NCBI RefSeq assembly: GCF_009377235.1
Contig: NZ_VMNX01000004.1
Location: 1 to 64,000, forward strand
DNA from: Streptomyces acidicola
GTDB lineage: Bacteria > Actinomycetota > Actinomycetes > Streptomycetales > Streptomycetaceae
Length of the DNA: 64,000 nt
Reading direction: 5' to 3'
The notes under the pieces were generated by a model that saw only the letters and a program-made list of their open reading frames with translations, was not told where the DNA came from and ran no database searches. Positions 1 through 64,000 of this stretch are shown one piece after another. The first letter of the stretch is position 1. Each line of letters opens with the position of its first letter. Made by a program: the position numbers and the translations under genes.

Positions 1-367
1 GGCGGGGCAGGTCGGGCCGGGGTCGCGCGGGCCGCCGGCGAGGCTGTGGACCGTACCAGAGGGCTCCGGAGCTGCACAGCTCCGTGCCACAGAGTGGCAA
101 CTAGTCCTATATGCAGCCCACTTCGGGCGATGGCCGCTGAGATGGCGTTCGGCCACCCGGACGGGGAGATCAGGACGACGGCGTTCGGGAGGCGGTCCTT
201 GACGGCTTGGAGCACCCACCGTCAGGTACTACGCGGCCATGACGACGAGCCCCCGCTGCTGGCCACCGCCCATGCCGGCGCATGTATCGGCACTGCCGTC
301 GGCACGTGGCTTCCCCTAAGCTGGCGGGCCATCAGGTGCACATCCAAGGCAGGGCGGAACAAGAGAT
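1..367. other. non-coding stretch upstream of the SWIM gene
   Basis: No reading frame here has convincing coding character. The only structure I see is a pair of adjacent hairpins at 67-99, listed separately. The window edge may cut an upstream gene, but nothing recognisable reaches into it. Confidence 0.5.
67..99. terminator. two adjacent hairpins, possible terminator
   Basis: CGGAGCTG-CA-CAGCTCCG (67-84) is a perfect 8-bp stem. It is followed immediately by TGCCAC-AGA-GTGGCA (85-99), a perfect 6-bp stem. Two stems back to back with no gap are unlikely by chance. They could terminate transcription coming from left of the window. There is no T-tract, which is usual for streptomycete terminators. 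Confidence 0.4.
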
Positions 368-2053
368 ATGCGCGGCCTCACCGAGGCGAACCTCAAGACG
401 CTGGCCGGTGCCCGTTCCTTCGAGCGTGGGCGTGGATACGTCGACGCTGTCTCCGGGGTCGAGGTCGGTGACGGCTGGGTCACCGCGAGCGTTCACGGTA
501 CGGAACGGTACGAGGTGCAGCTGACGCTGGAGGGAGCCGGCGGGTTGTCCGGTGAGTGCGACTGCCCGTACGGCATGGAGGGCAACTTCTGCAAGCACCT
601 GGTCGCCCTCGGGCTGACAATGCTCGCCCAACGGGAGAGTCTGCCGCGGCAGCGGAAGGCGGCCCGGGACCGTGCACAGGACCTCGATGGGTGGCTGTCC
701 GCGCTGTCCAAGGACGAACTGCTCGCTCTGGTGCGGGAACAGATCGGCGAGGACCCGCAGTTGCGGCGCCGTATGGAACTGCGGGTCGCGAGCGCCCGAG
801 GGGATCTCGCCACAGTCCGAGCCCGTATCCGTGATCTGCTCGACATCGGCGCCTTCGCACAGTACGGGTACGTCGAGTACGCCGATGCCCGCGCCTATGC
901 CGATCAGGCAGGGCAGGCAATTTCCGCGATCCGCGGGCTCACCGGTTCCAGCCGTGCGGTGGACGCGATCACTCTGGCGCGTGAGGCGATGCGACTGCTG
1001 GCCGAGGCGGTCGAGAGCGTCGACGACTCCGACGGCCGGCTCGGCGAGGTCGGCGCTGACCTCGCCGCCGCGCACCTCGACGCGTGCCGCGAGGCGCACC
1101 CCGACCCGGAGGAACTGGCCCGCTGGCTGGTCGGCCACGCGCTCGGCGACATGGACGACGGCCTCACCGATCTTGATCCGCTCGACTACGAGGACATCCT
1201 CGGTGAAGAGGGAATGGCCGTTCTGCGGAGGCTGGCGGTCGAGGCATGGCAGGGCAACCGCCGCGGCTGGGCGGAGAAGTACCTGATGGAGCGTCTGGCC
1301 AAGGCGGGCGGTGATGTCGACGCGGTGATCGCCGTGCACGCGGCCGACCTCTCGCCGAACGGCCATACGCACCTGCTCATCGCCCGCGAGCTGGACACCG
1401 CCCGGCGCCCCGACGAGGCCCTGAGCTGGGCGGAACGCGGCATCGGGGAGGCCAGGGATGCCCGGGAGCTCTCCGCCGTCGACACCGCACTCATCGACTA
1501 CCTGTGCGACCGCTACGCACAGGCGGCCCGGCACCCCGACGCCGTCGCCCTGCGCCGTGACCACTTCAGCGCCCGCCGCTCCCTGCTCACGTACCAGCAA
1601 CTGCGCGCCGCCGCGCGTGCCGCAGACTGCTGGCCTGCCGAGCGCGAGGGCGCACTGACCCAGCTGCGGACCGACACAGGGCGGTGGCAACAGGGTCCGT
1701 ACGGCAGGTCCGTCCTGGTGGACGCCCTGCTCGACGACGAGGACGTCGATGCCGCCTGGCAGGCCGCCACCGACACCGGCGCCCACGACCGGCAGTGGCT
1801 CGCCCTCGCCGACCAGGCCCGGGCCACCCGTCCCGCCGACGCGCTCGGCGTCTACCTGCGCCTGGCCGAGCCGCTGACCCGGGAGACCGGCAACACGGTC
1901 TACGAGCGGCTTGTCAGCCTGCTGCTGAGCATCCGGGACTGCCACCGCCGCCTGGGCACGCCGGACGATTTCACCGGGTATGTCACCGTCCTGCGCACCG
2001 CCCAGAAACGCAAGCGGAACCTGATGCGTCTGATGGACGAGCACAGTCTGTGA
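368..2053 (+). CDS. SWIM zinc finger family protein
   Basis: A 561-aa protein of the SWIM zinc-finger family, a domain believed to bind DNA or protein; the role of these actinobacterial members is not established. The zinc ligands are visible as C64-x-C66-x8-C75-x-H77, inside a segment preceded by a short beta-rich N-terminal part. The remaining roughly 480 residues are alanine-, arginine- and leucine-rich and look entirely helical, as in helical-repeat scaffolds. The length is normal for stand-alone actinobacterial SWIM proteins. The ATG is the first in frame and lacks a strong ribosome binding site. SWIM genes often sit beside a SNF2-type helicase, but none is present here. It converges on the hydrolase gene with a 38-bp gap. 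Confidence 0.88.
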   Translation: MRGLTEANLKTLAGARSFERGRGYVDAVSGVEVGDGWVTASVHGTERYEVQLTLEGAGGLSGECDCPYGMEGNFCKHLVALGLTMLAQRESLPRQRKAARDRAQDLDGWLSALSKDELLALVREQIGEDPQLRRRMELRVASARGDLATVRARIRDLLDIGAFAQYGYVEYADARAYADQAGQAISAIRGLTGSSRAVDAITLAREAMRLLAEAVESVDDSDGRLGEVGADLAAAHLDACREAHPDPEELARWLVGHALGDMDDGLTDLDPLDYEDILGEEGMAVLRRLAVEAWQGNRRGWAEKYLMERLAKAGGDVDAVIAVHAADLSPNGHTHLLIARELDTARRPDEALSWAERGIGEARDARELSAVDTALIDYLCDRYAQAARHPDAVALRRDHFSARRSLLTYQQLRAAARAADCWPAEREGALTQLRTDTGRWQQGPYGRSVLVDALLDDEDVDAAWQAATDTGAHDRQWLALADQARATRPADALGVYLRLAEPLTRETGNTVYERLVSLLLSIRDCHRRLGTPDDFTGYVTVLRTAQKRKRNLMRLMDEHSL

Positions 2054-2091
2054 GCCACGAGACGGTGCTTTTGCAGCTTGAGGCTGGCGGC

Positions 2092-3051
2092 TTACTTGGA
2101 CTCGACTCGTCCGAGCGGGTTGGGGTCGGCCGTCAGCGCGTCACGCGCCGCCTGCCAGGCGGAATCCCCGGGGTAGAGCTCGGAGCGGAGGTAGGCGCAG
2201 GTGAGCCGCTGAACTGTGGACACTCGTTCGGGGTTCTCGTCCGTGGTCTCGGCGACGTCGTATCCGGCGACTCCGCCGAGCCCGTGCTCCGCGTCGAACA
2301 GAGTGAGCAGTGATTTGGGGCCGGGGGAGAGGAAGTACGGGTCGGTGTGCCAGTCCGGGCCACGGACCGTCAGGTGGGCAGAGCTGTCCTTGTCGCCGGC
2401 GACCACGAGCGCGGGCGTTGTCATCGTGGAGAAGTCCGTGGTCAGGAAGAACGAATAGTTCTCGGCCACGAACTCGGTGACGGCATCACCGCCCCGGCCG
2501 GGCGCGGCAAGCAGTACACCCGCCTTGATGCGGGAGTCGGCCAGGTTCGCTTCCGTACCGTCGTCGGGATCGGTGAGCCGGGCGCCCAGTAGCAGGCTCG
2601 CGGTGTGCCCGCCCATCGAGTGCCCGGCCACGGCGACCCTGCTGGGGTCCAGGCGCCCGAGGAGTTGCGGGACGGCGGCCTCGATCTCGTCGAGCCGGTC
2701 GAGGATGTGCTGCATGTCCTCGGCCCGTGATCGCCAGTACAGAGGCGCCCCGGGGGTATCGGGATCCAGGCTCAGCGTCCTGGAGCTCAGATGGGTGGGC
2801 TGGATCACGACGAAGCCGTGCGCCGCCCAGAAGTTGGCGAGGGGAGCGTAGCCGTTCAGTGAGGAGAGGTGGTTCGAGTAGCCCTGGCCGTGCGAGAGGA
2901 GGATGACTGGCAGATCGTTCCCGGTCACGGGCGCGGAGACTCGTAGCTGCAGGTCCACGGCCCGGCCGGGAGTCGGCAGCACTACCGGACTGACCGAGAG
3001 GACGGGAGTGGGCGAGCTGGAGGGGTCGGCTGTGTAAGCCGGTTCAGTCAT
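2092..3051 (-). CDS. alpha/beta hydrolase (chlorophyllase/dienelactone hydrolase-like)
   Basis: A 319-aa predicted cytoplasmic serine hydrolase without a signal peptide. The nucleophile elbow is GHSMGG, about residue 167, and the oxyanion-side segment ILLSHGQGYSNH lies near residue 55. Late in the protein, AGDKDSS and DAEHGLGG fit the acid and the catalytic histidine. The N-terminal beta-sandwich-like segment and overall layout resemble chlorophyllase-type or dienelactone-hydrolase-like enzymes; the substrate cannot be read. It is divergent from a TetR regulator, and the 170-bp gap carries palindromes that probably control both genes. The regulator and hydrolase therefore likely form one small inducible unit, perhaps against an ester-type compound. 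Confidence 0.85.
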   Translation of the reverse strand: MTEPAYTADPSSSPTPVLSVSPVVLPTPGRAVDLQLRVSAPVTGNDLPVILLSHGQGYSNHLSSLNGYAPLANFWAAHGFVVIQPTHLSSRTLSLDPDTPGAPLYWRSRAEDMQHILDRLDEIEAAVPQLLGRLDPSRVAVAGHSMGGHTASLLLGARLTDPDDGTEANLADSRIKAGVLLAAPGRGGDAVTEFVAENYSFFLTTDFSTMTTPALVVAGDKDSSAHLTVRGPDWHTDPYFLSPGPKSLLTLFDAEHGLGGVAGYDVAETTDENPERVSTVQRLTCAYLRSELYPGDSAWQAARDALTADPNPLGRVESK

Positions 3052-3135
3052 GGTGCGTGTCCTTTTCGAGGGCCTCTGCCTCTGCTGCCGGTCTCATTCG
3101 GCCGGCGGCGGGGGAGGCGGTCAGGAGCGTCCGGC

Positions 3136-3190
3136 TTCAGCTAAGCTGAACCGGAGCGTTGTTCCGATTAATATACGGAACAGTGTTCCG
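3136..3190. promoter_or_regulatory. palindromic operator cluster between hydrolase and TetR genes
   Basis: TTCAGCTAAGCTGAA (3136-3150) is a perfect 15-base palindrome. CGGAACAGTGTTCCG (3176-3190) is a second perfect 15-base palindrome. Between them, CGGAGCGTTGTTCCG (3152-3166) matches the second at 12 of 15 positions. The pair of CGGAACA/TGTTCCG boxes has the size and spacing of TetR-family operators. It ends 31 bases before the regulator start and straddles the only AT-rich stretch (ATTAATATA), a plausible -10 region. I infer autorepression and control of the divergent hydrolase. Confidence 0.65.
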
Positions 3191-3221
3191 TTTCGTCAAT
3201 GGCCGTCGGAAGGAGAGCACT

Positions 3222-3818
3222 GTGTCCCCTGAAAGCCAGTCCGGGGAGGTGCCGGCCCGAAGCAAGCGGGCCGACGCGGTGCGCAACCAGCAGACGCTGC
3301 TCGCCGCTGCCGCTGAGGTGTTCGTCACCTCCGGCGTCGACGCGCCGATCCGTGAGATCGCGGCCAGGGCGGGCGTCGGGATGGGGACGATCTACCGCCA
3401 CTTCCCGACTCGGGCTGATCTCGTCGTCGCCGTCTACCGCCACCAGGTCGAGGCATGCGCCGAGGCCGGCCCGAACCTGCTGGACAGTGCCGGCTCCCCG
3501 CTCGCGGCACTCCGTCAGTGGGTCGACCTCTTCGTGGATTTCCTGGTCACGAAGCACGGACTCGCCAACGCGCTGCAATCGGACAGCAGCGGCTTCGAGG
3601 CGCTGCACGCCTACTTCCTCGACCGCCTGGTGCCCGTCTGTGAGCAGTTGCTCGACGCCGCGGTCGACGCCGGTGAAGTCAGGCCCGGTACGCACGCCTA
3701 CGAACTGATGCGCGGTATCGGCAACCTCTGCATCGGACGTGACAGTGATCCCCGCTACGACCCCCGCCGATTGGTCGAACTGCTGCTTCAGGGACTACAG
3801 CGACCGCAGTCGTCCTGA
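3222..3818 (+). CDS. TetR/AcrR family transcriptional regulator
   Basis: A 198-aa regulator. The N-terminal helix-turn-helix is clear: VRNQQTLLAAAAEVF, then IREIAARAGVGMGTIYRHFP, the TetR recognition helix signature. The rest is a helical ligand-binding and dimerisation domain. I chose the GTG at 3222 because AAGGAG lies just upstream with good spacing; a longer in-frame ATG at 3159 would place the operator palindromes inside the gene. It is divergent from the hydrolase, with operator-like palindromes in the shared promoter, so the hydrolase is its probable target. Effector unknown. Confidence 0.9.
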   Translation: MSPESQSGEVPARSKRADAVRNQQTLLAAAAEVFVTSGVDAPIREIAARAGVGMGTIYRHFPTRADLVVAVYRHQVEACAEAGPNLLDSAGSPLAALRQWVDLFVDFLVTKHGLANALQSDSSGFEALHAYFLDRLVPVCEQLLDAAVDAGEVRPGTHAYELMRGIGNLCIGRDSDPRYDPRRLVELLLQGLQRPQSS

Positions 3819-3942
3819 GCCACGTACTGGACCCACCCTCGGGCCGTGCTGGCGAGCCCGGACGTTGGACCTTCCTGCCGTTTGGTCCTGGCGCTGGTCC
3901 GTCCTGCCGTTCGCTCCGTCCTGGCGTCGAGCGCCCGTGCCG

Positions 3943-4491
3943 TCAGTCGGAGACAACGTGGAGGATCGCCGTGCCGTCCTCGCCGGTCGTGGCCTGGATC
4001 ACCACCGCGCCGGGCTGGGGGCTCGGGCGGGTGGCGTTCACCAGGCCACCGCAGGAATGGTCGCCCCCGTTGCTGCGGAGGACCGTGATGCACCCTTGCC
4101 CGGTTCCGGTCGCTCCACCCTTGGACTGGCTGTGGCCCGACCGCACCGTGTATTCGACCTTGTTCGCGCCGACCTCGGTCACGGACAGCGTCGCCGGACC
4201 GGCCGGGCCCTGGAAACGGATCGTCACCGGCTCGGATACCGCGATCTCGCAGTTGCCATCCGCGCAGGCGCCGACACCACGCCCGTCCGCCGCCGACACC
4301 GGTGGCTCCCCCGAAGAGGGCTGCCCGGAAGGGGACTTGGAGGTCCACCAATTGGGTGAGGACGCCTCGTCTCCCTCGTCCGGGCTGCAGCCGGTCATCG
4401 TCAGGGCGACCAGTGCCGCGACCACGATGCCCGTTCCCCACTGATACGAACGCTCTCCTCGCCGCCTGCGTGTCGATGTCGTCGTGGTCAT
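3943..4491 (-). CDS. putative lipoprotein
   Basis: A 182-aa protein with an arginine-rich N-terminus (TRRRRGERS), a hydrophobic segment and a lipobox LTMTGC at about residues 29-34, so it is probably a membrane-anchored lipoprotein facing outward. A serine/proline/glycine-rich linker follows. The C-terminal part has paired cysteines (GACADGNCE, GQGCIT, HSCGG) and reads as a small beta-rich domain. I do not recognise a named family. The ATG at 4491 has GGGAAG seven bases upstream; a longer in-frame extension to 4764 has no such support and would bury the signal sequence. Confidence 0.75.
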   Translation of the reverse strand: MTTTTSTRRRRGERSYQWGTGIVVAALVALTMTGCSPDEGDEASSPNWWTSKSPSGQPSSGEPPVSAADGRGVGACADGNCEIAVSEPVTIRFQGPAGPATLSVTEVGANKVEYTVRSGHSQSKGGATGTGQGCITVLRSNGGDHSCGGLVNATRPSPQPGAVVIQATTGEDGTAILHVVSD

Positions 4492-4720
4492 GGTGCTTCC
4501 CTGCCATTCCGGCGTGCCTGGTTCGGTGTTCAGCGGCCAGTCTTCCCTCTTGCCAGCGGCGTCGGGCGCTGCGACAGCAGGAAGGACAGGGACGTACACC
4601 CAGGAGGGTGAACCGGCGGCGATACTGTCGTGAGTGAGGCAACGGCTCTCCGGGCAGATCGTGCCGGTCGCAGCCTCAGTCCTCAACAAATTGCTGTGAA
4701 CAGCACGTTCCCAACAGACC

Positions 4721-5083
4721 CTAGCCCGCCCTCTCCTCCATGCCGTGAGCGATCGACCGCTCACGGCCCCAGGCGGCCAGTGGCTGGAGTGCGTCGTTGA
4801 GGCGCCTGCCGTCGTCGGTCAGCGAGTACTCGACGCGGGGCGGCACCTCGTCGTAGGAGACGCGGTGCACGATGCCGTCCGCCTCCAACTCGCGCAGGTG
4901 CGACGCCAGCACCTTCTCGGTGATCCCCGGAAGCAGCCGCCGCAGCTCGCCGAAACGGCGGAAAGGCTGCTCATGGAGCGCCCAGAGGATCAGCACCTTC
5001 CACTTGCCGCCGATGACCTCCATCGCCATGTCGATCCCGCAGACGTGTCCGTCCGGTGCGCCCGGCCGGTTCAGCGTTGCCAT
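4721..5083 (-). CDS. HxlR family transcriptional regulator
   Basis: A winged-helix regulator of about 120 aa. Family hallmarks are the early cysteine in HVCGIDMAMEVIGGKWK, then FGELRRLLPGITEKVLASHL and the wing segment VEYSLTDDGRRL. In several HxlR-family sensors the N-terminal cysteine is redox-reactive, so sensing of electrophiles or quinones is possible; that is inference. The ATG at 5083 follows a purine-rich GAAGGGTGGGG; an in-frame start 22 codons earlier is also open. It is divergent from an imine-reductase-like gene across a 116-bp gap containing a perfect palindrome at 5154-5165. Confidence 0.88.
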   Translation of the reverse strand: MATLNRPGAPDGHVCGIDMAMEVIGGKWKVLILWALHEQPFRRFGELRRLLPGITEKVLASHLRELEADGIVHRVSYDEVPPRVEYSLTDDGRRLNDALQPLAAWGRERSIAHGMEERAG

Positions 5084-5153
5084 ACCCCACCCTTCCGCAT
5101 CCGTCGGCACCCTTCCGACGTGCTCGCTAACCCCAAGGTAACCACCCACTCCG

Positions 5154-5165
5154 AAGTACGTACTT
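5154..5165. promoter_or_regulatory. candidate HxlR operator palindrome
   Basis: AAGTACGTACTT is a perfect 12-base palindrome, 35 bases before the oxidoreductase start and 71 before the regulator start. AGTAC/GTACT half-sites are common in promoters controlled by HxlR-type regulators, and the adjacent gene encodes one. Binding is inferred from position and symmetry. Confidence 0.55.
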
Positions 5166-5199
5166 GATCATCTCCGGGCCTGTGACCAGCCTGATCGGC

Positions 5200-6087
5200 A
5201 TGACACAGAACACCGTTGAGAAGACCAGGACCTCCGTCACGATCCTCGGCCTCGGCGCGATGGGCACCGCGCTGGCCCGTACCTGGCTTGCCGCCGGCCA
5301 CCCGCTCGCCGTCTGGAACCGCACCCCGGCCCGCGCCGCGGTGCTCGCCGCCGAAGGCGCCAGGGCCGCTGACAGCGCCGCCGAAGCCGTCGCAGCGAAC
5401 AGCCTCGTCATCGCCTGCCTGCTGGACGACGCCTCGGTCGACGAGGCACTGGCCGGCACCGACCTGGCCGGCAGGGACCTGGTCAACCTGACCACCAGCA
5501 CCCCTGCTCAGGCCCGCGCTCGCGCCGAGTGGGCCCGCGAGCGCGGCGCCCGCTACCTGGACGGCGGGATCATGGCGGTCCCCCCGATGATCGGCGTCCC
5601 TGAAGCCGGCGGTTACGTCTTCTACAGCGGCTCGCGGGAGCTGTTCGAGCGGCACCAGGAGACTCTGGGCGTTCCGGTCGGCACCAGGTACGTCGGCGAG
5701 GACGCGGGCTTTGCGGCCCTGTACGACGTGGCCCTGCTCAGCGCCATGTACGGGATGTTCGCCGGAGCCGCACATGCCTTCGCCCTGATCCGCAAGGAGG
5801 ACATCGACCCCGCCTCGCTCGCTCCGCTGCTCGCCGACTGGCTCGTCGCGATGGCCCCGTCGGTTCACCAGACCGCCGGCCAACTGCGAAGCGGCGACTA
5901 CACCAAGGGCGTCGTCTCCCATCTCGCGATGCAGGTGGCCGGTATGCCGACCTTCGTGAGCACCGCCGAGGGGCAGGGCGTGAGCCCGGAACTGCTCAGC
6001 CCCTACTTCGAGCTGATGCGCCGCCGCCTGTCCGAAGGCAGCGGCGAGGAGGGCCTGACGGGCGTGATCGACCTACTGGTGCACTGA
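5200..6087 (+). CDS. NAD(P)-dependent oxidoreductase, imine-reductase-like
   Basis: A 295-aa enzyme of the beta-hydroxyacid dehydrogenase/imine reductase group. ILGLGAMGTALA is the dinucleotide-binding loop, VWNRTPARA fits NADP preference, and the middle carries GGIMAVPPMIG and YVGEDAGFAALYD, which resemble imine reductases rather than 6-phosphogluconate or hydroxyisobutyrate dehydrogenases. Imine reductases use NADPH to reduce C=N bonds, usually as domain-swapped dimers; the physiological substrate is unknown. The ATG at 5200 fits the family N-terminus, and the twelve preceding in-frame codons look like leader sequence. Control by the divergent HxlR regulator is likely. Confidence 0.82.
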   Translation: MTQNTVEKTRTSVTILGLGAMGTALARTWLAAGHPLAVWNRTPARAAVLAAEGARAADSAAEAVAANSLVIACLLDDASVDEALAGTDLAGRDLVNLTTSTPAQARARAEWARERGARYLDGGIMAVPPMIGVPEAGGYVFYSGSRELFERHQETLGVPVGTRYVGEDAGFAALYDVALLSAMYGMFAGAAHAFALIRKEDIDPASLAPLLADWLVAMAPSVHQTAGQLRSGDYTKGVVSHLAMQVAGMPTFVSTAEGQGVSPELLSPYFELMRRRLSEGSGEEGLTGVIDLLVH

Positions 6088-6122
6088 CCGATCGACCGCT
6101 TGAAGCACTGGGACGGTACCGC

Positions 6123-6422
6123 TCACCACGGTTCTTCGAACGTGCTGCCGAGGTGCTGGAGGAGGCCTTCGCGCTGCTCGGCCGTGGCCAGGACCATGAC
6201 ATCGTCGATGGACTTGGGGCGGAAATCGGGGCCGTGGTCGACGCAGCGGAAGGACCGGGGATCGTCGTCGGGGCTGAGTGCTTCGATGGCGGCCTGGGGC
6301 GCGCACATGTCGAGGTAGTCGTTCGACATCTGCTCTACGACGAAGGAGAGCTCTTTGCCGTTGCGTTCTATGTGAGAGCGCGGCCTCGGTCCTTCGAGTG
6401 CGAGCGATTGGTTTTTCGCCAT
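6123..6422 (-). CDS. hypothetical protein
   Basis: A roughly 99-aa protein beginning MAKNQSLALEG, without signal peptide or membrane segment. It is acidic and charged, with a central segment VVEQMSNDYLDMCAPQAA and a C-terminal DDVMVLATAEQREGLLQHL that looks helical. I do not recognise a family. An in-frame start eleven codons upstream (6455) is possible. It converges on the imine-reductase-like gene with a 35-bp gap. Codon third positions are mostly G or C, which supports coding. Confidence 0.5.
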   Translation of the reverse strand: MAKNQSLALEGPRPRSHIERNGKELSFVVEQMSNDYLDMCAPQAAIEALSPDDDPRSFRCVDHGPDFRPKSIDDVMVLATAEQREGLLQHLGSTFEEPW

Positions 6423-6608
6423 GGCTTCATCCTGCCAGTCGGAGAACTGTCCCAAGGCGGCATCGTTGCCTCGTGAGCGGTGCCGGAACCGGCCATGGCG
6501 ACGGTCGAGAGCATACGTTCGGGCACCTTGCGCCGACCAAAGCTGACATGCTCACACCTGGTCCCTGGTTTCCGAGTCCCGTCCCGCACACGGAAGGAAC
6601 GACGGCCC

Positions 6609-7916
6609 GTGTTCGCACGCATGCCCCGCCGCACTCCAGGCACTCTGCTCGCCCTCACCGCCGCCCTGCTCACCGGACTGCTCGCTCTGTTGGCCACGCA
6701 CCCCTCGACCGCCGCGCCGCCGGGCTCGGACGGGGCCTGGACCGGCACCTGGGCGTCCGGGGTGAGCGGAGTTCCGGCCAGTATCGACACCGTCTTCACG
6801 GACCAGACCGTCCGCCAGATCGTGCACACCAGTGTCCCCGGACACAGGGTCCGGGTCCGACTGACCAACGAGTACGGCACGAAGCCTCTGGTCGTCGGCG
6901 AGGCACGCCTCGCGCTCGGCGCCGACGGACCGACGGGCACCGAGATCGTGCCGGACAGCGATCGCGTCCTGCGCTTCGGCGGCCGCCCGTCCGTCACCCT
7001 CGCACCGGGCGAGCGGCGCTGGAGCGACCCGGTCGCCCTGCGCACCCCAGCCGCCGCGGACCTGGTCGTCAGCTTCCACCTCCCGCACCGGACGCGCGCC
7101 ACGACCGTCCACTCCAGTGCCTTCGAGCGGACGTACGTCGCCGCGGGCAACGTCACGGGCAAGCCGAGCGTGGAGCCGACCACGACCACGGCGAGTTGGT
7201 ACTTCCTGTCCGGGGTGAGCGTGACCGGCGGCGCCGCACGCTCCTCCCTGGTCGCCTTCGGGGACTCGATCACCGACGGAGCCGTCACGGAGACCGGCGC
7301 CAACCACCGCTGGCCGGACCTGCTGGCCGAGCGCCTTCGCCAGGACCCCGCACTGGCCCGGATCGGCGTCCTGAACACCGGCATCGGGGGCAACCGCCTG
7401 CTGCGCGACCCGAACCCGCCCACGGGCAATCCGGCCGAGACGTTCGCCGCGTACTTCGGCGAGGCCGGTCTCAAGCGCTTCGACCGCGACGTCACCTCCC
7501 AGCCGGGCGCCCGCTACGCGATCGTCCTGATCGGCGTCAACGACCTCGGCCACCCTGGGAACATCGCCCCCGCCGATGAGGAAGTCACGGCCGCGGACCT
7601 CATCGCCGGGTACCGGAAGCTCATCCAGCGCGCCCACGATCACGGGCTGAAGATCTTCGGCGCCACGATCCTGCCCTTCGAGGGCGACACCCTGAACTTC
7701 TACACGCCCGGGCGGGAGGCGGCCCGGCAGACCGTGAACCAGTGGATCCGCACCAGCGGCGCCTATGACGGTGTCGTCGACTTCGACGCCGCGGTACGCG
7801 ACCCCGAGCACCCCGGCCGACTGCTTCCGGCGTACGACAGCGGCGACCACCTCCACCCGAACGACGCAGGCATGGCCGCGATGGCCCGGGCGGTACCGCT
7901 GCACCTGTTCCGCTGA
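6609..7916 (+). CDS. secreted SGNH/GDSL hydrolase
   Basis: A 435-aa exported esterase or lipase-type enzyme. The N-terminus has arginines, a long hydrophobic core (LLALTAALLTGLLALLA) and an Ala-rich cleavage region, a Sec signal peptide. The SGNH blocks are all visible: VAFGDSITDGA (block I, nucleophile Ser), the glycine in NTGIGGNRLL (block II), VLIGVNDLG (block III) and the C-terminal DHLHPNDAG with the Asp-x-x-His pair (block V). A beta-rich domain of about 180 residues precedes the catalytic domain. The GTG at 6609 has GGAAGGAAC at good distance; the internal ATG at 6621 is badly spaced. Probable substrates are acyl esters or acetylated polysaccharides. Confidence 0.9.
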   Translation: MFARMPRRTPGTLLALTAALLTGLLALLATHPSTAAPPGSDGAWTGTWASGVSGVPASIDTVFTDQTVRQIVHTSVPGHRVRVRLTNEYGTKPLVVGEARLALGADGPTGTEIVPDSDRVLRFGGRPSVTLAPGERRWSDPVALRTPAAADLVVSFHLPHRTRATTVHSSAFERTYVAAGNVTGKPSVEPTTTTASWYFLSGVSVTGGAARSSLVAFGDSITDGAVTETGANHRWPDLLAERLRQDPALARIGVLNTGIGGNRLLRDPNPPTGNPAETFAAYFGEAGLKRFDRDVTSQPGARYAIVLIGVNDLGHPGNIAPADEEVTAADLIAGYRKLIQRAHDHGLKIFGATILPFEGDTLNFYTPGREAARQTVNQWIRTSGAYDGVVDFDAAVRDPEHPGRLLPAYDSGDHLHPNDAGMAAMARAVPLHLFR

Positions 7917-7974
7917 TCGCTCCCAGTGCGGCGGTGGTGATGGGCGCCTCGGGGTGAGCTGCGTGGCGGGTGGC

Positions 7975-8442
7975 TCAGGCGGCGTACACCCTGCCCTGCT
8001 TCACGACGAAGTCTGTCGGCTGTGAGCAGCCGAGGGACGGTGTGAGCAGCAGGCTCACGGTGAGCGGGGCGGGCTCGGTGCCGGCGGTCGAGAACTGGCA
8101 GACGGCACCGGTGCCCGTGAGCGGATACCAGAACCAGCCGTTCACGTCGCCCACGGTCACGCGGTCCGACTCCTTCCAGGCGCCACCCGCCCGTGTGTAG
8201 ACCTGGAGGAGCACAGAGGCGGCGTACTCGTCCTCCGTCGAACGCTGCGCGGTCAGGGTGATCTTGTAGTCGGTTCCGAGGACAGAAGAGGCGATCTGTC
8301 GTGTCTGCTGCGCGTCCGCGTCCGCGTCCGCGTTCGTGTTCGCGTTCGAGGCGCCGGCACCGGTGCCTCCGAGGACAGCTGCCATCAGGACGGTGAGCGC
8401 TGCGGCCGCGCCGCGGCGGGCGTGTGTGCGAGGCAAGCTCAT
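7975..8442 (-). CDS. secreted hypothetical protein
   Basis: A 155-aa protein with a clear Sec signal peptide (RTHARRGAAAALTVLMAAVLGG) and no later membrane segment, so it is probably released. The mature start is a low-complexity Asn/Asp/Ala run (NANTNADADADA) encoded by a hexanucleotide repeat. A compact domain with two cysteines (GAVCQF, SLGCSQ) and several aromatic residues (NGWFWYPL) follows, likely beta-rich. I do not recognise a family. The ATG at 8442 is preceded by GGGGGATCAC, a good ribosome binding site. Confidence 0.7.
   Translation of the reverse strand: MSLPRTHARRGAAAALTVLMAAVLGGTGAGASNANTNADADADAQQTRQIASSVLGTDYKITLTAQRSTEDEYAASVLLQVYTRAGGAWKESDRVTVGDVNGWFWYPLTGTGAVCQFSTAGTEPAPLTVSLLLTPSLGCSQPTDFVVKQGRVYAA
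8312..8347 (-). repeat. hexanucleotide repeat inside the secreted protein gene
   Basis: Six tandem 6-base units, three exact GCGTCC followed by GCGTTC, GTGTTC and GCGTTC on the + strand. On the coding strand they encode alternating Asp/Asn and Ala or Thr just after the signal peptide. Copy-number change would lengthen or shorten the linker without shifting frame. Confidence 0.75.
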
Positions 8443-8824
8443 GTGATCCCCCGTTGGAGCGAGTTGGGATGGAAGGTCGGATTGTTCCCTTCGGTGGTGA
8501 AGACGGGCGGCATGGCCCAGGGGTTGTACGGCTACCGGTCGGCTGCTGCCTCGCAGGGAGGTGAGGTGGCGCGGGAGCCGGGTGCGCAAGTGGCGGGCTC
8601 GGCGGGGAAGCGCCACCGGAAGCGGACACCGTTGCAGTCGTCGGCGAGGTGACGATCGGATTCGGGGCCGAACAGGATCAGCAGGCCCCAAGGGCGTTGA
8701 GGTCCCATCAGGCTCCGGGCACGGAAACATCCGCGGCTTGGCCGTTTGCTCGATCCCCGGCCCTGCACGATGTCCTGGGGTATGCGCCGCCGGCGTCCCC
8801 GTGCCGTGCCTGGCACGGCCCGTT
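8443..8824. other. intergenic region, nothing certain
   Basis: This holds the promoter of the secreted-protein gene near 8450-8500. A minus-strand frame at 8532-8816 is open but uses codons unlike neighbouring genes and lacks a ribosome binding site, so I do not call it. The rest is the 3' flank of the P450 gene. Confidence 0.4.
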
Positions 8825-10159
8825 TCAGGTGCGTGGCGGTTCCAGGGTTGCGGGGGTGGGGCCGTCGGGGCGGACGGTGATGCCGTACAGCGTCTTCGTG
8901 GGGGTGGAGTGGAAGGCCACCGTGTGCACCGGAAGCAGGTGTTCGAGAAGGACGGTCGATTCACGGAGCGCGAATTGCAGACCGAGGCAGGCGCGGGGAC
9001 CGAGGCCGAAGGGGTAGTAGGCGCCTGGGTGGGTGGGTCGGCTGTCCGGGGTGATGAAGCGACGCGGGTCGAAGTGCTCGGGGTCTGGCCACAGTTCGGG
9101 ATCGCGATGCGTGAGGTACGGGCTGATCAGGATGTCGGTGCCCGCCTCGACCGCGTAGCCGCCGGCGAGGATGTCGTCCTCGGTGGCGTGGCGGGGCAGG
9201 ATCCAGGCGGACGGGTAGAGCCGGAGCGTCTCGTGGACCAGGGCCTGGATCGCCTGGCGGCGTTGTGCCGAGCCTTCACCACCGGCGGTGAGAGCGTGTT
9301 CGCGGGCGGCCGGGTGCCGGTCGAGGAGTAGATAGAGCCAGGTCAGGGTGGTGGCGGTGGTCTCGTGCCCGGCCACGAGCAGAGTGACCAGCTCATCACG
9401 GATCAACCGGTCGGTGTACTCGGGGCGTTCGTTGGCGGCGTCGATCAGGACGTGCAGCAGGTCGGGGCCGTCGGGGCCGACCGCCCCGCTGCGGGCGGCC
9501 TCGATGGCGTGCCGGGCGATCGCATCGATCCGGGCGAGATCGGCGGCGACGGCGTCGTGGGCGTCGGTGACATCAGCGGGCAGAGTGGGAAGGGCCGCCG
9601 CCACCGTTGCCACGGCGCCCACTTCGCGCTCGGTTTCGTCGTCGAGAGGGTGCCCGGTCAGGGCGCGCCAGATGGCGTCCAGGGCGAAGCTGCGCATCTC
9701 CTGCCCGACATCGAGGGTCTGCCCGGTACGGGCGTACTCGCCCCAGCGCCCGGCGGCGGTCCGGGCAGCCTCGGTGATCCGCTGTTCGTAGCGGCGCATT
9801 CCCGTACCGGTGAACTGGGCCTGCAACAGGCGGCGTTGCCGTTTCCACGCCGCACCGCCGGCAGCGAGGACACCGTCGCCGATCAGTAGACGGGCACGGT
9901 GGGAACGCTTGACATACCGCTCCGGGTGACGGGCGAGTACATGTTGGACCGCCTGCGGCTCGGTGACGAGAACAGTGGGGGCCGGCCCGAGACGGAACGA
10001 GACGACGACGCCGAACCGCTCGCGCACCTGGGACAGCAACTCGACCAGTTCGCCTCCCTGTGAACGCCACCGCTCCACGAGCCCCGGCTCGGCTTCGGGG
10101 ACCGGCCGCTCTGTTCCGGGAACGTCACGAAAGGAGTCGGGAGTGGCTTCGGGGTTCAT
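8825..10159 (-). CDS. cytochrome P450
   Basis: A 444-aa heme monooxygenase. The oxygen-binding I-helix reads VAGHETTATTL, the K-helix ExxR is in HETLRLYPSAW, and the heme-ligand loop is FGLGPRACLG with the cysteine about 45 residues from the end. The sequence resembles the bacterial P450s closer to eukaryotic class II fatty-acid and terpene hydroxylases (for example WKRQRRLLQAQF in the C-helix) more than the CYP107/105 types. There is no membrane anchor, ferredoxin or reductase gene beside it, so electron partners must come from elsewhere. The ATG at 10159 has AGGAGA upstream. A 20-bp tandem duplication lies about 40 bp upstream. Confidence 0.93.
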   Translation of the reverse strand: MNPEATPDSFRDVPGTERPVPEAEPGLVERWRSQGGELVELLSQVRERFGVVVSFRLGPAPTVLVTEPQAVQHVLARHPERYVKRSHRARLLIGDGVLAAGGAAWKRQRRLLQAQFTGTGMRRYEQRITEAARTAAGRWGEYARTGQTLDVGQEMRSFALDAIWRALTGHPLDDETEREVGAVATVAAALPTLPADVTDAHDAVAADLARIDAIARHAIEAARSGAVGPDGPDLLHVLIDAANERPEYTDRLIRDELVTLLVAGHETTATTLTWLYLLLDRHPAAREHALTAGGEGSAQRRQAIQALVHETLRLYPSAWILPRHATEDDILAGGYAVEAGTDILISPYLTHRDPELWPDPEHFDPRRFITPDSRPTHPGAYYPFGLGPRACLGLQFALRESTVLLEHLLPVHTVAFHSTPTKTLYGITVRPDGPTPATLEPPRT

Positions 10160-10197
10160 GCTCTTCTCCTGGTCAACCGCTGGGCTCGGCCGTAACG

Positions 10198-10237
10198 GAG
10201 CGCTGGCACCACGGACTGAGCGCTGGCACCACGGACT
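10198..10237. repeat. 20-bp perfect tandem direct repeat
   Basis: GAGCGCTGGCACCACGGACT occurs twice with no gap (10198-10217 and 10218-10237). It lies 39 bp upstream of the P450 start, where the promoter should be. It could be a recent duplication or a pair of regulator sites. Confidence 0.85.
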
Positions 10238-10436
10238 GTACGGGAGTAGCCACATCTGGTGACAGTCTGCCTCTGGGCGGTCGCAGTCCGGGCGTGCCTG
10301 GATTCCGCAGCCCCTGAGCCACGCGGCCGGACCCTGGAAGAACAACGGCCATGAGCGTCGCGGGCGGTGAACAGCGGCGGCGGGAGGGGACCGGGGCGGG
10401 TCCCGTGGGCCGTGCCGCCGCTGTCACCAGGTGGGC

Positions 10437-10967
10437 TCAGCAGCGCTTGTTGGAGTGGCCCGAGACGGGTGCGGGGTCGCCGGCGGCCCGTACGGAGCCC
10501 GTCGCGGCCGTGCACTCGGTGACTGTGCTGGTGCCGTTGGACCAGAACTCCTGGGCGGTGGTGTTGGTCCAGGAGCGCTTCCCCAGGATCTCGTCCCGCG
10601 AGTAGCTGTAGACGGCGGCGGTGACGTCGTAGTCTCCGGCGATGTCGCGGAAGCTCTGCCAGACCCAGACGTAGCCGTAGTTCTCGGCGCAGGACGGCGA
10701 GTAGAACTGCTTGACGGAAGCGATGGTTTTGCCGCTGCGGGTGACGTAGCCGGTGGTGCCGATCTGGTAGGCGTCCGTGCACACCCCGGCGGCCTGCGCC
10801 CGCGTGCTTGCCGGGTTCCCGGCCGGGGACGGCGCGGTGGACGTGGCCGCTTTGGTGGCGGGTGAGCCAGGAGCGGGCGCGGGGCCGGTTCCGGCGGAGG
10901 CGATTCCGGCCGGGATGAGCGCGAAGGCGCAGCTCAAGGCTACGGCGGCGGTCTTCAGGTAACGCAT
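10437..10967 (-). CDS. secreted hypothetical protein (DUF2690-like)
   Basis: A 176-aa exported protein. The signal peptide is RYLKTAAVALSCAFALIPAGIASA. A Pro/Ala/Ser/Thr-rich linker of about 35 residues follows, then a domain beginning VCTDAYQIGTTGYV with SPSCAENYGYVWVWQSF, in which two cysteines probably pair. That Cys/aromatic pattern resembles the DUF2690 type of extracellular domain, an uncertain assignment. A third cysteine pair (TECTAA and the terminal KRC) closes the protein. The start at 10967 is backed by GGGGGATC. No function can be given; an extracellular adhesive or structural role is possible. Confidence 0.7.
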   Translation of the reverse strand: MRYLKTAAVALSCAFALIPAGIASAGTGPAPAPGSPATKAATSTAPSPAGNPASTRAQAAGVCTDAYQIGTTGYVTRSGKTIASVKQFYSPSCAENYGYVWVWQSFRDIAGDYDVTAAVYSYSRDEILGKRSWTNTTAQEFWSNGTSTVTECTAATGSVRAAGDPAPVSGHSNKRC

Positions 10968-11410
10968 GGTGAGATCCCCCTGGTGTGGTGTTGGCCAAGG
11001 CGCAACGTCCGTGGCGGGAAACACGCAAATACGTCGTGCGTGGTCGGCGCAGGTCCAAGTTGCGCGAAGCGGCGGTTTCCGGATGACCGGGAATGCTTCG
11101 GACATATGGTGAGACCTGCGGGGCGGCCGAAGGGTTGTACACGATGACGTGCGCCCGCTCCTCGCAACGGTGCACGACGCCGCGACCCTCAGGGTGACCG
11201 AGGGGTCCGTCTGGGACTGAGGGAGCCCGGCGGCGGTGTCGTGCGGGCCCTCGTCGCCACCAGGCCACTGCCACACGCCGCCACCGCCACACGCCGCCGC
11301 TACAAGTGGCGCGCCGACGAACACCAATCTCACCCCATGACGGCCCATCAGCTCCCGACACTCGGGAACAGGCTCCTGACCAGCGCTGACAGCCAACTTC
11401 AACTGGAGTA

Positions 11411-12979
11411 CTAGGAGTTCTGCAGTGCCTTCAGCAGGGCTACGCCGTCGGGTACGCCCCAGCCGGTGACGGCGTCGTACCCGGCTGTCACCGGGTAGCC
11501 CATCGCCGGCGGATGGGAGCGGTTGTCATGGCCGGTCGCGATGTCGCGACAGGCGGCCCGCGCGAGAGGACGGCCGTTGGAGCCGCTCCGGTAGAGCAGC
11601 GGCGTGAGGAATCGCTGCTGCTTGCTCGCCGGCAGCGAGGCGTTGACGCGGGCGATCATGGAAGCCCACACTGGGGCGGCTGCGCTGGTGCCGCCGTTGG
11701 GGGCGGGTTTGCCCAGCAGCGTCAGGTCGTACCCGGGTGGGCCGGCGAGTGCCGCCACGTCCGGCACGACCCGCCCCTTGATGCCGTCCGGGTTCAGAGA
11801 GTCCACCTGGATCTGCTGTTGCCACTCAGGGCGTTGGACCAGGGCGCTGACGCCTCCTCCACTCGCGCCGGTGCCGCCGACCGTGTTGGTCCGGTGACCG
11901 GGCGCCTGCCACCAGGCCACCTCCTGGCCGGACGTGTCGATCATCGTGCCGCCGACACCCAGTACGAACGCGCTGACGCTGGGGAAGTCGGCATGCGCCC
12001 GCCCGTCCGCCAGCCCGTCCCCGCATCCGTCGTCGCCGGAGGCGACACAGACCGTGATGCCGAGCTTCGCCAAACCTTCGAGGCGCTTGTCGATCTCGGC
12101 TGGGCCGATCTGTGCCCAGTCGGGATCGTCCTCCGGGAAACCCCAGCTGACGGAGAGGCACACCGGCCTGTCGGCGATGACCTGGTCGAGCAGATCGATC
12201 CACCCCTTCTGGCTGAACGGGGCGAAGTAGACCGAGATCTGGGCCTCCGGGCAGAGACCGGCGATAATCTGCACATCCATCATCACTTCGGGCAGACCCT
12301 CTGCCGCGTCCCGCATCTGCTGGGCCGGCAACTGCCGGAGGGCCTGAAGGCTTCGCGGCGGGTTGTAGCCCAGAGGCACCACGGTGACCTGGGGCGTCGG
12401 CAGGTTGTGCCCGGTGCAGAAGGCCTGCAGATCGTCGTCGAAGTAGCCGCCGGGAAACTCGGCGATGCCGATCTTCTGCCCCTCCCCGTGGCCGGCCGGG
12501 AAGTTGTACTGCTTTTCGAGATCGTCCGGTGTGAACGTTCCCATGAAGCCCGAGCCCTTGGTGACGGCGCGCCGGGCCACCCGCCGCTGATCCAGCCCGA
12601 AGACACCGGTCACGATTCCGTCGAGTTCGGCCGGGATCTTCAGCTCGCCCTCGCGGCCGCGGAACTCGCCCTGCTCGGCACTGCGGTAGATGCCGAGGTC
12701 CGCGTGGAAGGCGGCATTCATGGCGGACACCGAGCCGCTCGCCTCGATGCTGCCGGGCTGCAGCCTGACGTCGTCGACGGTGAGGCCGTACCGCTCGAGT
12801 ACCGTCTTCGTCTTCTCGGCGTCCTCGCGCCGCTCGTTCGGGACCCCCTCGGTGGCCACCTTCCCGCGCAGGGAGACGGTCACTTTCACTGGCGCCTCAG
12901 GGTCCGCGTCCCTCACCCGGGTCGCGTCGGCCTTGGCCGGGCGGGCGCTCCCCACCAGCACCCTGTGCTGTTCACTCAT
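11411..12979 (-). CDS. S53 family peptidase (sedolisin/kumamolisin-like)
   Basis: A 522-aa acid-type serine-carboxyl protease with its activation prodomain. Residues about 10-150 form the pro-kumamolisin domain (VTVSLRGK, DDVRLQPGSIEASGS). The catalytic Glu and Asp are in LPEVMMDVQI (Glu-x3-Asp), the oxyanion Asp follows SVSWGFPEDDPDW, and the nucleophile Ser is in GGTSAAAPVWASM. The C-terminal GYDAVTGWGVP is the calcium-site region. There is no recognisable Sec or Tat signal, although family members usually act outside the cell. The ATG at 12979 sits six bases after GAGGAG; the ATG at 12985 touches that box and is less likely. Confidence 0.92.
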   Translation of the reverse strand: MSEQHRVLVGSARPAKADATRVRDADPEAPVKVTVSLRGKVATEGVPNERREDAEKTKTVLERYGLTVDDVRLQPGSIEASGSVSAMNAAFHADLGIYRSAEQGEFRGREGELKIPAELDGIVTGVFGLDQRRVARRAVTKGSGFMGTFTPDDLEKQYNFPAGHGEGQKIGIAEFPGGYFDDDLQAFCTGHNLPTPQVTVVPLGYNPPRSLQALRQLPAQQMRDAAEGLPEVMMDVQIIAGLCPEAQISVYFAPFSQKGWIDLLDQVIADRPVCLSVSWGFPEDDPDWAQIGPAEIDKRLEGLAKLGITVCVASGDDGCGDGLADGRAHADFPSVSAFVLGVGGTMIDTSGQEVAWWQAPGHRTNTVGGTGASGGGVSALVQRPEWQQQIQVDSLNPDGIKGRVVPDVAALAGPPGYDLTLLGKPAPNGGTSAAAPVWASMIARVNASLPASKQQRFLTPLLYRSGSNGRPLARAACRDIATGHDNRSHPPAMGYPVTAGYDAVTGWGVPDGVALLKALQNS

Positions 12980-13197
12980 CGTCATCTCCTCGGTGCTGAC
13001 AGGTCTCGAGCAAGCCGACGGTGGGGTGCCTGTACCGCACTCGGCAGCCGCGCTCGCATCGCGCTTCGATCCGGACTGGCTCAGCGGAGACCGTTGTCTC
13101 CGGCGGAACCAGCAGGGGCACACCATCCGTATCCGGACGACGCCGGAATCACATGCCGGGAGCGGCACCGGCCACCTGGATAGGGGCATCGCTTGCT

Positions 13198-13225
13198 CGG
13201 GATGGAGTACGCGGGATGGAGTACG
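13198..13225. repeat. 14-bp tandem direct repeat
   Basis: CGGGATGGAGTACG occurs twice in tandem, and a third partial copy (GAGGAGTACGGCG) follows near 13247. It lies between the protease gene and the 3' end of the frameshifted gene at 13301. Function unknown. Confidence 0.75.
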
Positions 13226-13300
13226 GGCCGGGGGTCGTTCCGCCAGAGGAGTACGGCGCCGTCAGCCCCCGGGAACCAGTGGGGTCATGCATGGAAGGCG

Positions 13301-13922
13301 TCAGAAGCCATCTACGCCCAGTTCGGTGATGCCTGCGTAGAGCCAGCTCCACACCATGCCGCCGGGCGTGTTCGGGTCGAGGAGGCCCGGGGCCAGTTCG
13401 TCGATCTCATCAAGGAACACCCGCGACACTGCCTCCTGGTCCTCCTCCACCGGATAGGGGTGCCAGCAGGCGTTGCTGTAGCGGTAGATGGCCTCAAGGA
13501 CGCGAGTGAAGACATCGAGGTCCGGCGCGAGCGGCACCAGCACCTGGTTGGCCGGACCGTCCAGCCGGCTCCAGATGTGCACGGACCCGTCGTGACGGTG
13601 CAGATACAGCTCGCCATAGTCGCACACGGCGAAGGCGATCAGGTCCTCGGCGGTCACACTGGGCCATGAACCAGTTGGCCGGCCGCCACCACGCCCACAC
13701 GGTTCGCCACGGCATCCCCGGTTCGGCCGTCGCGATCCGCTCGGCGTACTCCTCATGGCCGGTTGCCTTGGCCGCGAAGTGCAGCCAGGAGGCGAACTCG
13801 GCCGGCGTCACATCCGCGCCGCCGAAGATCGCTTCGGCTTGCAGGAAGACCTCGTGCCCCACACTCTCCGCGCCGTTCGCAGCGGCGATGTGATCCCGCA
13901 CCGCCGCGCGATCAGCGGTCAA
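13301..13922 (-). pseudogene. frameshifted gene, possible SUKH-type immunity protein
   Basis: Two overlapping minus-strand frames make one protein of about 200 aa. The first part runs from 13922 (MTADRAAVRDHIAAANGAES to WRPANWFMA). The second continues with SVTAEDLIAFAVCDYGELYL and ends ITELGVDGF at 13301. The break is a single extra base in the G run at 13661-13663. The compact, aromatic and acidic composition loosely resembles SMI1/KNR4 (SUKH) immunity proteins, but that is tentative. If the extra base is real the gene is dead or needs frameshifting; a base-call error is the plainest alternative. No toxin gene lies beside it. Confidence 0.55.
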
Positions 13923-14423
13923 CAGCCGTGCAGGGTTGGCCAGTCGTCCAGATCCTCAATCACACGGTCATCCTGTCACCGGCCGCCCACTGGCCTTGAA
14001 CACGGCCACAATTCCAGGTATTGGCAGGGCCGAGATGTAGCTGACTAGGCGGATTGGCGTGCTGGGGGGCGCGTGGCATGGCAGGCGCGCTGGTATGTGG
14101 TGGAAGTGCGCCGGAGGTACAGGGGGTGTGACGCAGAACACGGCGGGATTGTGGAGAGTTGTTCGCCACGTCCCTCGGCCGGATTACGCCTGGCCAGAGG
14201 GATACGGAGGGTCACTAGCAGCGCTTGTTGAACATTGCACAGTGCTGTCGGCTGGGGACGCTCGGTGATTTTTCTGGGGGAGGGATGAGTGATCGGCCTC
14301 GTGAATCACTTAGGTAGTGGGCAGACCCAACGGGCCATCGGCGCATGCGAGTTGGTGCCGGTTCCCTGCTGACCCTCAATGGAGAGGATCTCTGCCCATG
14401 TCCCCTGTCGACGGGAGGCTGGC
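13923..14423. other. long upstream region of the sigma factor operon
   Basis: About 500 bp without a credible gene. It contains the presumed sigma-operon promoter and an inverted repeat GTGAT...ATCAC near 14290-14310. I cannot assign a -35/-10 pair with confidence. Confidence 0.4.
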
Positions 14424-15035
14424 GTGAGCCACGACGACGCCCTGGAGGGCGACCCGCCTTCGGAGTACGGCCTGGGGCTGTCCCAGTCGATGTTCGTGCC
14501 GCTGGATCTGCCGCTGGACTTCGAGGCCTTCTACCTCGGCCACCAGACGGCCTTCCACGCGTACGCGGAGGTCCACTTCGGCACCCGCGCGGCCGCGGAA
14601 GAGGTCATACACGAGGTCTTCCTGGAGATCCACGCCGGCTGGACGGAGCTGCTGAGCGCGGGCAACCTCGAACAGGGCGCGTGGGCGATCGTGCGGCGGG
14701 CCGTGCACGACCGCCTGGAGCTGGAGGGGCGGGCACCGGCGTTCGTCATCAACGGCCCCATCGCCCAAGCCCTGGCCGCCACCCGGGACAAGCTGCAGAA
14801 GATGGAGTCCACCAGCGGCTTGTACGAGGCAATAGCGGAGCTGCCGAACCGCCAGTTCGAGGTGATCGTGCTGCGCTACCTGCTGGGCTACCCCACCACC
14901 AAGGTCGCCTGGTTCGTGGGCATCGACGAGCGCACCGTCGGCCACCATCTGCGGCGCGGCAAGGAACGTCTGCGGATCAAGCTGGGTCTGCCCGACGACC
15001 GAAAGAAGCCGAAGAAGAAGGGAGAAGGAACGTGA
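14424..15035 (+). CDS. ECF-type RNA polymerase sigma factor
   Basis: A 203-aa sigma-70 family protein of ECF size. Region 2 is seen in FYLGHQTAFHAYAEVHF and AAAEEVIHEVFLEIHAGW, and region 4 in IAELPNRQFEVIVLRYLLGY, where helix-turn-helix residues VAWFVGIDERTVGHHLRRG follow. The tail is lysine-rich. I chose the GTG at 14424 because GGAGG lies seven bases upstream. Its stop overlaps the next gene's start by 3 bases within GTGA, so the downstream protein is translationally coupled and is the likely partner or regulator. No classic zinc anti-sigma gene is present. Confidence 0.87.
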   Translation: MSHDDALEGDPPSEYGLGLSQSMFVPLDLPLDFEAFYLGHQTAFHAYAEVHFGTRAAAEEVIHEVFLEIHAGWTELLSAGNLEQGAWAIVRRAVHDRLELEGRAPAFVINGPIAQALAATRDKLQKMESTSGLYEAIAELPNRQFEVIVLRYLLGYPTTKVAWFVGIDERTVGHHLRRGKERLRIKLGLPDDRKKPKKKGEGT

Positions 15036-15703
15036 CTGCCACCATCGAGGCCCTGCTGGCCGACGCGCAGATTCCCGTCTCCGCCCCGCGGCGCTTCGAC
15101 GTCGCCGCCGCGCTGCGCCGTCTTGCCGCGGACGCATCCCGCCGTACGCCCACCGTGGAGATCGCCCGCGCGGCGCAGGCCGGGCAACGCCTGGGCGTGG
15201 TGTGCCGGTGGGTGCTGAACGAGCCCGACGCCGCCGAACACGTCGACAGGATCGCCGAAGGGCCGGACCGCGGGCCGCTGACCGGGGAGGAAATGGATGT
15301 CGAGGGGGCCCTGGTCTTCGCCTGCCTGCTGTATCTGACCGGGCATCCGGAGTCCGCGCAGTTCTGGTGGCAGCTCGCCGCAGGCGCGGGCAGCCGCGCC
15401 GCCGCCTACTGCCTGCACCTGTACCACCTCTCCATGGGCGAGTCGCGGCGGGCGTGGCACTGGTTCCACCAGCTCACCCACTCCATGGCCGACACCGCCC
15501 CGCCGGACGCCGCGTTCATCGAGGGCCTGGAGCTCTTCGCCCGGTACGTACGTACCAACGGCTCCCGTGCGATAGCCCCGACCGGCCTGCTGGAGTGCGA
15601 GGTCGACCGGCTCGCCGCGCGCACACCGGGCTCTTCCGTGATAGTTGCCCGGCCCGACCGCCAACTGGTCGCTCGTCTACAGGAGTTCGGCGCAGGCCGC
15701 TGA
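15032..15703 (+). CDS. sigma-coupled protein of unknown function
   Basis: A 223-aa protein starting at a GTG that overlaps the sigma stop codon. It is soluble, alpha-helical and alanine-rich. The first part has paired helices (FDVAAALRRLAADAS, TVEIARAAQAGQ). The centre, VEGALVFACLLYLTGHPE with SAQFWWQLAAGAGSRAAAYC, resembles TPR/Sel1-like helical hairpins. No membrane segment and no HxxxCxxC anti-sigma zinc motif are visible. The coupling suggests it is made stoichiometrically with the sigma factor and may hold or stabilise it; that is inference. I do not recognise a named family. Confidence 0.75.
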   Translation: MTATIEALLADAQIPVSAPRRFDVAAALRRLAADASRRTPTVEIARAAQAGQRLGVVCRWVLNEPDAAEHVDRIAEGPDRGPLTGEEMDVEGALVFACLLYLTGHPESAQFWWQLAAGAGSRAAAYCLHLYHLSMGESRRAWHWFHQLTHSMADTAPPDAAFIEGLELFARYVRTNGSRAIAPTGLLECEVDRLAARTPGSSVIVARPDRQLVARLQEFGAGR

Positions 15704-15818
15704 GACGGCATCCACCACACGCAGTGACGGAGAGGAGAGCCGTGTCCAGCCACCGGTTCCGAGGCCATGAGCCGGACAGGGCTCCCCATCACGACGCCAT
15801 CAGAAGGAGACGTCCTCC

Positions 15819-15992
15819 ATGCACCCTAGCCGTCGACCATCGCGGAGGGGCCCGAACCGCCTCGCCGACTGCCGCACGAAGAGCGCCCGCCGTAGGAGCG
15901 CGGCGCTCAACCAGATCCTGCACGGCGCCTGCTACGCCATCGGCACCGGCCTGATCGGACTCGCTTTCCTGTGGGCCGAACGCCTCTGGTGA
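15819..15992 (+). CDS. 57-aa single-TM peptide
   Basis: A short gene after the sigma-partner gene. It starts at an ATG nine bases after AAGGAG and has strong G/C third-position bias. The N-terminal half is very basic (RRPSRRGPNRL, KSARRRSAALNQ), and the C-terminal half is one hydrophobic helix (ACYAIGTGLIGLAFLW) ending in a positive/aromatic cap. It is therefore a tiny membrane peptide with a positively charged cytoplasmic tail. As third gene of the sigma unit it could be a membrane tether or sensor. An overlapping GTG frame at 15742-15954 also has a good ribosome binding site but poorer codon use. Confidence 0.6.
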   Translation: MHPSRRPSRRGPNRLADCRTKSARRRSAALNQILHGACYAIGTGLIGLAFLWAERLW

Positions 15993-16199
15993 CCGGGAGC
16001 CAACCTCCGGGGCTTGGCCCTTTCCGTTCCCGGCGTCGGGCGGCCGCGGGAGTCGGGTGCGACGGTGCTGATCTTGATCGCGGGTTGTCCCTCCGGAACG
16101 CCGGTACGCCGGTACTCCGACATGCCGGTCGCGCGGTGACACCCGGAGAGCGTCGCCGCACGACCGACATACCGGTTCACCCGTCATCGTCGCGATCGC

Positions 16200-17465
16200 T
16201 CACCCCGCGATCGAGTCCAACTGCTCAGCCGCGGGCCTCAGAGCCCAGAGGTCACCGCCGGGCGGCGGCTCCAATCGGGCCACGACTGCCCGCGCTTCGG
16301 GGTTTCCGGCGTCCGCCGCCGCGTGCACCACGTCGGTGGCCGCGTACCGGCGGAACTCCAGGTCCGGATGCGGCCAGGGCGCCGCCCCGGAGGCGGCGGG
16401 CAGCAGGTAGTCGACCGCCTTGAACAGGCTCTGCCCGTCGGGCCCTTCGTACGACCACAGGTCCACGCCCACGTGCCGTCCGACGGCGGCCAAGCGTACG
16501 TACGCCACCAGGGCGAAGGTCGAGTAGTGCCAGCTCCGTGTCCGGGTGAGTTCCTGCGGCTGGCCTCCGTCCGGGGCGATCTGCGCGTCGATACGTTTGG
16601 CGCGGGCGTCGAGGACGATCCGGCGCGTCAGCGCCTTGTCGCCGGTCGCATGCGCGAGGGCGGCGAGTTGCATGTCGTAGAAGGTGCCGTGGTTGTTCTT
16701 CGCGGCGCCTTCCTCCTTGCCGAAGGCGCTGTACGCCAGCCAGTCGCGGAAGTCGACGTTCCACGCGTGCATCGCTGAACGGTCCTGACGGGTCCAGCCC
16801 GGTGCCCCCGTGTTGAGGATCGCGATCGCGTCGAGGACGCTGGTGAAGGACTGCGAGAAGTCGATGATGCCGATTGCCCGGCCGTCGTACTTGCAGGGGA
16901 TGAACTGGGCGTGGTTCAGGTTGGGGTTCATCCGGGTGGCCGGGTCGAGGAACCAGGTGCGCAGCACCGATGCGGCCTTCTCCGCGTACTTCCGTTCCCC
17001 GGTGTAGTACCAGGCGAGGGAGAGGTCGTACGTGGAGTCGAAGACCTTCTCCACGTCCTGACGGTCGGTTCCGGTGTCGACCTCCGGGTTGCGCTCGCCG
17101 TCGCGCTGGACGTACGGGCAGCCCCAGGGGTTGTCGGTGGTCGCGGGCTGCGAGGGCCACCAGTACGGGGCCTGGCTGAGGTAGTCGTGGACGTCACCAC
17201 TGGGCGCGGGCCGCGGCTTGTCGACGACGGTCCAGGGGCCCTTGTCGAGCCAGGTGTCGGCGCGCGTGGTCAACTGCTGGAGCGTACGTCGTAGTCGGTG
17301 ATCGCCGCGGTCGAGCCGGAGCTTCGTCTGCTGGAGCCGCACGCCGTCGAGGACCGTCGTCTTGGGGACCCTCGGCGCCGGGTGGGCCGAGGCGGTGGGG
17401 AGGAGGACCGCCGTGAAGGTGGCCACCGCCACCAGCAGCGCGACCAATCGAGGTCTTGCACTCAT
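16200..17465 (-). CDS. secreted alginate lyase family protein
   Basis: A 421-aa exported polysaccharide lyase of the alpha/alpha-toroid alginate-lyase superfamily (PL5/PL38-like). The signal peptide is RPRLVALLVAVATFTAVLLP ending in SAHA-type residues. Family features include QAPYWWPSQ early, a helical barrel (AWYYTGERKYAEKAA), the catalytic-region NNHGTFYDMQ with Asn-Asn-His and Tyr, and a later SWHYSTFAL. Beta-elimination of uronic-acid polymers is the known chemistry; alginate versus glucuronan cannot be decided here. ATG 17465 has GGAG upstream; a TTG four codons earlier is unlikely. Confidence 0.87.
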   Translation of the reverse strand: MSARPRLVALLVAVATFTAVLLPTASAHPAPRVPKTTVLDGVRLQQTKLRLDRGDHRLRRTLQQLTTRADTWLDKGPWTVVDKPRPAPSGDVHDYLSQAPYWWPSQPATTDNPWGCPYVQRDGERNPEVDTGTDRQDVEKVFDSTYDLSLAWYYTGERKYAEKAASVLRTWFLDPATRMNPNLNHAQFIPCKYDGRAIGIIDFSQSFTSVLDAIAILNTGAPGWTRQDRSAMHAWNVDFRDWLAYSAFGKEEGAAKNNHGTFYDMQLAALAHATGDKALTRRIVLDARAKRIDAQIAPDGGQPQELTRTRSWHYSTFALVAYVRLAAVGRHVGVDLWSYEGPDGQSLFKAVDYLLPAASGAAPWPHPDLEFRRYAATDVVHAAADAGNPEARAVVARLEPPPGGDLWALRPAAEQLDSIAG

Positions 17466-17830
17466 CAAGCTCTCCAATCATCTATGTGAACGGAGTTCAT
17501 GAGAAAGACCGCGTGAGCGTAGGGGCAGCTGATTGCCGTTGCAATGCATCTGGCAGAAGTTCATGGATGCGTTGGTTGGTTACGTAGGTGGTAAACCGGC
17601 GCACGGAGGCACTCAGTAGCGCCCATCGAGGCCGCGCACGAGTGGGACTTTCGGGCTTCCCCGTCAGGAAGGCAGCGATCGTCCTCTTTGGGTGAGAGAC
17701 CGGCCGGACGGGCTGTGAAGCGACGAGAACTTCGCCGAACGGCACCCAGCCTTCCGCCCGCCCGGTTTGCCACCGTCTGTGTGCTGCTACATCGCAGTCG
17801 TACCGCCCGGGCCGCCGGCCCGCGCGCTGG
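17466..17830. other. intergenic region between lyase and CHAT gene
   Basis: About 365 bp. The lyase promoter should lie in the first 100 bp. The open frames in the rest have no start signal or recognisable sequence, so I see no gene. A degraded fragment cannot be excluded. Confidence 0.4.
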
Positions 17831-20800
17831 TCAGGGACCGGTGTGAAGGTATGGCGCCCACAGAGTGGGAGCCTCGGGGCGGGCGTCTCGGAGCCTGCGG
17901 ACCGCCTGGCGGAGGGCAGAGGCCGCGTGGAGTGTTTCATCGGTGGTGCGCGGAGTTGCTTGGAGTGCTCGATAGAAGTCCCTTGCGACCTGGGGAGCCC
18001 GCAGATCGCTGATGGACCACTGTGTCGCGATCACATGCCGGAAGCCGGCGATGTGGAGCCCGCCGGCCAGGTGGGCGAACTCGTCCGCCAGGCGGGCGAC
18101 TCCGCTGGCTGTTTCGCATGCGGAGAGGAAGGCGAGTTCCGCCGTGGTCAGTCGGAGTGCGGTCACCTCACGCAAACTGATCACGTGGTCCGTGCAGTGC
18201 AATGCGGCACCGACGAGGGAGTACTGCGATCCGTGACCGGCGAAGTGCAGCCAGCTGTGGGAAAGCAACTGTTGCAGGACGGTGTCACGAGTCGCCTCAG
18301 GACCGAGGACGGCTGTCATCGTGGGGAACTCCTCGCGCAGGGAGCCGATTTCCGATACAGCGTGACGCAGCTCGGTCATTCCTGGAGCGCTGGGCACGGC
18401 GACGCCCAACAGTTCAGTCGTGACGGAGGTTGGGCGACTGTCGGCCTCCAAGAGTGCGCGAAGCGTGGGCGCGTAGGAGCAGATGGCGCGGTCGAGCAGG
18501 TTGCTGTTCGGGGTAGGGGACGGCGTGTCCGGCTCGTCGTCCGGTGCGGCGTAGAGACCTGCGGCGTGCAGGGGGAGCAGAGTCAGGGCGCCGGTGGGGC
18601 ACCACCACAGGCGAGGTTCCTGGCCCTCCGCCGGCTGGGCAGGCAGGTCCAGCTTGGTCAGGACCGGGGCTGTGATGTCGTTCCAGAGCCAGGCGAGAAT
18701 GGACCGGAGGATGTTATTCCGCTCTTGTGGGGCCGTCGTCTCGGGCCCACGCAACGTGGTGATCAGCTCTCGCGCCCGGCCGTTGACCACAGGGCGGGAG
18801 ATCCGCTCCAAGCGGACGAGGAGAGGGGACTCTTCCGCGTCGGCGGTCACCAGCAGGGCGTCGCAGCGGTAACGGGCGATGTTGACGATGACGACCGGAC
18901 CGTTGCGCGCCGCTTCACGGAGGCGGGCAAAGGGGCGCGGACGGAGAAAGTCCGGCACCAGGGTCCTGGCCCGCTCCAGGAGGCGGTCCCATTCGGCCGC
19001 CGCTTCCCGACGACGCTGGGACTCCACTGCCGCCTGGCCCGCCGAGACGTCACGCACCTCTCCACCGGCTCCGGCGGCGCCCACTGAGTCGAGTCGGCGC
19101 CGGACTCCGTCGACGGCCCGTGCCAGGTCATCGTCCAGGGCTCGGAGTTCGTCCAGGTCCGTACGAGCATCGAAAGCCTGCGCCAGCAGGACACCACGTC
19201 CCTGTTCCAGGAGCTCCACGGCCCGTGCGAGGTCCCCACGCTCGATGGCGACAGCGGCGGCGTCCGATGCGAGGCCGTTGGCCATGGACAGAAAGTGCTC
19301 GCGGTCTTCGCGTTCCAGACCGTGCCAGGCCGCCTGGGGCAGCAGCTCGATGGCGTACTCGTAGCCCCGCTGCGCCTCCTCCCACCGCTCGTCCGCCGAG
19401 GCCACCTCGCCCCAACTCCGTGCCGCACGGAGTCGTACGCTCAGCTGGCCCGTGGGGAGCTGGGCGGCTTCCCGGAAGGCGTCGATCGTCTCGGTGACGC
19501 GCCGCGCGTCGTGGAGGACATCCCCGAGGATCACCAGACACCTGGCACGGCTCTCGTGATCGGCAGGGCATCGTGCGACGGAGACACGGCCCACGCGTAC
19601 GGCCTCGTCGAGATCGCTGTCCTGACCCGTGTGCTGGTACCTCTGATGCAGCATCCCGCTGAGGTTGGAGAGGAACTTCGCCTGGTCGGGGTGGTCGTCG
19701 GAGGCCTCGTCGATGGCTTCGCGGATGGCCCGGATCGCGGCTTCCAGATCGTCATGGTTCTGCGATTCCGAGAAGTGGGCACGGATGACGATCGCGAGAT
19801 TGCACAGGTTCATCGGTCGCCGATGCGACCGTCGCGGTGTCGCTTCGACCGCGAGCCGCGCTGTTTCGACGGCCTTGTCGAGATCATCGCGCTGCCCGTG
19901 GCGGCGGTAGGAGGTTCCCAGGGCGAGGCTGAGGTTCGCGAGGTACCGATCCTGGTGCGGGTCACCGGCCCGCACGGTTCGTACGGCCTCCGCGCAGACG
20001 TCGATCGAGGCCGTCAGGTCCGCCGCGTCCCCGGTGTGTTCGAAGCGGGTTCTCAGCGAGTTGCCGAGTCCGCTGAGGTGCATTGCCCGTTGCGTGGCGG
20101 AGAGCCCGCCGGATCGCGTCGCCGCGCGTTTGGTGTCGATGGCCGCGTGCAGATCGTCGAGCGCGCCGCCATGCTCGTAGCGCGCCTGGAGGGCGCTGCC
20201 CAGGTTGTTCAGCGCGATGGCCCTGTCACGTCGGCCCAGCCCGGTGCCCCGCGCGCTTTCGCGTGCGAAGTCGACCGCGGCTGTGAAGTCGGCCCCGGCT
20301 CCGGTGTGCTGGGCACGAACCCGCAGTACGCCACCGACCGCGTTGACGACCAGCGGGCGGTACGGCGCGCTCGCGGGGGTGTCCCGCTCCGCCCGCAGAG
20401 CCGCCGCCACCGCGGCTTCCAGGTCGGCGGCGTCAGTGCGGTCCTCGAAGCGGCAGCGCAGGATCTCGCTGAGGGCCGACCGCAGGAGGGAGATCGCGTC
20501 GCTGCCCTCGGCGGAGAGGGAGATGCCTCGCCGTACGACGTCCGCCGCCTCGTCCAGGTCCCTTGCTTCCGCGATGTGTTCGTCGTAGAGCGTGTAAAGG
20601 GCCATCCCCTGAGCGAGCAGCATCCTGGCGAGGGCCGGTGACGAGTCCGGCAGGCCGCGGGCTGCGAGACACAACAGGTCCACGGCGGTGCGGAGGTCGC
20701 GGGCGTCGTTCGTCCGATGGTGGCGGAGCATGAGGCAGATGGCGAGGTCCTCGTGCGTGGAGTTGTGGCGGTCGTGCTGGGGGTACTCCGCGAGAAAGCT

Positions 20801-21754
20801 CTCGTAGCAGGCGACCGCCTCGTCGAGGTTCGCCTGATCGTCGGTGAGTTCACCGCGTCGGCGCAATCCACCGGCGAGGCGGAGGAGATGGTCGGCGCGC
20901 TCCGGGTCGTTCGGGTCGCCCTGTTCCATGGCGTGCCGCGCGGACTCGATCAGGTCATCGAGGTCGGCGCTGACCACAGCGCTCTCCTCCTCCACCGACT
21001 GGACCCTGAGCCACAGCCCCTTGGCCAACCCTCCCCAGGCCACGGCGCGTAACGGAGCGCCCGGCTGGGACAATGCGACGGCGCTGCGGGCCATGTCGAT
21101 CGACTCGTCGAGAAGGGTGATGGCGTGCGTTTCCCGGTACGTCTCCCGCAGGAGCTCCCCGAGGTGAAAGCGGGTGAGGGCACCGCTCGGATGGCCCGGG
21201 GGCGTGTCCGCCACGGCTTCGCGCGTGACGTCGAGGGCTTCCCGGAGATGCGCGGGGGCGCCGGTACGTTCGTGCCTGTGCATGAGCATCTGGGAGAGGT
21301 TGTTACGGCGGAGGGGGCGGCGTTCGTGCCCTGGGGGAGTGGCGGCAATGCTGCGGCGCCCCGCGGCGATACCCGCTTCCAGGTCGGGCAGCCGGTGGCT
21401 TGTCCGGAAGCGCTCCCAGTGAGCCAGCGCGAGATTGGACAGCTGCTCGTCAAGGAACTTGTCGCCGAACGCCTCGGTCTCCCTCACCGCGGTCGCGCTC
21501 ACCTCGACCGCCTGGTCGAGCGCGGCGTGGTCTCCGGTCAGCTGAAACCATCCACGCAGAGCCCGGCCCAGCTCCGTGAGGCAGACCGGCCGGAAGGGGG
21601 AGGCGGGTGGAAGTGCCTCGACGAGGACGGACCACAGCCGTAAGGAGGTGCGCAGGGCGTCGGGGTCGCCCAGTCCCTGCCATTTCTCAAAGCTCGCCAC
21701 CGCCTCCTCGACCATCTGCTGTGCCGTCGCCCGGTCGCCCTGCGGGTGTGCCAT
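17831..21754 (-). CDS. TPR-CHAT (caspase-like) protease, CATRA-type conflict system
   Basis: A 1307-aa protein. Roughly residues 1-850 are a long run of helical TPR-like repeats; several units share an AIxxxRxAxxxTPxxHPxR-like pattern (for example TRSGGLSATQRAMHLSGLGN). The C-terminal CHAT domain carries the caspase-type dyad His1174 in LHFAGHGSQ and Cys1213 in FLSACETA, with GFRHVIATQW after it. CHAT proteases are separase-like cysteine peptidases, and the TPR region usually senses or recruits. No signal peptide or membrane segment is present. It is divergent, across 98 bp, from a small protein and a four-TM protein, which together match the described CATRA arrangement. I infer that the TPR part detects a trigger and the protease activates a partner. 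Confidence 0.9.
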   Translation of the reverse strand: MAHPQGDRATAQQMVEEAVASFEKWQGLGDPDALRTSLRLWSVLVEALPPASPFRPVCLTELGRALRGWFQLTGDHAALDQAVEVSATAVRETEAFGDKFLDEQLSNLALAHWERFRTSHRLPDLEAGIAAGRRSIAATPPGHERRPLRRNNLSQMLMHRHERTGAPAHLREALDVTREAVADTPPGHPSGALTRFHLGELLRETYRETHAITLLDESIDMARSAVALSQPGAPLRAVAWGGLAKGLWLRVQSVEEESAVVSADLDDLIESARHAMEQGDPNDPERADHLLRLAGGLRRRGELTDDQANLDEAVACYESFLAEYPQHDRHNSTHEDLAICLMLRHHRTNDARDLRTAVDLLCLAARGLPDSSPALARMLLAQGMALYTLYDEHIAEARDLDEAADVVRRGISLSAEGSDAISLLRSALSEILRCRFEDRTDAADLEAAVAAALRAERDTPASAPYRPLVVNAVGGVLRVRAQHTGAGADFTAAVDFARESARGTGLGRRDRAIALNNLGSALQARYEHGGALDDLHAAIDTKRAATRSGGLSATQRAMHLSGLGNSLRTRFEHTGDAADLTASIDVCAEAVRTVRAGDPHQDRYLANLSLALGTSYRRHGQRDDLDKAVETARLAVEATPRRSHRRPMNLCNLAIVIRAHFSESQNHDDLEAAIRAIREAIDEASDDHPDQAKFLSNLSGMLHQRYQHTGQDSDLDEAVRVGRVSVARCPADHESRARCLVILGDVLHDARRVTETIDAFREAAQLPTGQLSVRLRAARSWGEVASADERWEEAQRGYEYAIELLPQAAWHGLEREDREHFLSMANGLASDAAAVAIERGDLARAVELLEQGRGVLLAQAFDARTDLDELRALDDDLARAVDGVRRRLDSVGAAGAGGEVRDVSAGQAAVESQRRREAAAEWDRLLERARTLVPDFLRPRPFARLREAARNGPVVIVNIARYRCDALLVTADAEESPLLVRLERISRPVVNGRARELITTLRGPETTAPQERNNILRSILAWLWNDITAPVLTKLDLPAQPAEGQEPRLWWCPTGALTLLPLHAAGLYAAPDDEPDTPSPTPNSNLLDRAICSYAPTLRALLEADSRPTSVTTELLGVAVPSAPGMTELRHAVSEIGSLREEFPTMTAVLGPEATRDTVLQQLLSHSWLHFAGHGSQYSLVGAALHCTDHVISLREVTALRLTTAELAFLSACETASGVARLADEFAHLAGGLHIAGFRHVIATQWSISDLRAPQVARDFYRALQATPRTTDETLHAASALRQAVRRLRDARPEAPTLWAPYLHTGP

Positions 21755-21852
21755 GAACAGCCCCTGTCACCGGTACTCAAGTGCACGGTCTGGCGTAATT
21801 TCCCTATGATTGCACGCGGTTCACGGCAACCGGAGACGTGAGGAGTGCCCAC
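21755..21852. promoter_or_regulatory. divergent promoter of the CHAT/CATRA locus
   Basis: A 98-bp gap between the two divergent starts, with the locus's only AT-rich stretch. TATGAT at 21805-21810 is a good -10 candidate for the rightward genes, about 40 bases before their start. The -35 is weak. Sharing one short promoter suggests co-regulation of both arms. Confidence 0.4.
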
Positions 21853-22230
21853 GTGAGCGACTGGTCGGACGCCCTGCGAGACGCACGTTTCCTGCTGGGC
21901 ACGCTGTCCGGGACAGCCCTCGCGGAACCCGCGGTCTGGACGCGGCTGGAGGTGACGCTCGCGGATCTGGAGAGTGCTCTGGACGACGGGGATGCAGACC
22001 GACTCCGGCTCGCCCTGTACACGCTGGAGGATTCGCTCGCGGGTGACAGGATGCGGATGCTCGGCGGGCCGGACACCCGGACGCCGCCTCCGCCCCCGCT
22101 GGCAGACCGGCTCGACCGGCTGGTCCACCAGATCCGAGTACCCGGGGCGAGGAATGAAGGTGCCTCCGCCCCACCCGGCTCGAACGCCCCCGCCGATTCG
22201 ACCGGCTCCGCGGACGACGATGCGACGTAA
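21853..22230 (+). CDS. small CATRA-associated protein
   Basis: A 125-aa protein. The first 75 residues are helical and conserved-looking (WSDALRDARFLLGTLSG, WTRLEVTLADLESAL, RLRLALYTLEDSL). A proline-rich turn (PPPPPLADRLDRLVHQ) and a disordered Ser/Gly/Asp tail follow. Its size and its place between the CHAT-TPR gene and the membrane protein gene fit the small protein described for CATRA systems. I chose the GTG at 21853 because GAGGAG is eight bases upstream. Its end overlaps the next ORF by 11 bases, so the two are coupled. It may be an adaptor or inhibitor; that is inference. Confidence 0.7.
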   Translation: MSDWSDALRDARFLLGTLSGTALAEPAVWTRLEVTLADLESALDDGDADRLRLALYTLEDSLAGDRMRMLGGPDTRTPPPPPLADRLDRLVHQIRVPGARNEGASAPPGSNAPADSTGSADDDAT

Positions 22231-23725
22231 CCGCTTCGAAGGCCAAGCCCTGATCGTCCACACCTTCGCATCCCTGGCCCGTGTCGCCGAGGATGAAGAG
22301 AATGGCATCAACTCCGTTGGGCAGATGTGGTCACGGATGTGCGACCGGCTCGGCATGCGTGACCCGGTACCCCACTACGGCTCCGCCGACCTGCCCGCAC
22401 TGGCGCCCCTCGCCCAGTCGCTTCCCGCCAACGGGCGCCGACTGCTCGCGGCCCGCCAGTGCACGGGGTCGCGTCCGGCGCAGGCTTTCGCCTACGTACG
22501 CCATGACGTCATCGGCATCACGGTGGTGCTGTTCCCCACCCCCGACGTCTCCTGGAGCGATCTGCGCTCCCGTTGGGAGGCCGCAGCGCCGCCCCTTCCC
22601 GAACAGACCGTCCTCGGCACCGCCTACATCTACCGAGCGCTCGACGGTCGGCGCGCCGGGCACGGCACCGGCGGTCTGAGCCGGCTCCTTGCCTCTGTAC
22701 CCTCACCGGCCGCATCGCTGGACGGGACATGGCGACGGACCTCCGACAACTACCTGATCCTGTACTCCGACCCTCCCGGGCAGGCTCCATTCGTGTGGGA
22801 GGCAGTCGCGGTGGGGCCTGCCGCGCGGGAGGACGCCTTCGACGCCTGGACCTGGCACGTTCACCGCACCGGGGCTTCGGCTCCGTTCACCCGCTATCTG
22901 GAGGGTGCGGCACGCCTGCACCACCAGGCCTCGGTACACCGTGCACACCAACACAGCTTCCATGCCCTGTGTCAGCGCCTGTCAGTTGCCTCTCAGCGAT
23001 TGGCGGAACTGTGCGGCGAAGTGCTGGCCAACGAGGCGGGACCGGACGACCTGCTCATGGCTGAGGCCGCCATCAGCGCGCTGTACGTGGGCGACCAAGG
23101 GCTCAACCAGGCGCTGCGGGACCTCCGCGAAATGCGGCACTCGGTACGGATCACAGTCGACACGATGGCCGAGCTTCTCCCACCCGATCCTGTCAACGAC
23201 ACCGGCGGCGAACGAGAGTTGGGCCGCGGCCTCATCGCCCTCCTCGACGACGACATCTCCCACGCGGAATCGGTCAAGCAGGAAGCAGACGAAATCACCC
23301 GCACCGCGGCAGTGATAGTGCAGCAGCGTCTGCACCTCCATCAGCAGCGTACGACCGTCATCCAGGGCGCGGTGCTCGGCTCCCTGCTCATGGCGCTTGC
23401 CGCCGTTCAGACCCTGGACTACCGTCTGCCGCTGCCCGGTTCCCTGCACGCGCCGCTGATCACCTGGCTCTCTGTACTGGCCCTGTTGCTGCCTGTGCAA
23501 TTGCTCCGCTGGCGACGTGCGGACGGTGGGAATCGCCGGCCGACTTGGTTCGATCAACTGTCTCTGCTCAGCGTGGGTGCGGCGACAGGCTGGCTGGGCG
23601 CATCGGTGGGGGCCCATCTCCTGGCCGACGCATCGGCCACGCCCGCGGTGAGTGGTAGCTGCGCCGTGCTCCTGGGGCTTGCCGCACTACTGGCGGACTG
23701 GCTACGCACATCGCGCGGCGCATGA
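22220..23725 (+). CDS. CATRA membrane protein (N-terminal CATRA domain, four C-terminal TM helices)
   Basis: A 501-aa protein. About residues 1-270 are a soluble domain (RFEGQALIVHTFASLARV, RHDVIGITVVLFPTPDVSW, YLILYSDPPGQ). Residues 270-375 are mostly helical and coiled-coil-like (LRDLREMRHSVRITVDTMAE, HAESVKQEADEITRTAA). Four hydrophobic segments follow near 380-398, 409-429, 446-468 and 477-494, so the C-terminus is membrane-embedded. It overlaps the small protein gene by 11 bases and has only a weak ribosome binding site, so translation is likely coupled. It is the natural candidate for a membrane effector controlled by the CHAT protease; I infer this from architecture only. Confidence 0.78.
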   Translation: MRRNRFEGQALIVHTFASLARVAEDEENGINSVGQMWSRMCDRLGMRDPVPHYGSADLPALAPLAQSLPANGRRLLAARQCTGSRPAQAFAYVRHDVIGITVVLFPTPDVSWSDLRSRWEAAAPPLPEQTVLGTAYIYRALDGRRAGHGTGGLSRLLASVPSPAASLDGTWRRTSDNYLILYSDPPGQAPFVWEAVAVGPAAREDAFDAWTWHVHRTGASAPFTRYLEGAARLHHQASVHRAHQHSFHALCQRLSVASQRLAELCGEVLANEAGPDDLLMAEAAISALYVGDQGLNQALRDLREMRHSVRITVDTMAELLPPDPVNDTGGERELGRGLIALLDDDISHAESVKQEADEITRTAAVIVQQRLHLHQQRTTVIQGAVLGSLLMALAAVQTLDYRLPLPGSLHAPLITWLSVLALLLPVQLLRWRRADGGNRRPTWFDQLSLLSVGAATGWLGASVGAHLLADASATPAVSGSCAVLLGLAALLADWLRTSRGA

Positions 23726-23926
23726 GGCTGGGGTGAGAAGCCGTCTGCGGCGGCCACCGCCGGATCGCCCACGTCGCGGGCAACCACGCAGCCGTCGTCG
23801 ACATCCGCAGCCGGCCTACGAGACGATCATGCGCGAGCACGGCCATGAGGACGACATCCTCGTCGAGACCTGCGACACCACCGAGGACGGGCCCCCTTCG
23901 GTCGGGGAGCCGTTGCGCTGTCGTGG

Positions 23927-24340
23927 TCAGTCGTCGGTGGTGGCGAGGGCGGTGCTGTACTGCTCGTCGGTGACCGGCTCCAGCCAGGTGGTGCCGTCGC
24001 CGGTGCCGTCACCGACCACGAGGGCGATGTGGGCCATGAGGTTGGTGTCGGTGGCGCCGTGCCAGTGCTCTTCTCCCGCCGGGCACTTGACGATCTCACC
24101 GGCGCTGACCCGGATGGCCTTGCCGTCGCGGGTGCCGACCAGGCCGACGCCGTCGGTGATGTACAGAACCTGACCCAGGGCGTGGGAGTGCCAGTTGGTG
24201 CGGGCGCCCGGTGTGAAGCGCACCAGACCGGCGGCCAGGCGCGACGGCTCTGCGGGGGCCTCGATCATGTTGAGGTAGACATTGCCGGTGAAGCGCTCGG
24301 CCGGGGCCTTGAGGGTGGGGGTGTCGGTGATGTGTTCCAT
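23927..24340 (-). CDS. cupin domain protein
   Basis: A 137-aa single-domain cupin. Cupin motif 1 reads TNWHSHALGQVLYITDG, with His-x-His and a Gln replacing the usual Glu metal ligand, and motif 2 is CPAGEEHWHGA. This variant resembles the (R)-mandelonitrile-lyase-like cupins, which bind manganese; function here is not proven. Upstream on the same strand lie a deleted SDR and a carboxymuconolactone decarboxylase-like gene, a trio often seen together. GGAAAAGAGCC precedes the ATG at 24340. The genes probably share one transcript. Confidence 0.87.
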   Translation of the reverse strand: MEHITDTPTLKAPAERFTGNVYLNMIEAPAEPSRLAAGLVRFTPGARTNWHSHALGQVLYITDGVGLVGTRDGKAIRVSAGEIVKCPAGEEHWHGATDTNLMAHIALVVGDGTGDGTTWLEPVTDEQYSTALATTDD

Positions 24341-24414
24341 GGCTCTTTTCCTTGAACGGGCTGGATGACGGTGGGTCGGCGGACGTGGACCGGCGGAGGA
24401 CGGCGGGACCGGCG

Positions 24415-24594
24415 TCAGGAGGCGTTCGCGTGGGCGAGGTTCGTGCCCAGCTCGCGTGAGGCATCAACCTGTGCGAGGAGTTGCCTGGCCTTGGCCTCGA
24501 CGGCTTCGAGGCAGTCGTCGCCGGCGACGAACCGCTGCGGCGGCTGCTCCAGGCCGGCGACTCCGGCGCCGGTGACGAAGAAGACCTTGCGCAT
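24415..24594 (-). pseudogene. internally deleted SDR mini-gene
   Basis: A 59-codon frame starts MRKVFFVTGAG, the SDR nucleotide-binding N-terminus, and continues directly into a typical SDR C-terminal tail (PQRFVAGDDCLEAVEAKARQ, then LLAQVDASRELG). A normal SDR of this type has more than 200 residues between them, including the catalytic Ser-Tyr-Lys, all missing. The frame stays open and keeps normal codon use, so the deletion is in frame and probably recent. It lies between the CMD-like and cupin genes in the same direction, so it marks a former three-gene operon. Confidence 0.8.
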
Positions 24595-24667
24595 GAGGGG
24601 TATCGCGCTCCATGAGGTACTGGGGGGAGGTACTGGGGGAGATCCGTGAGGTAAATGGGAGATGGGT

Positions 24668-24991
24668 TCAGGCTGCGGTGCGCTCGTCGGTGATCTTCTT
24701 GAGCTGGTTGATCGCGCTCATCGCGTTGGGCCAGCCCGCGTAGAAGGCCAGGTGCGTGATCGCCTCGGACAGCTCCTCGACACTCAGGCCGTTGTCCAGG
24801 GCCACCCCCAGGTGGTAGCCGAGCTGCTCGCTGCGATACAGGGCGGACAGCACGCTCACCGTGACCAGGCTGCGGTCCCGCGGGGACAGCCCGGGGCGCT
24901 CCCAGACATCGGAGAAGAGGACGTTGTTGGTGACCTCGACCAGCTTCGGCGCGATCTCGGCAAGCTCCTGGGGTGCGGATTGCTGCGGCAT
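24668..24991 (-). CDS. carboxymuconolactone decarboxylase family protein
   Basis: A 107-aa all-helical protein starting MPQQSAPQEL, preceded by GGAG. The core reads LSPRDRSLVTVSVLSALYRS, then YHLGVALDNGLSVEELSEAI and HLAFYAGWPNAMSAI, which matches the carboxymuconolactone decarboxylase fold. The AhpD-type CxxC pair is absent, so peroxidase activity is unlikely and it belongs with the decarboxylase-like members. Longer in-frame codons up to 25087 look non-coding. It is the first gene of the CMD, deleted SDR, cupin unit. The nearby MarR gene may control it, but no operator is evident. Confidence 0.87.
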   Translation of the reverse strand: MPQQSAPQELAEIAPKLVEVTNNVLFSDVWERPGLSPRDRSLVTVSVLSALYRSEQLGYHLGVALDNGLSVEELSEAITHLAFYAGWPNAMSAINQLKKITDERTAA

Positions 24992-25506
24992 GGGAACTCC
25001 TCGATCAAAACGGTACGAACCGGTAAGACCCACTGTGTGGCCAAGCCGGGCTTGCGGCAGCCGCCGCTGCCTCGAATCCGGTGACACCCGACGGCCTCAA
25101 CTACTGCCACTGTCGAGGAAACCGCAGGTCAACAAGGTGGAGAAGGGTCTGCCGTTACAGGTACTGACAGACCCCCCCCGCACGCACATGCACCAGGCCG
25201 CCCAGCCCGGGATGCGTGATCACTGAGCGGACACTTCGCCGGAGCCTCCGGGAAAGTCCTCGGCGTCGTCGCGAACGCACTATGGCAATGGCCGCCAAGG
25301 AGCGGTGCACCCGTCCCGGCGCCGCGGTGCACCGTCCGCGAGCTCGTAGCCTCCTCGCGGAGCCTCGTTCTCGGTCCGCAGATCCTCGGCTGTCGGCCAG
25401 GGCGCCCACCGTTTTCTTCCTCCGCGTGCTCGTCTGCCCGGTGCGGAGGGCTGCGACAGCGTGACGGCGGCATACCTCATGCCAACCCGCCTGGCGGGCC
25501 GCGGTG
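24992..25506. other. intergenic region between CMD-like gene and MarR gene
   Basis: About 515 bp with no credible gene. Its left end should carry the CMD-operon promoter; an imperfect symmetric element ACGGTACGAACCGGTA lies at 25009-25024. A run of eight or nine C residues occurs near 25170. I see nothing else. Confidence 0.4.
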
Positions 25507-26028
25507 TCACGCCAGGGGCGTTTGGCGTCCGACCGCCTGGTTGAGCTTGTCCTCGATCCGGTCCAGTACGCGGATCATGTTGTCCTGTTCCTCTGCGGCC
25601 AGGCCGGCGGCGACGCTGTTCTCGAGTTCCGCCCACACAAGCTCGACTTCTTTGCGCAGGGCGAGGCTGGCGATGGTCGGTTCGATGATGGTGGCGCGCT
25701 TGTCGGTCTCGCTGGGACGGCGGCGGACGAAGCCGGCGTTCTCCAGCCGCTTGACCGTACGGGTCATGGTGGCGGCGTCCGAGCCGAGCAGACGCACGAG
25801 GTCCGTCTGCCGTTGTGGGCCGAGATCCCACAGCTGCATCATCACGAGCTCCTGGCCCGGATGCAGTCCCACGCGCCGCAGAAGTTGTGCGGCGAGCAGC
25901 CGGTGGAGGCGGGCCACGCGGAAGATGGCGTGGGTCATGGCCCCGGCCTGAACCGAGGGCGGCATCGGGGGGCACGCGAGGTCCGTAGGGGACTCGGCGG
26001 CCGATTCGACTCCCGAAGCCTTCGCCAC
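25507..26028 (-). CDS. MarR family transcriptional regulator
   Basis: A 173-aa winged-helix regulator. The DNA-binding core is LGPQRQTDLVRLLGSDAATM then TRTVKRLENAGFVRRRPSE and a wing TDKRATIIEPT, the standard MarR signature. The C-terminal helices mediate dimerisation. The start is GTG at 26028 with GAGG upstream; an ATG 21 codons later would also give a full domain. It is divergent from an old-yellow-enzyme gene. A shared motif occurs in front of that gene and of the following F420-dependent reductase gene, so this regulator probably controls both. Confidence 0.9.
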   Translation of the reverse strand: MAKASGVESAAESPTDLACPPMPPSVQAGAMTHAIFRVARLHRLLAAQLLRRVGLHPGQELVMMQLWDLGPQRQTDLVRLLGSDAATMTRTVKRLENAGFVRRRPSETDKRATIIEPTIASLALRKEVELVWAELENSVAAGLAAEEQDNMIRVLDRIEDKLNQAVGRQTPLA

Positions 26029-26173
26029 GTGGCCTCACGCCCTTCCCGAGTCACTGCCTGAACAGGTGGATTCTACCGCCGACCCTCTTTCTGTTTTCGT
26101 TCGCGTTCACTAGGAACGACGAGTGCAGAAGTGACGCAGCTCACATTCGCTCGGGAATCGTCGATGCGATTTA

Positions 26174-26227
26174 CCTGTTCGAGCAAGTAATGGCATTGTG
26201 TGATGCCGCGTAACCGATTCGAACAGG
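26174..26227. promoter_or_regulatory. MarR operator region before the OYE gene
   Basis: CCTGTTCGA (26174-26182) and TCGAACAGG (26219-26227) form a 9-bp inverted repeat. The left box CTGTTCGAGCAAGTAA matches TTGTCCGAACAAGTAA found before the F420 gene at 27452, at 13 of 16 positions. The symmetric core TTGTTCGAACAA is typical of MarR-family operators. The right half lies just before the OYE start. Confidence 0.6.
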
Positions 26228-26235
26228 ACTCGATC

Positions 26236-27309
26236 ATGACCACGGTCTTCGACCCCCACGACCTCGGCGGCCTCCGGCTCGCCAACCGCATCGTGATGGC
26301 TCCCATGACCCGCAGTCGCGCGTACGGCCCCGGGCAGAGCCCCACCGATCTGATGGCCACCTACTACGCGCAGCGCGCGAGCGCCGGGCTGATCGTCACC
26401 GAGGGCACGCAGCCGTCTGTCGTCGGTCAGGGCTACCCGGACACCCCCGGTATCCACTCCGCCGAGCAGGTCGCGGCCTGGCGCAAGGTCACCGACGCCG
26501 TGCACGCCGAAGGCGGCAGGATCTTCCTCCAGTTGATGCACACCGGACGCGTCGGCCACCCGAGCCTGATGGGCCTCACGCCGGTCGGCCCCTCCGCGGT
26601 CAGGGCCGCGGGCCAGGTGTACACACAGGAAGGGCCGCAGGACTTCGTCACGCCGTACGAACTGACCGATGCGGAGATCACGGAGACGATCGCGGACTTC
26701 GCCGCCGCGGCGCGCAACGCAGTCGAGGCCGGCTTCGACGGTGTGGAACTGCATGGCGCGAACGGCTACCTCATCCACCAGTTCCTCGCCCCGAACTCCA
26801 ACCAGCGCTCCGACGCCTGGGGCGGCAGCCCCGAGCGGAGGATCCGCTTCGCCGTCGAGACCGCGAAGGCGGTGGCCGAGGCCATCGGCGCCGACAAGGT
26901 CGGCTTCCGTATCTCGCCCGCCAACCCCTACAACGACATCGACGAGAGCGACCCGACGGACGTCGAGGCCACCTACGCCGCCCTCGTGGAGGACCTCGCC
27001 CCGCTCTCTCTGGCGTACCTGCACCAGATGGAGGCCCCCGGCGTTCGCGACCTGGTCCTGCGGCTGCGCAAGGCGTGGCCGGGCACCTTCGTCCTCAACC
27101 CCTTCACGGGGACGGAGCCCACGGGCCCCGATGCCCTGTCGCTCATCGAGGACGGCACCGCCGACCTGATCGCCTACGGGGCCCTCTTCCTGGCCAACCC
27201 CGACCTCCCCGCCCGCCTCGCCGTCGGCGGCCCCTTCAACACCCCGGACCGTGCCACCTCCTTCGGTGGCGATCACCGCGGCTACACCGACTACACCACC
27301 CTCGGCTGA
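26236..27309 (+). CDS. old yellow enzyme family alkene reductase
   Basis: A 357-aa FMN-dependent TIM-barrel reductase that uses NAD(P)H to reduce activated C=C bonds or nitro groups. Family features are RIVMAPMTRSRA near the N-terminus, QLMHTGRVGHP, the substrate-binding His/Asn pair with proton-donating Tyr in HGANGYLIHQFLAPNSN, QRSDAWGGSPERRIRF, and the phosphate-binding ending IAYGALFLANPDLPARL. It is closest to the N-ethylmaleimide/xenobiotic reductase type. The start at 26236 fits the family N-terminus MTTVFDPHDLGGL. It is divergent from MarR and followed by a very strong terminator. Confidence 0.93.
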   Translation: MTTVFDPHDLGGLRLANRIVMAPMTRSRAYGPGQSPTDLMATYYAQRASAGLIVTEGTQPSVVGQGYPDTPGIHSAEQVAAWRKVTDAVHAEGGRIFLQLMHTGRVGHPSLMGLTPVGPSAVRAAGQVYTQEGPQDFVTPYELTDAEITETIADFAAAARNAVEAGFDGVELHGANGYLIHQFLAPNSNQRSDAWGGSPERRIRFAVETAKAVAEAIGADKVGFRISPANPYNDIDESDPTDVEATYAALVEDLAPLSLAYLHQMEAPGVRDLVLRLRKAWPGTFVLNPFTGTEPTGPDALSLIEDGTADLIAYGALFLANPDLPARLAVGGPFNTPDRATSFGGDHRGYTDYTTLG

Positions 27310-27332
27310 CCCCGTCCCCGGCTGACACCGCC

Positions 27333-27369
27333 CGGGTGCGGGTGCCCAGGACAAGGGCACCCGCACCCG
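27333..27369. terminator. strong intrinsic terminator after the OYE gene
   Basis: GGGTGCGGGTGCCC (27334-27347) pairs perfectly with GGGCACCCGCACCC (27355-27368) around the loop AGGACAA, and a flanking C-G pair extends the stem to 15 bp. It lies 24 bp after the stop. No T-tract follows, as is usual in streptomycetes. It separates the OYE transcript from the next gene, which has its own operator. Confidence 0.88.
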
Positions 27370-27451
27370 TGGTGCACCCTCGCGCAGTCATACCCGCAGC
27401 CTGCCGTGCCGGTCCGTCGTCGCACTTCTGCGCGGCAGGCGGCCCGCATAA

Positions 27452-27468
27452 TTGTCCGAACAAGTAAA
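27452..27468. promoter_or_regulatory. second MarR-type operator, before the F420 gene
   Basis: TTGTCCGAACAAGTAAA is nearly symmetric around TTGTCCGAACAA (one mismatched pair) and repeats the element in front of the OYE gene. It sits 28 bp before the reductase start. The shared motif suggests one MarR protein governs both transcripts. Confidence 0.6.
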
Positions 27469-27495
27469 TCCCTCGGCATGACATCCGGAGACACC

Positions 27496-27960
27496 ATGAC
27501 CTTCACCTCTCGACCCGGCACCTACGGAGCCCGGCAGCCTGGCACCGCGGTGCGCTGGCTGAACAAGCTGACCATGCGGCGCATCCTCCGCAAGGGCGGC
27601 GGGAAGATGCTCGGAGGCCTGGATGCTCTCGTCCTGACGACTCTGGGGAAGAAGAGCGGAGAGCCACGTGTCTCCCCGGTGTGCTGGTTCCCCGGCGACA
27701 GCGGAAGCTGGCTCATCGTGGCCTCGGCCAACGGAGCCCCGAAGAACCCCGCCTGGTACTACAACCTGGCCGCCCACCCCGACAAGGCGCAGATCACCAT
27801 CGACGGCCGAACCGTGCCCGTCACCGCCGAACAACTCCATGGCGAAGAACGCGCACGTGCCTGGCAGAAGATCGCCGACTCGTCGGCACGCTTCGCCGCG
27901 TACCAGAACAAGACCGACCGTGAGCTGCCCGTCATCCGCCTCACCCCGCGCTCCGCTTAG
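27496..27960 (+). CDS. F420H2-dependent nitroreductase/oxidoreductase (DDN family)
   Basis: A 154-aa split-beta-barrel protein of the deazaflavin-dependent nitroreductase family. The signature segments are LVLTTLGKKSGEPRVSPVCW, WLIVASANGAPKNPAWYYN and LAAHPDKAQITIDGR. These enzymes use reduced F420 to reduce quinones, nitro compounds or enones. The ATG at 27496 follows CCGGAGACACC, a proper ribosome binding site; upstream in-frame ATGs are not supported. With the OYE upstream it looks like part of an electrophile or quinone response. It converges on the next gene with a 89-bp gap. Confidence 0.9.
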   Translation: MTFTSRPGTYGARQPGTAVRWLNKLTMRRILRKGGGKMLGGLDALVLTTLGKKSGEPRVSPVCWFPGDSGSWLIVASANGAPKNPAWYYNLAAHPDKAQITIDGRTVPVTAEQLHGEERARAWQKIADSSARFAAYQNKTDRELPVIRLTPRSA

Positions 27961-28049
27961 GCCTCGTGTCCTGGGTGAGGCGTGGGTCGGCCTGTGTGGT
28001 GAGCGAAGTGCTACGGCTCTCACGGCTCATGCCGTGCCCAGGGGCCGAC

Positions 28050-29525
28050 TCATCTCTCGTCGCCCGTACGCCGCTTCGAGCGGAGGGTCTCCAGAAGCCG
28101 GAGCCAGATCTCGCTGGCCGTCGGATAGCTGGGGACGATGTGCCACAGGGTGGAAACAGGAATCCGGCCCACGATCGCTGTGGTCGCCGAGTGCACGAGT
28201 TCGGCGATGCCGGCGCCGACGAAGGTGGCTCCCACCACCACGTCGTCGGTGCGGTCGACGACAAGCTTGGCAAGACCTCGGTAGTCCGCGCGCATGACGT
28301 AGGTTCCGGCGAGTGCGGCGAGGTCGTACTCGACGGTTTCCACGTCCAAACCGGCGTCTCGTGCCTGCTGTTCGGTCATTCCGGCGCTGCCGACCTCAGG
28401 GTTGGTGAAGACGACTTGGGGCAGCCCGATGTGTCCGACGGCGGAAGAGGGCAGTTCGGCGGAGCCTTGTGCGCGTGCGGCGATCACCTCTCCGGCGATA
28501 CGGGCCTGGTACTTGCCCATGTGCGTCAGCAGTGCGCGGCCGCACGCGTCGCCGATGGCGTACAGCCAGCTGCCGTTCACCTGCCGCAGGCACTGATGGT
28601 CGTCGACAGAGAGGTATCCGCCGGGGTGGAGGCCCACGGTGTCGAGACCGATGTCGTCGGTGTTCGGGATGCGCCCGGTGGCTACGACGACCTCGTCGGC
28701 GACCATGATCGTGCCGTCGTCGAGCGTCACGCTGACTTCCCCGCCATGAATGCGACCGTGCCCGGTGTCACGGGGATCGGCCCGCTTGACCTGAGACAGG
28801 TTGAGCCTCGGGTACAACTGCACGCCACTGTCCTGCAGGGCCTGGCCGACGAGTGCGCCTGCGAAGGGTTCCTGCCGGGCCAGCAGCCGGTCGTCGCGAT
28901 ACACGATCGACACCTCGCTCGCTCCCAGCCCGCGCAGCCAGGTTGCCGACTCACAGGCGACCACGCCGCCGCCCTGGACGATCACCCGACGTGGCACCTC
29001 ACGCATCGTGGTCACGTCGCGCGACGTCCATGGCAGAGCTGCACGTAATCCGGGAACGTCCGGCACGGCCGGGCGGGAGCCCGTGTCGATGACCACGGCA
29101 TGGTTGGCGGTCAGCGTCGTGGTTGAACCGTCCGGGCGGACCACAACCACTGTGCGCTCGCCCGCCAGCCGTCCGTAACCGCGGACGACGTCGATACCGG
29201 TGGAGAGGGCCCAGGATATTTGCGAGCTGTCGTTCAGTTGATTGATCACACGGTCACGTCGTGCGAGAACCCCGGGGGCCTCCAGGCGGGCTGACAATCC
29301 CGGCAGATGCTCAGCCGAGTCCACGACCTCGACCGGCCGCAGCAGTGCCTTGCTGGGCATGCAGGCCCAGTAAGAGCATTCGCCCCCAAGCAGGCTGTTC
29401 TCAACAATCACCGAAGACAGGCCGGAGAACTGGCTTGCGTACTGAGCGGCGTTCTCACCGGCAGCGGCACCACCCAGAACGATGACATCCCACGTTGAGC
29501 GGTCCGGATCCACAGTCGCGGCCAT
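28050..29525 (-). CDS. FAD-dependent pyridine nucleotide-disulfide oxidoreductase
   Basis: A 491-aa homologue of dihydrolipoamide dehydrogenase and mercuric reductase. FAD binding is WDVIVLGGAAAGENAA, the redox-active pair is C-x4-C in GGECSYWACMPSKA, NAD(P) binding is VIVQGGGVVACE, and the second FAD motif is YAIGDACGR. In the C-terminal dimerisation domain the usual His-Pro-Thr is replaced: HIVPSYPTASEIW has Tyr where the catalytic His should be, while the Glu partner remains. Classical disulfide reduction may therefore be altered. ATG 29525 has GGGAGG upstream. It stands alone on this strand. Confidence 0.88.
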   Translation of the reverse strand: MAATVDPDRSTWDVIVLGGAAAGENAAQYASQFSGLSSVIVENSLLGGECSYWACMPSKALLRPVEVVDSAEHLPGLSARLEAPGVLARRDRVINQLNDSSQISWALSTGIDVVRGYGRLAGERTVVVVRPDGSTTTLTANHAVVIDTGSRPAVPDVPGLRAALPWTSRDVTTMREVPRRVIVQGGGVVACESATWLRGLGASEVSIVYRDDRLLARQEPFAGALVGQALQDSGVQLYPRLNLSQVKRADPRDTGHGRIHGGEVSVTLDDGTIMVADEVVVATGRIPNTDDIGLDTVGLHPGGYLSVDDHQCLRQVNGSWLYAIGDACGRALLTHMGKYQARIAGEVIAARAQGSAELPSSAVGHIGLPQVVFTNPEVGSAGMTEQQARDAGLDVETVEYDLAALAGTYVMRADYRGLAKLVVDRTDDVVVGATFVGAGIAELVHSATTAIVGRIPVSTLWHIVPSYPTASEIWLRLLETLRSKRRTGDER

Positions 29526-29907
29526 GCGTATCCCTCCCATCACCGCTCAGTGCCCTTCACCTGCCTGTGCCTCATGGAATGGGGCGTACGAGGGCGGCGG
29601 GCGGTCAGTTCAGGTCACGGTCCCTTCTGGCAGTTGTGCGCGTCGCCTGTGGCCACGAGTCCCGTCTGGGCGTGGGGGTGCGCCTACGAAGCACCTGGTG
29701 GGGGTTGTGTGAGCACCGGAGCAGAGTTGTTGTGGAAGCCCCTGCCATGCGGGGTGCGCGCGCCGAAGAGTTTCCTCCACGATACTGCTCTGCCACAGCA
29801 GCGCCACTCGTGCCTCAGGGCAACGTCAGTCGGCAACCGCCGTAGCTGTTCGGGCCGCAGGCTGCCCCCATGGGTGCGCACGCCCGTCGCCCAGGAGAAG
29901 GAGAGGG
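29526..29907. other. intergenic region, no gene seen
   Basis: About 380 bp between the flavoprotein start and the SDR remnant. Short frames exist in several phases but none has a start signal, codon bias or recognisable sequence. The flavoprotein promoter should lie near 29540-29600. Confidence 0.4.
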
Positions 29908-30520
29908 TCAGCTACGGCCGGCCATGACTCCGCCGTCGACGTCCCAGACCGCGCCGGTCACCCAGCCTGCCTGATCCGACAGCAGGAACGTCACAGCGGT
30001 GGCGACGTCGTCCGGAGTACCTGTACGGCCGAGCGGGTGGAAGTCGTTGAACCCGTCCAGGGCGGTGTCGACCTCTCCCTTGGGGATGAACTCCTCGTAG
30101 ATGGGGGTACGCACCACGGCGGGAGCGACCGCGTTGACCCGGATGCCGTTGGGGGCGAGTTCCATGGCCAGGTGCTGAGTGAGCGAGTGCAGACCGGCCT
30201 TCGCCATCGAATACGCCGAGGACGGCGTCGCCGCGATGGCCTGGTGGGCCCACATGGAACCGATGTTGACCACCGATCCCTTCGTGCCACGGGTGATCAT
30301 GTTGCCGGTGACGGTCTGGGTGATGAAGAAGAAGGCCCGGTTGAGTGCTTGGTAGCGGTCGTAGTCTTCGGCCGTGTGCTCCAGGAAGCGCTTGGGTGCG
30401 AAGACGCCGGCAGCGTTGACGAGGAGGCCGGCGTCGGCGTGCTCGTCGTTGAGGATGCTGCGCAGACCCTCAACGGCTTCGGGGTCGTTGAGGTCGGCCG
30501 TCAGGGCGGTGACCTCGCCG
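29908..30520 (-). pseudogene. SDR oxidoreductase, 5'-truncated
   Basis: The C-terminal three quarters of a classical SDR (about 204 codons). Visible are [16 protein letters not shown] (NAG motif), SVVNIGSMW with the catalytic Ser region, YSMAKAG (Tyr-x3-Lys), and the ending [16 protein letters not shown]. The frame is open up to about 30520, but the first 45-50 residues with the TGxxxGxG coenzyme loop are missing. Homology stops where an oppositely oriented alcohol dehydrogenase fragment begins. Internal ATGs cannot restore a Rossmann start, so it is probably non-functional. Confidence 0.82.
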
Positions 30521-30521
30521 G

Positions 30522-31015
30522 GCTACCCCGGCGGCTGGGCGACGACGATCACCGTTCCGGCCAACGCCCTGATCCGCATTCCGGAGGGGCGTTCCATGGC
30601 GGAGGCCGCACCCTTCGGATGCGCGGGAGTCACCACGTTCAACGCGCTGCGCTGCAGCGGAGCCGAGCCTGGCGACCGGGTGGCCGTCCTGGGAATCGGC
30701 GGCCTCGGCCACCTGGCCGTGCAGTTCGCGGCGGCCATGGGTTTCGAGGCCGTGGCCATCGCCCGGGGCGAGGACAAGCGGAAGGATGCCCTGGAACTCG
30801 GGGCCCACCGTTACATCGACTCCTCCCAGGAAGACGCCGGACAGGCGCTGCGCGACATGGGGGGCTGTCGGTTGATCCTGTCCACCGCCGCCAGCAGTAA
30901 GCCGCTGGCAGGCCTCGTCGACGGCCTGGTGCCACACGGCTGCCTCACCGTCGTCGGCTTCGACGGCACCCCGCTGCAACTGCCTCTGGACAAGCTTCGT
31001 CCTGGCTCCCGTCCA
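30522..31015 (+). pseudogene. zinc-type alcohol dehydrogenase, both ends missing
   Basis: A fragment of a medium-chain dehydrogenase. It enters in mid-domain at YPGGWATTITVPANAL and keeps the coenzyme-binding domain (FGCAGVTTFNALRCSG, VAVLGIGGLGHLAVQF, LELGAHRYIDSS). It stops near LDKLRPGSRPR, before the last roughly 60 residues. The first 120-130 residues with the zinc ligands are absent. It meets the truncated SDR head to head at about 30520, so a rearrangement removed the 5' ends of both genes. Confidence 0.82.
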
Positions 31016-31130
31016 CGCACCGCCCTGGCACGACACAACGGCACTGGGGCGATCAGACCGCCATGCCTACCATTCCGTCTGCTCTGAGCACAGACGCCCA
31101 GCCGCGACCAGAGATGAAAGGAAGGCGCGC

Positions 31131-32121
31131 ATGCCACACCCTGACGAGCGTTCCGTCGTCGTGATCGGCGCGGGCGCCGCGGGACTGGCCGCGGCGACCG
31201 CCCTGATCGGCGCCGGATACGACACGTTGTGCCTGGAAGCGCGTGACCGTCGGCTTTCCTCAGCACACTGCCGGCAGCGCCCTCTACCAGGACGCAAGCG
31301 GCACCCGCAGGTTGCCGGGCAACCCCGTCGACGGCCCAGCCCATCGTTACACCGCGGGCGCCGATGCACTGACCGACCACCTCGCTGCCGCGCTGCCCGC
31401 AGGAACACTGCGTCTGAGTTCCCCAGTGACCGGCATCGGTGTCGCCGACGGAGGCATGGCCGTGCACACCGTCGACACGGTTCACCACGCCGCCTACGTG
31501 GTGCTCGCCGTGCCGCCCGCTCTGGCCCTTGCCCGCATCGACTTCGGGGGCGCTCTTCCCTCCGAGCTCGTCGGTCCTGCCCGTGCCACCCCCGTCTGGA
31601 TGGGGGCTGTGATCAAGGTCGTCGCGGTGTATCGCGAGGCGTTCCGGCGCGCTCAGGGTCTTGCCGGTGCGGCGTTCTCACGGACCGGATCGCTGCAGGA
31701 GGTGCACGACATGTCGGGCCCGCATGGCAGGCCGGCGGCTCTGTTCGGGTTCGCCCCTGCTAGCGCCGGCGGCCCCGGCTTCCGCCTGGCCGTGACCGAC
31801 CAGCTCACCGAGTTGTTCGGCCCGACGGCGGCGCACCCCGACGCGTTGTACGTCCAGGATTGGAGCGCCGAGCAGTGGACGTCACCGCCCGGGGTGGAAC
31901 GCCTCAACGACTACAGCCTCCTCGGGCACGCGCTGTACCGGCAGCCGGCTCTCGGAGGACGCTTGCACTGGGCGTCGACAGAGACCGCGGCCGCCGAACA
32001 CGCCGGTCACATCGAAGGTGCCCTGGCCGGCGGCGAGCGCGCGGTCCGTGCCGTCCTGACCGCGGCCACCTCCGAACCCACCGTCCCCCGTCAGACTCCC
32101 ACTCCGATCACACACAGGTGA
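31131..32121 (+). pseudogene. flavin amine oxidase, internally deleted and frameshifted
   Basis: The gene starts at an ATG after AAGGAAGG with a good FAD-binding motif (SVVVIGAGAAGLAAATALI) and EARDR. Near 31247 the expected VGGR segment and about 100 residues are missing and the frame changes. The C-terminal part continues in another frame from about 31250 ([56 protein letters not shown]), the usual monoamine-oxidase FAD and substrate domains. Total remaining length is about 330 codons against a usual 420-450. The DinB gene follows 5 bp later. Confidence 0.8.
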
Positions 32122-32126
32122 CCTCC

Positions 32127-32660
32127 ATGTACGAAGTAGAAGCACTCCTGCGGGAGTACGACCGAGCCCGCGCCTACACGGACGAACTGTGGAAGGACCT
32201 CAGCCCGGACGAGGTCGTCTGGCGCCCGCACGAGAACTCCAGCGCCATCGGCTGGCACCTGGGCCACCAGGCGCACGTCGCACACTTCATGATCCGCAAC
32301 CTGACCGCGGCGGAGCCCAGCCCCGACCCCGCGCTGGACGCCATCATGGACTCCGCACAGCCCGAGCAGTTCCGGGGAGCACTGCCCACCATCGAACGGC
32401 TCACCGTGTTCCGCGACACCGTCGCCGAACGCGTCCACGCACGCCTCGGCGACATCGTCGGCGGACGGGTCAAGGCCCCTGACCAGCTCAGCGTCGTCGG
32501 GACTCACCTGCTGGTCGCCCTGATCAACCACGAATACCAGCACGACCAGTGGATCGGGGAAGTCCGCTCAGAGGCTCTCGGTCACCCTCTGCCGCCCGAC
32601 CCGGAGACCAGCCAGGTCACCCGCCTGGACGGATACCTCGTCCTCAGCCCCCTCGCCTGA
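32127..32660 (+). CDS. DinB family protein
   Basis: A 177-aa four-helix-bundle protein of the DinB/YfiT metalloenzyme-like superfamily. The three metal-ligand histidines are visible in GWHLGHQAHVAH and in NHEYQHDQW. Members of this family in actinobacteria are often thiol (mycothiol or bacillithiol) transferases or of unknown function. The ATG at 32127 is five bases after the amine-oxidase remnant stop, so the two were one operon. The gene is intact despite its decayed neighbour. Confidence 0.85.
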   Translation: MYEVEALLREYDRARAYTDELWKDLSPDEVVWRPHENSSAIGWHLGHQAHVAHFMIRNLTAAEPSPDPALDAIMDSAQPEQFRGALPTIERLTVFRDTVAERVHARLGDIVGGRVKAPDQLSVVGTHLLVALINHEYQHDQWIGEVRSEALGHPLPPDPETSQVTRLDGYLVLSPLA

Positions 32661-33128
32661 GCCTCGCTCGTCCGACGAGCAGCCCACCACCAACACTCAG
32701 TGAAGACAGGGATCATCACGTGAGGTGCGGACGTGCGCCGCACGCGCGCCGGGGCGGCCCGGCGCAACCTTGCTGTCGGCGCCCCCCTCGCGGCCGGCGA
32801 AACTCGTACCCGCTCCCGGAGCAGACTCCAGCAGCAAGATCACGAGCTGGCGCGATCTACAGCTGGGCGTCATGTTCCGCCTCACCGGGGCCTGTTCAGG
32901 CCGGGTCCGGGCGCTCGGGTTGCGTATCGCGGTGGCCCCGTCAGGATGGAAAGCGAAAGAGATTTCGTCACAGGTTGCCGTGCGGGGCGTGTCGTATGTG
33001 CGGATTCCCCCGCGGCCGGTTCGTCGCGTACCAGGGCAGCTCTGGCCGGGCGTCAGCGTGGGGACGGGCGAAGGACGTTCAGCGACTCGCACGACTCGCA
33101 CGACGCGCCCAGCGGGAGGGCGTCGGCG
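32661..33128. other. upstream region of the phosphate transporter
   Basis: About 470 bp with no credible gene. It ends in GGGAGGG, the ribosome binding site of the transporter. I looked for direct-repeat PHO boxes (GTTCACC type) and saw none that I trust. Confidence 0.4.
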
Positions 33129-34268
33129 GTGGAAAGTATTTCCTTTCTCCTGATCGCGGTCATTCTGACCGCATTGGCCTTCGATTTCACCAATGGTTTC
33201 CACGACACCGCCAATTCCATGGCGACCTCCATCGCGACCGGGGCACTCAAACCACGGGTGGCCGTCGCCGTCGCCGGCGTACTGAACCTCGCCGGCGCCT
33301 TTCTCTCCACCAAGGTGGCCGCGACGATCTCGAACGGGCTCGTCAACGACTCCAAGGTCTCCCTCGTGATGATTTTCGCCGGTCTGGTCGGCGCGATCCT
33401 GTGGAACCTGACGACCTGGCTCTTCGGATTGCCGTCCAGTTCGTCGCACGCACTGTTCGGCGGACTGATCGGTGCGGTGTGGGTGGGAGCGGGCGGATCG
33501 GCGATCCGCTTCACTCAGTTGGTGGAGAAGATCGTGATCCCGGCGATCGCCTCACCGATCCTGGCGTGTGGGGTGGCCCTGGTCGCGACGTACCTGGCTT
33601 ACAAGATCACCCAGCGCACCGCCAAGCGCAAGGTCAACAAGGGTTTCCGTGCGGGCCAGGTCGGATCGGCCTCCCTGGTGGCCCTGGCTCACGGCACCAA
33701 TGACGCGCAGAAGACCATGGGTGTCATCACCCTCGCGCTGATCTCCACCGGCATCCTGGCCCACGGCTCGCAACCGCCGTGGTGGGTGGTGCTCAGCGCC
33801 GGGCTGGCGATCTCCCTGGGTACCTACGTCGGCGGATGGCGGATCATCCGGACCATGGGCAAGGGCCTGACCGACATCCAGGCCCCGCAGGGATTCGCCG
33901 CGGAGACGACGGCGACGGCGGTCATCCTTGCCTCGTCGCACCTGGGGTTCGCACTGTCCACCACGCAGGTCTGCACCGGCGGCATCCTGGGATCGGGGCT
34001 CGGCCGCAAGCTGGCCAAGGTGCGGTGGGGCATCGCCGGGCGGATCGCGGTGTCCTGGGTTCTGACACTGCCGGCCGCCGCTGCGGCAGGCGGCGTCTCG
34101 GCATGGGTGGCCGACCAGGGCGACCTGGGGGTGGCCATAGTGGCGGGAGTGGCCGTGGCCGCTGCGGTCGGCTTCTACGTCCTGTCCCGGCGCCGGCCCG
34201 TCAACCCGGACAACGTCAACGAGGTGCCGTCCCGGGAGCGCGAGCTCGCCGGCCCGTCCACCGTGTGA
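33129..34268 (+). CDS. pit: PiT family inorganic phosphate transporter
   Basis: A 379-aa polytopic membrane protein with about ten hydrophobic helices. The two inverted PiT signature repeats are seen as FDFTNGFHDTANSMAT and LAHGTNDAQKTMG. Family members move metal-phosphate with protons. The start is GTG 33129, nine bases after GGGAGGG; the longer in-frame extension upstream is arginine-rich and not membrane-like. The C-terminus has a short charged tail (RRRPVNPDNVNEVPSRERE). A 74-aa membrane protein follows 27 bp later and is a usual companion in streptomycetes. Confidence 0.92.
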   Translation: MESISFLLIAVILTALAFDFTNGFHDTANSMATSIATGALKPRVAVAVAGVLNLAGAFLSTKVAATISNGLVNDSKVSLVMIFAGLVGAILWNLTTWLFGLPSSSSHALFGGLIGAVWVGAGGSAIRFTQLVEKIVIPAIASPILACGVALVATYLAYKITQRTAKRKVNKGFRAGQVGSASLVALAHGTNDAQKTMGVITLALISTGILAHGSQPPWWVVLSAGLAISLGTYVGGWRIIRTMGKGLTDIQAPQGFAAETTATAVILASSHLGFALSTTQVCTGGILGSGLGRKLAKVRWGIAGRIAVSWVLTLPAAAAAGGVSAWVADQGDLGVAIVAGVAVAAAVGFYVLSRRRPVNPDNVNEVPSRERELAGPSTV

Positions 34269-34295
34269 TCACCGCAGTCCCAGAAGGAGCGCGAG

Positions 34296-34520
34296 ATGGG
34301 CATCAAATGGGACAACCTCGTGGATGTGTCCCTCGCCAGCTTCGGCATCACGATCGTGGTGGTGGTGCTGTTCTCGCTCGGTATCGCGGCCTGGAGTCGC
34401 GCCGGCGGCCCGAGCGACGACTCGGCGGGTGGCGGACCGGCGCGGGTGGCCGCAGTGCTCTGCTTTGCCGCGTGCCTGGCGGTGGCGGCGTACGGGATCG
34501 ACATCATCGTGCCCGATTAG
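34296..34520 (+). CDS. small two-TM membrane protein next to PiT
   Basis: A 74-aa protein with two hydrophobic helices, ASFGITIVVVVLFSLGIAAW and RVAAVLCFAACLAVAAYGID, joined by a short polar loop (SRAGGPSDDSAGGG). It has GGAG about ten bases upstream and starts 27 bp after the transporter stop, so it is very likely co-transcribed. I know no defined function. An accessory or regulatory subunit of the PiT permease is a reasonable inference. Confidence 0.8.
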   Translation: MGIKWDNLVDVSLASFGITIVVVVLFSLGIAAWSRAGGPSDDSAGGGPARVAAVLCFAACLAVAAYGIDIIVPD

Positions 34521-34603
34521 GCGGCACAAACAGACCCGTGAAATGGAGGCGGCCACGAGCGGAGGGAGCCCCCGGACGCGCCGCGGTTTCTGGTCCTCGC
34601 CAT

Positions 34604-35647
34604 TCAGTCCAGGTCGGACATGTCGAGTACGAAGCGGTAGCGGACCTCGTTGCGCCGGAGACGGTCGAGGGCCTCGTTCACCTGCGTCGAGGGGAGCACC
34701 TCGATGTCGGCGGTGATGCCGTGTTCGGCGCAGAAGTCGAGCATGGCGGCGGTCGCGGGCCTGCCGCCGCTACCTCCGGAGCTGAGTTTCTTGCGTCCCG
34801 CGAGCAGGTCGGTGGTCTCCACAGTGATGGATCCGAGGTGCCCGAGGTGGCTGAGCGTTCCGTCCATGGCGACCAGATGCAGGTAGGGGCCGAGGTCGTG
34901 CGGGGCGGAGATGGTGTCGATCACGACGTCGAACCGGTCGCGGGCGTCAGCCATCTGTTCCGGGTTCGTGGAGACGATGAGACCGTGGGCGCCGAGACGA
35001 CGAGCGTCATCGACCTTGTCCGGTGAGCGGCTGACAACCGAGGTGTCGGCGCCGAGCGCCACGGCGATCTTGACCGCGAGATGGCCCAGGCCGCCCAGTC
35101 CCGCCACGGCGACGCGGGTCCCTGGCCCCACTCCGAGGGCGTGCATCGGTTCCCAGACGGTGATCCCGGCACAGAGGAGAGGAGCGGCCGCGGCCGGATC
35201 CAGGCCGGCGGGAAGCGGGTAGGCGAAGCGGTCGCGGACGACGTACTCGCGGGAGTAACCCCCCAGGGTGGTCGATCCGTCGTGGCGGTCGATGCCGTCG
35301 TAGGTCAGAGTCGGGAACGCGTGGCAGAAGTTCTCCTGACCGGCCCGGCACATGGCGCACTCACCGCACGAATCGACGATGTTGCCCACCGCGACCGGGT
35401 CGCCGACGGTGAAGCGGGTGACCGCAGGTCCGGCCTCGGTCACCACGCCCGTGAACTCGTGCCCCGGTACCAGGGGCCGGCCTTCTTCGCCATCCCGGGC
35501 GCCGACGGCGTGTGCGTCGGTGTGGCAGACGCCGCAGTAGTCGACCCGGACCGCGATGTCGTCGGGGCGCAGGTCTCGCCGTTCCAGTGACGTCCGCCGC
35601 AGTGTCGACGACGAGCCTTCCACCTGCCAGCCAACCGTGCTCCTCAT
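34604..35647 (-). CDS. zinc-dependent alcohol dehydrogenase (NAD(P)-dependent, YahK/CAD-like)
   Basis: A 347-aa medium-chain dehydrogenase. Catalytic zinc ligands are in YCGVCHTDAHAVG and VPGHEFTG. The four structural-zinc cysteines are in SCGECAMCRAGQENFC. Coenzyme binding is VAVAGLGGLGHLAVKIAV, with SRSPDK in the position that favours NADP. The overall pattern fits the aldehyde-reducing cinnamyl-alcohol/YahK type. ATG 35647 has GAGGAGG upstream. It is divergent from a TetR gene, and two copies of one operator-like box lie between them. Confidence 0.92.
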   Translation of the reverse strand: MRSTVGWQVEGSSSTLRRTSLERRDLRPDDIAVRVDYCGVCHTDAHAVGARDGEEGRPLVPGHEFTGVVTEAGPAVTRFTVGDPVAVGNIVDSCGECAMCRAGQENFCHAFPTLTYDGIDRHDGSTTLGGYSREYVVRDRFAYPLPAGLDPAAAAPLLCAGITVWEPMHALGVGPGTRVAVAGLGGLGHLAVKIAVALGADTSVVSRSPDKVDDARRLGAHGLIVSTNPEQMADARDRFDVVIDTISAPHDLGPYLHLVAMDGTLSHLGHLGSITVETTDLLAGRKKLSSGGSGGRPATAAMLDFCAEHGITADIEVLPSTQVNEALDRLRRNEVRYRFVLDMSDLD

Positions 35648-35664
35648 GACGCCTCCTCGTAGAC

Positions 35665-35728
35665 AGACTGTTCGGTCTATTGACCGTAAGCGCATCCGGC
35701 CCGTGCAGGCAAACTGACTGTTCTGTCT
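35665..35728. promoter_or_regulatory. duplicated TetR operator boxes
   Basis: AGACTGTTCGGTCT (35665-35678) and TGACTGTTCTGTCT (35715-35728) match at 12 of 14 positions; the first has AGAC/GTCT symmetry. They are 50 bp centre to centre, five helical turns, and lie in the 95-bp gap between the dehydrogenase and regulator starts. The spacing suits cooperative binding that represses both genes. Confidence 0.62.
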
Positions 35729-35742
35729 GGTAGCGTCGGGGC

Positions 35743-36336
35743 ATGGCTGATCAGCCCCTGACCTCGCGTGGAGCCGCGACGTACCAACGCATCCTCGACG
35801 TGGCGACCCAGGAGTTCGCCGAGCATGGGATCGCCGGTGCGCGCGTCGAGCGGATCGTGGCCGCGGCACGCACGAACAAGGCGCAGCTCTACGCCTACTT
35901 CGGCAGCAAGGAAGGGCTCTTCGACGCCGTCTTCTTCGGCTCGCTCGAGCGGATCGTGAACGTCGTCCCGATCGACGCCACCGACCTCGCGGACTGGGCC
36001 GTACGCCTCTACGACGAGTATCTCCGCCGCCCCGACCTCATCCGACTGGCCACCTGGGCACGTCTGGAGCGACGCCCGGCCGGCCACCTGGTCGACGACC
36101 CCGACCGCCTCGACGACCGCAAGCTGCGTGCCATCGCCGAGGCCCAGGCCGCCGGTCTGGTGCGCCAAGGCGACCCGTTCGACGTGATGGCCATGGTGAT
36201 CGCCATGTCCATGGCGTGGTCACCGGTCAGCAACGTCTACGCGGCGACTGCGCAGGAGCCTCCCGAACTGCACGAGCAGCGTCGAACCCTGCTCCATGAG
36301 AGCGTCCGCCGTGCCATGACGGCCGACCACATCTAG
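35743..36336 (+). CDS. TetR family transcriptional regulator
   Basis: A 197-aa regulator. The N-terminal HTH reads YQRILDVATQEFAEHGIAG, VERIVAAARTNKAQLYAYFG, the TetR signature. The C-terminal part is a helical ligand domain. The ATG at 35743 has only a weak upstream purine stretch, so the mRNA leader may be short. It sits 14 bases after the second operator box. The divergent alcohol dehydrogenase is its probable target, perhaps induced by an aldehyde. Confidence 0.9.
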   Translation: MADQPLTSRGAATYQRILDVATQEFAEHGIAGARVERIVAAARTNKAQLYAYFGSKEGLFDAVFFGSLERIVNVVPIDATDLADWAVRLYDEYLRRPDLIRLATWARLERRPAGHLVDDPDRLDDRKLRAIAEAQAAGLVRQGDPFDVMAMVIAMSMAWSPVSNVYAATAQEPPELHEQRRTLLHESVRRAMTADHI

Positions 36337-36547
36337 TTTTGCCCCCTCCAGCCATCTGCGTGCCCGGATGAGGGCGGCCGCGCAGCGCGAACCACACGTG
36401 CGGGAACGCGACTGGGCGACCAGGGCCCTGTTGGAGGCGACTGCGACAAGACCGCCCGCGCGTTCGACGCCGCCGCAATCACCCACGCGGTGCTGCTGAT
36501 GTGGCCATCACGTGCATGGAACCCGCGGCCTGGCCGCCGGACAGTGC

Positions 36548-37021
36548 CTAGGAACGTCCTCGCATCGCCAACGCAACGCCTGTCCCGATCCCCGCGATCA
36601 ACAGCCCGAGCCCACCGAAGATCAGCGGCAGCAGCCACAGCGAGGCGAACCCGTTGATCCGCGCGTCCTCGGGGGAGTCTGCGCGGTAGAGCACCTCGAC
36701 CTGCTCACCCACCTCGTACGACGGCGGATTGGAACCCGTGGAGTCCCGGAACTCCCTCGGCGTGCCATCCGCCGACGTGAACTCGACCACCGGGTACGCC
36801 GAGGGCTTGTCGTTCCCTCGCGTCTTGCGAGATGCGCCGTTGTGGTCGTCGTTCCGCCACTCCAGGGCCACCACCGAGCCCCGGGCACGCTCCGCATCCG
36901 TCAGGAACGAGACCGACACCCCGGCAAGGATCAGCCCGATGACGAAGAACAGCGCCCCGAACGCGATCGTCCCGATCGTGATCCACCGGCGAGCGCCCTG
37001 CCCACGTACCTGAACCTTCAC
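36548..37021 (-). CDS. DUF3592 membrane protein
   Basis: A 157-aa protein with two membrane helices, TIGTIAFGALFFVIGLILAG near residues 15-35 and LWLLPLIFGGLGLLIAGIG near the end. A beta-rich extracytoplasmic domain of about 85 residues lies between them (YPVVEFTSADGTPREF, VGEQVEVLYRADSPEDARI). This is the standard DUF3592 layout; function unknown. The GTG at 37021 follows GAGAGGGA. It stands alone, between a TetR gene and an MFS unit read in the other direction. Confidence 0.85.
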   Translation of the reverse strand: MKVQVRGQGARRWITIGTIAFGALFFVIGLILAGVSVSFLTDAERARGSVVALEWRNDDHNGASRKTRGNDKPSAYPVVEFTSADGTPREFRDSTGSNPPSYEVGEQVEVLYRADSPEDARINGFASLWLLPLIFGGLGLLIAGIGTGVALAMRGRS

Positions 37022-37479
37022 GATGTCCCTCTCACTTGTCCGGAGTGAGAGGGACGCTATCCCAGGCAGCCCGGTCGCCGTGCTCCCGCCCTCCGGTGAT
37101 CCGGCAACGGGCCGCCGGCTGCCGTTGAAAAACGGCGCGGCTCGGTCAGGTCCGCAACCCCTTCGACCAGTTGAGCCGCCCCACCTTCGTGACCCGGCGC
37201 GCACAGCCGGCCTCCTCCCGCCGTCTGCCCGGCCCTTAATTGCCTTTCGTGCCCTGGCGAACGGGAGCTAGTGTTCGCGCAGCGAGTGACTCACGAGGAG
37301 AGAAGACATGCCCGGTCGTCCGAGCACGCGTTGACGTTTGAGGCCGTGAGCGGCCCGTCATCGCGTGCTGCCCTTGATGCGCGGCACAGCGAGCCTTCCC
37401 TTCCCGCTGCCTGAAATGGTCGGCGCACCTGTCGTGTGCCGGGTGGCGGGTCTCGTCTTCGGTCACCCGAGGGGTCCCT
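37022..37479. other. leader region of the MFS gene
   Basis: About 460 bp. It holds a hairpin GCCGTT-GAAA-AACGGC (37121-37136), a short AT-rich stretch CTTAATTGCC near 37236 that may be the promoter, an 8-codon leader ORF at 37308-37334 and a further hairpin at 37342-37355. No other gene is seen. Confidence 0.5.
37308..37334 (+). CDS. 8-aa leader peptide upstream of the MFS exporter
   Basis: ATG to TGA gives MPGRPSTR. It has the best ribosome binding site of the region (GAGGAGAGAAGAC before the ATG), better than that of the transporter itself. Eight bases after its stop a hairpin GGCCG-TGAG-CGGCC forms (37342-37355). A short, efficiently initiated ORF followed by a stem is the layout of ribosome-stalling attenuators that induce antibiotic efflux genes. 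Expression and stalling are inferred. Confidence 0.5.
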   Translation: MPGRPSTR

Positions 37480-38784
37480 GTGCCGTCTTCTTCCTCCGCT
37501 GTATCCGATTCCGGTCGACCTGTTCCGTCAAGCCTGTGGCGGGACGGCGACTTCCGCAGGCTCTGGGTGGGCCAGACGGCTTCCCAACTGGGTGAACATG
37601 CAAGTCTGGTGGTTCTGCCGCTCTTCGCCGTCCTGACACTCCACGCCGGTGCCGGCCAGTTGGGCGTCCTGCGCGCGGTGGGGCAGGCGCCGATCCTGTT
37701 GCTCTCGCTCTTCGTTGGCGCGTGGGTTGACAGGTGGCGGGCCAGCACGGTGATGGTGCTGACGGACGTCGGCCGGACCCTGGCACTGGGCGCCGCCGCC
37801 GTGGCCGGCTTCCTCGGTTGGCTGGGCCTGCCCGCGCTGTTCGTGGTCGCCTTTGCCGTCGGGGCCCTGTCAGTGTTCTTCGACGTGGCATACCAGGCGT
37901 CTTTGGTACGGCTGGTGAAACGCGATCAGTTGGTGCGGGGCAACAGCGCGCTTGAGGGCAGTCGGTCCGCTGCGCAGATCGGCGGTCCCGCCCTCGGCGG
38001 CGCGTTGGTGTCCGTGCTGTCGGCGCCGATCGCTGCCGCCTCCAGCGCAGTTTTTTTCGCGCTGTCGTTCCTGTCGATCCGACGGATCGGTCGCCGCGAA
38101 TCCATCCCGGAACGCTCGGAACGTCCTCCTCGGGTCTGGCGGCGGATCCATGAGGGCCTTCGCTTTGTCGCCGGCGACACATCGCTGCGGACTGTGTGCC
38201 TCGCATCAGCCGCCTTCCAGTTCTTCTTCGCGGCTGTGATGACCGTCTATCTGCTGTTCCTGCCACGGGACCTGCACCTGTCGGGCACCGCCGTTGGGCT
38301 GGCACTCGCGGCGGTGGGGCCGGGCGCGCTCCTGGGCGCGCTCCTGGCCGCCCGCCTACCGAGCCGCTTCGGACATGGCGCTGTGCTCGTGTCCGCGGCA
38401 GCACTCGGCGACGGCGTGTTCCTGTTTGTGTCTGCACTGCACGGCCCCGCTGTGGTGACGGTTCCCGCGCTCCTTACGGTCAACTTCGTCTTCGGGATCT
38501 TCAGTCAGCTGGTGAATGTCACGGTCATGGCCGTCCGGCAGACTGTTACTCCCGACGGGATGCAAGGCCGAGTGGCCGCGACGATCAACTTTGTCGGCAT
38601 GGGGCTGACCCCGCTCGGCTCGCTGCTCGGCGGCTTTCTCGCGGAAGTGTGGGGGACGCGCACCAGCCTCCTGGTAACAGCCGCAGGCATGCTGCTGTCG
38701 CCGGCACTGATGGCCCTGTCCCCACTCGCCCGCCTGGGACGGACGCTTCCCGCCCCGCCGGAGACTCCGGTCCGGTCTGTGTGA
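37480..38784 (+). CDS. MFS transporter (EntS/multidrug exporter-like)
   Basis: A 434-aa integral membrane protein with about twelve helices. The beginning, LWRDGDFRRLWVGQTASQLGE, is typical of the MFS_3/enterobactin-exporter subgroup that also contains macrolide exporters. The cytoplasmic loop GAWVDRWRASTVMVLTD matches the loop 2-3 motif A (GxxxDRxxR). The start is GTG 37480 with GAGGGG upstream. The likely role is proton-driven export of a siderophore or drug; the substrate cannot be read. The long leader with a short ORF suggests regulated expression. Confidence 0.88.
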   Translation: MPSSSSAVSDSGRPVPSSLWRDGDFRRLWVGQTASQLGEHASLVVLPLFAVLTLHAGAGQLGVLRAVGQAPILLLSLFVGAWVDRWRASTVMVLTDVGRTLALGAAAVAGFLGWLGLPALFVVAFAVGALSVFFDVAYQASLVRLVKRDQLVRGNSALEGSRSAAQIGGPALGGALVSVLSAPIAAASSAVFFALSFLSIRRIGRRESIPERSERPPRVWRRIHEGLRFVAGDTSLRTVCLASAAFQFFFAAVMTVYLLFLPRDLHLSGTAVGLALAAVGPGALLGALLAARLPSRFGHGAVLVSAAALGDGVFLFVSALHGPAVVTVPALLTVNFVFGIFSQLVNVTVMAVRQTVTPDGMQGRVAATINFVGMGLTPLGSLLGGFLAEVWGTRTSLLVTAAGMLLSPALMALSPLARLGRTLPAPPETPVRSV

Positions 38785-38979
38785 CGGTTTCTATCGCCGG
38801 AACAGCCGACACAACTCCATCAGCGGGTAGCCCATGGCGATATCCACGCTGCCCCCTCGGCTGCGGTCCGGCGTTCGTCGATTCGGGCTGTGGCGCGCAA
38901 CACATTCTGCCTGTGTCACGTCCAGGCCACCTGCTCCCCTCTGGTGGGTGTCAGCAAGCGGGCCGAGGAGGACGGAACG

Positions 38980-39380
38980 ATGAGCGCACAGCGGGAGAAC
39001 AGCACGGCGACCGCGCACCGTGTGGTGGTTCTGGGGGCTGGGTACGCGGGCGTGGCCGCGGCCGTCCAACTCGCGGCCCGGGTCAAGGGGCGCGAGGGGG
39101 TGCAGGTGTCCGTGGTGAACGCGCAGGAGCGGTTCACCGAGCGCATGCGGCTGCACATGACGGCGACCGGGCAGCGGCTCGCCGAGCTGAGCATCCCGGA
39201 ACTGCTGGAGGGCACGGGGGCGCAGTTCGTACGCGGCTGGGTGACGGCGATGGACGCGGACGCCAAGACCGTGCGGTCGACGACGACCGGGTGCTGCCCT
39301 ACGACACGTTGGTGTACGGATTGGGCACTGTGGCCGACACGTCGGCGGTGCCGGGGGGCGAGGACCATGCGTACACCCTC
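38980..39380 (+). pseudogene. NADH dehydrogenase-like flavoprotein, N-terminal remnant
   Basis: It starts well (GAGGAGGACGGAACG then ATG) and has the FAD motif HRVVVLGAGYAGVAAAVQL and an NDH-2-like continuation (RFTERMRLHMTATGQRLAEL). A single missing base in the G run near 39275 shifts the frame; the next frame continues properly with DDDRVLPYDTLVYGLGTVAD. At about 39380 flavoprotein homology ends after GGEDHAYTLP. The remaining two thirds of the gene are gone, replaced by the 3' part of a sigma factor gene. Confidence 0.82.
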
Positions 39381-39381
39381 C

Positions 39382-39612
39382 CGCGAGCACGTGCGGGCCC
39401 GAAGGCCGCGCTTCGCCGCCGACCGGTCCCGGCAGCGCGAGGCCACCGAGCGGTTCTTCGCCGCCGCGACCGGCGGTGACGTCAACGCCCTGATGGAACT
39501 GCTGTCCCCGGACGCCACCCTGTGGACCGACGGCGGCGGCAAGGTCCGCCAGGCCCTGCGCCCGGTGGTGGGCGCGACCACGGTGGCCGCCTGGGTCGCG
39601 GCCATCGGCACT
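39382..39612 (+). pseudogene. SigJ-type sigma factor, C-terminal remnant
   Basis: Right after the flavoprotein fragment the sequence reads REHVRARRPRFAADRSRQRE, the end of sigma region 4, then ATERFFAAATGGDVNALMEL and LWTDGGGKVRQALRPVVG. The latter is the SnoaL-like C-terminal domain of SigJ-class ECF sigma factors. Homology stops around 39612. Flavoprotein and SigJ-type sigma genes are commonly adjacent in streptomycetes, so one deletion of neighbouring genes explains the fusion. The product cannot bind promoter -10 DNA. Confidence 0.8.
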
Positions 39613-39877
39613 GTCACCGCGTGCTGCCACCGGGCCCGAGTAGGGCTTCTTGGGCCGGGACTTCGCCATGAGCATCAGCTGCGAGGCGCCCTGCACACCG
39701 AGGCGGGTCGGGGCGCAGTGGCGGTACTCGTGCACGCAGTCGTGGCCCGACTGCACCACCAAGCACGTCTTCCATCGCAGGGTCCATGTGGGCCGGCTTG
39801 CGGAAAGCGCAAGATTCCTCGCCACCTTGTGCCCCTCGGCTGAGACTGGCCACACCGAAACCGAGGGAAGGAACCCG
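39613..39877. other. unassigned stretch after the sigma remnant
   Basis: About 265 bp. Frames are open on both strands, including a minus frame with LMLMAKSRPKKPYSG, but none matches a family I know and none has start signals. It ends with GGGAAGGAAC, the ribosome binding site of the methyltransferase. Confidence 0.35.
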
Positions 39878-40504
39878 ATGGAGCGCGCTGACGCGGTGAG
39901 GTACTGGGACAAGGTGTATGCGGAGCGGCCCGCGCCCGCTGATCCGCAGCCGAACGACCGCCTCGTCGAGACGGCCACCGCATTGCCCCCAGGGGATGCG
40001 CTGGACCTCGGATGTGGTGGCGGCGGCGACGCACTGTGGCTCGCGCGCCGCGGCTGGCAGGTCACAGCACTCGACGTCTCGGCCGTGGCGACCAAGCGAC
40101 TTGCCCAGCTGGCGCGCTCACGCGGCCTGAGTGACCGGGTCACCGCCCAGCAGCACGACGTACGCGACTCGTTGCCCGAACGGCAATTCGATCTGGTTAC
40201 CGCCCACTACTTCCACACCCCCTACGCGCAGGACAGGACAGCCATCCTCCGCTCCGCCGCCCACCTGCTGCGTCAGGGCGGACGAATCCTGGTTGTCGAT
40301 CACGGATCAACAGCACCGTGGTCATGGAATCAGGACCCGGACGTGCGGTATCCGAGTCCTCAAGAGGTCGCAGCCCTGATGCGCCTTTCCCCTGCGGGGT
40401 GGACGGTCGAACGCGCGGATGCGCCACACCGGACCGCGGTCGGCCCCGACGGCCGCACCGCCGAGGTCGTCGACCACGTCCTGCTCATCCGCCGGATCCA
40501 GTGA
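39878..40504 (+). CDS. class I SAM-dependent methyltransferase
   Basis: A 208-aa Rossmann-fold methyltransferase. The start VRYWDKVYAERP is typical of the YeiR/TehB-like small-molecule type. Motif I is ALDLGCGGGGDALWLARRG, the acidic ribose-binding residue is in VTALDVSA, and motif II/III are QHDVRDSLP and FDLVTAHYFHT. The substrate cannot be read; tellurite or thiol methylation are precedents in this group. The ATG has GGGAAGGAAC upstream. A DUF664 gene follows 32 bp later and is probably co-transcribed. Confidence 0.87.
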   Translation: MERADAVRYWDKVYAERPAPADPQPNDRLVETATALPPGDALDLGCGGGGDALWLARRGWQVTALDVSAVATKRLAQLARSRGLSDRVTAQQHDVRDSLPERQFDLVTAHYFHTPYAQDRTAILRSAAHLLRQGGRILVVDHGSTAPWSWNQDPDVRYPSPQEVAALMRLSPAGWTVERADAPHRTAVGPDGRTAEVVDHVLLIRRIQ

Positions 40505-40536
40505 TACCGATCCAACAAGCCCCCCAGGAGAACGCC

Positions 40537-41028
40537 GTGCCCACCGCCTCCCGTCGCCGTGACACCCCTCCGCCCCGCACCGCGAACAGCGAAGCCGAGG
40601 TCCTGCGCGGATTCCTCGACTACCTGCGTGCCTCGATCGCCACGAAAGTCGAAGGAGCCGCGGAACCTCAAGTCCGGACGCCCGCGGTGCCCTCAGGCAC
40701 GAGCCTGCTCGGACTGCTCAACCATCTGATCGCCGTCGAGAGCGCGACCTTCCTCGGCGAAAAGGTCACTGACTGGCAGGCGACACTCCAGCCCGCCCCT
40801 CAGGACAGCGTCTCCGATGTCGTCACTCGCTACCAGGCCACCGTCGACCGCGCGAACAAGGTCCTCGACGAATGCACGGATCTCGGCGCACCACTGCCCC
40901 GACCTGGGCGTTCAGGCCCGTCGCCGAGCGTTCGCTGGGCACTTACCCACATGATCGAGGAAACCGGTCGCCACGCAGGTCACGCAGACATCCTCCGCGA
41001 ACTCATCGACGGCACCACCGGGCGCTGA
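40537..41028 (+). CDS. DUF664/DinB-like protein (possible mycothiol-dependent enzyme)
   Basis: A 163-aa helical-bundle protein. The DinB-superfamily metal histidines are seen in LLNHLIAVES and in HMIEETGRHAGHADILREL, the characteristic DUF664 ending. Related actinobacterial proteins are mycothiol S-transferases, so a detoxification role is plausible. The start is GTG 40537 preceded by CAGGAG. It follows the methyltransferase by 32 bp. A second DinB-type gene occurs at 32127 in this window. Confidence 0.85.
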   Translation: MPTASRRRDTPPPRTANSEAEVLRGFLDYLRASIATKVEGAAEPQVRTPAVPSGTSLLGLLNHLIAVESATFLGEKVTDWQATLQPAPQDSVSDVVTRYQATVDRANKVLDECTDLGAPLPRPGRSGPSPSVRWALTHMIEETGRHAGHADILRELIDGTTGR

Positions 41029-41303
41029 GCCGCGTTCCACCTCTCACGTCCACCTGGCACCAGCGCACGTCCGGCCTTCGCTCTGCTCCCGGCTCCGGCT
41101 CCGCTGGGCTGTAGGCAGCAAGGCAGCATGGCCCCCAGAACTCAAGTACCACCTATGGCCGGGTCGTTCGGACCCTGCCCGCCCACGCCGCATGCGCTGT
41201 GATCCGGTTGCGATCACGAGCCTCGACGGACACGTGGTCACCCTCGTGTCCGTCGCCGGAAACCAGGTGGAGCGCTACCGATCTTGCTGGTTAGTGTCGT
41301 GGG

Positions 41304-41663
41304 ATGAGTACTCGTACCTTCCGTATCACCGTCCGCGGTGTCTTCGACGGACTCAGCGCCGATCAGCGGGCCGAGCTTCTGGCCCGCGCCGCAGAGCACG
41401 ATGTCCTGCGCGCGGCCTTCACGCCCGAGGGGCATCTCAGTTACGACCTGGCAGCGCGATCCGCCTTCACCTTCCGTTTCCTGGATTCCGGGGAGGAAGA
41501 GGAGGACATCCTGGAGGCCTCCGAACGCGCTGAGGAGGCGGCGAAGACGTGGCTGACCGAGCGTGGCTACGGCTACAAGAACCTCAGGTCCCAGGCCGAG
41601 GACCTCTCCCAGGCGCCACTGGGCAAACGGCAGCGCCGCGCCGCAGCCCAGAAGAACGTCTGA
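41304..41663 (+). CDS. DUF6204 family protein
   Basis: A 119-aa soluble protein common in streptomycetes. It begins TRTFRITVRGVFDGLSADQR and contains LSYDLAARSAFTFRFL, an acidic GEEEEDILEASERAEEA helix and a basic, probably flexible tail (LGKRQRRAAAQKNV). The fold looks like a small alpha/beta sandwich. No function is known to me; I recall the family as DUF6204. It stands alone, followed after 30 bp by a hairpin. Confidence 0.8.
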   Translation: MSTRTFRITVRGVFDGLSADQRAELLARAAEHDVLRAAFTPEGHLSYDLAARSAFTFRFLDSGEEEEDILEASERAEEAAKTWLTERGYGYKNLRSQAEDLSQAPLGKRQRRAAAQKNV

Positions 41664-41692
41664 TCCTGCAGCTTCACTTTCGCAGCCCCGCC

Positions 41693-41710
41693 GGCGAGTG
41701 CTTTCTCGCC
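41693..41710. terminator. hairpin after the DUF6204 gene
   Basis: GGCGAG (41693-41698) and CTCGCC (41705-41710) pair around TGCTTT, 30 bp after the stop. It is a short terminator candidate. Confidence 0.45.
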
Positions 41711-41845
41711 CCGCCGATCCTGGCACGCAGGCGGTTCGTCCCTTCAATCTGTGGAATCCATGGCCACCTGCTACTCCTTGCCACTCTTTCACCTCCGGAC
41801 AGCAGGGAGCGGCCGCTACGGGCTGATGACCATAAGGGCTCGTGC

Positions 41846-42652
41846 CTACGGGGTGAGCGCTCGGTGCAGTGCCTGGTCCAGGAGGCGCCGCAGCCGGGTG
41901 GCGGTGTCGGCCACCACCGTGGCGAGGAGAGCCGGGCCGCCGAGGGGGACCAGCACGCCGTGGGCCGGGGTGTCGGGGTTGCCGAGGAGGACCGTTGGGC
42001 GGGCCGCGGGGGTGAGGGACGGGTCGACGACGAGGAGTTGGCCGCAGGCGCGGTGCGAGCCCACGACGGCCGGGCCGTTCCAGGCGGGGTGGGGATGACC
42101 GTAGGAGGTGTGCTGGTCGAGAAGGGGGCGGCCGGCGCGGAGCACGGTGAGGTGGGAGGTCAGGTGGCCGCAGGTCTCACCGGTGCGGCCGAGGACCTGT
42201 TCGTCTCTCAGGACGAGGCGGGCGGTGGGGGCGAGGTCGACGGCGCAGGTCTGGCGGAGGTTGCTGCCGGCGGTGCTGATCAGGGGCTGCGGTAGCCAGT
42301 GCAGGGCGGCGTCGTCGCCGATGGTGAGGCGGATGTCGTAGGTGGCGGCGTCATCGCTGGGGCCACGCAGGGCGATGGTGGAGGTGGCTGCGGTGATTTC
42401 GAGTCGGGCCTGCGGGCCGACGTCGGCGTGGAGGGCGAGTTGGTCGCCGCCGAGGGGGCCGCTCATGGCGCCGATGACGTCTACGCGAGCCAGGTCGCCG
42501 CGGGGGCGGAGCTTTTGAAGTTGGAAGGGACCGTCGCTGCTGAGCAGCGGGAGGGTGGTGGCGCGGCCGTTGTGCCCGGCGCGCACCCGGGCGGTCGCCA
42601 CGACGCCGGATGTGTCCGGGAGGGGTGGGCGGTCTTCGGCGAGCGTGCTCAT
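41846..42652 (-). CDS. ureD: urease accessory protein UreD
   Basis: A 268-aa member of the UreD/UreH family, the scaffold that binds apo-urease and receives nickel through UreF and UreG. Typical stretches are LLSSDGPFQLQKLRPRGDLA, GDQLALHADVGPQARLEITA and WLPQPLISTAGSNLRQ. The segment VLGRTGETCGHLTSHLTV is also family-like. It is the last gene of the urease unit, starting 17 bp after ureG, with GGAG before the ATG. The length is typical of actinobacterial UreD. Confidence 0.92.
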   Translation of the reverse strand: MSTLAEDRPPLPDTSGVVATARVRAGHNGRATTLPLLSSDGPFQLQKLRPRGDLARVDVIGAMSGPLGGDQLALHADVGPQARLEITAATSTIALRGPSDDAATYDIRLTIGDDAALHWLPQPLISTAGSNLRQTCAVDLAPTARLVLRDEQVLGRTGETCGHLTSHLTVLRAGRPLLDQHTSYGHPHPAWNGPAVVGSHRACGQLLVVDPSLTPAARPTVLLGNPDTPAHGVLVPLGGPALLATVVADTATRLRRLLDQALHRALTP

Positions 42653-42669
42653 GTCTCCTGCCGGGTCGG

Positions 42670-43383
42670 TCAGTGTGCGGTGACGGCGGGTTCGGGGCGT
42701 GCGGTCTGCTCGCGCCAGGCGGCGAGGCGTTCGAGTACCCAGTCGGTGACCGGTCGGACGCCGTCGTCGGCGGTGAGGGAGGTGAAGACGACGGGGAGGT
42801 TGCCGCGTCGCTGGGCCGCGTCGGAGGCCATGGTGCCCAGGTCTGCGCCGACGTACGGGGCGAGGTCGGTTTTGTTGACGACGAGGAGGTCGGCGCTGGT
42901 GATACCGGGGCCGCCCTTGCGGGGGATGTCGTCGCCGCTGGAGACGTCGATGACGAAGATCTGCGTGTCGACCAGGCCCTTGGAGAAGGTGGCGGTGAGG
43001 TTGTCGCCGCCGGACTCGACGAGGATCAGGTCGACGGCGCCAAGGCGGTCTTCGAGCGCTTCCACGGCTTCCAGGTTGGCGGAGATGTCGTCGCGGATCG
43101 CGGTGTGCGGGCAGGCGCCGGTCTCCACGGCGGTGATCCGTTCGGGGGCCAGGACAGCCTCGCGGAGCAGGAACTCGGCGTCTTCACAGGTGTAGATGTC
43201 GTTGGTGACGACGGCCAGCGCATACCGGTCGCGCAGGGTGCGGCACAGTGCGGCGACGGTGGCGGTCTTGCCGGAGCCGACCGGACCGCCGAGGCCGATC
43301 CTGAGGGCGCGACGGGTGCCGTCGGGGCGGTGGGCGTCGGCGGAGACGGCGCCGGGGGCGTCGTGCGTGTGGTCGAGGTGCAT
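42670..43383 (-). CDS. ureG: urease accessory GTPase UreG
   Basis: A 237-aa SIMIBI GTPase that powers nickel insertion into urease. The P-loop is [14 protein letters not shown], and [15 protein letters not shown], the nickel-binding Cys-Pro-His in [30 protein letters not shown] and the NKTD motif ([13 protein letters not shown]) are all present. The N-terminus [10 protein letters not shown] is His-rich, as in many UreG proteins, and may bind nickel. AAGGAA precedes the ATG. It lies between ureF and ureD. Confidence 0.96.
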
Positions 43384-43427
43384 GGGCGTGAGTTCCTTGG
43401 TTCCTTGTGATGTTGGGACGGAAAGGC

Positions 43428-44102
43428 TCAGGAGGCGAAGAGACGCATCGGCCAGGCGGCGTGCTGTTCGGCGGTGATGTCGAGCAGTGGAGACGAGGCG
43501 GCCGGCAGGACGCCGACTCCCTCGTCGGCGACACGAGCGGCGGCGTCGGCGGCCTGGCAGGCAACGGCGTCGATGTCGTCGCAGAGACGGGCGATGACCG
43601 CGGTGGCGTCGAACGGGTCGAGGCCGAGCAGCCGTACGGCCGCGGTCGCGGGGGTTGTGACGCTGTCGAAGGCCGCGGCGTGTGCGGCGTCCAGCGCGGT
43701 GAGGCCTGCGGCGTGGGCGGCGATGCCCAGTACGACGGGCTGGTGGGCGCCGCCGGGCAGGTCGCGTGCGAGCCGATCAAGCGCCGGGCACGGCCAGGCC
43801 GCGCGGGCCGCCCGCAGCATCTGCCGGCCCAGCTTGCGGGACGTGGCCCGCAGCGCCGGGGCGGGCGTACGGGCGTCGGCGGCCTCGTCCAGGACGAGCG
43901 GGTCGCATCCGGTGGTGGCCGCGGCGGCCAATGAGGCGGCGGTGAGGCCCGCGGTGTGCAGGCGGCCACGGCAGAACGAGTCGAGGGTGACAGGATCACG
44001 GACAGCTTGGGCGGCGACGGCGGCCTCGACGCCGCCGGAATGCGCGTGGCCTCCTGCGGGGAAGCGGCCGTCGGCGAGGACGAGGAGAGCGGTACGGCTC
44101 AT
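43428..44102 (-). CDS. ureF: urease accessory protein UreF
   Basis: A 224-aa all-helical UreF, the partner of UreD that acts on UreG. The N-terminal [20 protein letters not shown] is the family signature. The rest is helical and alanine-rich, with [14 protein letters not shown] in the middle and a conserved-type ending [11 protein letters not shown]. It starts 96 bp after ureC and is followed by ureG after 44 bp. As in many actinobacteria, no ureE is found between ureC and ureF. Confidence 0.92.
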
Positions 44103-44198
44103 GGACGACTGGCCATGCCTTTCGAGGGCGCGGCGGATGGGACGGGACGGGCGGCGTCCGGCCTGCTCGGGCCGCCCGTCTCGTCGTTCGCCAGGCGG

Positions 44199-46202
44199 TC
44201 AGAAGATGAAGTAGCGCTGGGCCAGGGGAAGTTCCGACGCGTAGTGCGTGGGGGCCGGCCGCTGGGGGCAGCGCGCCTCGGCCTGCGCCTGTTTCACCTT
44301 GCGTCGGCGCAGTTCGGAGATGCAGGTGTCCTCGATGAACACCTCGTAGGTGTCCGGGTCGACTCGGATGTTCGGGGTGGCGTTGTTGAGGATCATGTGC
44401 TCTTTGAACACCTGGCGGGTGTCCTTGATCTCGTACAGGGACTTGTTGATGCCGAGTTCCTGCGCGGTGACCGTGGCCTGTGGGCTGACGAAATTGAACG
44501 AGTTGACACCCGGCGCGTTCCCCGTGGCGCCCCACACCGGGCGGGGCAGGACGGGCTGCGGCGTGGGGATGGAGGCGTTGGCGTCACCGACCTGCGCGTA
44601 GGCGATCTGCCCGCCCTTGAGAACGAGGTGTGGCTTCACGCCGAAGAACTTCGGCTCCCACAGCACCAGATCCGCCAGCTTGCCTGTCTCCACGGAGCCG
44701 ATCAGGTCGTCCACGCCGTGGGCGATGGCCGGGTTGATCGTGTACTTGGCGACGTAGCGGCGGGCGCGGAAGTTGTCCGCCTCTTCCCGCTGCTGCTTCT
44801 GCTGCGCGTCGAGGCCTTCGCGCAGCTGACCGTAACGTGTCCTCATCACATGGGCGGTCTGCCAGGTCCGCATGATCATCTCGCCGATGCGGCCCATGGC
44901 CTGCGCGTCGGACGACATGATCGAGATCGCGCCCATGTCGTGCAGTAGATCCTCGGCCGCCATCGTCGAGGGCCGCACCCGGGAGTCGGCGAAGGCCCGG
45001 TCGGCCTCCAGCTCCGGGTTGAGGTGGTGGCAGACCATCATCATGTCGATGTGTTCCTTGACGGTGTTGACCGTCAGGGGGCGGGTCGGATTGGTCGACG
45101 CGGGCAGGACGTTCTTCTCCCCGCACAGGGTGATCATGTCCGGGGCGTGGCCGCCGCCCGCACCCTCGATATGGAAGATGTGCAGGGGACGGTCCTTGAA
45201 CGCCGCCTTGGTGCTCTGCACGAAGCCCGCCTCGTTCAGCGAGTCCGCGTGCAGGGCCAGTTGCACGTTGGTGGACTCGCACACCTTCAGGCAGGCGTCG
45301 ATGACCTGCGGGGTGGCGCCCCAGTCCTCGTGGATCTTGAAGCCGATCACGCCGGCCTTCACCTGGTCGAGCATGGACGTGCGGGACATGGTGCTGCCCT
45401 TGCCCAGCACCCCGACGTTCACCGGGAAGTCGTCGAGCGCCTTGAAGAGACGTTCGACGTGCCATTTGCCCGGGGTGACCGTGGTCGCGGTGGACCCCTC
45501 GGCCGGTCCGGTGCCACCGCCGATCAGGGTCGTCACCCCGGACGCGAGGGCCTCGCCGACCTGCTCCGGGCAGATGAAATGGACATGGGTGTCCACCCCG
45601 CCCGCGGTCAGGATGCGGCCTTTCCCAGAGATCACCTCGGTCTCCGGGCCGATCACGAAGTCCGTCGGCCGGACCCGCGTCGGCCAGTCCGTCCGACCCT
45701 CATGGATCTTGTCCATGGTCTCCGGGTTGTACGCCTTGCCGAGGGCGGTGATCCTCCCGTCGCGGATCGCGACATCCGCCTTGACCACGCCCCAGTGATC
45801 CAGGATCACCACGCCAGTGATCACTGTGTCCGGAGGGCCGTCCTTCCCGTCGCCGCGTGGCGTAGCCGACTGGCCCATCGACTCACGGATCACCTTGCCG
45901 CCGCCGAAGACCATCTCGTTCCCGCTTCTGCTCACCAGCGGGCTGACCTTTTCCTCGTCCTCGCCCTGGCAGTCGTCCTTGCCGTCGGACGTGTCTTTGC
46001 CGTCGGGCGCGGGAACGACGGGAAGGCCTGCCCGCCGGTCTCTGGACAGACCGCCGGACCAGTCGTCGGTGACCTTGATACGCAGCGCGGTGTCCGCCAA
46101 CCGGATCTCGTCCCCGGTCGTCGGGCCGAAGAGGTCTACGTACACCTCGCGCCTGGTCGTCCTGGTGTTCTTCCGCTCAACCACGGTCATCAGCTCCGTC
46201 AC
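44199..46202 (-). CDS. ureC: urease alpha subunit UreC with acidic insertion
   Basis: A 667-aa catalytic subunit; usual length is about 570. Active-site residues are intact: nickel histidines in [13 protein letters not shown], the lysine to be carbamylated in [15 protein letters not shown], His in [12 protein letters not shown] and [14 protein letters not shown], the flap Cys-His in [10 protein letters not shown], and the nickel Asp in [11 protein letters not shown]. The extra length comes from an insertion of about 40 residues after TDDWSG that is rich in Asp, Glu, Lys and Gly, a shorter one (GDGKDGPP), and about 25 residues before the C-terminal [11 protein letters not shown]. The start GTG overlaps the ureAB stop (GTGA), so translation is coupled. 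Confidence 0.95.
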
Positions 46203-46855
46203 CGTCCGACTCGTCCAGGGCTCCGCTTCTTCAGCTGCCCGCCGACCTGCCCGCGCAGCCCCAGCACCTTCCGCTCGCCCTCGATGCGGACCAGCTCCAC
46301 CGTGCGGCGATCACCCGGCTCGAACCGTTCGGACGTGCCGGCCGCGACGTTGAGCCGCTTGCCGTACGCCTGTTTCCGGTCGAACTCAAGCCCTTCGTTG
46401 ACCTCGAAGAAGTGGTAGTGCGACCCGACCTGCACCGGCCGGTCGGTCGGGTTGTGCACCTCGATCTCAGTGACACCCGACTCCGGGTTCAAAGGCACCG
46501 ACTCGTCGACGAAGTCGACTTTGCCGGGGTGGAGTTCGACCTCACCGCGCGGTGCGTCGAACGGGTCGTGGATCGTCACCAGCTTCGTGCCGTCCGGGAA
46601 CGTCGTCTCGACCTGGACGTTGTCGATCATCTCCGGGACACCGTCCATGACGTCGTCCCGGGTCAGGACCCCCCGACCCGAGTCCATGATCTCGCCGACA
46701 CTCCGGCCGATCCGCGCCTGGTCGTAGACGTAGGCAGTGAGCAGCGCGACCGCCTCCGGGTAGTTCAGCTTGATTCCCTGCTCCCTGCGCTGCCGTGCCA
46801 CACCGGCCGCCACATGGACCAGCAGGCGTTCCTGCTCATGGGGACTGAAATGCAT
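46199..46855 (-). CDS. ureAB: fused urease gamma-beta subunit
   Basis: A 218-aa fusion. Residues about 1-100 are UreA ([54 protein letters not shown]). Residues about 110-210 are UreB ([40 protein letters not shown]). Such fusions occur in one of the two urease types of streptomycetes and in Helicobacter. The start is ATG 46855 after GAGAAGGGCACC; the 55 upstream in-frame codons do not resemble UreA. It is the promoter-proximal gene of the urease unit. Confidence 0.95.
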
Positions 46856-47464
46856 GGTGCCCTTCTCGGATCCAGCGACGAACGTATGTCGACGGCGCGG
46901 AGCGGGCCCACCGGATCCCAAAGCCGAACCACGCTGCGCCGCAGTCGATCGTCCTGGGCCGAATCGGTGCGTCGGCACCGAACCATCCCTTTCACCTCGG
47001 ACGGACGGCGGGGCGAACACTTCGACGAGAGCAACAGGAGCCGGACTTCAGAGCGCGAATCAGCGATTCCCGGCCATCAGGGTTCGCCTCACTCGGGGGC
47101 GCAACACGCGAACGTTTCTCCGCCAGATCCCTGGGCGCCTCGGAGTGGGGGCGCACTCGCGGCAGGACAGGAGCCGCCCCCTACGGCTTTCACAAACGTT
47201 CCTTCTACTGCTCTCCGACTGCCGATGCCCGATCAGGAACCGGCATGCCACACGGATGTCCGGTCCAGGCGGTGGTCTGGGCAGTGGCCGGTTCACGCCC
47301 ACCCAATCGAGCCTGCGCGAGCGGGAATGTACGCGTATGTGCCCCTACGCCGCCGACGGTCTTTGGCAGCTGGTGTTGAATTCAGGCGGCTTCGATTCAT
47401 GCCGTAACGTGAGCCCGGCAAATCCAGCGCGGCACAGGAAGCCGCCCCGCTGTCCGGGTCCACG
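46856..47464. other. upstream region of the urease operon
   Basis: About 600 bp with no gene I can support. The urease promoter should lie here. I see no clear regulator site. The right part runs into the enolase-superfamily remnant. Confidence 0.4.
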
Positions 47465-47967
47465 GCGCTGGTCATGGACCGCAGTGGGACCGGATCACAG
47501 CCACCCGCGTCGGCCGCGTACTTGAGCAGTACAACCTCACCTGGATCGAAGAGCCGCTGGACGCCTACGACGCGGAAGGACACGCGGCTTTCGCCGCCAC
47601 GCTCGACACACCCATCGCGACCGGCGAGATGCTCACCGGCGTGGGCGAGCACACCACGCTCATCGAGGCCGGCTCCTCCGACTCCGTACAGCCCGACGCT
47701 CCTCGGGTGGGTGGCATCACTCCCTTCCTGCAGATCGCGGCGCCGGCCGACCACAAGGGCCGTGCCATGGCACCGCATTTCGTCATGGAGATCCACGTCC
47801 ACCCGTCCGCCGCCTCCCCGCGTACGGCCTGGGTGGAGCACTTGGAGTGGCCTGAGCCGATGTTCAACGAGCGTCTGGAAGTACGGGACGGACGCAACGG
47901 GTGGCGGCTTCGCCGCACGGCCCCGGTGTCCGTAACGCTGGGGCAACTGCGGAACGTCGGGCGTTGA
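47465..47967 (+). pseudogene. mandelate racemase/muconate lactonizing enzyme family, C-terminal remnant
   Basis: The C-terminal half of an enolase-superfamily enzyme. It begins as ALVMD in one phase and continues in another as WDRITATRVGRVLEQYNLTW, so the expected DANQRW segment has lost a few bases. IEEPLDAYDAEGHAAFA, TPIATGEMLTG, a DAPRVGGITPFLQIA segment and MAPHFVMEIHVHP follow, the barrel strands with the usual catalytic positions. The N-terminal capping domain and first barrel strands are missing. No intact start exists. Confidence 0.78.
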
Positions 47968-48299
47968 TTGGGCGCCGGTTCCACAAGAGCCTGACGCTTC
48001 CGGCCATCGCGCGGATGCAATCCCAACAGATATCGTATGCCTTCGAGTTGAAGGGCTCGTTGAGCGTTCCGGAACGCATCCAACGTAATGTGCGTGCCGC
48101 CGACGGGCGTTTCAACTCCATCGAAAGATGTCCAGCTAGTGGATCGGTCGAGGGCGCCGCGCGTTGCGGTCTCCCCAAGCCCTCCCGGCCACCAGCCGAA
48201 ACCTATTCATTGGTCGTTACACATTCGGTCAGAGCTCTGACATCAGGCCGTTGCGGAGATCCATAGATCCTTTCTGCGGGTCCGGACCCACTGAACCCC
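47968..48299. other. upstream region of phoD
   Basis: About 330 bp without a gene. It is less GC-rich around 48200-48260 (ATTCATTGGTCGTTACACATT), a likely promoter zone. I see no convincing PHO box. Confidence 0.4.
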
Positions 48300-49844
48300 A
48301 TGTCGATCCTTATGGATGCGAGGATTCCGGCCTTGTCGAACGATGAATCCGAACGCCCTGCCATGCAGGGGTCCAGCCGCCGCAACTTCCTGATCGTGTC
48401 GAGTGCCGCCGTGGCCGCCACAGCCGTCGGGGGAGTCACCGCCACCCCCGCCCTGGCCGCCACGACGGGCACGAGTCCCGGCATCGGTAACTTCAGCTCG
48501 TACCCGTTCTCTCTCGGTGTCGCCTCCGGCGATCCCCTGCCCGATTCGGTGATCCTCTGGACGCGTATCGCGCCCGAGCCGCTGATGATCGGCTCCGGGA
48601 TGCCCAACCGGCCGGTACCCGTCCACTGGCAGGTCGCCGACGACGAGGCCTTCACCCAGATCGCGGTCGAGGGCGAGACCTTCGCCCGGCCCGAGAACAA
48701 CCACGCCGTACACGTCGATGTGCGAGGCCTGCGGCCTGGCCGCTGGTACTTCTACCGCTTCCGTTGCGGCTCCGAGCTCAGCCCGGTCGGCCGTACGCGC
48801 ACCCTGCCCGCACCCGGTGCGCCCGTCTCGTCCTTCACGGTCACCCACATCTCCTGCCAGAACTGGGCCGTGGGCTACTTCACCGCTCTGAAGTACATGG
48901 CCGAGGACAACATCGACCTGGCGTTCCACCTGGGTGACTACATCTACGAGGGTGCGATCAACGGCGTGGTGCGGGGCGGCGCCTACGTGCCCGACACGAT
49001 CCGGGCCGCGTGCCGTTCCGTCGATGAGTACCGTCTGCGCTACTCGCTCTACAAGACCGACCCGGAGCTTCAGGCCGCGCACGCCGCGTATCCGTGGGCG
49101 ATCGTCTGGGACGACCACGAGGTGAGCAACGACTACGCCGGCGGAGTCGACCACGGTCCGGCCCAGCTTGCCCGCCGGGCCGCCGGGTACAGGGCGTGGT
49201 GGGAGAACACCCCCACCCGGGTCGACCCGCCTGTCGGACCGGACGAACGCATCTACCGCCGGTTCGCGGTCGGCAATCTGGTGCAGTTCGACATGCTCGA
49301 CAGTCGCGAGTACCGGACCGCCGACAATGACCCGCTGATCTCCAAGCTCGGCGACGAGCAGGAGACGTGGCTGATCGACGGCATCAACGCCTACGACACC
49401 ACGTGGAACGTCGCGGCGGTCGGCCAGCAGCTCGGTGGCGTGAATGCCAACAGCCCCACTCGTAACCGCATTTACGAGGCCTACTACGACCGGGGTGTCG
49501 CCCCGGTCATCCTGGCCGGCGACCTGCACTGGACCATCGTGTCGGACGCGCTGCTCGCGATCCCGGACGCTTCCAGCCCGGTCGTGGGCGAGCAGTTCAT
49601 CGTCACGTCCGTCACCTCGACGGGCGACGGTCCGGGTAGCCAGGCGACCAAGAACGGGTGGCTGAAGAACCCGTGGGTGAAGTACGTCGACGGCTACCGA
49701 GGCTACATCCGCTCGACGTTCACGCCGACCGGTGTTTACAGCACTCAGCGGGACGTCCAGTTCGTCACCCGGCCGAACGCGCCGGTCTGGGACGCCCAGA
49801 ACTTCTTCATCGACGCCAAGAAGCCCGGCATCCAGCTGGCTTAG
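48300..49844 (+). CDS. phoD: alkaline phosphatase PhoD, Tat-exported
   Basis: A 514-aa secreted phosphatase/phosphodiesterase. The Tat signal is SSRRNFLIVSSAAVAATAV, ending before ALAA. The N-terminal beta-sandwich (PFSLGVASGDPLPDSVILWT) precedes the catalytic part, with metal ligands in HLGDYIYEG, VWDDHEVSNDY and GDLHWTIVSD, and with LDSREYR. PhoD enzymes use iron and calcium to hydrolyse phosphodiesters and monoesters. The exact start is uncertain: ATGs at 48300, 48312 and 48363 all precede the twin arginines, and none has a strong ribosome binding site. A large hairpin lies 52 bp after the stop. Confidence 0.92.
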   Translation: MSILMDARIPALSNDESERPAMQGSSRRNFLIVSSAAVAATAVGGVTATPALAATTGTSPGIGNFSSYPFSLGVASGDPLPDSVILWTRIAPEPLMIGSGMPNRPVPVHWQVADDEAFTQIAVEGETFARPENNHAVHVDVRGLRPGRWYFYRFRCGSELSPVGRTRTLPAPGAPVSSFTVTHISCQNWAVGYFTALKYMAEDNIDLAFHLGDYIYEGAINGVVRGGAYVPDTIRAACRSVDEYRLRYSLYKTDPELQAAHAAYPWAIVWDDHEVSNDYAGGVDHGPAQLARRAAGYRAWWENTPTRVDPPVGPDERIYRRFAVGNLVQFDMLDSREYRTADNDPLISKLGDEQETWLIDGINAYDTTWNVAAVGQQLGGVNANSPTRNRIYEAYYDRGVAPVILAGDLHWTIVSDALLAIPDASSPVVGEQFIVTSVTSTGDGPGSQATKNGWLKNPWVKYVDGYRGYIRSTFTPTGVYSTQRDVQFVTRPNAPVWDAQNFFIDAKKPGIQLA

Positions 49845-49895
49845 TACTCCCACCCGACGTCGCGATCTTGCGTCGGAACCCGGCGGGGTACAGGT

Positions 49896-49954
49896 GCGGC
49901 CACCGCGTGACGGTCGGGAGTCGTGTGGACTCCTGAGGATCGTGCGGTGGCCGC
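49896..49954. terminator. large stem-loop after phoD
   Basis: GCGGCCACCGC (49896-49906) pairs perfectly with GCGGTGGCCGC (49944-49954). Inside, GGAGTC-GTGTG-GACTCC (49917-49933) forms a second stem. The 11-bp outer stem 52 bp after the stop is a good terminator candidate. Confidence 0.65.
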
Positions 49955-50371
49955 GGGCCATGGCACAAACCTGTCCGTTGGCGGGCTATGTCCTCGCGCT
50001 GCGGAGGCCGGACGAGTCGTGACTGGACCGTGCGCCGGCCGAGTGGGCGATCGTGGCGTAGAGGTGTGGCTACGATAAGTGACCTGGACGTGCTGCGGCC
50101 CTCGAAGGGCACCGGAATCAGGTCCGATAGACCGCCTGGGCTGCAGCGGCTCCGTCCGCGTTCCGGCGGCACAGGTGACGGCCGATGACGTGGGCCGTCC
50201 CGCGCGGTGAGTCAACCGCCGGTCGTTCCCACACGCCCCGGCCCAACCAACGCAACCACCGTTCCCACGGAAGGCCTTCTGGGCGCTGGACGTACGCACC
50301 CGCTGAACAGGGGGACTCGCGTGGCGGTTGTCGCTCCGTGCCCAGCCCCCTGTTCCCGTTCCCGATCCTGA
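49955..50371. other. region between phoD and PHP gene, no gene seen
   Basis: With the terminator stretch, 49845-50371 is over 500 bp without a supportable gene. Open frames on both strands lack starts and recognisable sequence. It is the 3' flank of both convergent genes. Confidence 0.4.
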
Positions 50372-51868
50372 CTAGCGGACGTGGACGAAGACGGGGTTGG
50401 AGTAGAACCACAGATCGTCCCAGGGGTTTTCCAGCCCGTCGGCGAGCGGCTCGATCTCGTCGGTGCTCGTGCCGCGCACGCGCGCGTAGAGGTCACCTTC
50501 CACATTGCGCAGGGTGTAGCGGATCACGTAGTCCTTGCCCTGCTTGCGCCAGTCGCGCGGGCCGAACCTCGCCACCACCTTCGTAGTGGGGTTGGTGTCC
50601 GCGTCGAGGTCGGCGCTCGGGCCGGTGATACCGCCGACGATCAGGTCGACGCGCGTGACTTCCGGACGGTCTCCGTTGGCGTTCTTGCCGTCCAGCGGCC
50701 GGAACTTGATCTCTATGTCGACATCGGTGCGGTTGCGGGCACTGACGGTGAGCGTCTCGCCCATGGCTGCTTCCCGGTCCTGGTTGCTCGCCGTGAGGTC
50801 GAGGCTGGTGATCAGGTCCCCTGTACCGACCCACACGCGCCCGTTGCGGAGCCCGTCCATGATGTCGGCGTAGTCCTGCCGGGCCAGCACATGGGTCTTG
50901 CTGTACTCACCGGGCCAGAAGTCGGAGCCGCCGCGCGTCCAGTGCACGTGCGAATCCGAGGTCGCGGTGATCCACCAGCGCCGACCCTCGCCGAGCAGCG
51001 CGTCCCACAGGCCACCGACGCGAGCCGTCATCTGGTCGAAGCCACCGTGGGTGGGGTAGCTGCCGTAACCCCCGCGTGCCTCGCCGATGAGCGGGCCCGC
51101 CTGGTGACCGGGAGCCCCCTCGAAACCGACGTAGATGTCCGGTGCGACGTTGTTGCCGTTGCGGAACTCCCGGGGAGTGTCCTGCCCGTACACGCCCAGC
51201 CCCGTCGCGGAACGCGAGGCATGGTGTGCGATGACCAGCGGCTTGCGTCTCATGTCCTTCGCGGCCTTCAGGAACTCGATCATCTTGGCCTCGGTGTCAC
51301 GGCCCGGATCGTTGGGGAAGGCGTCGCGCTTGGCGAAGCGGCTCTCCAGTTCGAAGAGCTGCTGGGCCTCGTCACGGTGGTGAGGGATCATCAGCGTGTG
51401 GTGGTCCAGGGCGGGCGCGTCGAACTCCATTCCCCAGAACTGAAGGACCTCCGGTACCAGGACGCGTGAGCGCAGGAGGTCGGGGTAGGCCTGCTCAAGG
51501 TTCACCTTGGAGTGCGTCGGTCCGCCGTGGTCGGTGCACATCACCCAGGTCAGACCGAAGTGCTTGGCCATGATCGCATTGGTGACGATCGGGTAGACGG
51601 CGTCCCCGCCCTTCTGGAACGTCGGCGGATTCGTCGTCGTGTCGAACGTGCCGCTGTATTCCGAGTGCACATGGTGGTCGCCGGCGCGCCACACCCTGCC
51701 ACGAGAGCTGGAGCTGCCGTTCGTGCGCTCGGCATCGTCGGCCGCCGCCGCGGGGCCACCGCCCACCAACGGGCTTGCCGCTGCCAGCGTCGCCCCGGCG
51801 CCGGCGTACTTGACCAACCGGCGGCGCGAGATCGCCGCGCCCTCGGAACCGTCGAAACCCTTGTCCAT
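50372..51868 (-). CDS. PHP domain phosphoesterase, Tat-exported
   Basis: A 498-aa exported metal-dependent phosphoesterase-like protein. The Tat signal is AISRRRLVKYAGAGATLAAA. The PHP domain metal-ligand motifs are GDHHVHSEYSG, VMCTDHGGPTHS, IAHHASRSATG and ATSDSHVHWT, in the right order. The last roughly 130 residues form a separate beta-rich domain (DREAAMGETLTVSARNRTDV, KDYVIRYTLRNVEGDLYARV). The substrate is unknown; with phoD nearby, extracellular phosphate scavenging is a reasonable guess. ATG 51868 starts MDKGFDGSEG with a weak ribosome binding site. Confidence 0.88.
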   Translation of the reverse strand: MDKGFDGSEGAAISRRRLVKYAGAGATLAAASPLVGGGPAAAADDAERTNGSSSSRGRVWRAGDHHVHSEYSGTFDTTTNPPTFQKGGDAVYPIVTNAIMAKHFGLTWVMCTDHGGPTHSKVNLEQAYPDLLRSRVLVPEVLQFWGMEFDAPALDHHTLMIPHHRDEAQQLFELESRFAKRDAFPNDPGRDTEAKMIEFLKAAKDMRRKPLVIAHHASRSATGLGVYGQDTPREFRNGNNVAPDIYVGFEGAPGHQAGPLIGEARGGYGSYPTHGGFDQMTARVGGLWDALLGEGRRWWITATSDSHVHWTRGGSDFWPGEYSKTHVLARQDYADIMDGLRNGRVWVGTGDLITSLDLTASNQDREAAMGETLTVSARNRTDVDIEIKFRPLDGKNANGDRPEVTRVDLIVGGITGPSADLDADTNPTTKVVARFGPRDWRKQGKDYVIRYTLRNVEGDLYARVRGTSTDEIEPLADGLENPWDDLWFYSNPVFVHVR

Positions 51869-52204
51869 CAGCCTTAGGCCCTTCAGTCAACTGGGGTGGG
51901 GACTACCGTCGTTGAGCCTCGAACGAGGAACCGAATGCGGCGTGAACGCGGAGCGGAGTCGCGACAAACAACAAAGGCCATGGCCGCGAGGCCGGGCAAG
52001 CGGGCCCAGTCGTACGCCCCGCTCCACAAGGCCGTGATGGCCCGCACGTCCGATGGCGCACAGCAGCGCGCCGCCTGGATGTGCACATCGACGGCACGAC
52101 CCGGCGCAGCGGTACACGGAGTCGCCGGTCGGGCACCAGGCCCACCAGGACAGCCGGCGACGACGGGACCAACGGCTGGGGATGCCTGCCGGGAACCCAG
52201 CTCT
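51869..52204. other. upstream region of the PHP gene
   Basis: About 335 bp. Its left end should contain the PHP-gene promoter. Open frames run through it on both strands, but none has coding signals I trust. Confidence 0.35.
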
Positions 52205-52448
52205 GATGACCCCGGACGCAGTGGCAGCCGTCTACCGGCTGAAGATGAACTCCCAGGCCCAGACCAACCAGGACACCCTAACGCCGACCACCCCGAAGGC
52301 GAGCGGCTTACCGTGTGGAAGCCCGACGGTGCTCGACGCCCCGGCCCTGGCCACACGGGACAAGCCCGGCCTGATCGGTGGGACCCTGGTGTGGCTCAGC
52401 GGCATCGACCCCGCGCGGGAAGACCGGTGGCAGCCTCTGACCGGCTGA
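52205..52448 (+). CDS. possible small protein before a terminator, uncertain
   Basis: An 80-codon frame starting MTPDAVAAVYRLKMNS and ending IDPAREDRWQPLTG, with G/C-rich third positions at the end. In the middle (about 52277-52328) another phase reads more naturally (ADHPEGERLTVWKPDG), so there may be two compensating indels. It stops 11 bp before a strong hairpin, which supports a real 3' end. I know no homologue. Confidence 0.3.
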
Positions 52449-52459
52449 TCACAGGAGAG

Positions 52460-52488
52460 GGGGGCCAGCCCTCGCGGACTGGCCCCCT
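52460..52488. terminator. strong hairpin terminator
   Basis: GGGGGCCAG (52460-52468) pairs with CTGGCCCCC (52479-52487) around a 10-base loop, with a G-T pair extending the stem. It could end a rightward transcript from the small frame before it. It could also end the leftward secreted-protein gene, 200 bp away. Confidence 0.7.
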
Positions 52489-52687
52489 TCCTGCTTCACT
52501 TGCCGGCGCTGAGACAACGTCAGCCGACCAGCCGACGTCACCCGCTCCCGCTGCCCGCAGCGGGGCTGACCGGCTGGCGTACGGCCGAACCCCTGGGCCG
52601 CACGTCAGTCAGTTGGACACAGGACCCCTACTGCGGACGCACGCCCGCTACTGCTGTGCCGGGGACGAAGGCAACCGGCACAGCCGA

Positions 52688-53566
52688 TCAGTAACGGTCC
52701 AGGATCAGCTGGGTCTTGAGGATGTCGCCGCGATACAGCCAGCCGCGTGCCTCGGCGACCGCGATGGCGTCGCTGTGCAGTTGGGCGGCGTCGTTGTATT
52801 TGTCGGTCTTGAAGGACAACTCGATGACGTACTCGGTGCCGGTCCCGCTCGCGTTCACGACAGGAAGGACCTCGATGCTGGCGTCGTCCGAGGACTTCCA
52901 CGCGCCCGACCAGACCTGCGAGGTCACCGGGCCGTGGGCGCGTGAGGCCTTGAGCGTGTCCGAACCCCAGTTGTTGTAGAGCCAGTCGTCGAGCTTGCCG
53001 GGGGTGTCGTTGACCAGCCAGTTGCGGCCGGTGCTGCTCGGCGGCATCGAGGTGCCGGAGTAACCGCTGGCGCTGTGGCTCTTCTCGTTGGAGAAGCTGA
53101 GGGTCTGCTTGGCGTAGCCCCAGTCCACCTCGGCGTCGTAGTTGGTGTCGCTGCTGTCGAACCCCGCGTCATTCGCCTCGTCCAGGGCGGCGTTGATGTC
53201 GCCGTTGACCACGGGGAACCGCTTCTTGTAGGTCTCCTCGAAGGACGAGCCCGACTTGTGGCGGAGGCGGACGCTCCAGCCCTCGGCGTTGAGGTCGAGT
53301 GCGTCGGTGTCGAAGTATTCGTACGACCGCACCTTGGCAGAGCCAGTGATGCCGAAGGCCGATTTCACGGCCGACGTCGGGTTGTGCGACGAGTCGAGCG
53401 CGGCAGTGGTCAGGTTGATCTTGACTTCGTACGTCGGCACAGCGTTGGACGCGGCGAACGCCGTCGGCGCGGGGGCGAGCACGGTGACAGCGACGGTGAA
53501 GGAAGCGGCCAGGGCGATCGCCGACGAGGTGCGCAGGCGACGGGCCCGCGAAGCGGTTATGTTCAT
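52688..53566 (-). CDS. secreted CYTH-like protein
   Basis: A 292-aa exported protein. The signal peptide is RTSSAIALAASFTVAVTVLA ending AFAAS. The mature part looks like a CYTH/triphosphate-tunnel fold: VKINLTTAALDSS, then YEYFDTDALDLNAEGWSVRL and FEETYKKRFP, and late strands IEVLPVVNASGTGTEYVIEL followed by an SFKTDKY helix region. CYTH enzymes are normally cytoplasmic, so a secreted member is unusual; the family call is inference. The start could be ATG 53566 (used here) or ATG 53596; neither has a strong ribosome binding site. Confidence 0.65.
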   Translation of the reverse strand: MNITASRARRLRTSSAIALAASFTVAVTVLAPAPTAFAASNAVPTYEVKINLTTAALDSSHNPTSAVKSAFGITGSAKVRSYEYFDTDALDLNAEGWSVRLRHKSGSSFEETYKKRFPVVNGDINAALDEANDAGFDSSDTNYDAEVDWGYAKQTLSFSNEKSHSASGYSGTSMPPSSTGRNWLVNDTPGKLDDWLYNNWGSDTLKASRAHGPVTSQVWSGAWKSSDDASIEVLPVVNASGTGTEYVIELSFKTDKYNDAAQLHSDAIAVAEARGWLYRGDILKTQLILDRY

Positions 53567-53886
53567 GCCAAGATCGTGTGCTCGGTGAGTGGTCATCAGG
53601 CGAGCGGCTGGAGAGGACCTCCTGAACCCGGGATGTCGGGGAGAGAACGCGGCGCCCGTCTCACCGCCGCCGACCGCCTCCGCGGCGCCGGACGCCGCTC
53701 ACACACAACTGATGCCCGTTCAGTCCCGCACGACGAGTGCTCCACCCGTTGGTCAACTCCGCGTCACTTGATCAGCGGGTGCCCGCAAGTCCCCTTTGCC
53801 GCACAGGACATGTGGGCTCGCGAAACTCGCCAGTCGTGCGTCCCGCAAGGAGACGCACGGACAGACGCACGGACCAGGAGGAACAC

Positions 53887-55515
53887 ATGTCTCGTCTGAG
53901 AATGGCGACTGCCGCGGCCACCGCTGTGGTGCTGGCGATGGTCGGCAGCAACTTGGCGGGTGCCGTGGAGACGGCCCACCACGGCGGAGAACACACGCTC
54001 GTGGCACGCGCCGACACCTACGCCGCCCACGCGGGCCGGACCCTGACCGTGCGCGGGCAGGGTTTCCTGGGCAACGACAGCGGCAAGCCGGCGACCCTCG
54101 TCTCGCACACGAGGACCGCGCACGGTTCCCTGACCGTGCATCAGGACGGCTCGTTCAGCTACACCCCGGACCCCGGTTTCAAGGGCACCGACAGCTTCGA
54201 CTACACAGTCAGCGACGCCGTCCGGCTGTACCAGACCCATCTTCCGCCGCTCGCCACGATCGACGGGGTGAAGGTGGCGGGCGGGGCGTACGGATCGTCG
54301 CTGTACCCGGTGCCCGGCTCGAAGAACGAGTTCTACGGGCTCACCGACCGCGGCCCCAACGTGGACAGCCCCGACGGCAAGAAGGTCCTGCCGTTGCCGG
54401 ACTTCACCCCGACGATCGCCAAGATCCGCATGGTCGGCACCAAGGCGGAGGTCGTCAAGACGATCCCGCTGCGCGCCGCCGACGGCACCCCGTACAACGG
54501 GCATGTCAGCACCGAGGCGAACACGGGCGAATCCCTGATCGACCTCGCCGGCAATGCGCTGCCGGCGTCGCCGTACGGCTACGACCCCGAGGGCCTGGTC
54601 GCCCTGCGCGACGGCACCTTCTGGGTGTCCGACGAGTACGGGCCGTACATCACGCACTTCGCCGCCGACGGCCGGGCGATCGAGCGCCTGTCGCCCTTCG
54701 ACGGCTCGCTCCCGGCCGAACTGGCCAACCGGATGCCGAACAGGGGCATGGAGGGCCTGACCATCACCCCTGACGGCAGCACGCTCGTCGGCATGATGCA
54801 GTCCGCGCTCCAGCAGCCCAGTCTGCCCGCCGGTGTCAAGGCCAAGAACGTCACCGCGCTGCGCATCGTGACGTACAACCTGCGCACCCATGCCACGCAC
54901 GAGTACGTCTACCTGCTCGACAACCCCAAGACGAACGTCGGGGCGGTCAGCGAGATCACCGCGCTCAGCGACACGACCTTCCTGGTCGACGAGCGGGACG
55001 GCAACATGCAGCCCGGCGGGTACAAGAAGCTGTTCAAGATCGACATCAGCGGCGCGACCGATGTGGGGCCCTCGGCCAACGTACAGGGGAGCACGTACGA
55101 CGGATCCAAGGGCGGGCTGCTCGTCGGCCAGGACCGCCGGACGATCGAGGCGTACGTCGGCGAGGGCGACACCGCCACGGCCCAGGCTGCCCTGAAGACA
55201 GCCGGCATCACCCCGGTCACCAAGACCACGTACCTGGACCTGGGAGCCCTGGTCACCGGTCTCGACCCGGCCGGCGGTTTCTTCGGCCACGACAAGATCG
55301 AGGGCGTCGCCACCACCGACGGCGGCCGTACGGTCGTCATCAGCAATGACAACGACTTCGGCATCGATGGTGTCACCAACGACACGGCGCCCTACACCCT
55401 GCACCGCAAGACCCTGCCCGACGGCCGACAGGACGACGGCGCGTTCCTGGCTGTGGACACCACCAGGCTGCCGGCCGCGACCAGCACGGCCAAGGTCACC
55501 ATCCAGGTACGGTGA
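53887..55515 (+). CDS. secreted esterase-like phytase-family protein with Ig-like domain
   Basis: A 542-aa exported protein. The signal peptide is RLRMATAAATAVVLAMVGSN. Residues about 45-115 form an Ig/cadherin-like domain (TLVARADTYAAHAGRTLTVR, GSFSYTPDPGFKGTDSFDYT). The rest is the esterase-like activity of phytase domain, a beta-propeller type: FYGLTDRGPNVDSPDG, GYDPEGLVALRDGTFWVSDE, MEGLTITPDGSTLVGM and GHDKIEGVATTDGGRTVVIS. Many Asp/Glu residues in these repeats suit calcium and phosphate binding. ATG 53887 has AGGAGGAACAC upstream. It may release phosphate from organic phosphates outside the cell. Confidence 0.88.
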   Translation: MSRLRMATAAATAVVLAMVGSNLAGAVETAHHGGEHTLVARADTYAAHAGRTLTVRGQGFLGNDSGKPATLVSHTRTAHGSLTVHQDGSFSYTPDPGFKGTDSFDYTVSDAVRLYQTHLPPLATIDGVKVAGGAYGSSLYPVPGSKNEFYGLTDRGPNVDSPDGKKVLPLPDFTPTIAKIRMVGTKAEVVKTIPLRAADGTPYNGHVSTEANTGESLIDLAGNALPASPYGYDPEGLVALRDGTFWVSDEYGPYITHFAADGRAIERLSPFDGSLPAELANRMPNRGMEGLTITPDGSTLVGMMQSALQQPSLPAGVKAKNVTALRIVTYNLRTHATHEYVYLLDNPKTNVGAVSEITALSDTTFLVDERDGNMQPGGYKKLFKIDISGATDVGPSANVQGSTYDGSKGGLLVGQDRRTIEAYVGEGDTATAQAALKTAGITPVTKTTYLDLGALVTGLDPAGGFFGHDKIEGVATTDGGRTVVISNDNDFGIDGVTNDTAPYTLHRKTLPDGRQDDGAFLAVDTTRLPAATSTAKVTIQVR

Positions 55516-55676
55516 CGACGCCCCGCAGCAGCGGCTGAGGACGGCGGCTCCCACACGTCCCGGCCTGGCGCCAGCGCCGGTCCTCCCAGAGCCTCCGGCT
55601 GAGAGCGCGATCGGGGTGATCCACCCGCCGCGGAGGGTCACATCGAGTCACCACGAGGCCCGGCAAAGCGCGTAAA

Positions 55677-55709
55677 CGGCCCGGAACGCTCCGAGGAGCG
55701 ACCGGGCCG
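55677..55709. terminator. long stem-loop after the phytase-like gene
   Basis: CGGCCCGG (55677-55684) pairs with CCGGGCCG (55702-55709). After a small asymmetric bulge, GCTCC pairs with GGAGC around a GA loop. It is followed by ATTACC. A good terminator candidate 160 bp after the stop. Confidence 0.65.
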
Positions 55710-55755
55710 ATTACCGTCCGACCTGCATGACAGGGCACTCGCACTGCCGACACCA

Positions 55756-55808
55756 AGGCCCCCGGAGACGGCGAGGCCCCCGGAGACGGCGAGGCTCCCG
55801 CAGGGGGC
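55756..55808. repeat. 18-bp tandem repeat
   Basis: AGGCCCCCGGAGACGGCG occurs twice without gap (55756-55773, 55774-55791), followed by a third, diverged copy. On the minus strand it reads as Ser-Pro-Gly-Ala type repeats. No CRISPR-like spacers. Confidence 0.8.
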
Positions 55809-56003
55809 GAGGCCGTCGGGCGCTCACCGGTCGACCGCCCACGGTGATCAGGGTTCCCCGTCCGGGGCCGGCTTGGGACCATGCGCTCCAGCCGACCCGA
55901 ATCAGGAGGCGTCTGTGACGAGCCTTGATGAGCTGCTGCGGCAGGCGTGAAGCACGCCGTCAAGCAGCCATCGCAGTGAAACCCGCTCGACCTCGTTACC
56001 CCC

Positions 56004-56573
56004 GTGAAGAGATCCTTGGGTATGGAGTTCCTCTGCTACCACCGCGACCGGACCGACTCCCTGCCGCTGCGCTACGAGCTGCTCGCAGAGCATTGGGCCT
56101 ACATGGACCGGTACGCGAAGGAGATGATCGCCCGGGGGCCGACCCTCGCCGCCGACAGCGAGACACCCACCGGAAGCGTGCACATCGTCGACCTGCCCGA
56201 TCCCGCCGCGGCCCGCACCTTCGCCTTCGACGAGCCGAACTATCAGGCCGGCGTCTACCGGGACGTGCTGCTGTGACGGTGGCGCAACATGCTGGGGCAC
56301 ACCATGTGGGACTTCCCCGGCGGCCGGACCGGCGGCAACCGGTACCTGATGCTCGGCCTAGGCGCGGGGCAGGCAGCGGACCTTGAGGTGCCGCCCGACC
56401 GGGACGAGCTGATCGCCTACGGGCCGCTGCTGTCCGACGACGGCGCCATCTGGCTGGGCACGGCGGCGTTGGTACGGGCGCCGGACCCGGACACGGCACG
56501 CGCCATCCTCACCCCGGACGGGTACGCCGAACTTGAGGTGCACAACTGGCAGTTCGGCGGGCGGCCGTCATGA
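56004..56573 (+). pseudogene. YCII-related protein split by an in-frame TGA
   Basis: One continuous frame of about 189 codons is interrupted by a single TGA at 56274-56276. The first half (MEFLCYHRDRTDSLPLRYEL, GSVHIVDLPDPAAARTFAF) is a YCII-like domain. Directly after the stop the frame continues RWRNMLGHTMWDFPGGRTGG and a second similar domain (ELIAYGPLLSDDGAIWLGTA). The stop replaces what is probably an Arg codon (CGA). The two halves could still be made separately, as an ATG lies 12 bases after the stop. Start GTG 56004 or ATG 56022. Confidence 0.75.
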
Positions 56574-56626
56574 CCGAGGACGTCTGGCCGACGTCACCGT
56601 CGAAACCGGCGGGCTGAGGCGTGCCG

Positions 56627-57403
56627 TCAGACGGCGGTGCGACCGCCGTCGACGGGCAGGACCGCGCCCTGCACGAAGCTCGCCTCGTCGTCGGCCAGGT
56701 ACACGATCGCCGCCGCGACCTCGGCGACGGATGCCGGCCGTCCGGCAGGCGCCTTGGCGGCCAGGCTCTGCAGGTCCTCCTCGGCCTGAGCGGTGGTCTC
56801 GGTCAGCGTGGGACCGACCTGTACGGCGTTGACCCGTACTCCCCGCGGGCCGTACTCGGCTGCCCACGCCTTCGTCAGCAGGTTCAGTGCCGCCTTGCTC
56901 GACCCGTACAGCGCCATGCCGGGGAACCCGAGCGCGGCCGCGATGGTGCTCACGTTCACGATCACTCCGCTGCCGCGGTCGGCCATCCCCGGGGCGAGTT
57001 CGGCCACCAGGTAGAACGGGGCCTTGACGTTGAGCGCGTACACCGCGTCGAAAAGGCTCTCCTCCGTGTCGTCCGTCGGTCCGAAGGGGTAGATCCCGGC
57101 GTTGTTGACCACAACGTCGACGCGGCCGCCGCCCAGTTCCAGGGCGTCATGGGCGAGCCGTCGTACTGCCTGGACATCACCCAGCTCGGCGCCCACGAAG
57201 TCCGCCTCCCCACCGCGCTCCCTGATCGCCCCTACGACGGCGTCACCGCGAGCGGCGTCGCGGCCGGCCACCAGCACACGCGCGCCGCGCCTGCCCAGGG
57301 CCTCTGCCACGGCCGCGCCGATGCCGCTGGTTGCCCCGGTCACGAGCGCGACCTTTCCCTGCATGGAGGCAGATGCAGATGCGGGTGCAGGTGAAGATGT
57401 CAT
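56627..57403 (-). CDS. SDR family oxidoreductase
   Basis: A 258-aa classical short-chain dehydrogenase. VALVTGATSGIGAAVAEALG is the coenzyme loop, VVVNNAGIYPFG the NAG motif, VIVNVSTIAAALG carries the catalytic Ser region and YGSSKAALNLLTKAW the Tyr-x3-Lys. The ending ASFVQGAVLPVDGGRTAV is typical. It has a short Ala/Ser/Pro-rich N-terminal tail. ATG 57403 follows GAAAGGATCC. It is probably NADPH-dependent (AGRDAARGD after the second strand). Complete and presumably functional, unlike the two other SDR copies in this window. Confidence 0.92.
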   Translation of the reverse strand: MTSSPAPASASASMQGKVALVTGATSGIGAAVAEALGRRGARVLVAGRDAARGDAVVGAIRERGGEADFVGAELGDVQAVRRLAHDALELGGGRVDVVVNNAGIYPFGPTDDTEESLFDAVYALNVKAPFYLVAELAPGMADRGSGVIVNVSTIAAALGFPGMALYGSSKAALNLLTKAWAAEYGPRGVRVNAVQVGPTLTETTAQAEEDLQSLAAKAPAGRPASVAEVAAAIVYLADDEASFVQGAVLPVDGGRTAV

Positions 57404-57715
57404 GACCGGATCCTTTCGTTACTGACGAGATCGACATCTCGAAGCCCAGGCTCGGCCTTGCTGCGCGGTCCCCATGATGTGCTCGCCATGACGGGGTCGC
57501 CGTCGTCGCCGCTCCGGCACGGCGGCTCGTCGAGTGATTGATACCGAGTTGCACGGTGCTTTGTATCAGCGTGCTCCAGGCGCTCCTGCCAAGCAGCTCG
57601 TGCGGTCGGCCGAACGGAGCAGTAGCCCCCGCACCCGGTGCGACCAGAGTCGGCCCCGCGCCTCCCCCCGGCGTCGGCGTGAATGGGGAAGAGCGGCGCG
57701 GGTAGTCGGTCAAAT
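57404..57715. other. divergent promoter region of SDR and HAD genes
   Basis: About 310 bp between divergent genes. It contains the inverted repeat at 57539-57568. Nothing else is supportable. Confidence 0.4.
57539..57568. promoter_or_regulatory. inverted repeat in the SDR/HAD divergent promoter
   Basis: TGATAC (57539-57544) and GTATCA (57563-57568) are exact inverted copies with 18 bases between. TTGTATCA and TTGATACC flank the only AT-rich part of the gap. It may be an operator or promoter element; no regulator gene is adjacent. Confidence 0.35.
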
Positions 57716-58459
57716 ATGACAAAGATGGGCCTTCCGGACAGAGTCCGAGTGTGTCTGTTCGATCTCGACGGCGTACTGACCGAGACCGCAGTCGTGCATG
57801 CCGCCGCGTGGAAGGAAGCCTTCGACGGCTTCCTGCGGCGGCGGGAGGGGCCCGACTTCCGTCCCTTCGACGCGACGGCCGACTATGAGCGGTACGTCGA
57901 CGGGCGTCCCCGCGTCGACGGGGTGCGTGTTTTCCTGGCCTCCCGCGGAATCGAGCTGCCGGAGGGAAAGGATGACGATCCACCGGAGGCGGAAACGGTG
58001 CGCGGGCTCGGCAACCGCAAGAACGCGTTGTTTCTGGAGAAGATCCGCACGCAAGGTGTCGAGCCGTATCCGGGGTCGGTCCGCTATGTCGATGCCGTAC
58101 GGGCAGCCGGGCTCGGCACGGCCGTCGTCTCCTCCAGCGCCAACTGCCGTGAAATCCTGATCTCCGCCGGCATGGAAGACCGTTTCGACGTGCGGATCGA
58201 CGGCCGAGTCGCGGTTGAGCGCGGGCTCCCTGGCAAGCCGCACCCGGACACCTTCCTGGAAGCCGCGCACGACCTGGGGGCCGAACCCGGGGCTGCGGCC
58301 GTGTTCGAGGACGCCCTGGCCGGTATGGACGCAGGACGGTCCGGTGGCTTCGGGGCCGTGGTGGGCGTCGACCGCGTCGGCCAGGCGGACGCGCTGCGCC
58401 GGCACGGCGCCGACATCGTGGTGTCGGACCTCTCCGAGCTGTTGGGGAGCGGGACGTGA
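57716..58459 (+). CDS. HAD family hydrolase, beta-phosphoglucomutase-like
   Basis: A 247-aa HAD-superfamily protein of the beta-phosphoglucomutase group. HAD motif I is CLFDLDGVLTETAVVHAAAW, with nucleophile Asp and second Asp two residues on. Motif II is AVVSSSANCREIL, and motif III/IV are LPGKPHPDTFLEA and AAVFEDALAGMDAG. It should interconvert beta-glucose 1-phosphate and glucose 6-phosphate. Its stop overlaps the GH65 start (GTGA), and the pairing of these two enzymes is classic: phosphorolysis of a disaccharide followed by phosphosugar isomerisation. ATG 57716 has no strong ribosome binding site. Confidence 0.88.
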   Translation: MTKMGLPDRVRVCLFDLDGVLTETAVVHAAAWKEAFDGFLRRREGPDFRPFDATADYERYVDGRPRVDGVRVFLASRGIELPEGKDDDPPEAETVRGLGNRKNALFLEKIRTQGVEPYPGSVRYVDAVRAAGLGTAVVSSSANCREILISAGMEDRFDVRIDGRVAVERGLPGKPHPDTFLEAAHDLGAEPGAAAVFEDALAGMDAGRSGGFGAVVGVDRVGQADALRRHGADIVVSDLSELLGSGT

Positions 58460-60801
58460 TCAGCCACCCCGCCTACGCCGTCGAGCCATGGTGCCTGCGC
58501 GAGACCGAACTGAACCTCGACGTGCTGGCCCAGAGCGAATCCGTCTTCTCCCTGTCCAACGGACATGTCGGCTGGCGCGGCAACCTCGACGAGGGCGAGC
58601 CGCACGGCCTGCCAGGCAGCTACCTCAACGGCGTGTACGAGCAGCATCCGATGCCGTACGCGGAAGCGGGCTATGGATTCCCGGAATCCGACCAGACGGT
58701 GATCAACGTGACCAACGGCAAGGTCATCCGGCTGCTGGTCGACGACGAACCGTTCGACCTGCGCTACGGACAGTTGCGTTCCCATGAGCGCGTGCTCGAC
58801 CTGCGCAGCGGACTGCTCCACCGCGTCTGCGAGTGGACATCGCCGGTCGGCAGGACGGTACGTGTGCACTCCACCCGGCTGGTCTCCTTCACCCATCGGG
58901 CCATCGCGGCCATCGCGTACGAAGTGGAGCCACTGGACGCCCGGACGAACGTGGTGGTCCAGTCGGAACTCGTCGCCAACGAGCAACTGCCCCCGCTCAC
59001 CGGCGATCCCCGGACGGCCGCTGCCCTGGAGTCGCCCCTGCGGCCCGAGGAGCACTACGCGCACGACACGCGGTTGCGCCTGGTGCACCACACGGAACGC
59101 AGTCATCAGCGTGTCGCGGCCGCGGCCGACCATGTGGTGCGTGGCCCCGGATCCACCCAGACGTCCGGTGAGAGCGCGCACGACGTGGGCCGTGTCACCG
59201 TCACCGCTGTCCTGGACCCCGGCGAGACACTGCGCATCGAGAAGTTCGTCTCTTACGGCTGGTCGGCGGAGCGATCGCTGCCGGCGGTCCGGGACCAGGT
59301 CGAGGCCGCGCTCGCCGGTGCCCGCAGCACCGGCTGGCAGGGCCTGGTCGACCAGCAGCGAGAGTTTCTCGACGGCTTCTGGCGGTACGCCGACATCGAG
59401 GTCGAAGGCGATGCCGAGATCCAGCAAGCCGTCCGCTTCGCCGTCTTCCACGTCCTGCAGGCCGGTGCCCGGGCCGAGCACCGGGCGATCCCGGCCAAGG
59501 GCCTCACCGGCTCCGGATACGACGGACACGCCTTCTGGGACACCGAGACGTTCGTCCTGCCGGTACTCACGTACACCTCGCCGAACTGCGTCGCCGAGGC
59601 TCTGGGCTGGCGGCAGACCACCCTGCCGGCGGCGCGTGACCGCGCCCGCCAGCTCGGACTGCGGGGCGCGGCCTTCCCGTGGCGGACGATCGAGGGAGCG
59701 GAATGCTCCGGGTACTGGCCGGCCGGCACCGCGGCGTTCCACATCAACGCCGACATCGCCGCAGCCGTCGTGCGCTACGTCCGGGTCACCGGCGACGAGG
59801 ACTTCGAACGGCGGACCGGTCTGGAACTCCTGGTGGAGACCGCCCGGCTGTGGCACTCCCTCGGCCACCAAGACTCCGGGGGCCGCTTCCACATCGACGG
59901 CGTCACCGGCCCCGACGAGTACAGCGCGCTCGCCAACGACAACGCCTACACCAACCTCATGGCCCGGGTGAATCTGCGGGCCGCCGCCGACGCGGCCGGG
60001 CGCCACGCGGCGCAGGCCGCAGAACTCGGCGTCGACGAGGCGGAGACCGCGGCCTGGCGTGAAGCGGCCAAGGCGATGTCCGTGCCCTACAACCGCGCCC
60101 TGGGAGTCCACGAGCAGTCGGCGGGCTACACCCGTCTCGACATGTGGGATTTCAAGGGCACGCCGCCCGAGCGGTACCCCCTGATGCTGCACTTCCCCTA
60201 TTTCGACCTGTACAGGAAGCAGGTGGTCAAACAAGCGGACCTGGTCCTGGCGATGCTCCTGTGCGGTGATGCCTTCGAAGAGGACCAGAAGGCGCGGAAC
60301 TTCTCCTACTACGAACCGCTGACCGTCCGGGACTCCTCGCTGTCGGCCTGCGTCCAGTGTGTTCTGGCCGCCGACGTGGGCCACCTGCGTCTGGCCTACG
60401 ACTATCTGGGGGAGGCCGCGCTGATGGACCTGGAGGACCTGGAGAGGAACACCCGCGACGGCCTGCACATCGCCTCCCTCGCAGGGACCTGGTTCGGTCT
60501 GGTCGCAGGCTTCGGCGGCATGCGCGACCACGGGGACATCCCGTACTTCGCCCCCAGGCTTCCCGAACAGCTCAGCCGGCTGGCGTTCTCCCTGCGGTTC
60601 CGGCAACGCTGCCTGCGGATCGACGTCACCCGTTCACACGTCACCTACACGGTGGTGGAGGGCGAACCCGTACAGATCAGCCACGGCGGTGAACTGATCG
60701 ACCTCTCCAAAGGAGCCCCGCAGACCCGTCCCGTCGAGTGGCCGACCGCTCTCCCCGAGCCCGCACAACCGCCGGGCAGGCAACCCGTACCACGCCACTG
60801 A
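58456..60801 (+). CDS. GH65 family disaccharide phosphorylase (trehalose/kojibiose/maltose type)
   Basis: A 781-aa glycoside phosphorylase with the standard order: N-terminal beta-sandwich (LAQSESVFSLSNGHVGWRGN), helical linker and alpha/alpha barrel. The catalytic acid Glu is in DGVTGPDEYSALANDNAYT. Phosphate and substrate regions are GYDGHAFWDTETFVLPVLTY, AAFPWRTIEGAECS and VVKQADLVLAMLL. These enzymes split alpha-glucosides with phosphate to give beta-glucose 1-phosphate. The substrate cannot be fixed from sequence. The start is GTG 58456, overlapping and coupled to the HAD gene. A short C-terminal Pro-rich tail follows the beta-sandwich. Confidence 0.93.
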   Translation: MISHPAYAVEPWCLRETELNLDVLAQSESVFSLSNGHVGWRGNLDEGEPHGLPGSYLNGVYEQHPMPYAEAGYGFPESDQTVINVTNGKVIRLLVDDEPFDLRYGQLRSHERVLDLRSGLLHRVCEWTSPVGRTVRVHSTRLVSFTHRAIAAIAYEVEPLDARTNVVVQSELVANEQLPPLTGDPRTAAALESPLRPEEHYAHDTRLRLVHHTERSHQRVAAAADHVVRGPGSTQTSGESAHDVGRVTVTAVLDPGETLRIEKFVSYGWSAERSLPAVRDQVEAALAGARSTGWQGLVDQQREFLDGFWRYADIEVEGDAEIQQAVRFAVFHVLQAGARAEHRAIPAKGLTGSGYDGHAFWDTETFVLPVLTYTSPNCVAEALGWRQTTLPAARDRARQLGLRGAAFPWRTIEGAECSGYWPAGTAAFHINADIAAAVVRYVRVTGDEDFERRTGLELLVETARLWHSLGHQDSGGRFHIDGVTGPDEYSALANDNAYTNLMARVNLRAAADAAGRHAAQAAELGVDEAETAAWREAAKAMSVPYNRALGVHEQSAGYTRLDMWDFKGTPPERYPLMLHFPYFDLYRKQVVKQADLVLAMLLCGDAFEEDQKARNFSYYEPLTVRDSSLSACVQCVLAADVGHLRLAYDYLGEAALMDLEDLERNTRDGLHIASLAGTWFGLVAGFGGMRDHGDIPYFAPRLPEQLSRLAFSLRFRQRCLRIDVTRSHVTYTVVEGEPVQISHGGELIDLSKGAPQTRPVEWPTALPEPAQPPGRQPVPRH

Positions 60802-60818
60802 GCCACCGTCGGCTCAGT
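60797..60818. terminator. hairpin overlapping the GH65 stop codon
   Basis: ACTGAGCC (60797-60804) pairs with GGCTCAGT (60811-60818) around ACCGTC. It starts at the stop codon itself and is followed by TGAACCC. It probably separates the GH65 operon from the HIT gene. Confidence 0.6.
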
Positions 60819-60863
60819 TGAACCCTGTGATCCACGTGGCCCGGCACGCGCCACAATGTCATC

Positions 60864-61259
60864 ATGCCCACGCTCTTCACCAAGATCATAAACGGCGAGC
60901 TGCCCGGCCGGTTCGTCTGGACCGATGACCGAGCGGTCGCCTTCCTGACCATCGCTCCGGTCACCACGGGGCACACCCTCGTGGTTCCGCGCGAAGAGGT
61001 CGACGACTGGACAACGATCGACCCCGACCTGATGGGCCACCTGATGACCGTCGGCGCCAGGATCGGCGCCGCGGTCCGGCGCGCCTTCGACGCGCCTCGC
61101 GCCGGTCTGGTGGTGGCCGGTTTTGAAGTCCCGCACTGTCACTTGCATGTCTTTCCGGCGTGGGGACTGGACGACTTCGACTTCCGCCGTGCGCACAGCG
61201 ACGTGCCGGCATCGGAGCTGGACGAAGCCCGGGCGCGCCTCGTTGCCGCCCTTGAGTGA
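60864..61259 (+). CDS. HIT family protein
   Basis: A 131-aa nucleotide-binding hydrolase of the histidine triad family. TLFTKIINGELPGRFVWTDD is the usual N-terminus, and the triad is HCHLHVFP (His-x-His-x-His) with the nucleophile as the central His. TTGHTLVVPREEVDDW lies between. HIT enzymes cleave AMP from substrates such as adenosine phosphoramidates or dinucleotides. It stands alone between the GH65 terminator and the convergent tag gene. Confidence 0.92.
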   Translation: MPTLFTKIINGELPGRFVWTDDRAVAFLTIAPVTTGHTLVVPREEVDDWTTIDPDLMGHLMTVGARIGAAVRRAFDAPRAGLVVAGFEVPHCHLHVFPAWGLDDFDFRRAHSDVPASELDEARARLVAALE

Positions 61260-61325
61260 GACCGGGACCGCCCCGGCTCCGCCACACCGCAATGCGCCAA
61301 GCCGTCGCCGGCCGTTGCGTGCGTA

Positions 61326-61886
61326 TCAACTCGACTTCGCGGGGCAGCCGTCGACGTGGTCGTCGACAACTCCCACTGCTTGAAGGTACGCGTAGACGAT
61401 CGAGGTGCCCACGAAGGTGAAACCGCGGCGCTTGAGGTCCTTGCTGATGCGGTCGGAGAGGTCGGTGCTCGCGGGCGGCGGATCACCGGGCGTCGGGTGA
61501 TGCACGACTGGTTTCCCCTCCACCCAGTTCCACAGGTAGGTGTCGAAGGAACCGAAGGCTTCCTTTGCCTGAAGGAAGGCGTGGGCGTTTCTCACGGCTG
61601 ATGCGATCTTCAGGCGATTGCGGATGATTCCGTCGTTCGCCAGGAGTTCGTCGAGCTTTGGCTGGTCGTAGGACGCGATTTTCCTGGGATCGAACCCGTC
61701 GAGGGCGCGCCGGTAGTTCTCGCGCTTGCTCAGCACGGTCGACCAGGACAGCCCCGCCTGCGCGCTTTCCAGGAGCAGCATCTCGAACAGGTACTGATCG
61801 TCGTGCGCGGGACGACCCCACTCCCTGTCGTGGTACGCCGCCATCAGGTCGGAGCCCAGTGCCCAGGGGCAGCGGGGGTCACCCAT
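61326..61886 (-). CDS. tag: DNA-3-methyladenine glycosylase I
   Basis: A 186-aa base-excision repair enzyme that removes 3-methyladenine. It starts MGDPRCPWA, and YHDREWGRPAHDD follows; the zinc-snap ligands are that first Cys, the His in AAYHDREWG, and the C-terminal His and Cys in DDHVDGC. The helix-hairpin-helix part is LLESAQAGLSWSTVLSKREN. Its start lies inside the end of zwf (8-bp overlap), so it is translated from the pentose-phosphate mRNA. I chose ATG 61886 for the family start. Confidence 0.92.
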   Translation of the reverse strand: MGDPRCPWALGSDLMAAYHDREWGRPAHDDQYLFEMLLLESAQAGLSWSTVLSKRENYRRALDGFDPRKIASYDQPKLDELLANDGIIRNRLKIASAVRNAHAFLQAKEAFGSFDTYLWNWVEGKPVVHHPTPGDPPPASTDLSDRISKDLKRRGFTFVGTSIVYAYLQAVGVVDDHVDGCPAKSS

Positions 61887-63351
61887 GAGGCGACCCACCG
61901 GCGGGCCGATCGATGGCATCCTCGCCAACGGCCGGCAGATACCACTGGTGGGGCTCGATGAGTTCGTTGACGGCCGGGTCGGGGCCCCACGTGCCGGGGG
62001 CGTACGGATGTAGCGGAGGTGGGTTCTCCAGGAGAGGGGTCGAGGCCTGCCAGATGCGCTCGATGCCGTCCGCCGCGGTGAACAGCGCCTGGTCGCCCAG
62101 CAGGGCGTCGAGAATCAGCCGTTCGTAGCCTTCGAGGCCGTTGTCCTGGCAGAAGGATCGGGCGTAGCGGAAGGTCATCGATGCCGGTGTGAGCTGCATG
62201 GCGGGGCCGGGCTCTTTCGCGAGGAACCGGGCGGCGATCCAACCGGGGTCCCCGAAGTCGATCACCAGCTTGTTGCCCTGGTCCTCCTCCTGCCGGCGCA
62301 GATCGGTACGGAACATCCTCAGGGGCGGCTCGCGCAGGCCGAGGGTGATGACCTCGCGCTGCTGTGCGAGGTTCTTGCCGGAGCGCAGGTAGAACGGCAC
62401 TCCCGCCCACCGCCAGTTGTCCACCTCCAGCCGCAGCGCGATGAACGTCTCGGTCGGCGAATCGGGGGCGACATCCGGTTCGCCACGGTAGCCCTCGTAC
62501 TGGCCGCGTACGACGTGCCCGGGTTCGATGGGGCGCAGTGCCTCGAAGACCTTGGTCTTCTCGTCGCGCAGCGGCTGGGCGGCGAGCGAGACCGGTGGTT
62601 CCATCGCCACGATGCCGAGTACTTGGATCAGATGCGTGACGATCATGTCCCGGAAGGCTCCGGTGCCTTCGTAGAAGTGGCCGCGGCCTTCGAGACCGAG
62701 TGTCTCGGGCACGTCGATCTGCACATGGCTGATGTGGTCCCGGTTCCAGATGGGTTCGAGCAAGCCGTTGGCGAAGCGGAGGGCGAGGATGTTGTCCACC
62801 GACTCCTTGCCGAGGAAGTGATCGATGCGGAAGATCCGGGACTCGTCGAAGACGGTGTGGATCGTCTCGTTGAGCGCTTGTGCTGAAGCGAGATCGGTGC
62901 CGAAGGGTTTCTCCACGATCACTTTCGAGTTCTCCGCCAGGCCCGTGTCGCCGAGCATTCCGATGAAGGATGCGAACGCCGAGGGCGGAATGGCCAGATG
63001 GAACAGTCTGCGTGGCCGCCCGCCGAGGGAGTCCTCGGCCGACCGTACGGCCGCGAGCAACGGGCCGGGATCCTGGGCGTCCGCCGCGCCGAAGGACAGG
63101 GATTCCTCGAAGGTCTGCCACGCCGGCCCGGACGGCTCGCACCGCCCGAAGGTGGCGACCGCGTCCTGTGCGTGTTTGCGGAACGCGTCGTCGCTCAGCG
63201 AGGGCCGACTGCGGGACGAGCCCACGATGCGGTAGCCGTCCGGGAGGAGGCCTGCCCTGGCGAGGTGGAACAGCCCAGGGAGCAGCTTGCGCTTGGCGAG
63301 GTCACCGGTGGCGCCGAAGAGCACGATCACATGGTTGTCCGGGCGTGTCAC
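61879..63351 (-). CDS. zwf: glucose-6-phosphate 1-dehydrogenase
   Basis: A 490-aa enzyme for the first step of the oxidative pentose phosphate pathway, making NADPH and 6-phosphogluconolactone. The coenzyme loop is VLFGATGDLAKRKLLPGL, the active-site peptide is RIFRIDHFLGKESVDNIL with catalytic His, and VPFYLRSGKNL lies in the beta-sheet domain. Length is normal. It overlaps gnd by 4 bases (ATGA) and tag by 8 bases, so the three genes form one tightly coupled unit. The C-terminal tail (GEDAIDRPAGGSPHG) is the overlap region. Confidence 0.96.
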   Translation of the reverse strand: MTRPDNHVIVLFGATGDLAKRKLLPGLFHLARAGLLPDGYRIVGSSRSRPSLSDDAFRKHAQDAVATFGRCEPSGPAWQTFEESLSFGAADAQDPGPLLAAVRSAEDSLGGRPRRLFHLAIPPSAFASFIGMLGDTGLAENSKVIVEKPFGTDLASAQALNETIHTVFDESRIFRIDHFLGKESVDNILALRFANGLLEPIWNRDHISHVQIDVPETLGLEGRGHFYEGTGAFRDMIVTHLIQVLGIVAMEPPVSLAAQPLRDEKTKVFEALRPIEPGHVVRGQYEGYRGEPDVAPDSPTETFIALRLEVDNWRWAGVPFYLRSGKNLAQQREVITLGLREPPLRMFRTDLRRQEEDQGNKLVIDFGDPGWIAARFLAKEPGPAMQLTPASMTFRYARSFCQDNGLEGYERLILDALLGDQALFTAADGIERIWQASTPLLENPPPLHPYAPGTWGPDPAVNELIEPHQWYLPAVGEDAIDRPAGGSPHG

Positions 63352-64000
63352 GGCCGACTCCTCTTCTCCGCGTGTCCGCCGAACTCACTGCGCATGGCGG
63401 ACAGCACCCTGTCGGCGAACTCCCCAAGGCCCCGGGACTGGAACCGGTCGGTGAGCGCCGTGCTGATCACAGCGGCGGGTACGCCTTCCTCGACTGCCGC
63501 CAGTACCGTCCATCGGCCTTCGCCGGAGTCCGAGACGCGCCCGGTGAACTCCTCCAGCTTCGGTGACCGGGCCAGTGCGTCGGCGGTGAGGTCGACGAGC
63601 CAGGAGCCCACGACCGAGCCGCGGCGCCATACTTCGGCGACCTCGCCGGCATCGATCTCGTACTGGTAGGCCTCCGGCTCGCGCAGCGGGGCGGTCTCCG
63701 CGTCGGCGGTGCGCTTGCGAAGCCCGGCGTCCGCGTGCTCGATGATGCTGAGTCCCTCGGCGATCGCGGCCATCATCCCGTACTCGACCCCGTTGTGGAC
63801 CATCTTCACGAAGTGCCCGGCCCCACTCGGACCGCAGTGCAGATAGCCGTCCGGCGCTGTCCCGTCGGCGTGTCTGCTCGGTGTCGGCTCGGCGGATCCG
63901 GCGCCGGGCGCGATGGTCCGGAAGAGGGGATCGAGCCGGGCGACGGACTCGGGCTCGCCGCCGATCATGAGGCAGTAGCCGCGCTCAAGTCCCCAGACAC
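63348..64000 (-). CDS. gnd: 6-phosphogluconate dehydrogenase, decarboxylating (partial)
   Basis: The C-terminal about 217 codons; the gene runs off the right edge, so the N-terminal Rossmann domain is not seen. The catalytic segment is GAGHFVKMVHNGVEYGMMAA (Lys, His, Asn and Glu positions). The C-terminal helical domain includes GRWTVLAAVEEGVPAAVIST. The short C-terminal domain indicates the roughly 300-aa (YqeC/NAD-type) class rather than the 470-aa type. It makes ribulose 5-phosphate and CO2 and is cotranscribed with zwf (ATGA overlap). Confidence 0.93.
   Translation of the reverse strand, partial: VWGLERGYCLMIGGEPESVARLDPLFRTIAPGAGSAEPTPSRHADGTAPDGYLHCGPSGAGHFVKMVHNGVEYGMMAAIAEGLSIIEHADAGLRKRTADAETAPLREPEAYQYEIDAGEVAEVWRRGSVVGSWLVDLTADALARSPKLEEFTGRVSDSGEGRWTVLAAVEEGVPAAVISTALTDRFQSRGLGEFADRVLSAMRSEFGGHAEKRSRP

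Follow-up and report, generated by a model that had tools for sequence, protein, structure and literature searches.

The operon described here lies in a 64,000-nucleotide stretch of the Streptomyces acidicola genome (10.25 Mb in 543 contigs), which we refer to as the window. It comprises three consecutive genes that encode an ECF-like sigma factor, a Sel1-like helical partner protein and a small basic membrane peptide (the micro-protein), together with a conserved upstream region and a hairpin between the partner and micro-protein genes (Table 1). S. bluensis is the nearest named relative by partner match, its partner being 97% identical to that of the window. Elsewhere in the window, the minus strand carries genes for a Pro-kumamolisin-type serine peptidase assigned by Pfam (11411-13189), an alginate lyase family protein (16200-17477; Pfam 5.5e-95) and a 1307-aa frame with a TPR/CHAT-type look by eye (17831-21754). 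Among 12 loci compared, the alginate lyase gene lies near the operon in the S. bluensis locus only. A conserved-neighbor search of 10 close loci grouped sigma genes from all ten, partner genes from five (the simple gene caller overlooked the partner in the other loci) and antisense frames over the operon from four; the remaining groups were common to two loci, and no gene outside the operon was common to more than two of the ten.

Table 1. Features of the operon and its control regions, in window coordinates
Feature	Position	Strand	Remarks
Near-palindromic block GTGTGACGCAGAACAC	14126..14141	+	in 11 aligned upstream regions, with one letter different in L049
Conserved block GTCACTAGCAGCGCTTGTTGA	14211..14231	+	in 9 of 11 aligned upstream regions; absent from L050 and L053
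Candidate operon promoter RTGMGTG-N16-RCTTAGSTRG	14285..14317	+	
ECF-like sigma factor, 203 aa, GTG start	14424..15035	+	family scores, alignment, model
Sel1-like helical partner, 223 aa, GTG start within the sigma stop (GTGA)	15032..15703	+	
Conserved hairpin	15735..15786	+	arms 15735-15741 and 15780-15786; 1 of 7 pairs mismatched in the window
Basic single-TM micro-protein, 57 aa, type A	15819..15992	+	

The encoded proteins

The window sigma factor scores 49.9 bits against the NCBIfam ECF superfamily model TIGR02937 over residues 33-187, above the cut-off of 42.9. Pfam matches its region 4 strongly (1.9e-11) and its region 2 weakly (Sigma70_r2, 14.8 bits against a cut-off of 24), and the protein stands outside the set of 56 region 2 matches found in the host genome. 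Across 34 members of the sigma family, region 4 (Sigma70_r4_2) is recognized in 33 and Pfam region 2 in four (E ≤ 0.01); sigma2 has thus diverged in this family, and some of the proteins in it may lack sigma factor function. The predicted structure of the window protein is of fair quality (mean pLDDT 74.7, with residues 31-100 and 111-190 in blocks of 72 to 92), and its best structural matches are ECF sigma factors, several of them complexed with anti-sigma factors (Foldseek, 5wuq, 7.5e-5). The predicted model retains both sigma domains, aligning to ECF sigma factors across residues 26-191, sigma2 structures included. VIA-align superpositions on the N-terminal fragment of SigR (1h3l; Z 10.1, rmsd 3.2, 74 aligned) and on region 4 of SigD (3vfz; Z 9.5, rmsd 2.1, 62 aligned) gave Z values below about 13, which are common for helical folds and may mean little there, and the rmsd was high where both sigma domains were aligned together. 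Because of this weakness of the Z values, we let the TIGR02937 family scores outweigh the model alignments. An alternative in-frame ATG at 14379 would yield a 218-aa sigma factor; GTG 14424 is preferred as the start because the S. bluensis relative (L045) shows a one-base gap in the alignment between the two codons. In one further locus (L025) the sigma gene has an in-frame stop.

The partner had been described in the earlier note as a TPR/Sel1-like helical protein lacking both an anti-sigma zinc motif and a membrane helix. Both absences are borne out. The only cysteines of the window partner, as read from its sequence, are at positions 58, 98, 127 and 189, so that it has no zinc-type Cys/His cluster, and hydropathy analysis finds no TM stretch in the partners of the micro-protein branch (see below), the window partner included. 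The resemblance to repeat proteins stands in part. A core at residues ~92-144, common to 96 aligned partners, shows sequence similarity to a 652-aa protein of the host genome (4.4e-7; 9.1e-14 with the family profile) that has a PF08238 Sel1 match above the Pfam cut-off, and this similarity justifies the term Sel1-like. When searched directly, on the other hand, the Sel1 and TPR models in Pfam matched none of 60 partner members at E ≤ 0.1, and the window partner gave one weak ANAPC3 match (0.13). Within the core, L100 is present in all 96 rows and A109, W112, L128, A141 and W144 in 98%, with the aromatic residues F111, W112, W113 and W144 conserved in 94-98% (the alignment is without L011-L014, L055, L056, L068, L093, L099, L102 and L103). 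The window partner stays below the cut-off of every Pfam and NCBIfam family, with a weak NCBIfam match to the Frankia-40 domain (E 0.6), and PHROGs gives nothing at E ≤ 0.1; the partner profile has no match at E ≤ 1 among PDB sequences. An AlphaFold model based on 11 close sequences is of poor quality (mean pLDDT 48.4) and gives no more than a hint of an arrangement of all-helical hairpins.

The micro-gene starts at ATG 15819 with AAGGAG ahead of it, and its product has 10 Arg/Lys in residues 1-32 followed by a single hydrophobic stretch at residues ~33-52, in agreement with the earlier description of a basic single-TM protein with a good ribosome binding site. Related peptides, which we call type A, share the motif RGACYGxGTGxxGL, of which the window version is HGACYAIGTG.

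Distribution of the sigma-partner pair and of the micro-protein

We evaluated the pairing of sigma factor and partner in 103 partner loci, a non-random set consisting of the top of the family match list, sixty loci fetched from the same list and the twelve nearest-match loci, from which four windows containing one Sel1 protein (L011-L014) were excluded. A sigma gene lies upstream of the partner on the same strand in 99 of the 103; a script recognized it in 93, and profile hits added L009, L026, L040, L047, L050 and L115. Two of the four loci without it are truncated where their contig stops (L055 and L112), and the other two look decayed (L056 and L068). The partner is thus not a protein found mostly without sigma factors, the outcome against which the earlier note had staked its proposal. 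The overlap also recurs: in the window, sigma and partner share the 4-bp GTGA, as had been noted, and are read in different frames, and a -4 overlap of sigma stop and partner start is present in 68 of 93 scored loci, with shifted frames and large gaps in L033 and L099.

At E ≤ 0.001, a search for the partner matches 132 of 150 genomes of the family, weak matches including Sel1-repeat proteins other than partners; at E ≤ 1e-10, by hand count, it matches 91 of the 150, representing 10 of 17 genera. A sample of 296 genomes from the phylum, with 9 candidates scored per genome, contained 9 genomes matching the partner profile, all from the genus of the window; in two of these (G009 and G024) the only matches fall within long frames of Sel1 type, leaving 7 partners. 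In the genomes sampled, the sigma-partner operon is restricted to Streptomycetaceae.

The micro-protein has a narrower distribution. The earlier note had proposed a search for recurrence of all three genes; the sigma-partner pair recurs in nearly all of the set, whereas the micro-gene is conserved in a single monophyletic branch of the partner tree (25 tips, local support 0.84), in which it is intact in 18 tips, a remnant in three (L022, L046 and L053) and not found in four (L020, L024, L027 and L052). Since L016 and L049 are one place seen twice, with identical peptides and contigs of equal length, the count by distinct places is 17 of 24. Sigma and partner frames are open in all seven tips in which the micro-gene is broken or not found. 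The micro-gene usually begins 88-123 bases past the partner stop (184 or more in L018, L025 and L028) and is preceded by a ribosome site in most branch loci; its profile matched 26 of 116 loci searched, nearly all of them within the branch. The proportion of synonymous changes exceeds that of non-synonymous changes in 19 of the 20 closest pairs, which are mutually dependent, and the twentieth pair is the same place twice, with both proportions zero. The micro-protein is a true gene whose frame is under selection in this one branch.

Similar peptides also occur away from the operon. The type A profile finds 23 places in 21 of 150 genomes: 13 are behind a partner (one decayed; the partner of L139 has no position in the tree), another is an additional copy adjacent to a sigma-partner-micro operon, and 9 have no family sigma or partner within ~4 kb, apart from a weak sigma match in L140. 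In two of these nine the matched stretch is interrupted by an in-frame stop. By eye, among the solo type A loci (L140-L147 and L149), L144 lies near a phage-type integrase and L145 downstream of an XRE-like regulator. A second peptide, type B, which differs from type A by eye, is encoded after partners that fall outside the branch; there are 9 such loci, in one of which a frameshift leads to read-through. It was found at 44 places in 32 genomes; of the 30 places viewed, 8 follow a partner and the other 22 lack one within 1.5 kb. The loci L159-L181, except L168, hold a recurrent small membrane peptide of the Streptomyces family that ends in approximately ARxPxRRRDARxTLxxLLRRR, with no sigma-partner genes within 1.5 kb. 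Tiny TM peptides have probably joined sigma-partner operons at least twice, and they are neither required by the pair nor exclusive to it.

Noncoding elements of the operon

Approximately 300 bases upstream of the sigma gene are conserved in the 11 closest loci. In the host genome, the near-palindromic block has no match other than its own site at up to 1 mismatch, and the second block has one exact match plus another with 3 mismatches, compared with 5 for the control. The bipartite element closest to the sigma gene is a candidate operon promoter tied to the window sigma factor by association. At least 13 of its 15 letters are present in 17 of 98 sigma upstream regions compared with 1 of 232 random stretches, a count that is partly circular because the scoring letters were derived from the same sequences. 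Sixteen of the 17 belong to the micro-protein branch and the other is L041, while 81 of the 98 regions score below 13/15; L021-L024 keep the element at 48-59% sigma identity. The sole exact match to it in the host genome is at the operon, and three others occur at 2 mismatches, against 24 control matches. A search of 12 genomes that allowed at most 1 mismatch gave 9 sites, 7 of them at sigma-partner operons (control matches, 9), and 5 of the 12 genomes had no operon site. The leader that follows (14318-14424) is conserved and contains complementary CCAAC and GTTGG by eye, possibly an RNA structure. Upstream of the sigma genes of another sigma branch (L042, L044, L058, L060, L063 and L090), there seems by eye to be a different recurring stretch, GAGTAGTCATAC..TTACG.

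The hairpin has a 7-bp outer stem in which 91.4% of 105 cells are paired across 15 sequences, the same 15 branch sequences from which the stem was derived. There are 11 double-change cells, located at 2 pairs. Pairing, double-change cells and covariation score each reach values attained by 0 of 500 shuffles, and slid versions of the stem score lower; two further measures do not rise above the shuffles, namely the number of pairs with a double change (284/500) and further pair types (500/500). The hairpin alignment is without L018, L020, L024, L025, L027, L028, L029, L052 and L053, and in L029, L052 and L053 the stem is not clearly visible. An Rfam search returned a chance match only (mir-341, E 0.21).

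Proposed regulation of the sigma factor and alternative readings

The interpretation that we favor, and in which we place middling confidence, is that the locus is a self-contained sigma operon, probably autoregulated, with a dedicated soluble Sel1-like partner, the probable inhibitor, and an optional membrane peptide in one branch. The ECF-like sigma factor would be translated together with the partner, whose most likely role is to regulate it, probably by inhibition, through direct binding; the constancy of the pair across a large, diverged family suggests that the partner acts on the sigma factor itself. The bipartite element is most likely where the sigma factor initiates transcription of its operon, which would be the chief target of this autoregulation. 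In one branch, the basic single-TM micro-protein would have been added behind the hairpin as an optional membrane accessory, serving either as a membrane-located modulator of the sigma/partner complex or as an output of the operon. The promoter-like element at the operon suggests autoregulation, in which case the peptide would be a feedback accessory or an output.

Several known systems resemble parts of this arrangement. RsrA is a zinc-binding anti-sigma factor, whereas the window partner lacks a zinc motif and is Sel1-like. In gene order, sigR-rsrA and other Streptomyces sigma/anti-sigma operons are similar to the window, with an ECF sigma gene followed by that of its regulator and overlapping stop and start codons, which are described as frequent in such operons (PMC5472188). 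Overlapping starts are nevertheless common for any two genes made together, and this weakens the overlap as support. The Bacillus subtilis sigM-yhdL-yhdK operon is likewise a three-gene ECF operon, reported to be autoregulated and to require a second protein for full inhibition (PMC6827917). YhdL and YhdK are both membrane proteins, whereas the window partner looks soluble; the third window gene encodes a single-TM peptide, which some relatives have lost and which contains the sole hydrophobic stretch of partner and micro-protein combined. A Streptomyces ECF sigma factor with a Pfam-less partner is already known, since SigG1 of Streptomyces tsukubaensis (ECF56) has a downstream partner without Pfam domains, RsfG, reported to bind it in two-hybrid and pull-down experiments (PMC7730460); we liken the two systems by description, and SigG1 has a SnoaL_2 extension that the window sigma factor lacks. 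Soluble anti-sigma factors are a recognized kind, and ECF286 and ECF292 are described as adjoining soluble predicted anti-sigma factors (PMC8999054). Their partners are of the Asp23 family, whereas 60 partner members gave no Asp23 match at E ≤ 0.1. The window partner has no known anti-sigma domain, which counts against the anti-sigma reading.

There is a modest chance that the micro-protein, rather than regulating the sigma factor, is what the operon puts out: a peptide that acts on membranes and is produced while the sigma factor is active. Consistent with this are the solo micro-protein copies elsewhere, the conserved hairpin that sets the micro-gene apart from the regulators, as for a separately tuned gene, and the single exact copy of the promoter-like element at the operon itself. 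Most examined sigma-partner loci outside the branch, however, show no such peptide gene and would therefore lack the output. We also know of no toxicity or other activity of the micro-protein, and count this against its being an output.

The main rival to inhibition by the partner, which we consider unlikely, is that the partner is a positive co-factor required by the sigma factor. ECF42 sigma factors provide the precedent, as they are likewise coupled to a helical-repeat module, a TPR extension reported to be necessary for activity (PMC8999054, PMC7730460); in ECF42 the TPR is fused to the sigma factor, whereas in the window the sigma frame ends in its own stop and the partner is a separate chain. 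The partner core is indeed Sel1/TPR-like, and a helper is plausible because sigma2 is so poorly recognized in the family (4 of 34 members). In contrast, no sigma-partner fusion was noticed in passing among the loci, and the overlapping order of sigma gene then regulator gene is the one described for anti-sigma factors (PMC5472188). The partner is likelier to be an inhibitor than a positive co-factor.

It is distinctly unlikely that the partner is a soluble inhibitor held at the membrane, and the sigma factor with it, by the micro-protein acting as a tether. The strongly basic N-terminus and one TM stretch of the peptide would suit such a role, as would its conserved position downstream in 18 of 25 branch tips, and in sigM-yhdL-yhdK a second membrane protein is reported to be required for full anti-sigma activity (PMC6827917). 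The loss of the peptide in seven tips that keep open sigma and partner frames nevertheless argues against an essential tether, and similar peptides stand alone elsewhere. An apparent fusion of partner and TM peptide in L039, considered as proof of tethering, was rejected, as comparison with L035 shows it to be a frameshift, with the partner stop in the other frame. Least probable of all is that the window protein binds DNA and resembles a sigma factor without functioning as one any longer. In favor of this, Pfam recognizes region 2 in so few members, and one plasmid relative (H8) carries the annotation sigma factor-like HTH protein; against it, the window protein scores above the ECF superfamily cut-off across both regions, and its predicted structure can be aligned with those of ECF sigma factors.

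Beyond the autoregulated operon with a probable inhibitor, we tentatively raise a broader proposal, possible though on balance doubtful: that these partners are cytoplasmic sigma regulators of a new class, a Sel1-like family specific to Streptomycetaceae and controlling a large and diverged ECF-like sigma family in closed-loop operons, to which tiny single-TM peptides of types A and B were recruited more than once as accessories at the membrane, coupling the switch to the envelope. If confirmed, the large sigma-partner family would be a new regulator class. A regulator that has no known domain is difficult to detect, and the host genome alone has 56 sigma region 2 matches. We met no Sel1-like family of sigma partners in the open literature, and the sigma factor may already be a numbered group in the main ECF classification.

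On the same condition, the two- or three-gene unit would be a simple and testable one, and it is also found on plasmids. Partner matches occur in 112 plasmid records, all from Streptomyces, Kitasatospora or Embleya, in which the partner is listed merely as a 'hypothetical protein', and in no phage record. No micro-protein was seen at a Streptomyces globisporus plasmid locus (L211). The search of plasmids with the micro-protein returned 1 record, probably because of the BLAST low-complexity filter. In the incomplete PLSDB table, the micro-frame of the S. aurantiacus plasmid NZ_CP114282.1 (L212) has no gene. The operon on that plasmid includes the micro-protein and is flanked by two transposase genes.
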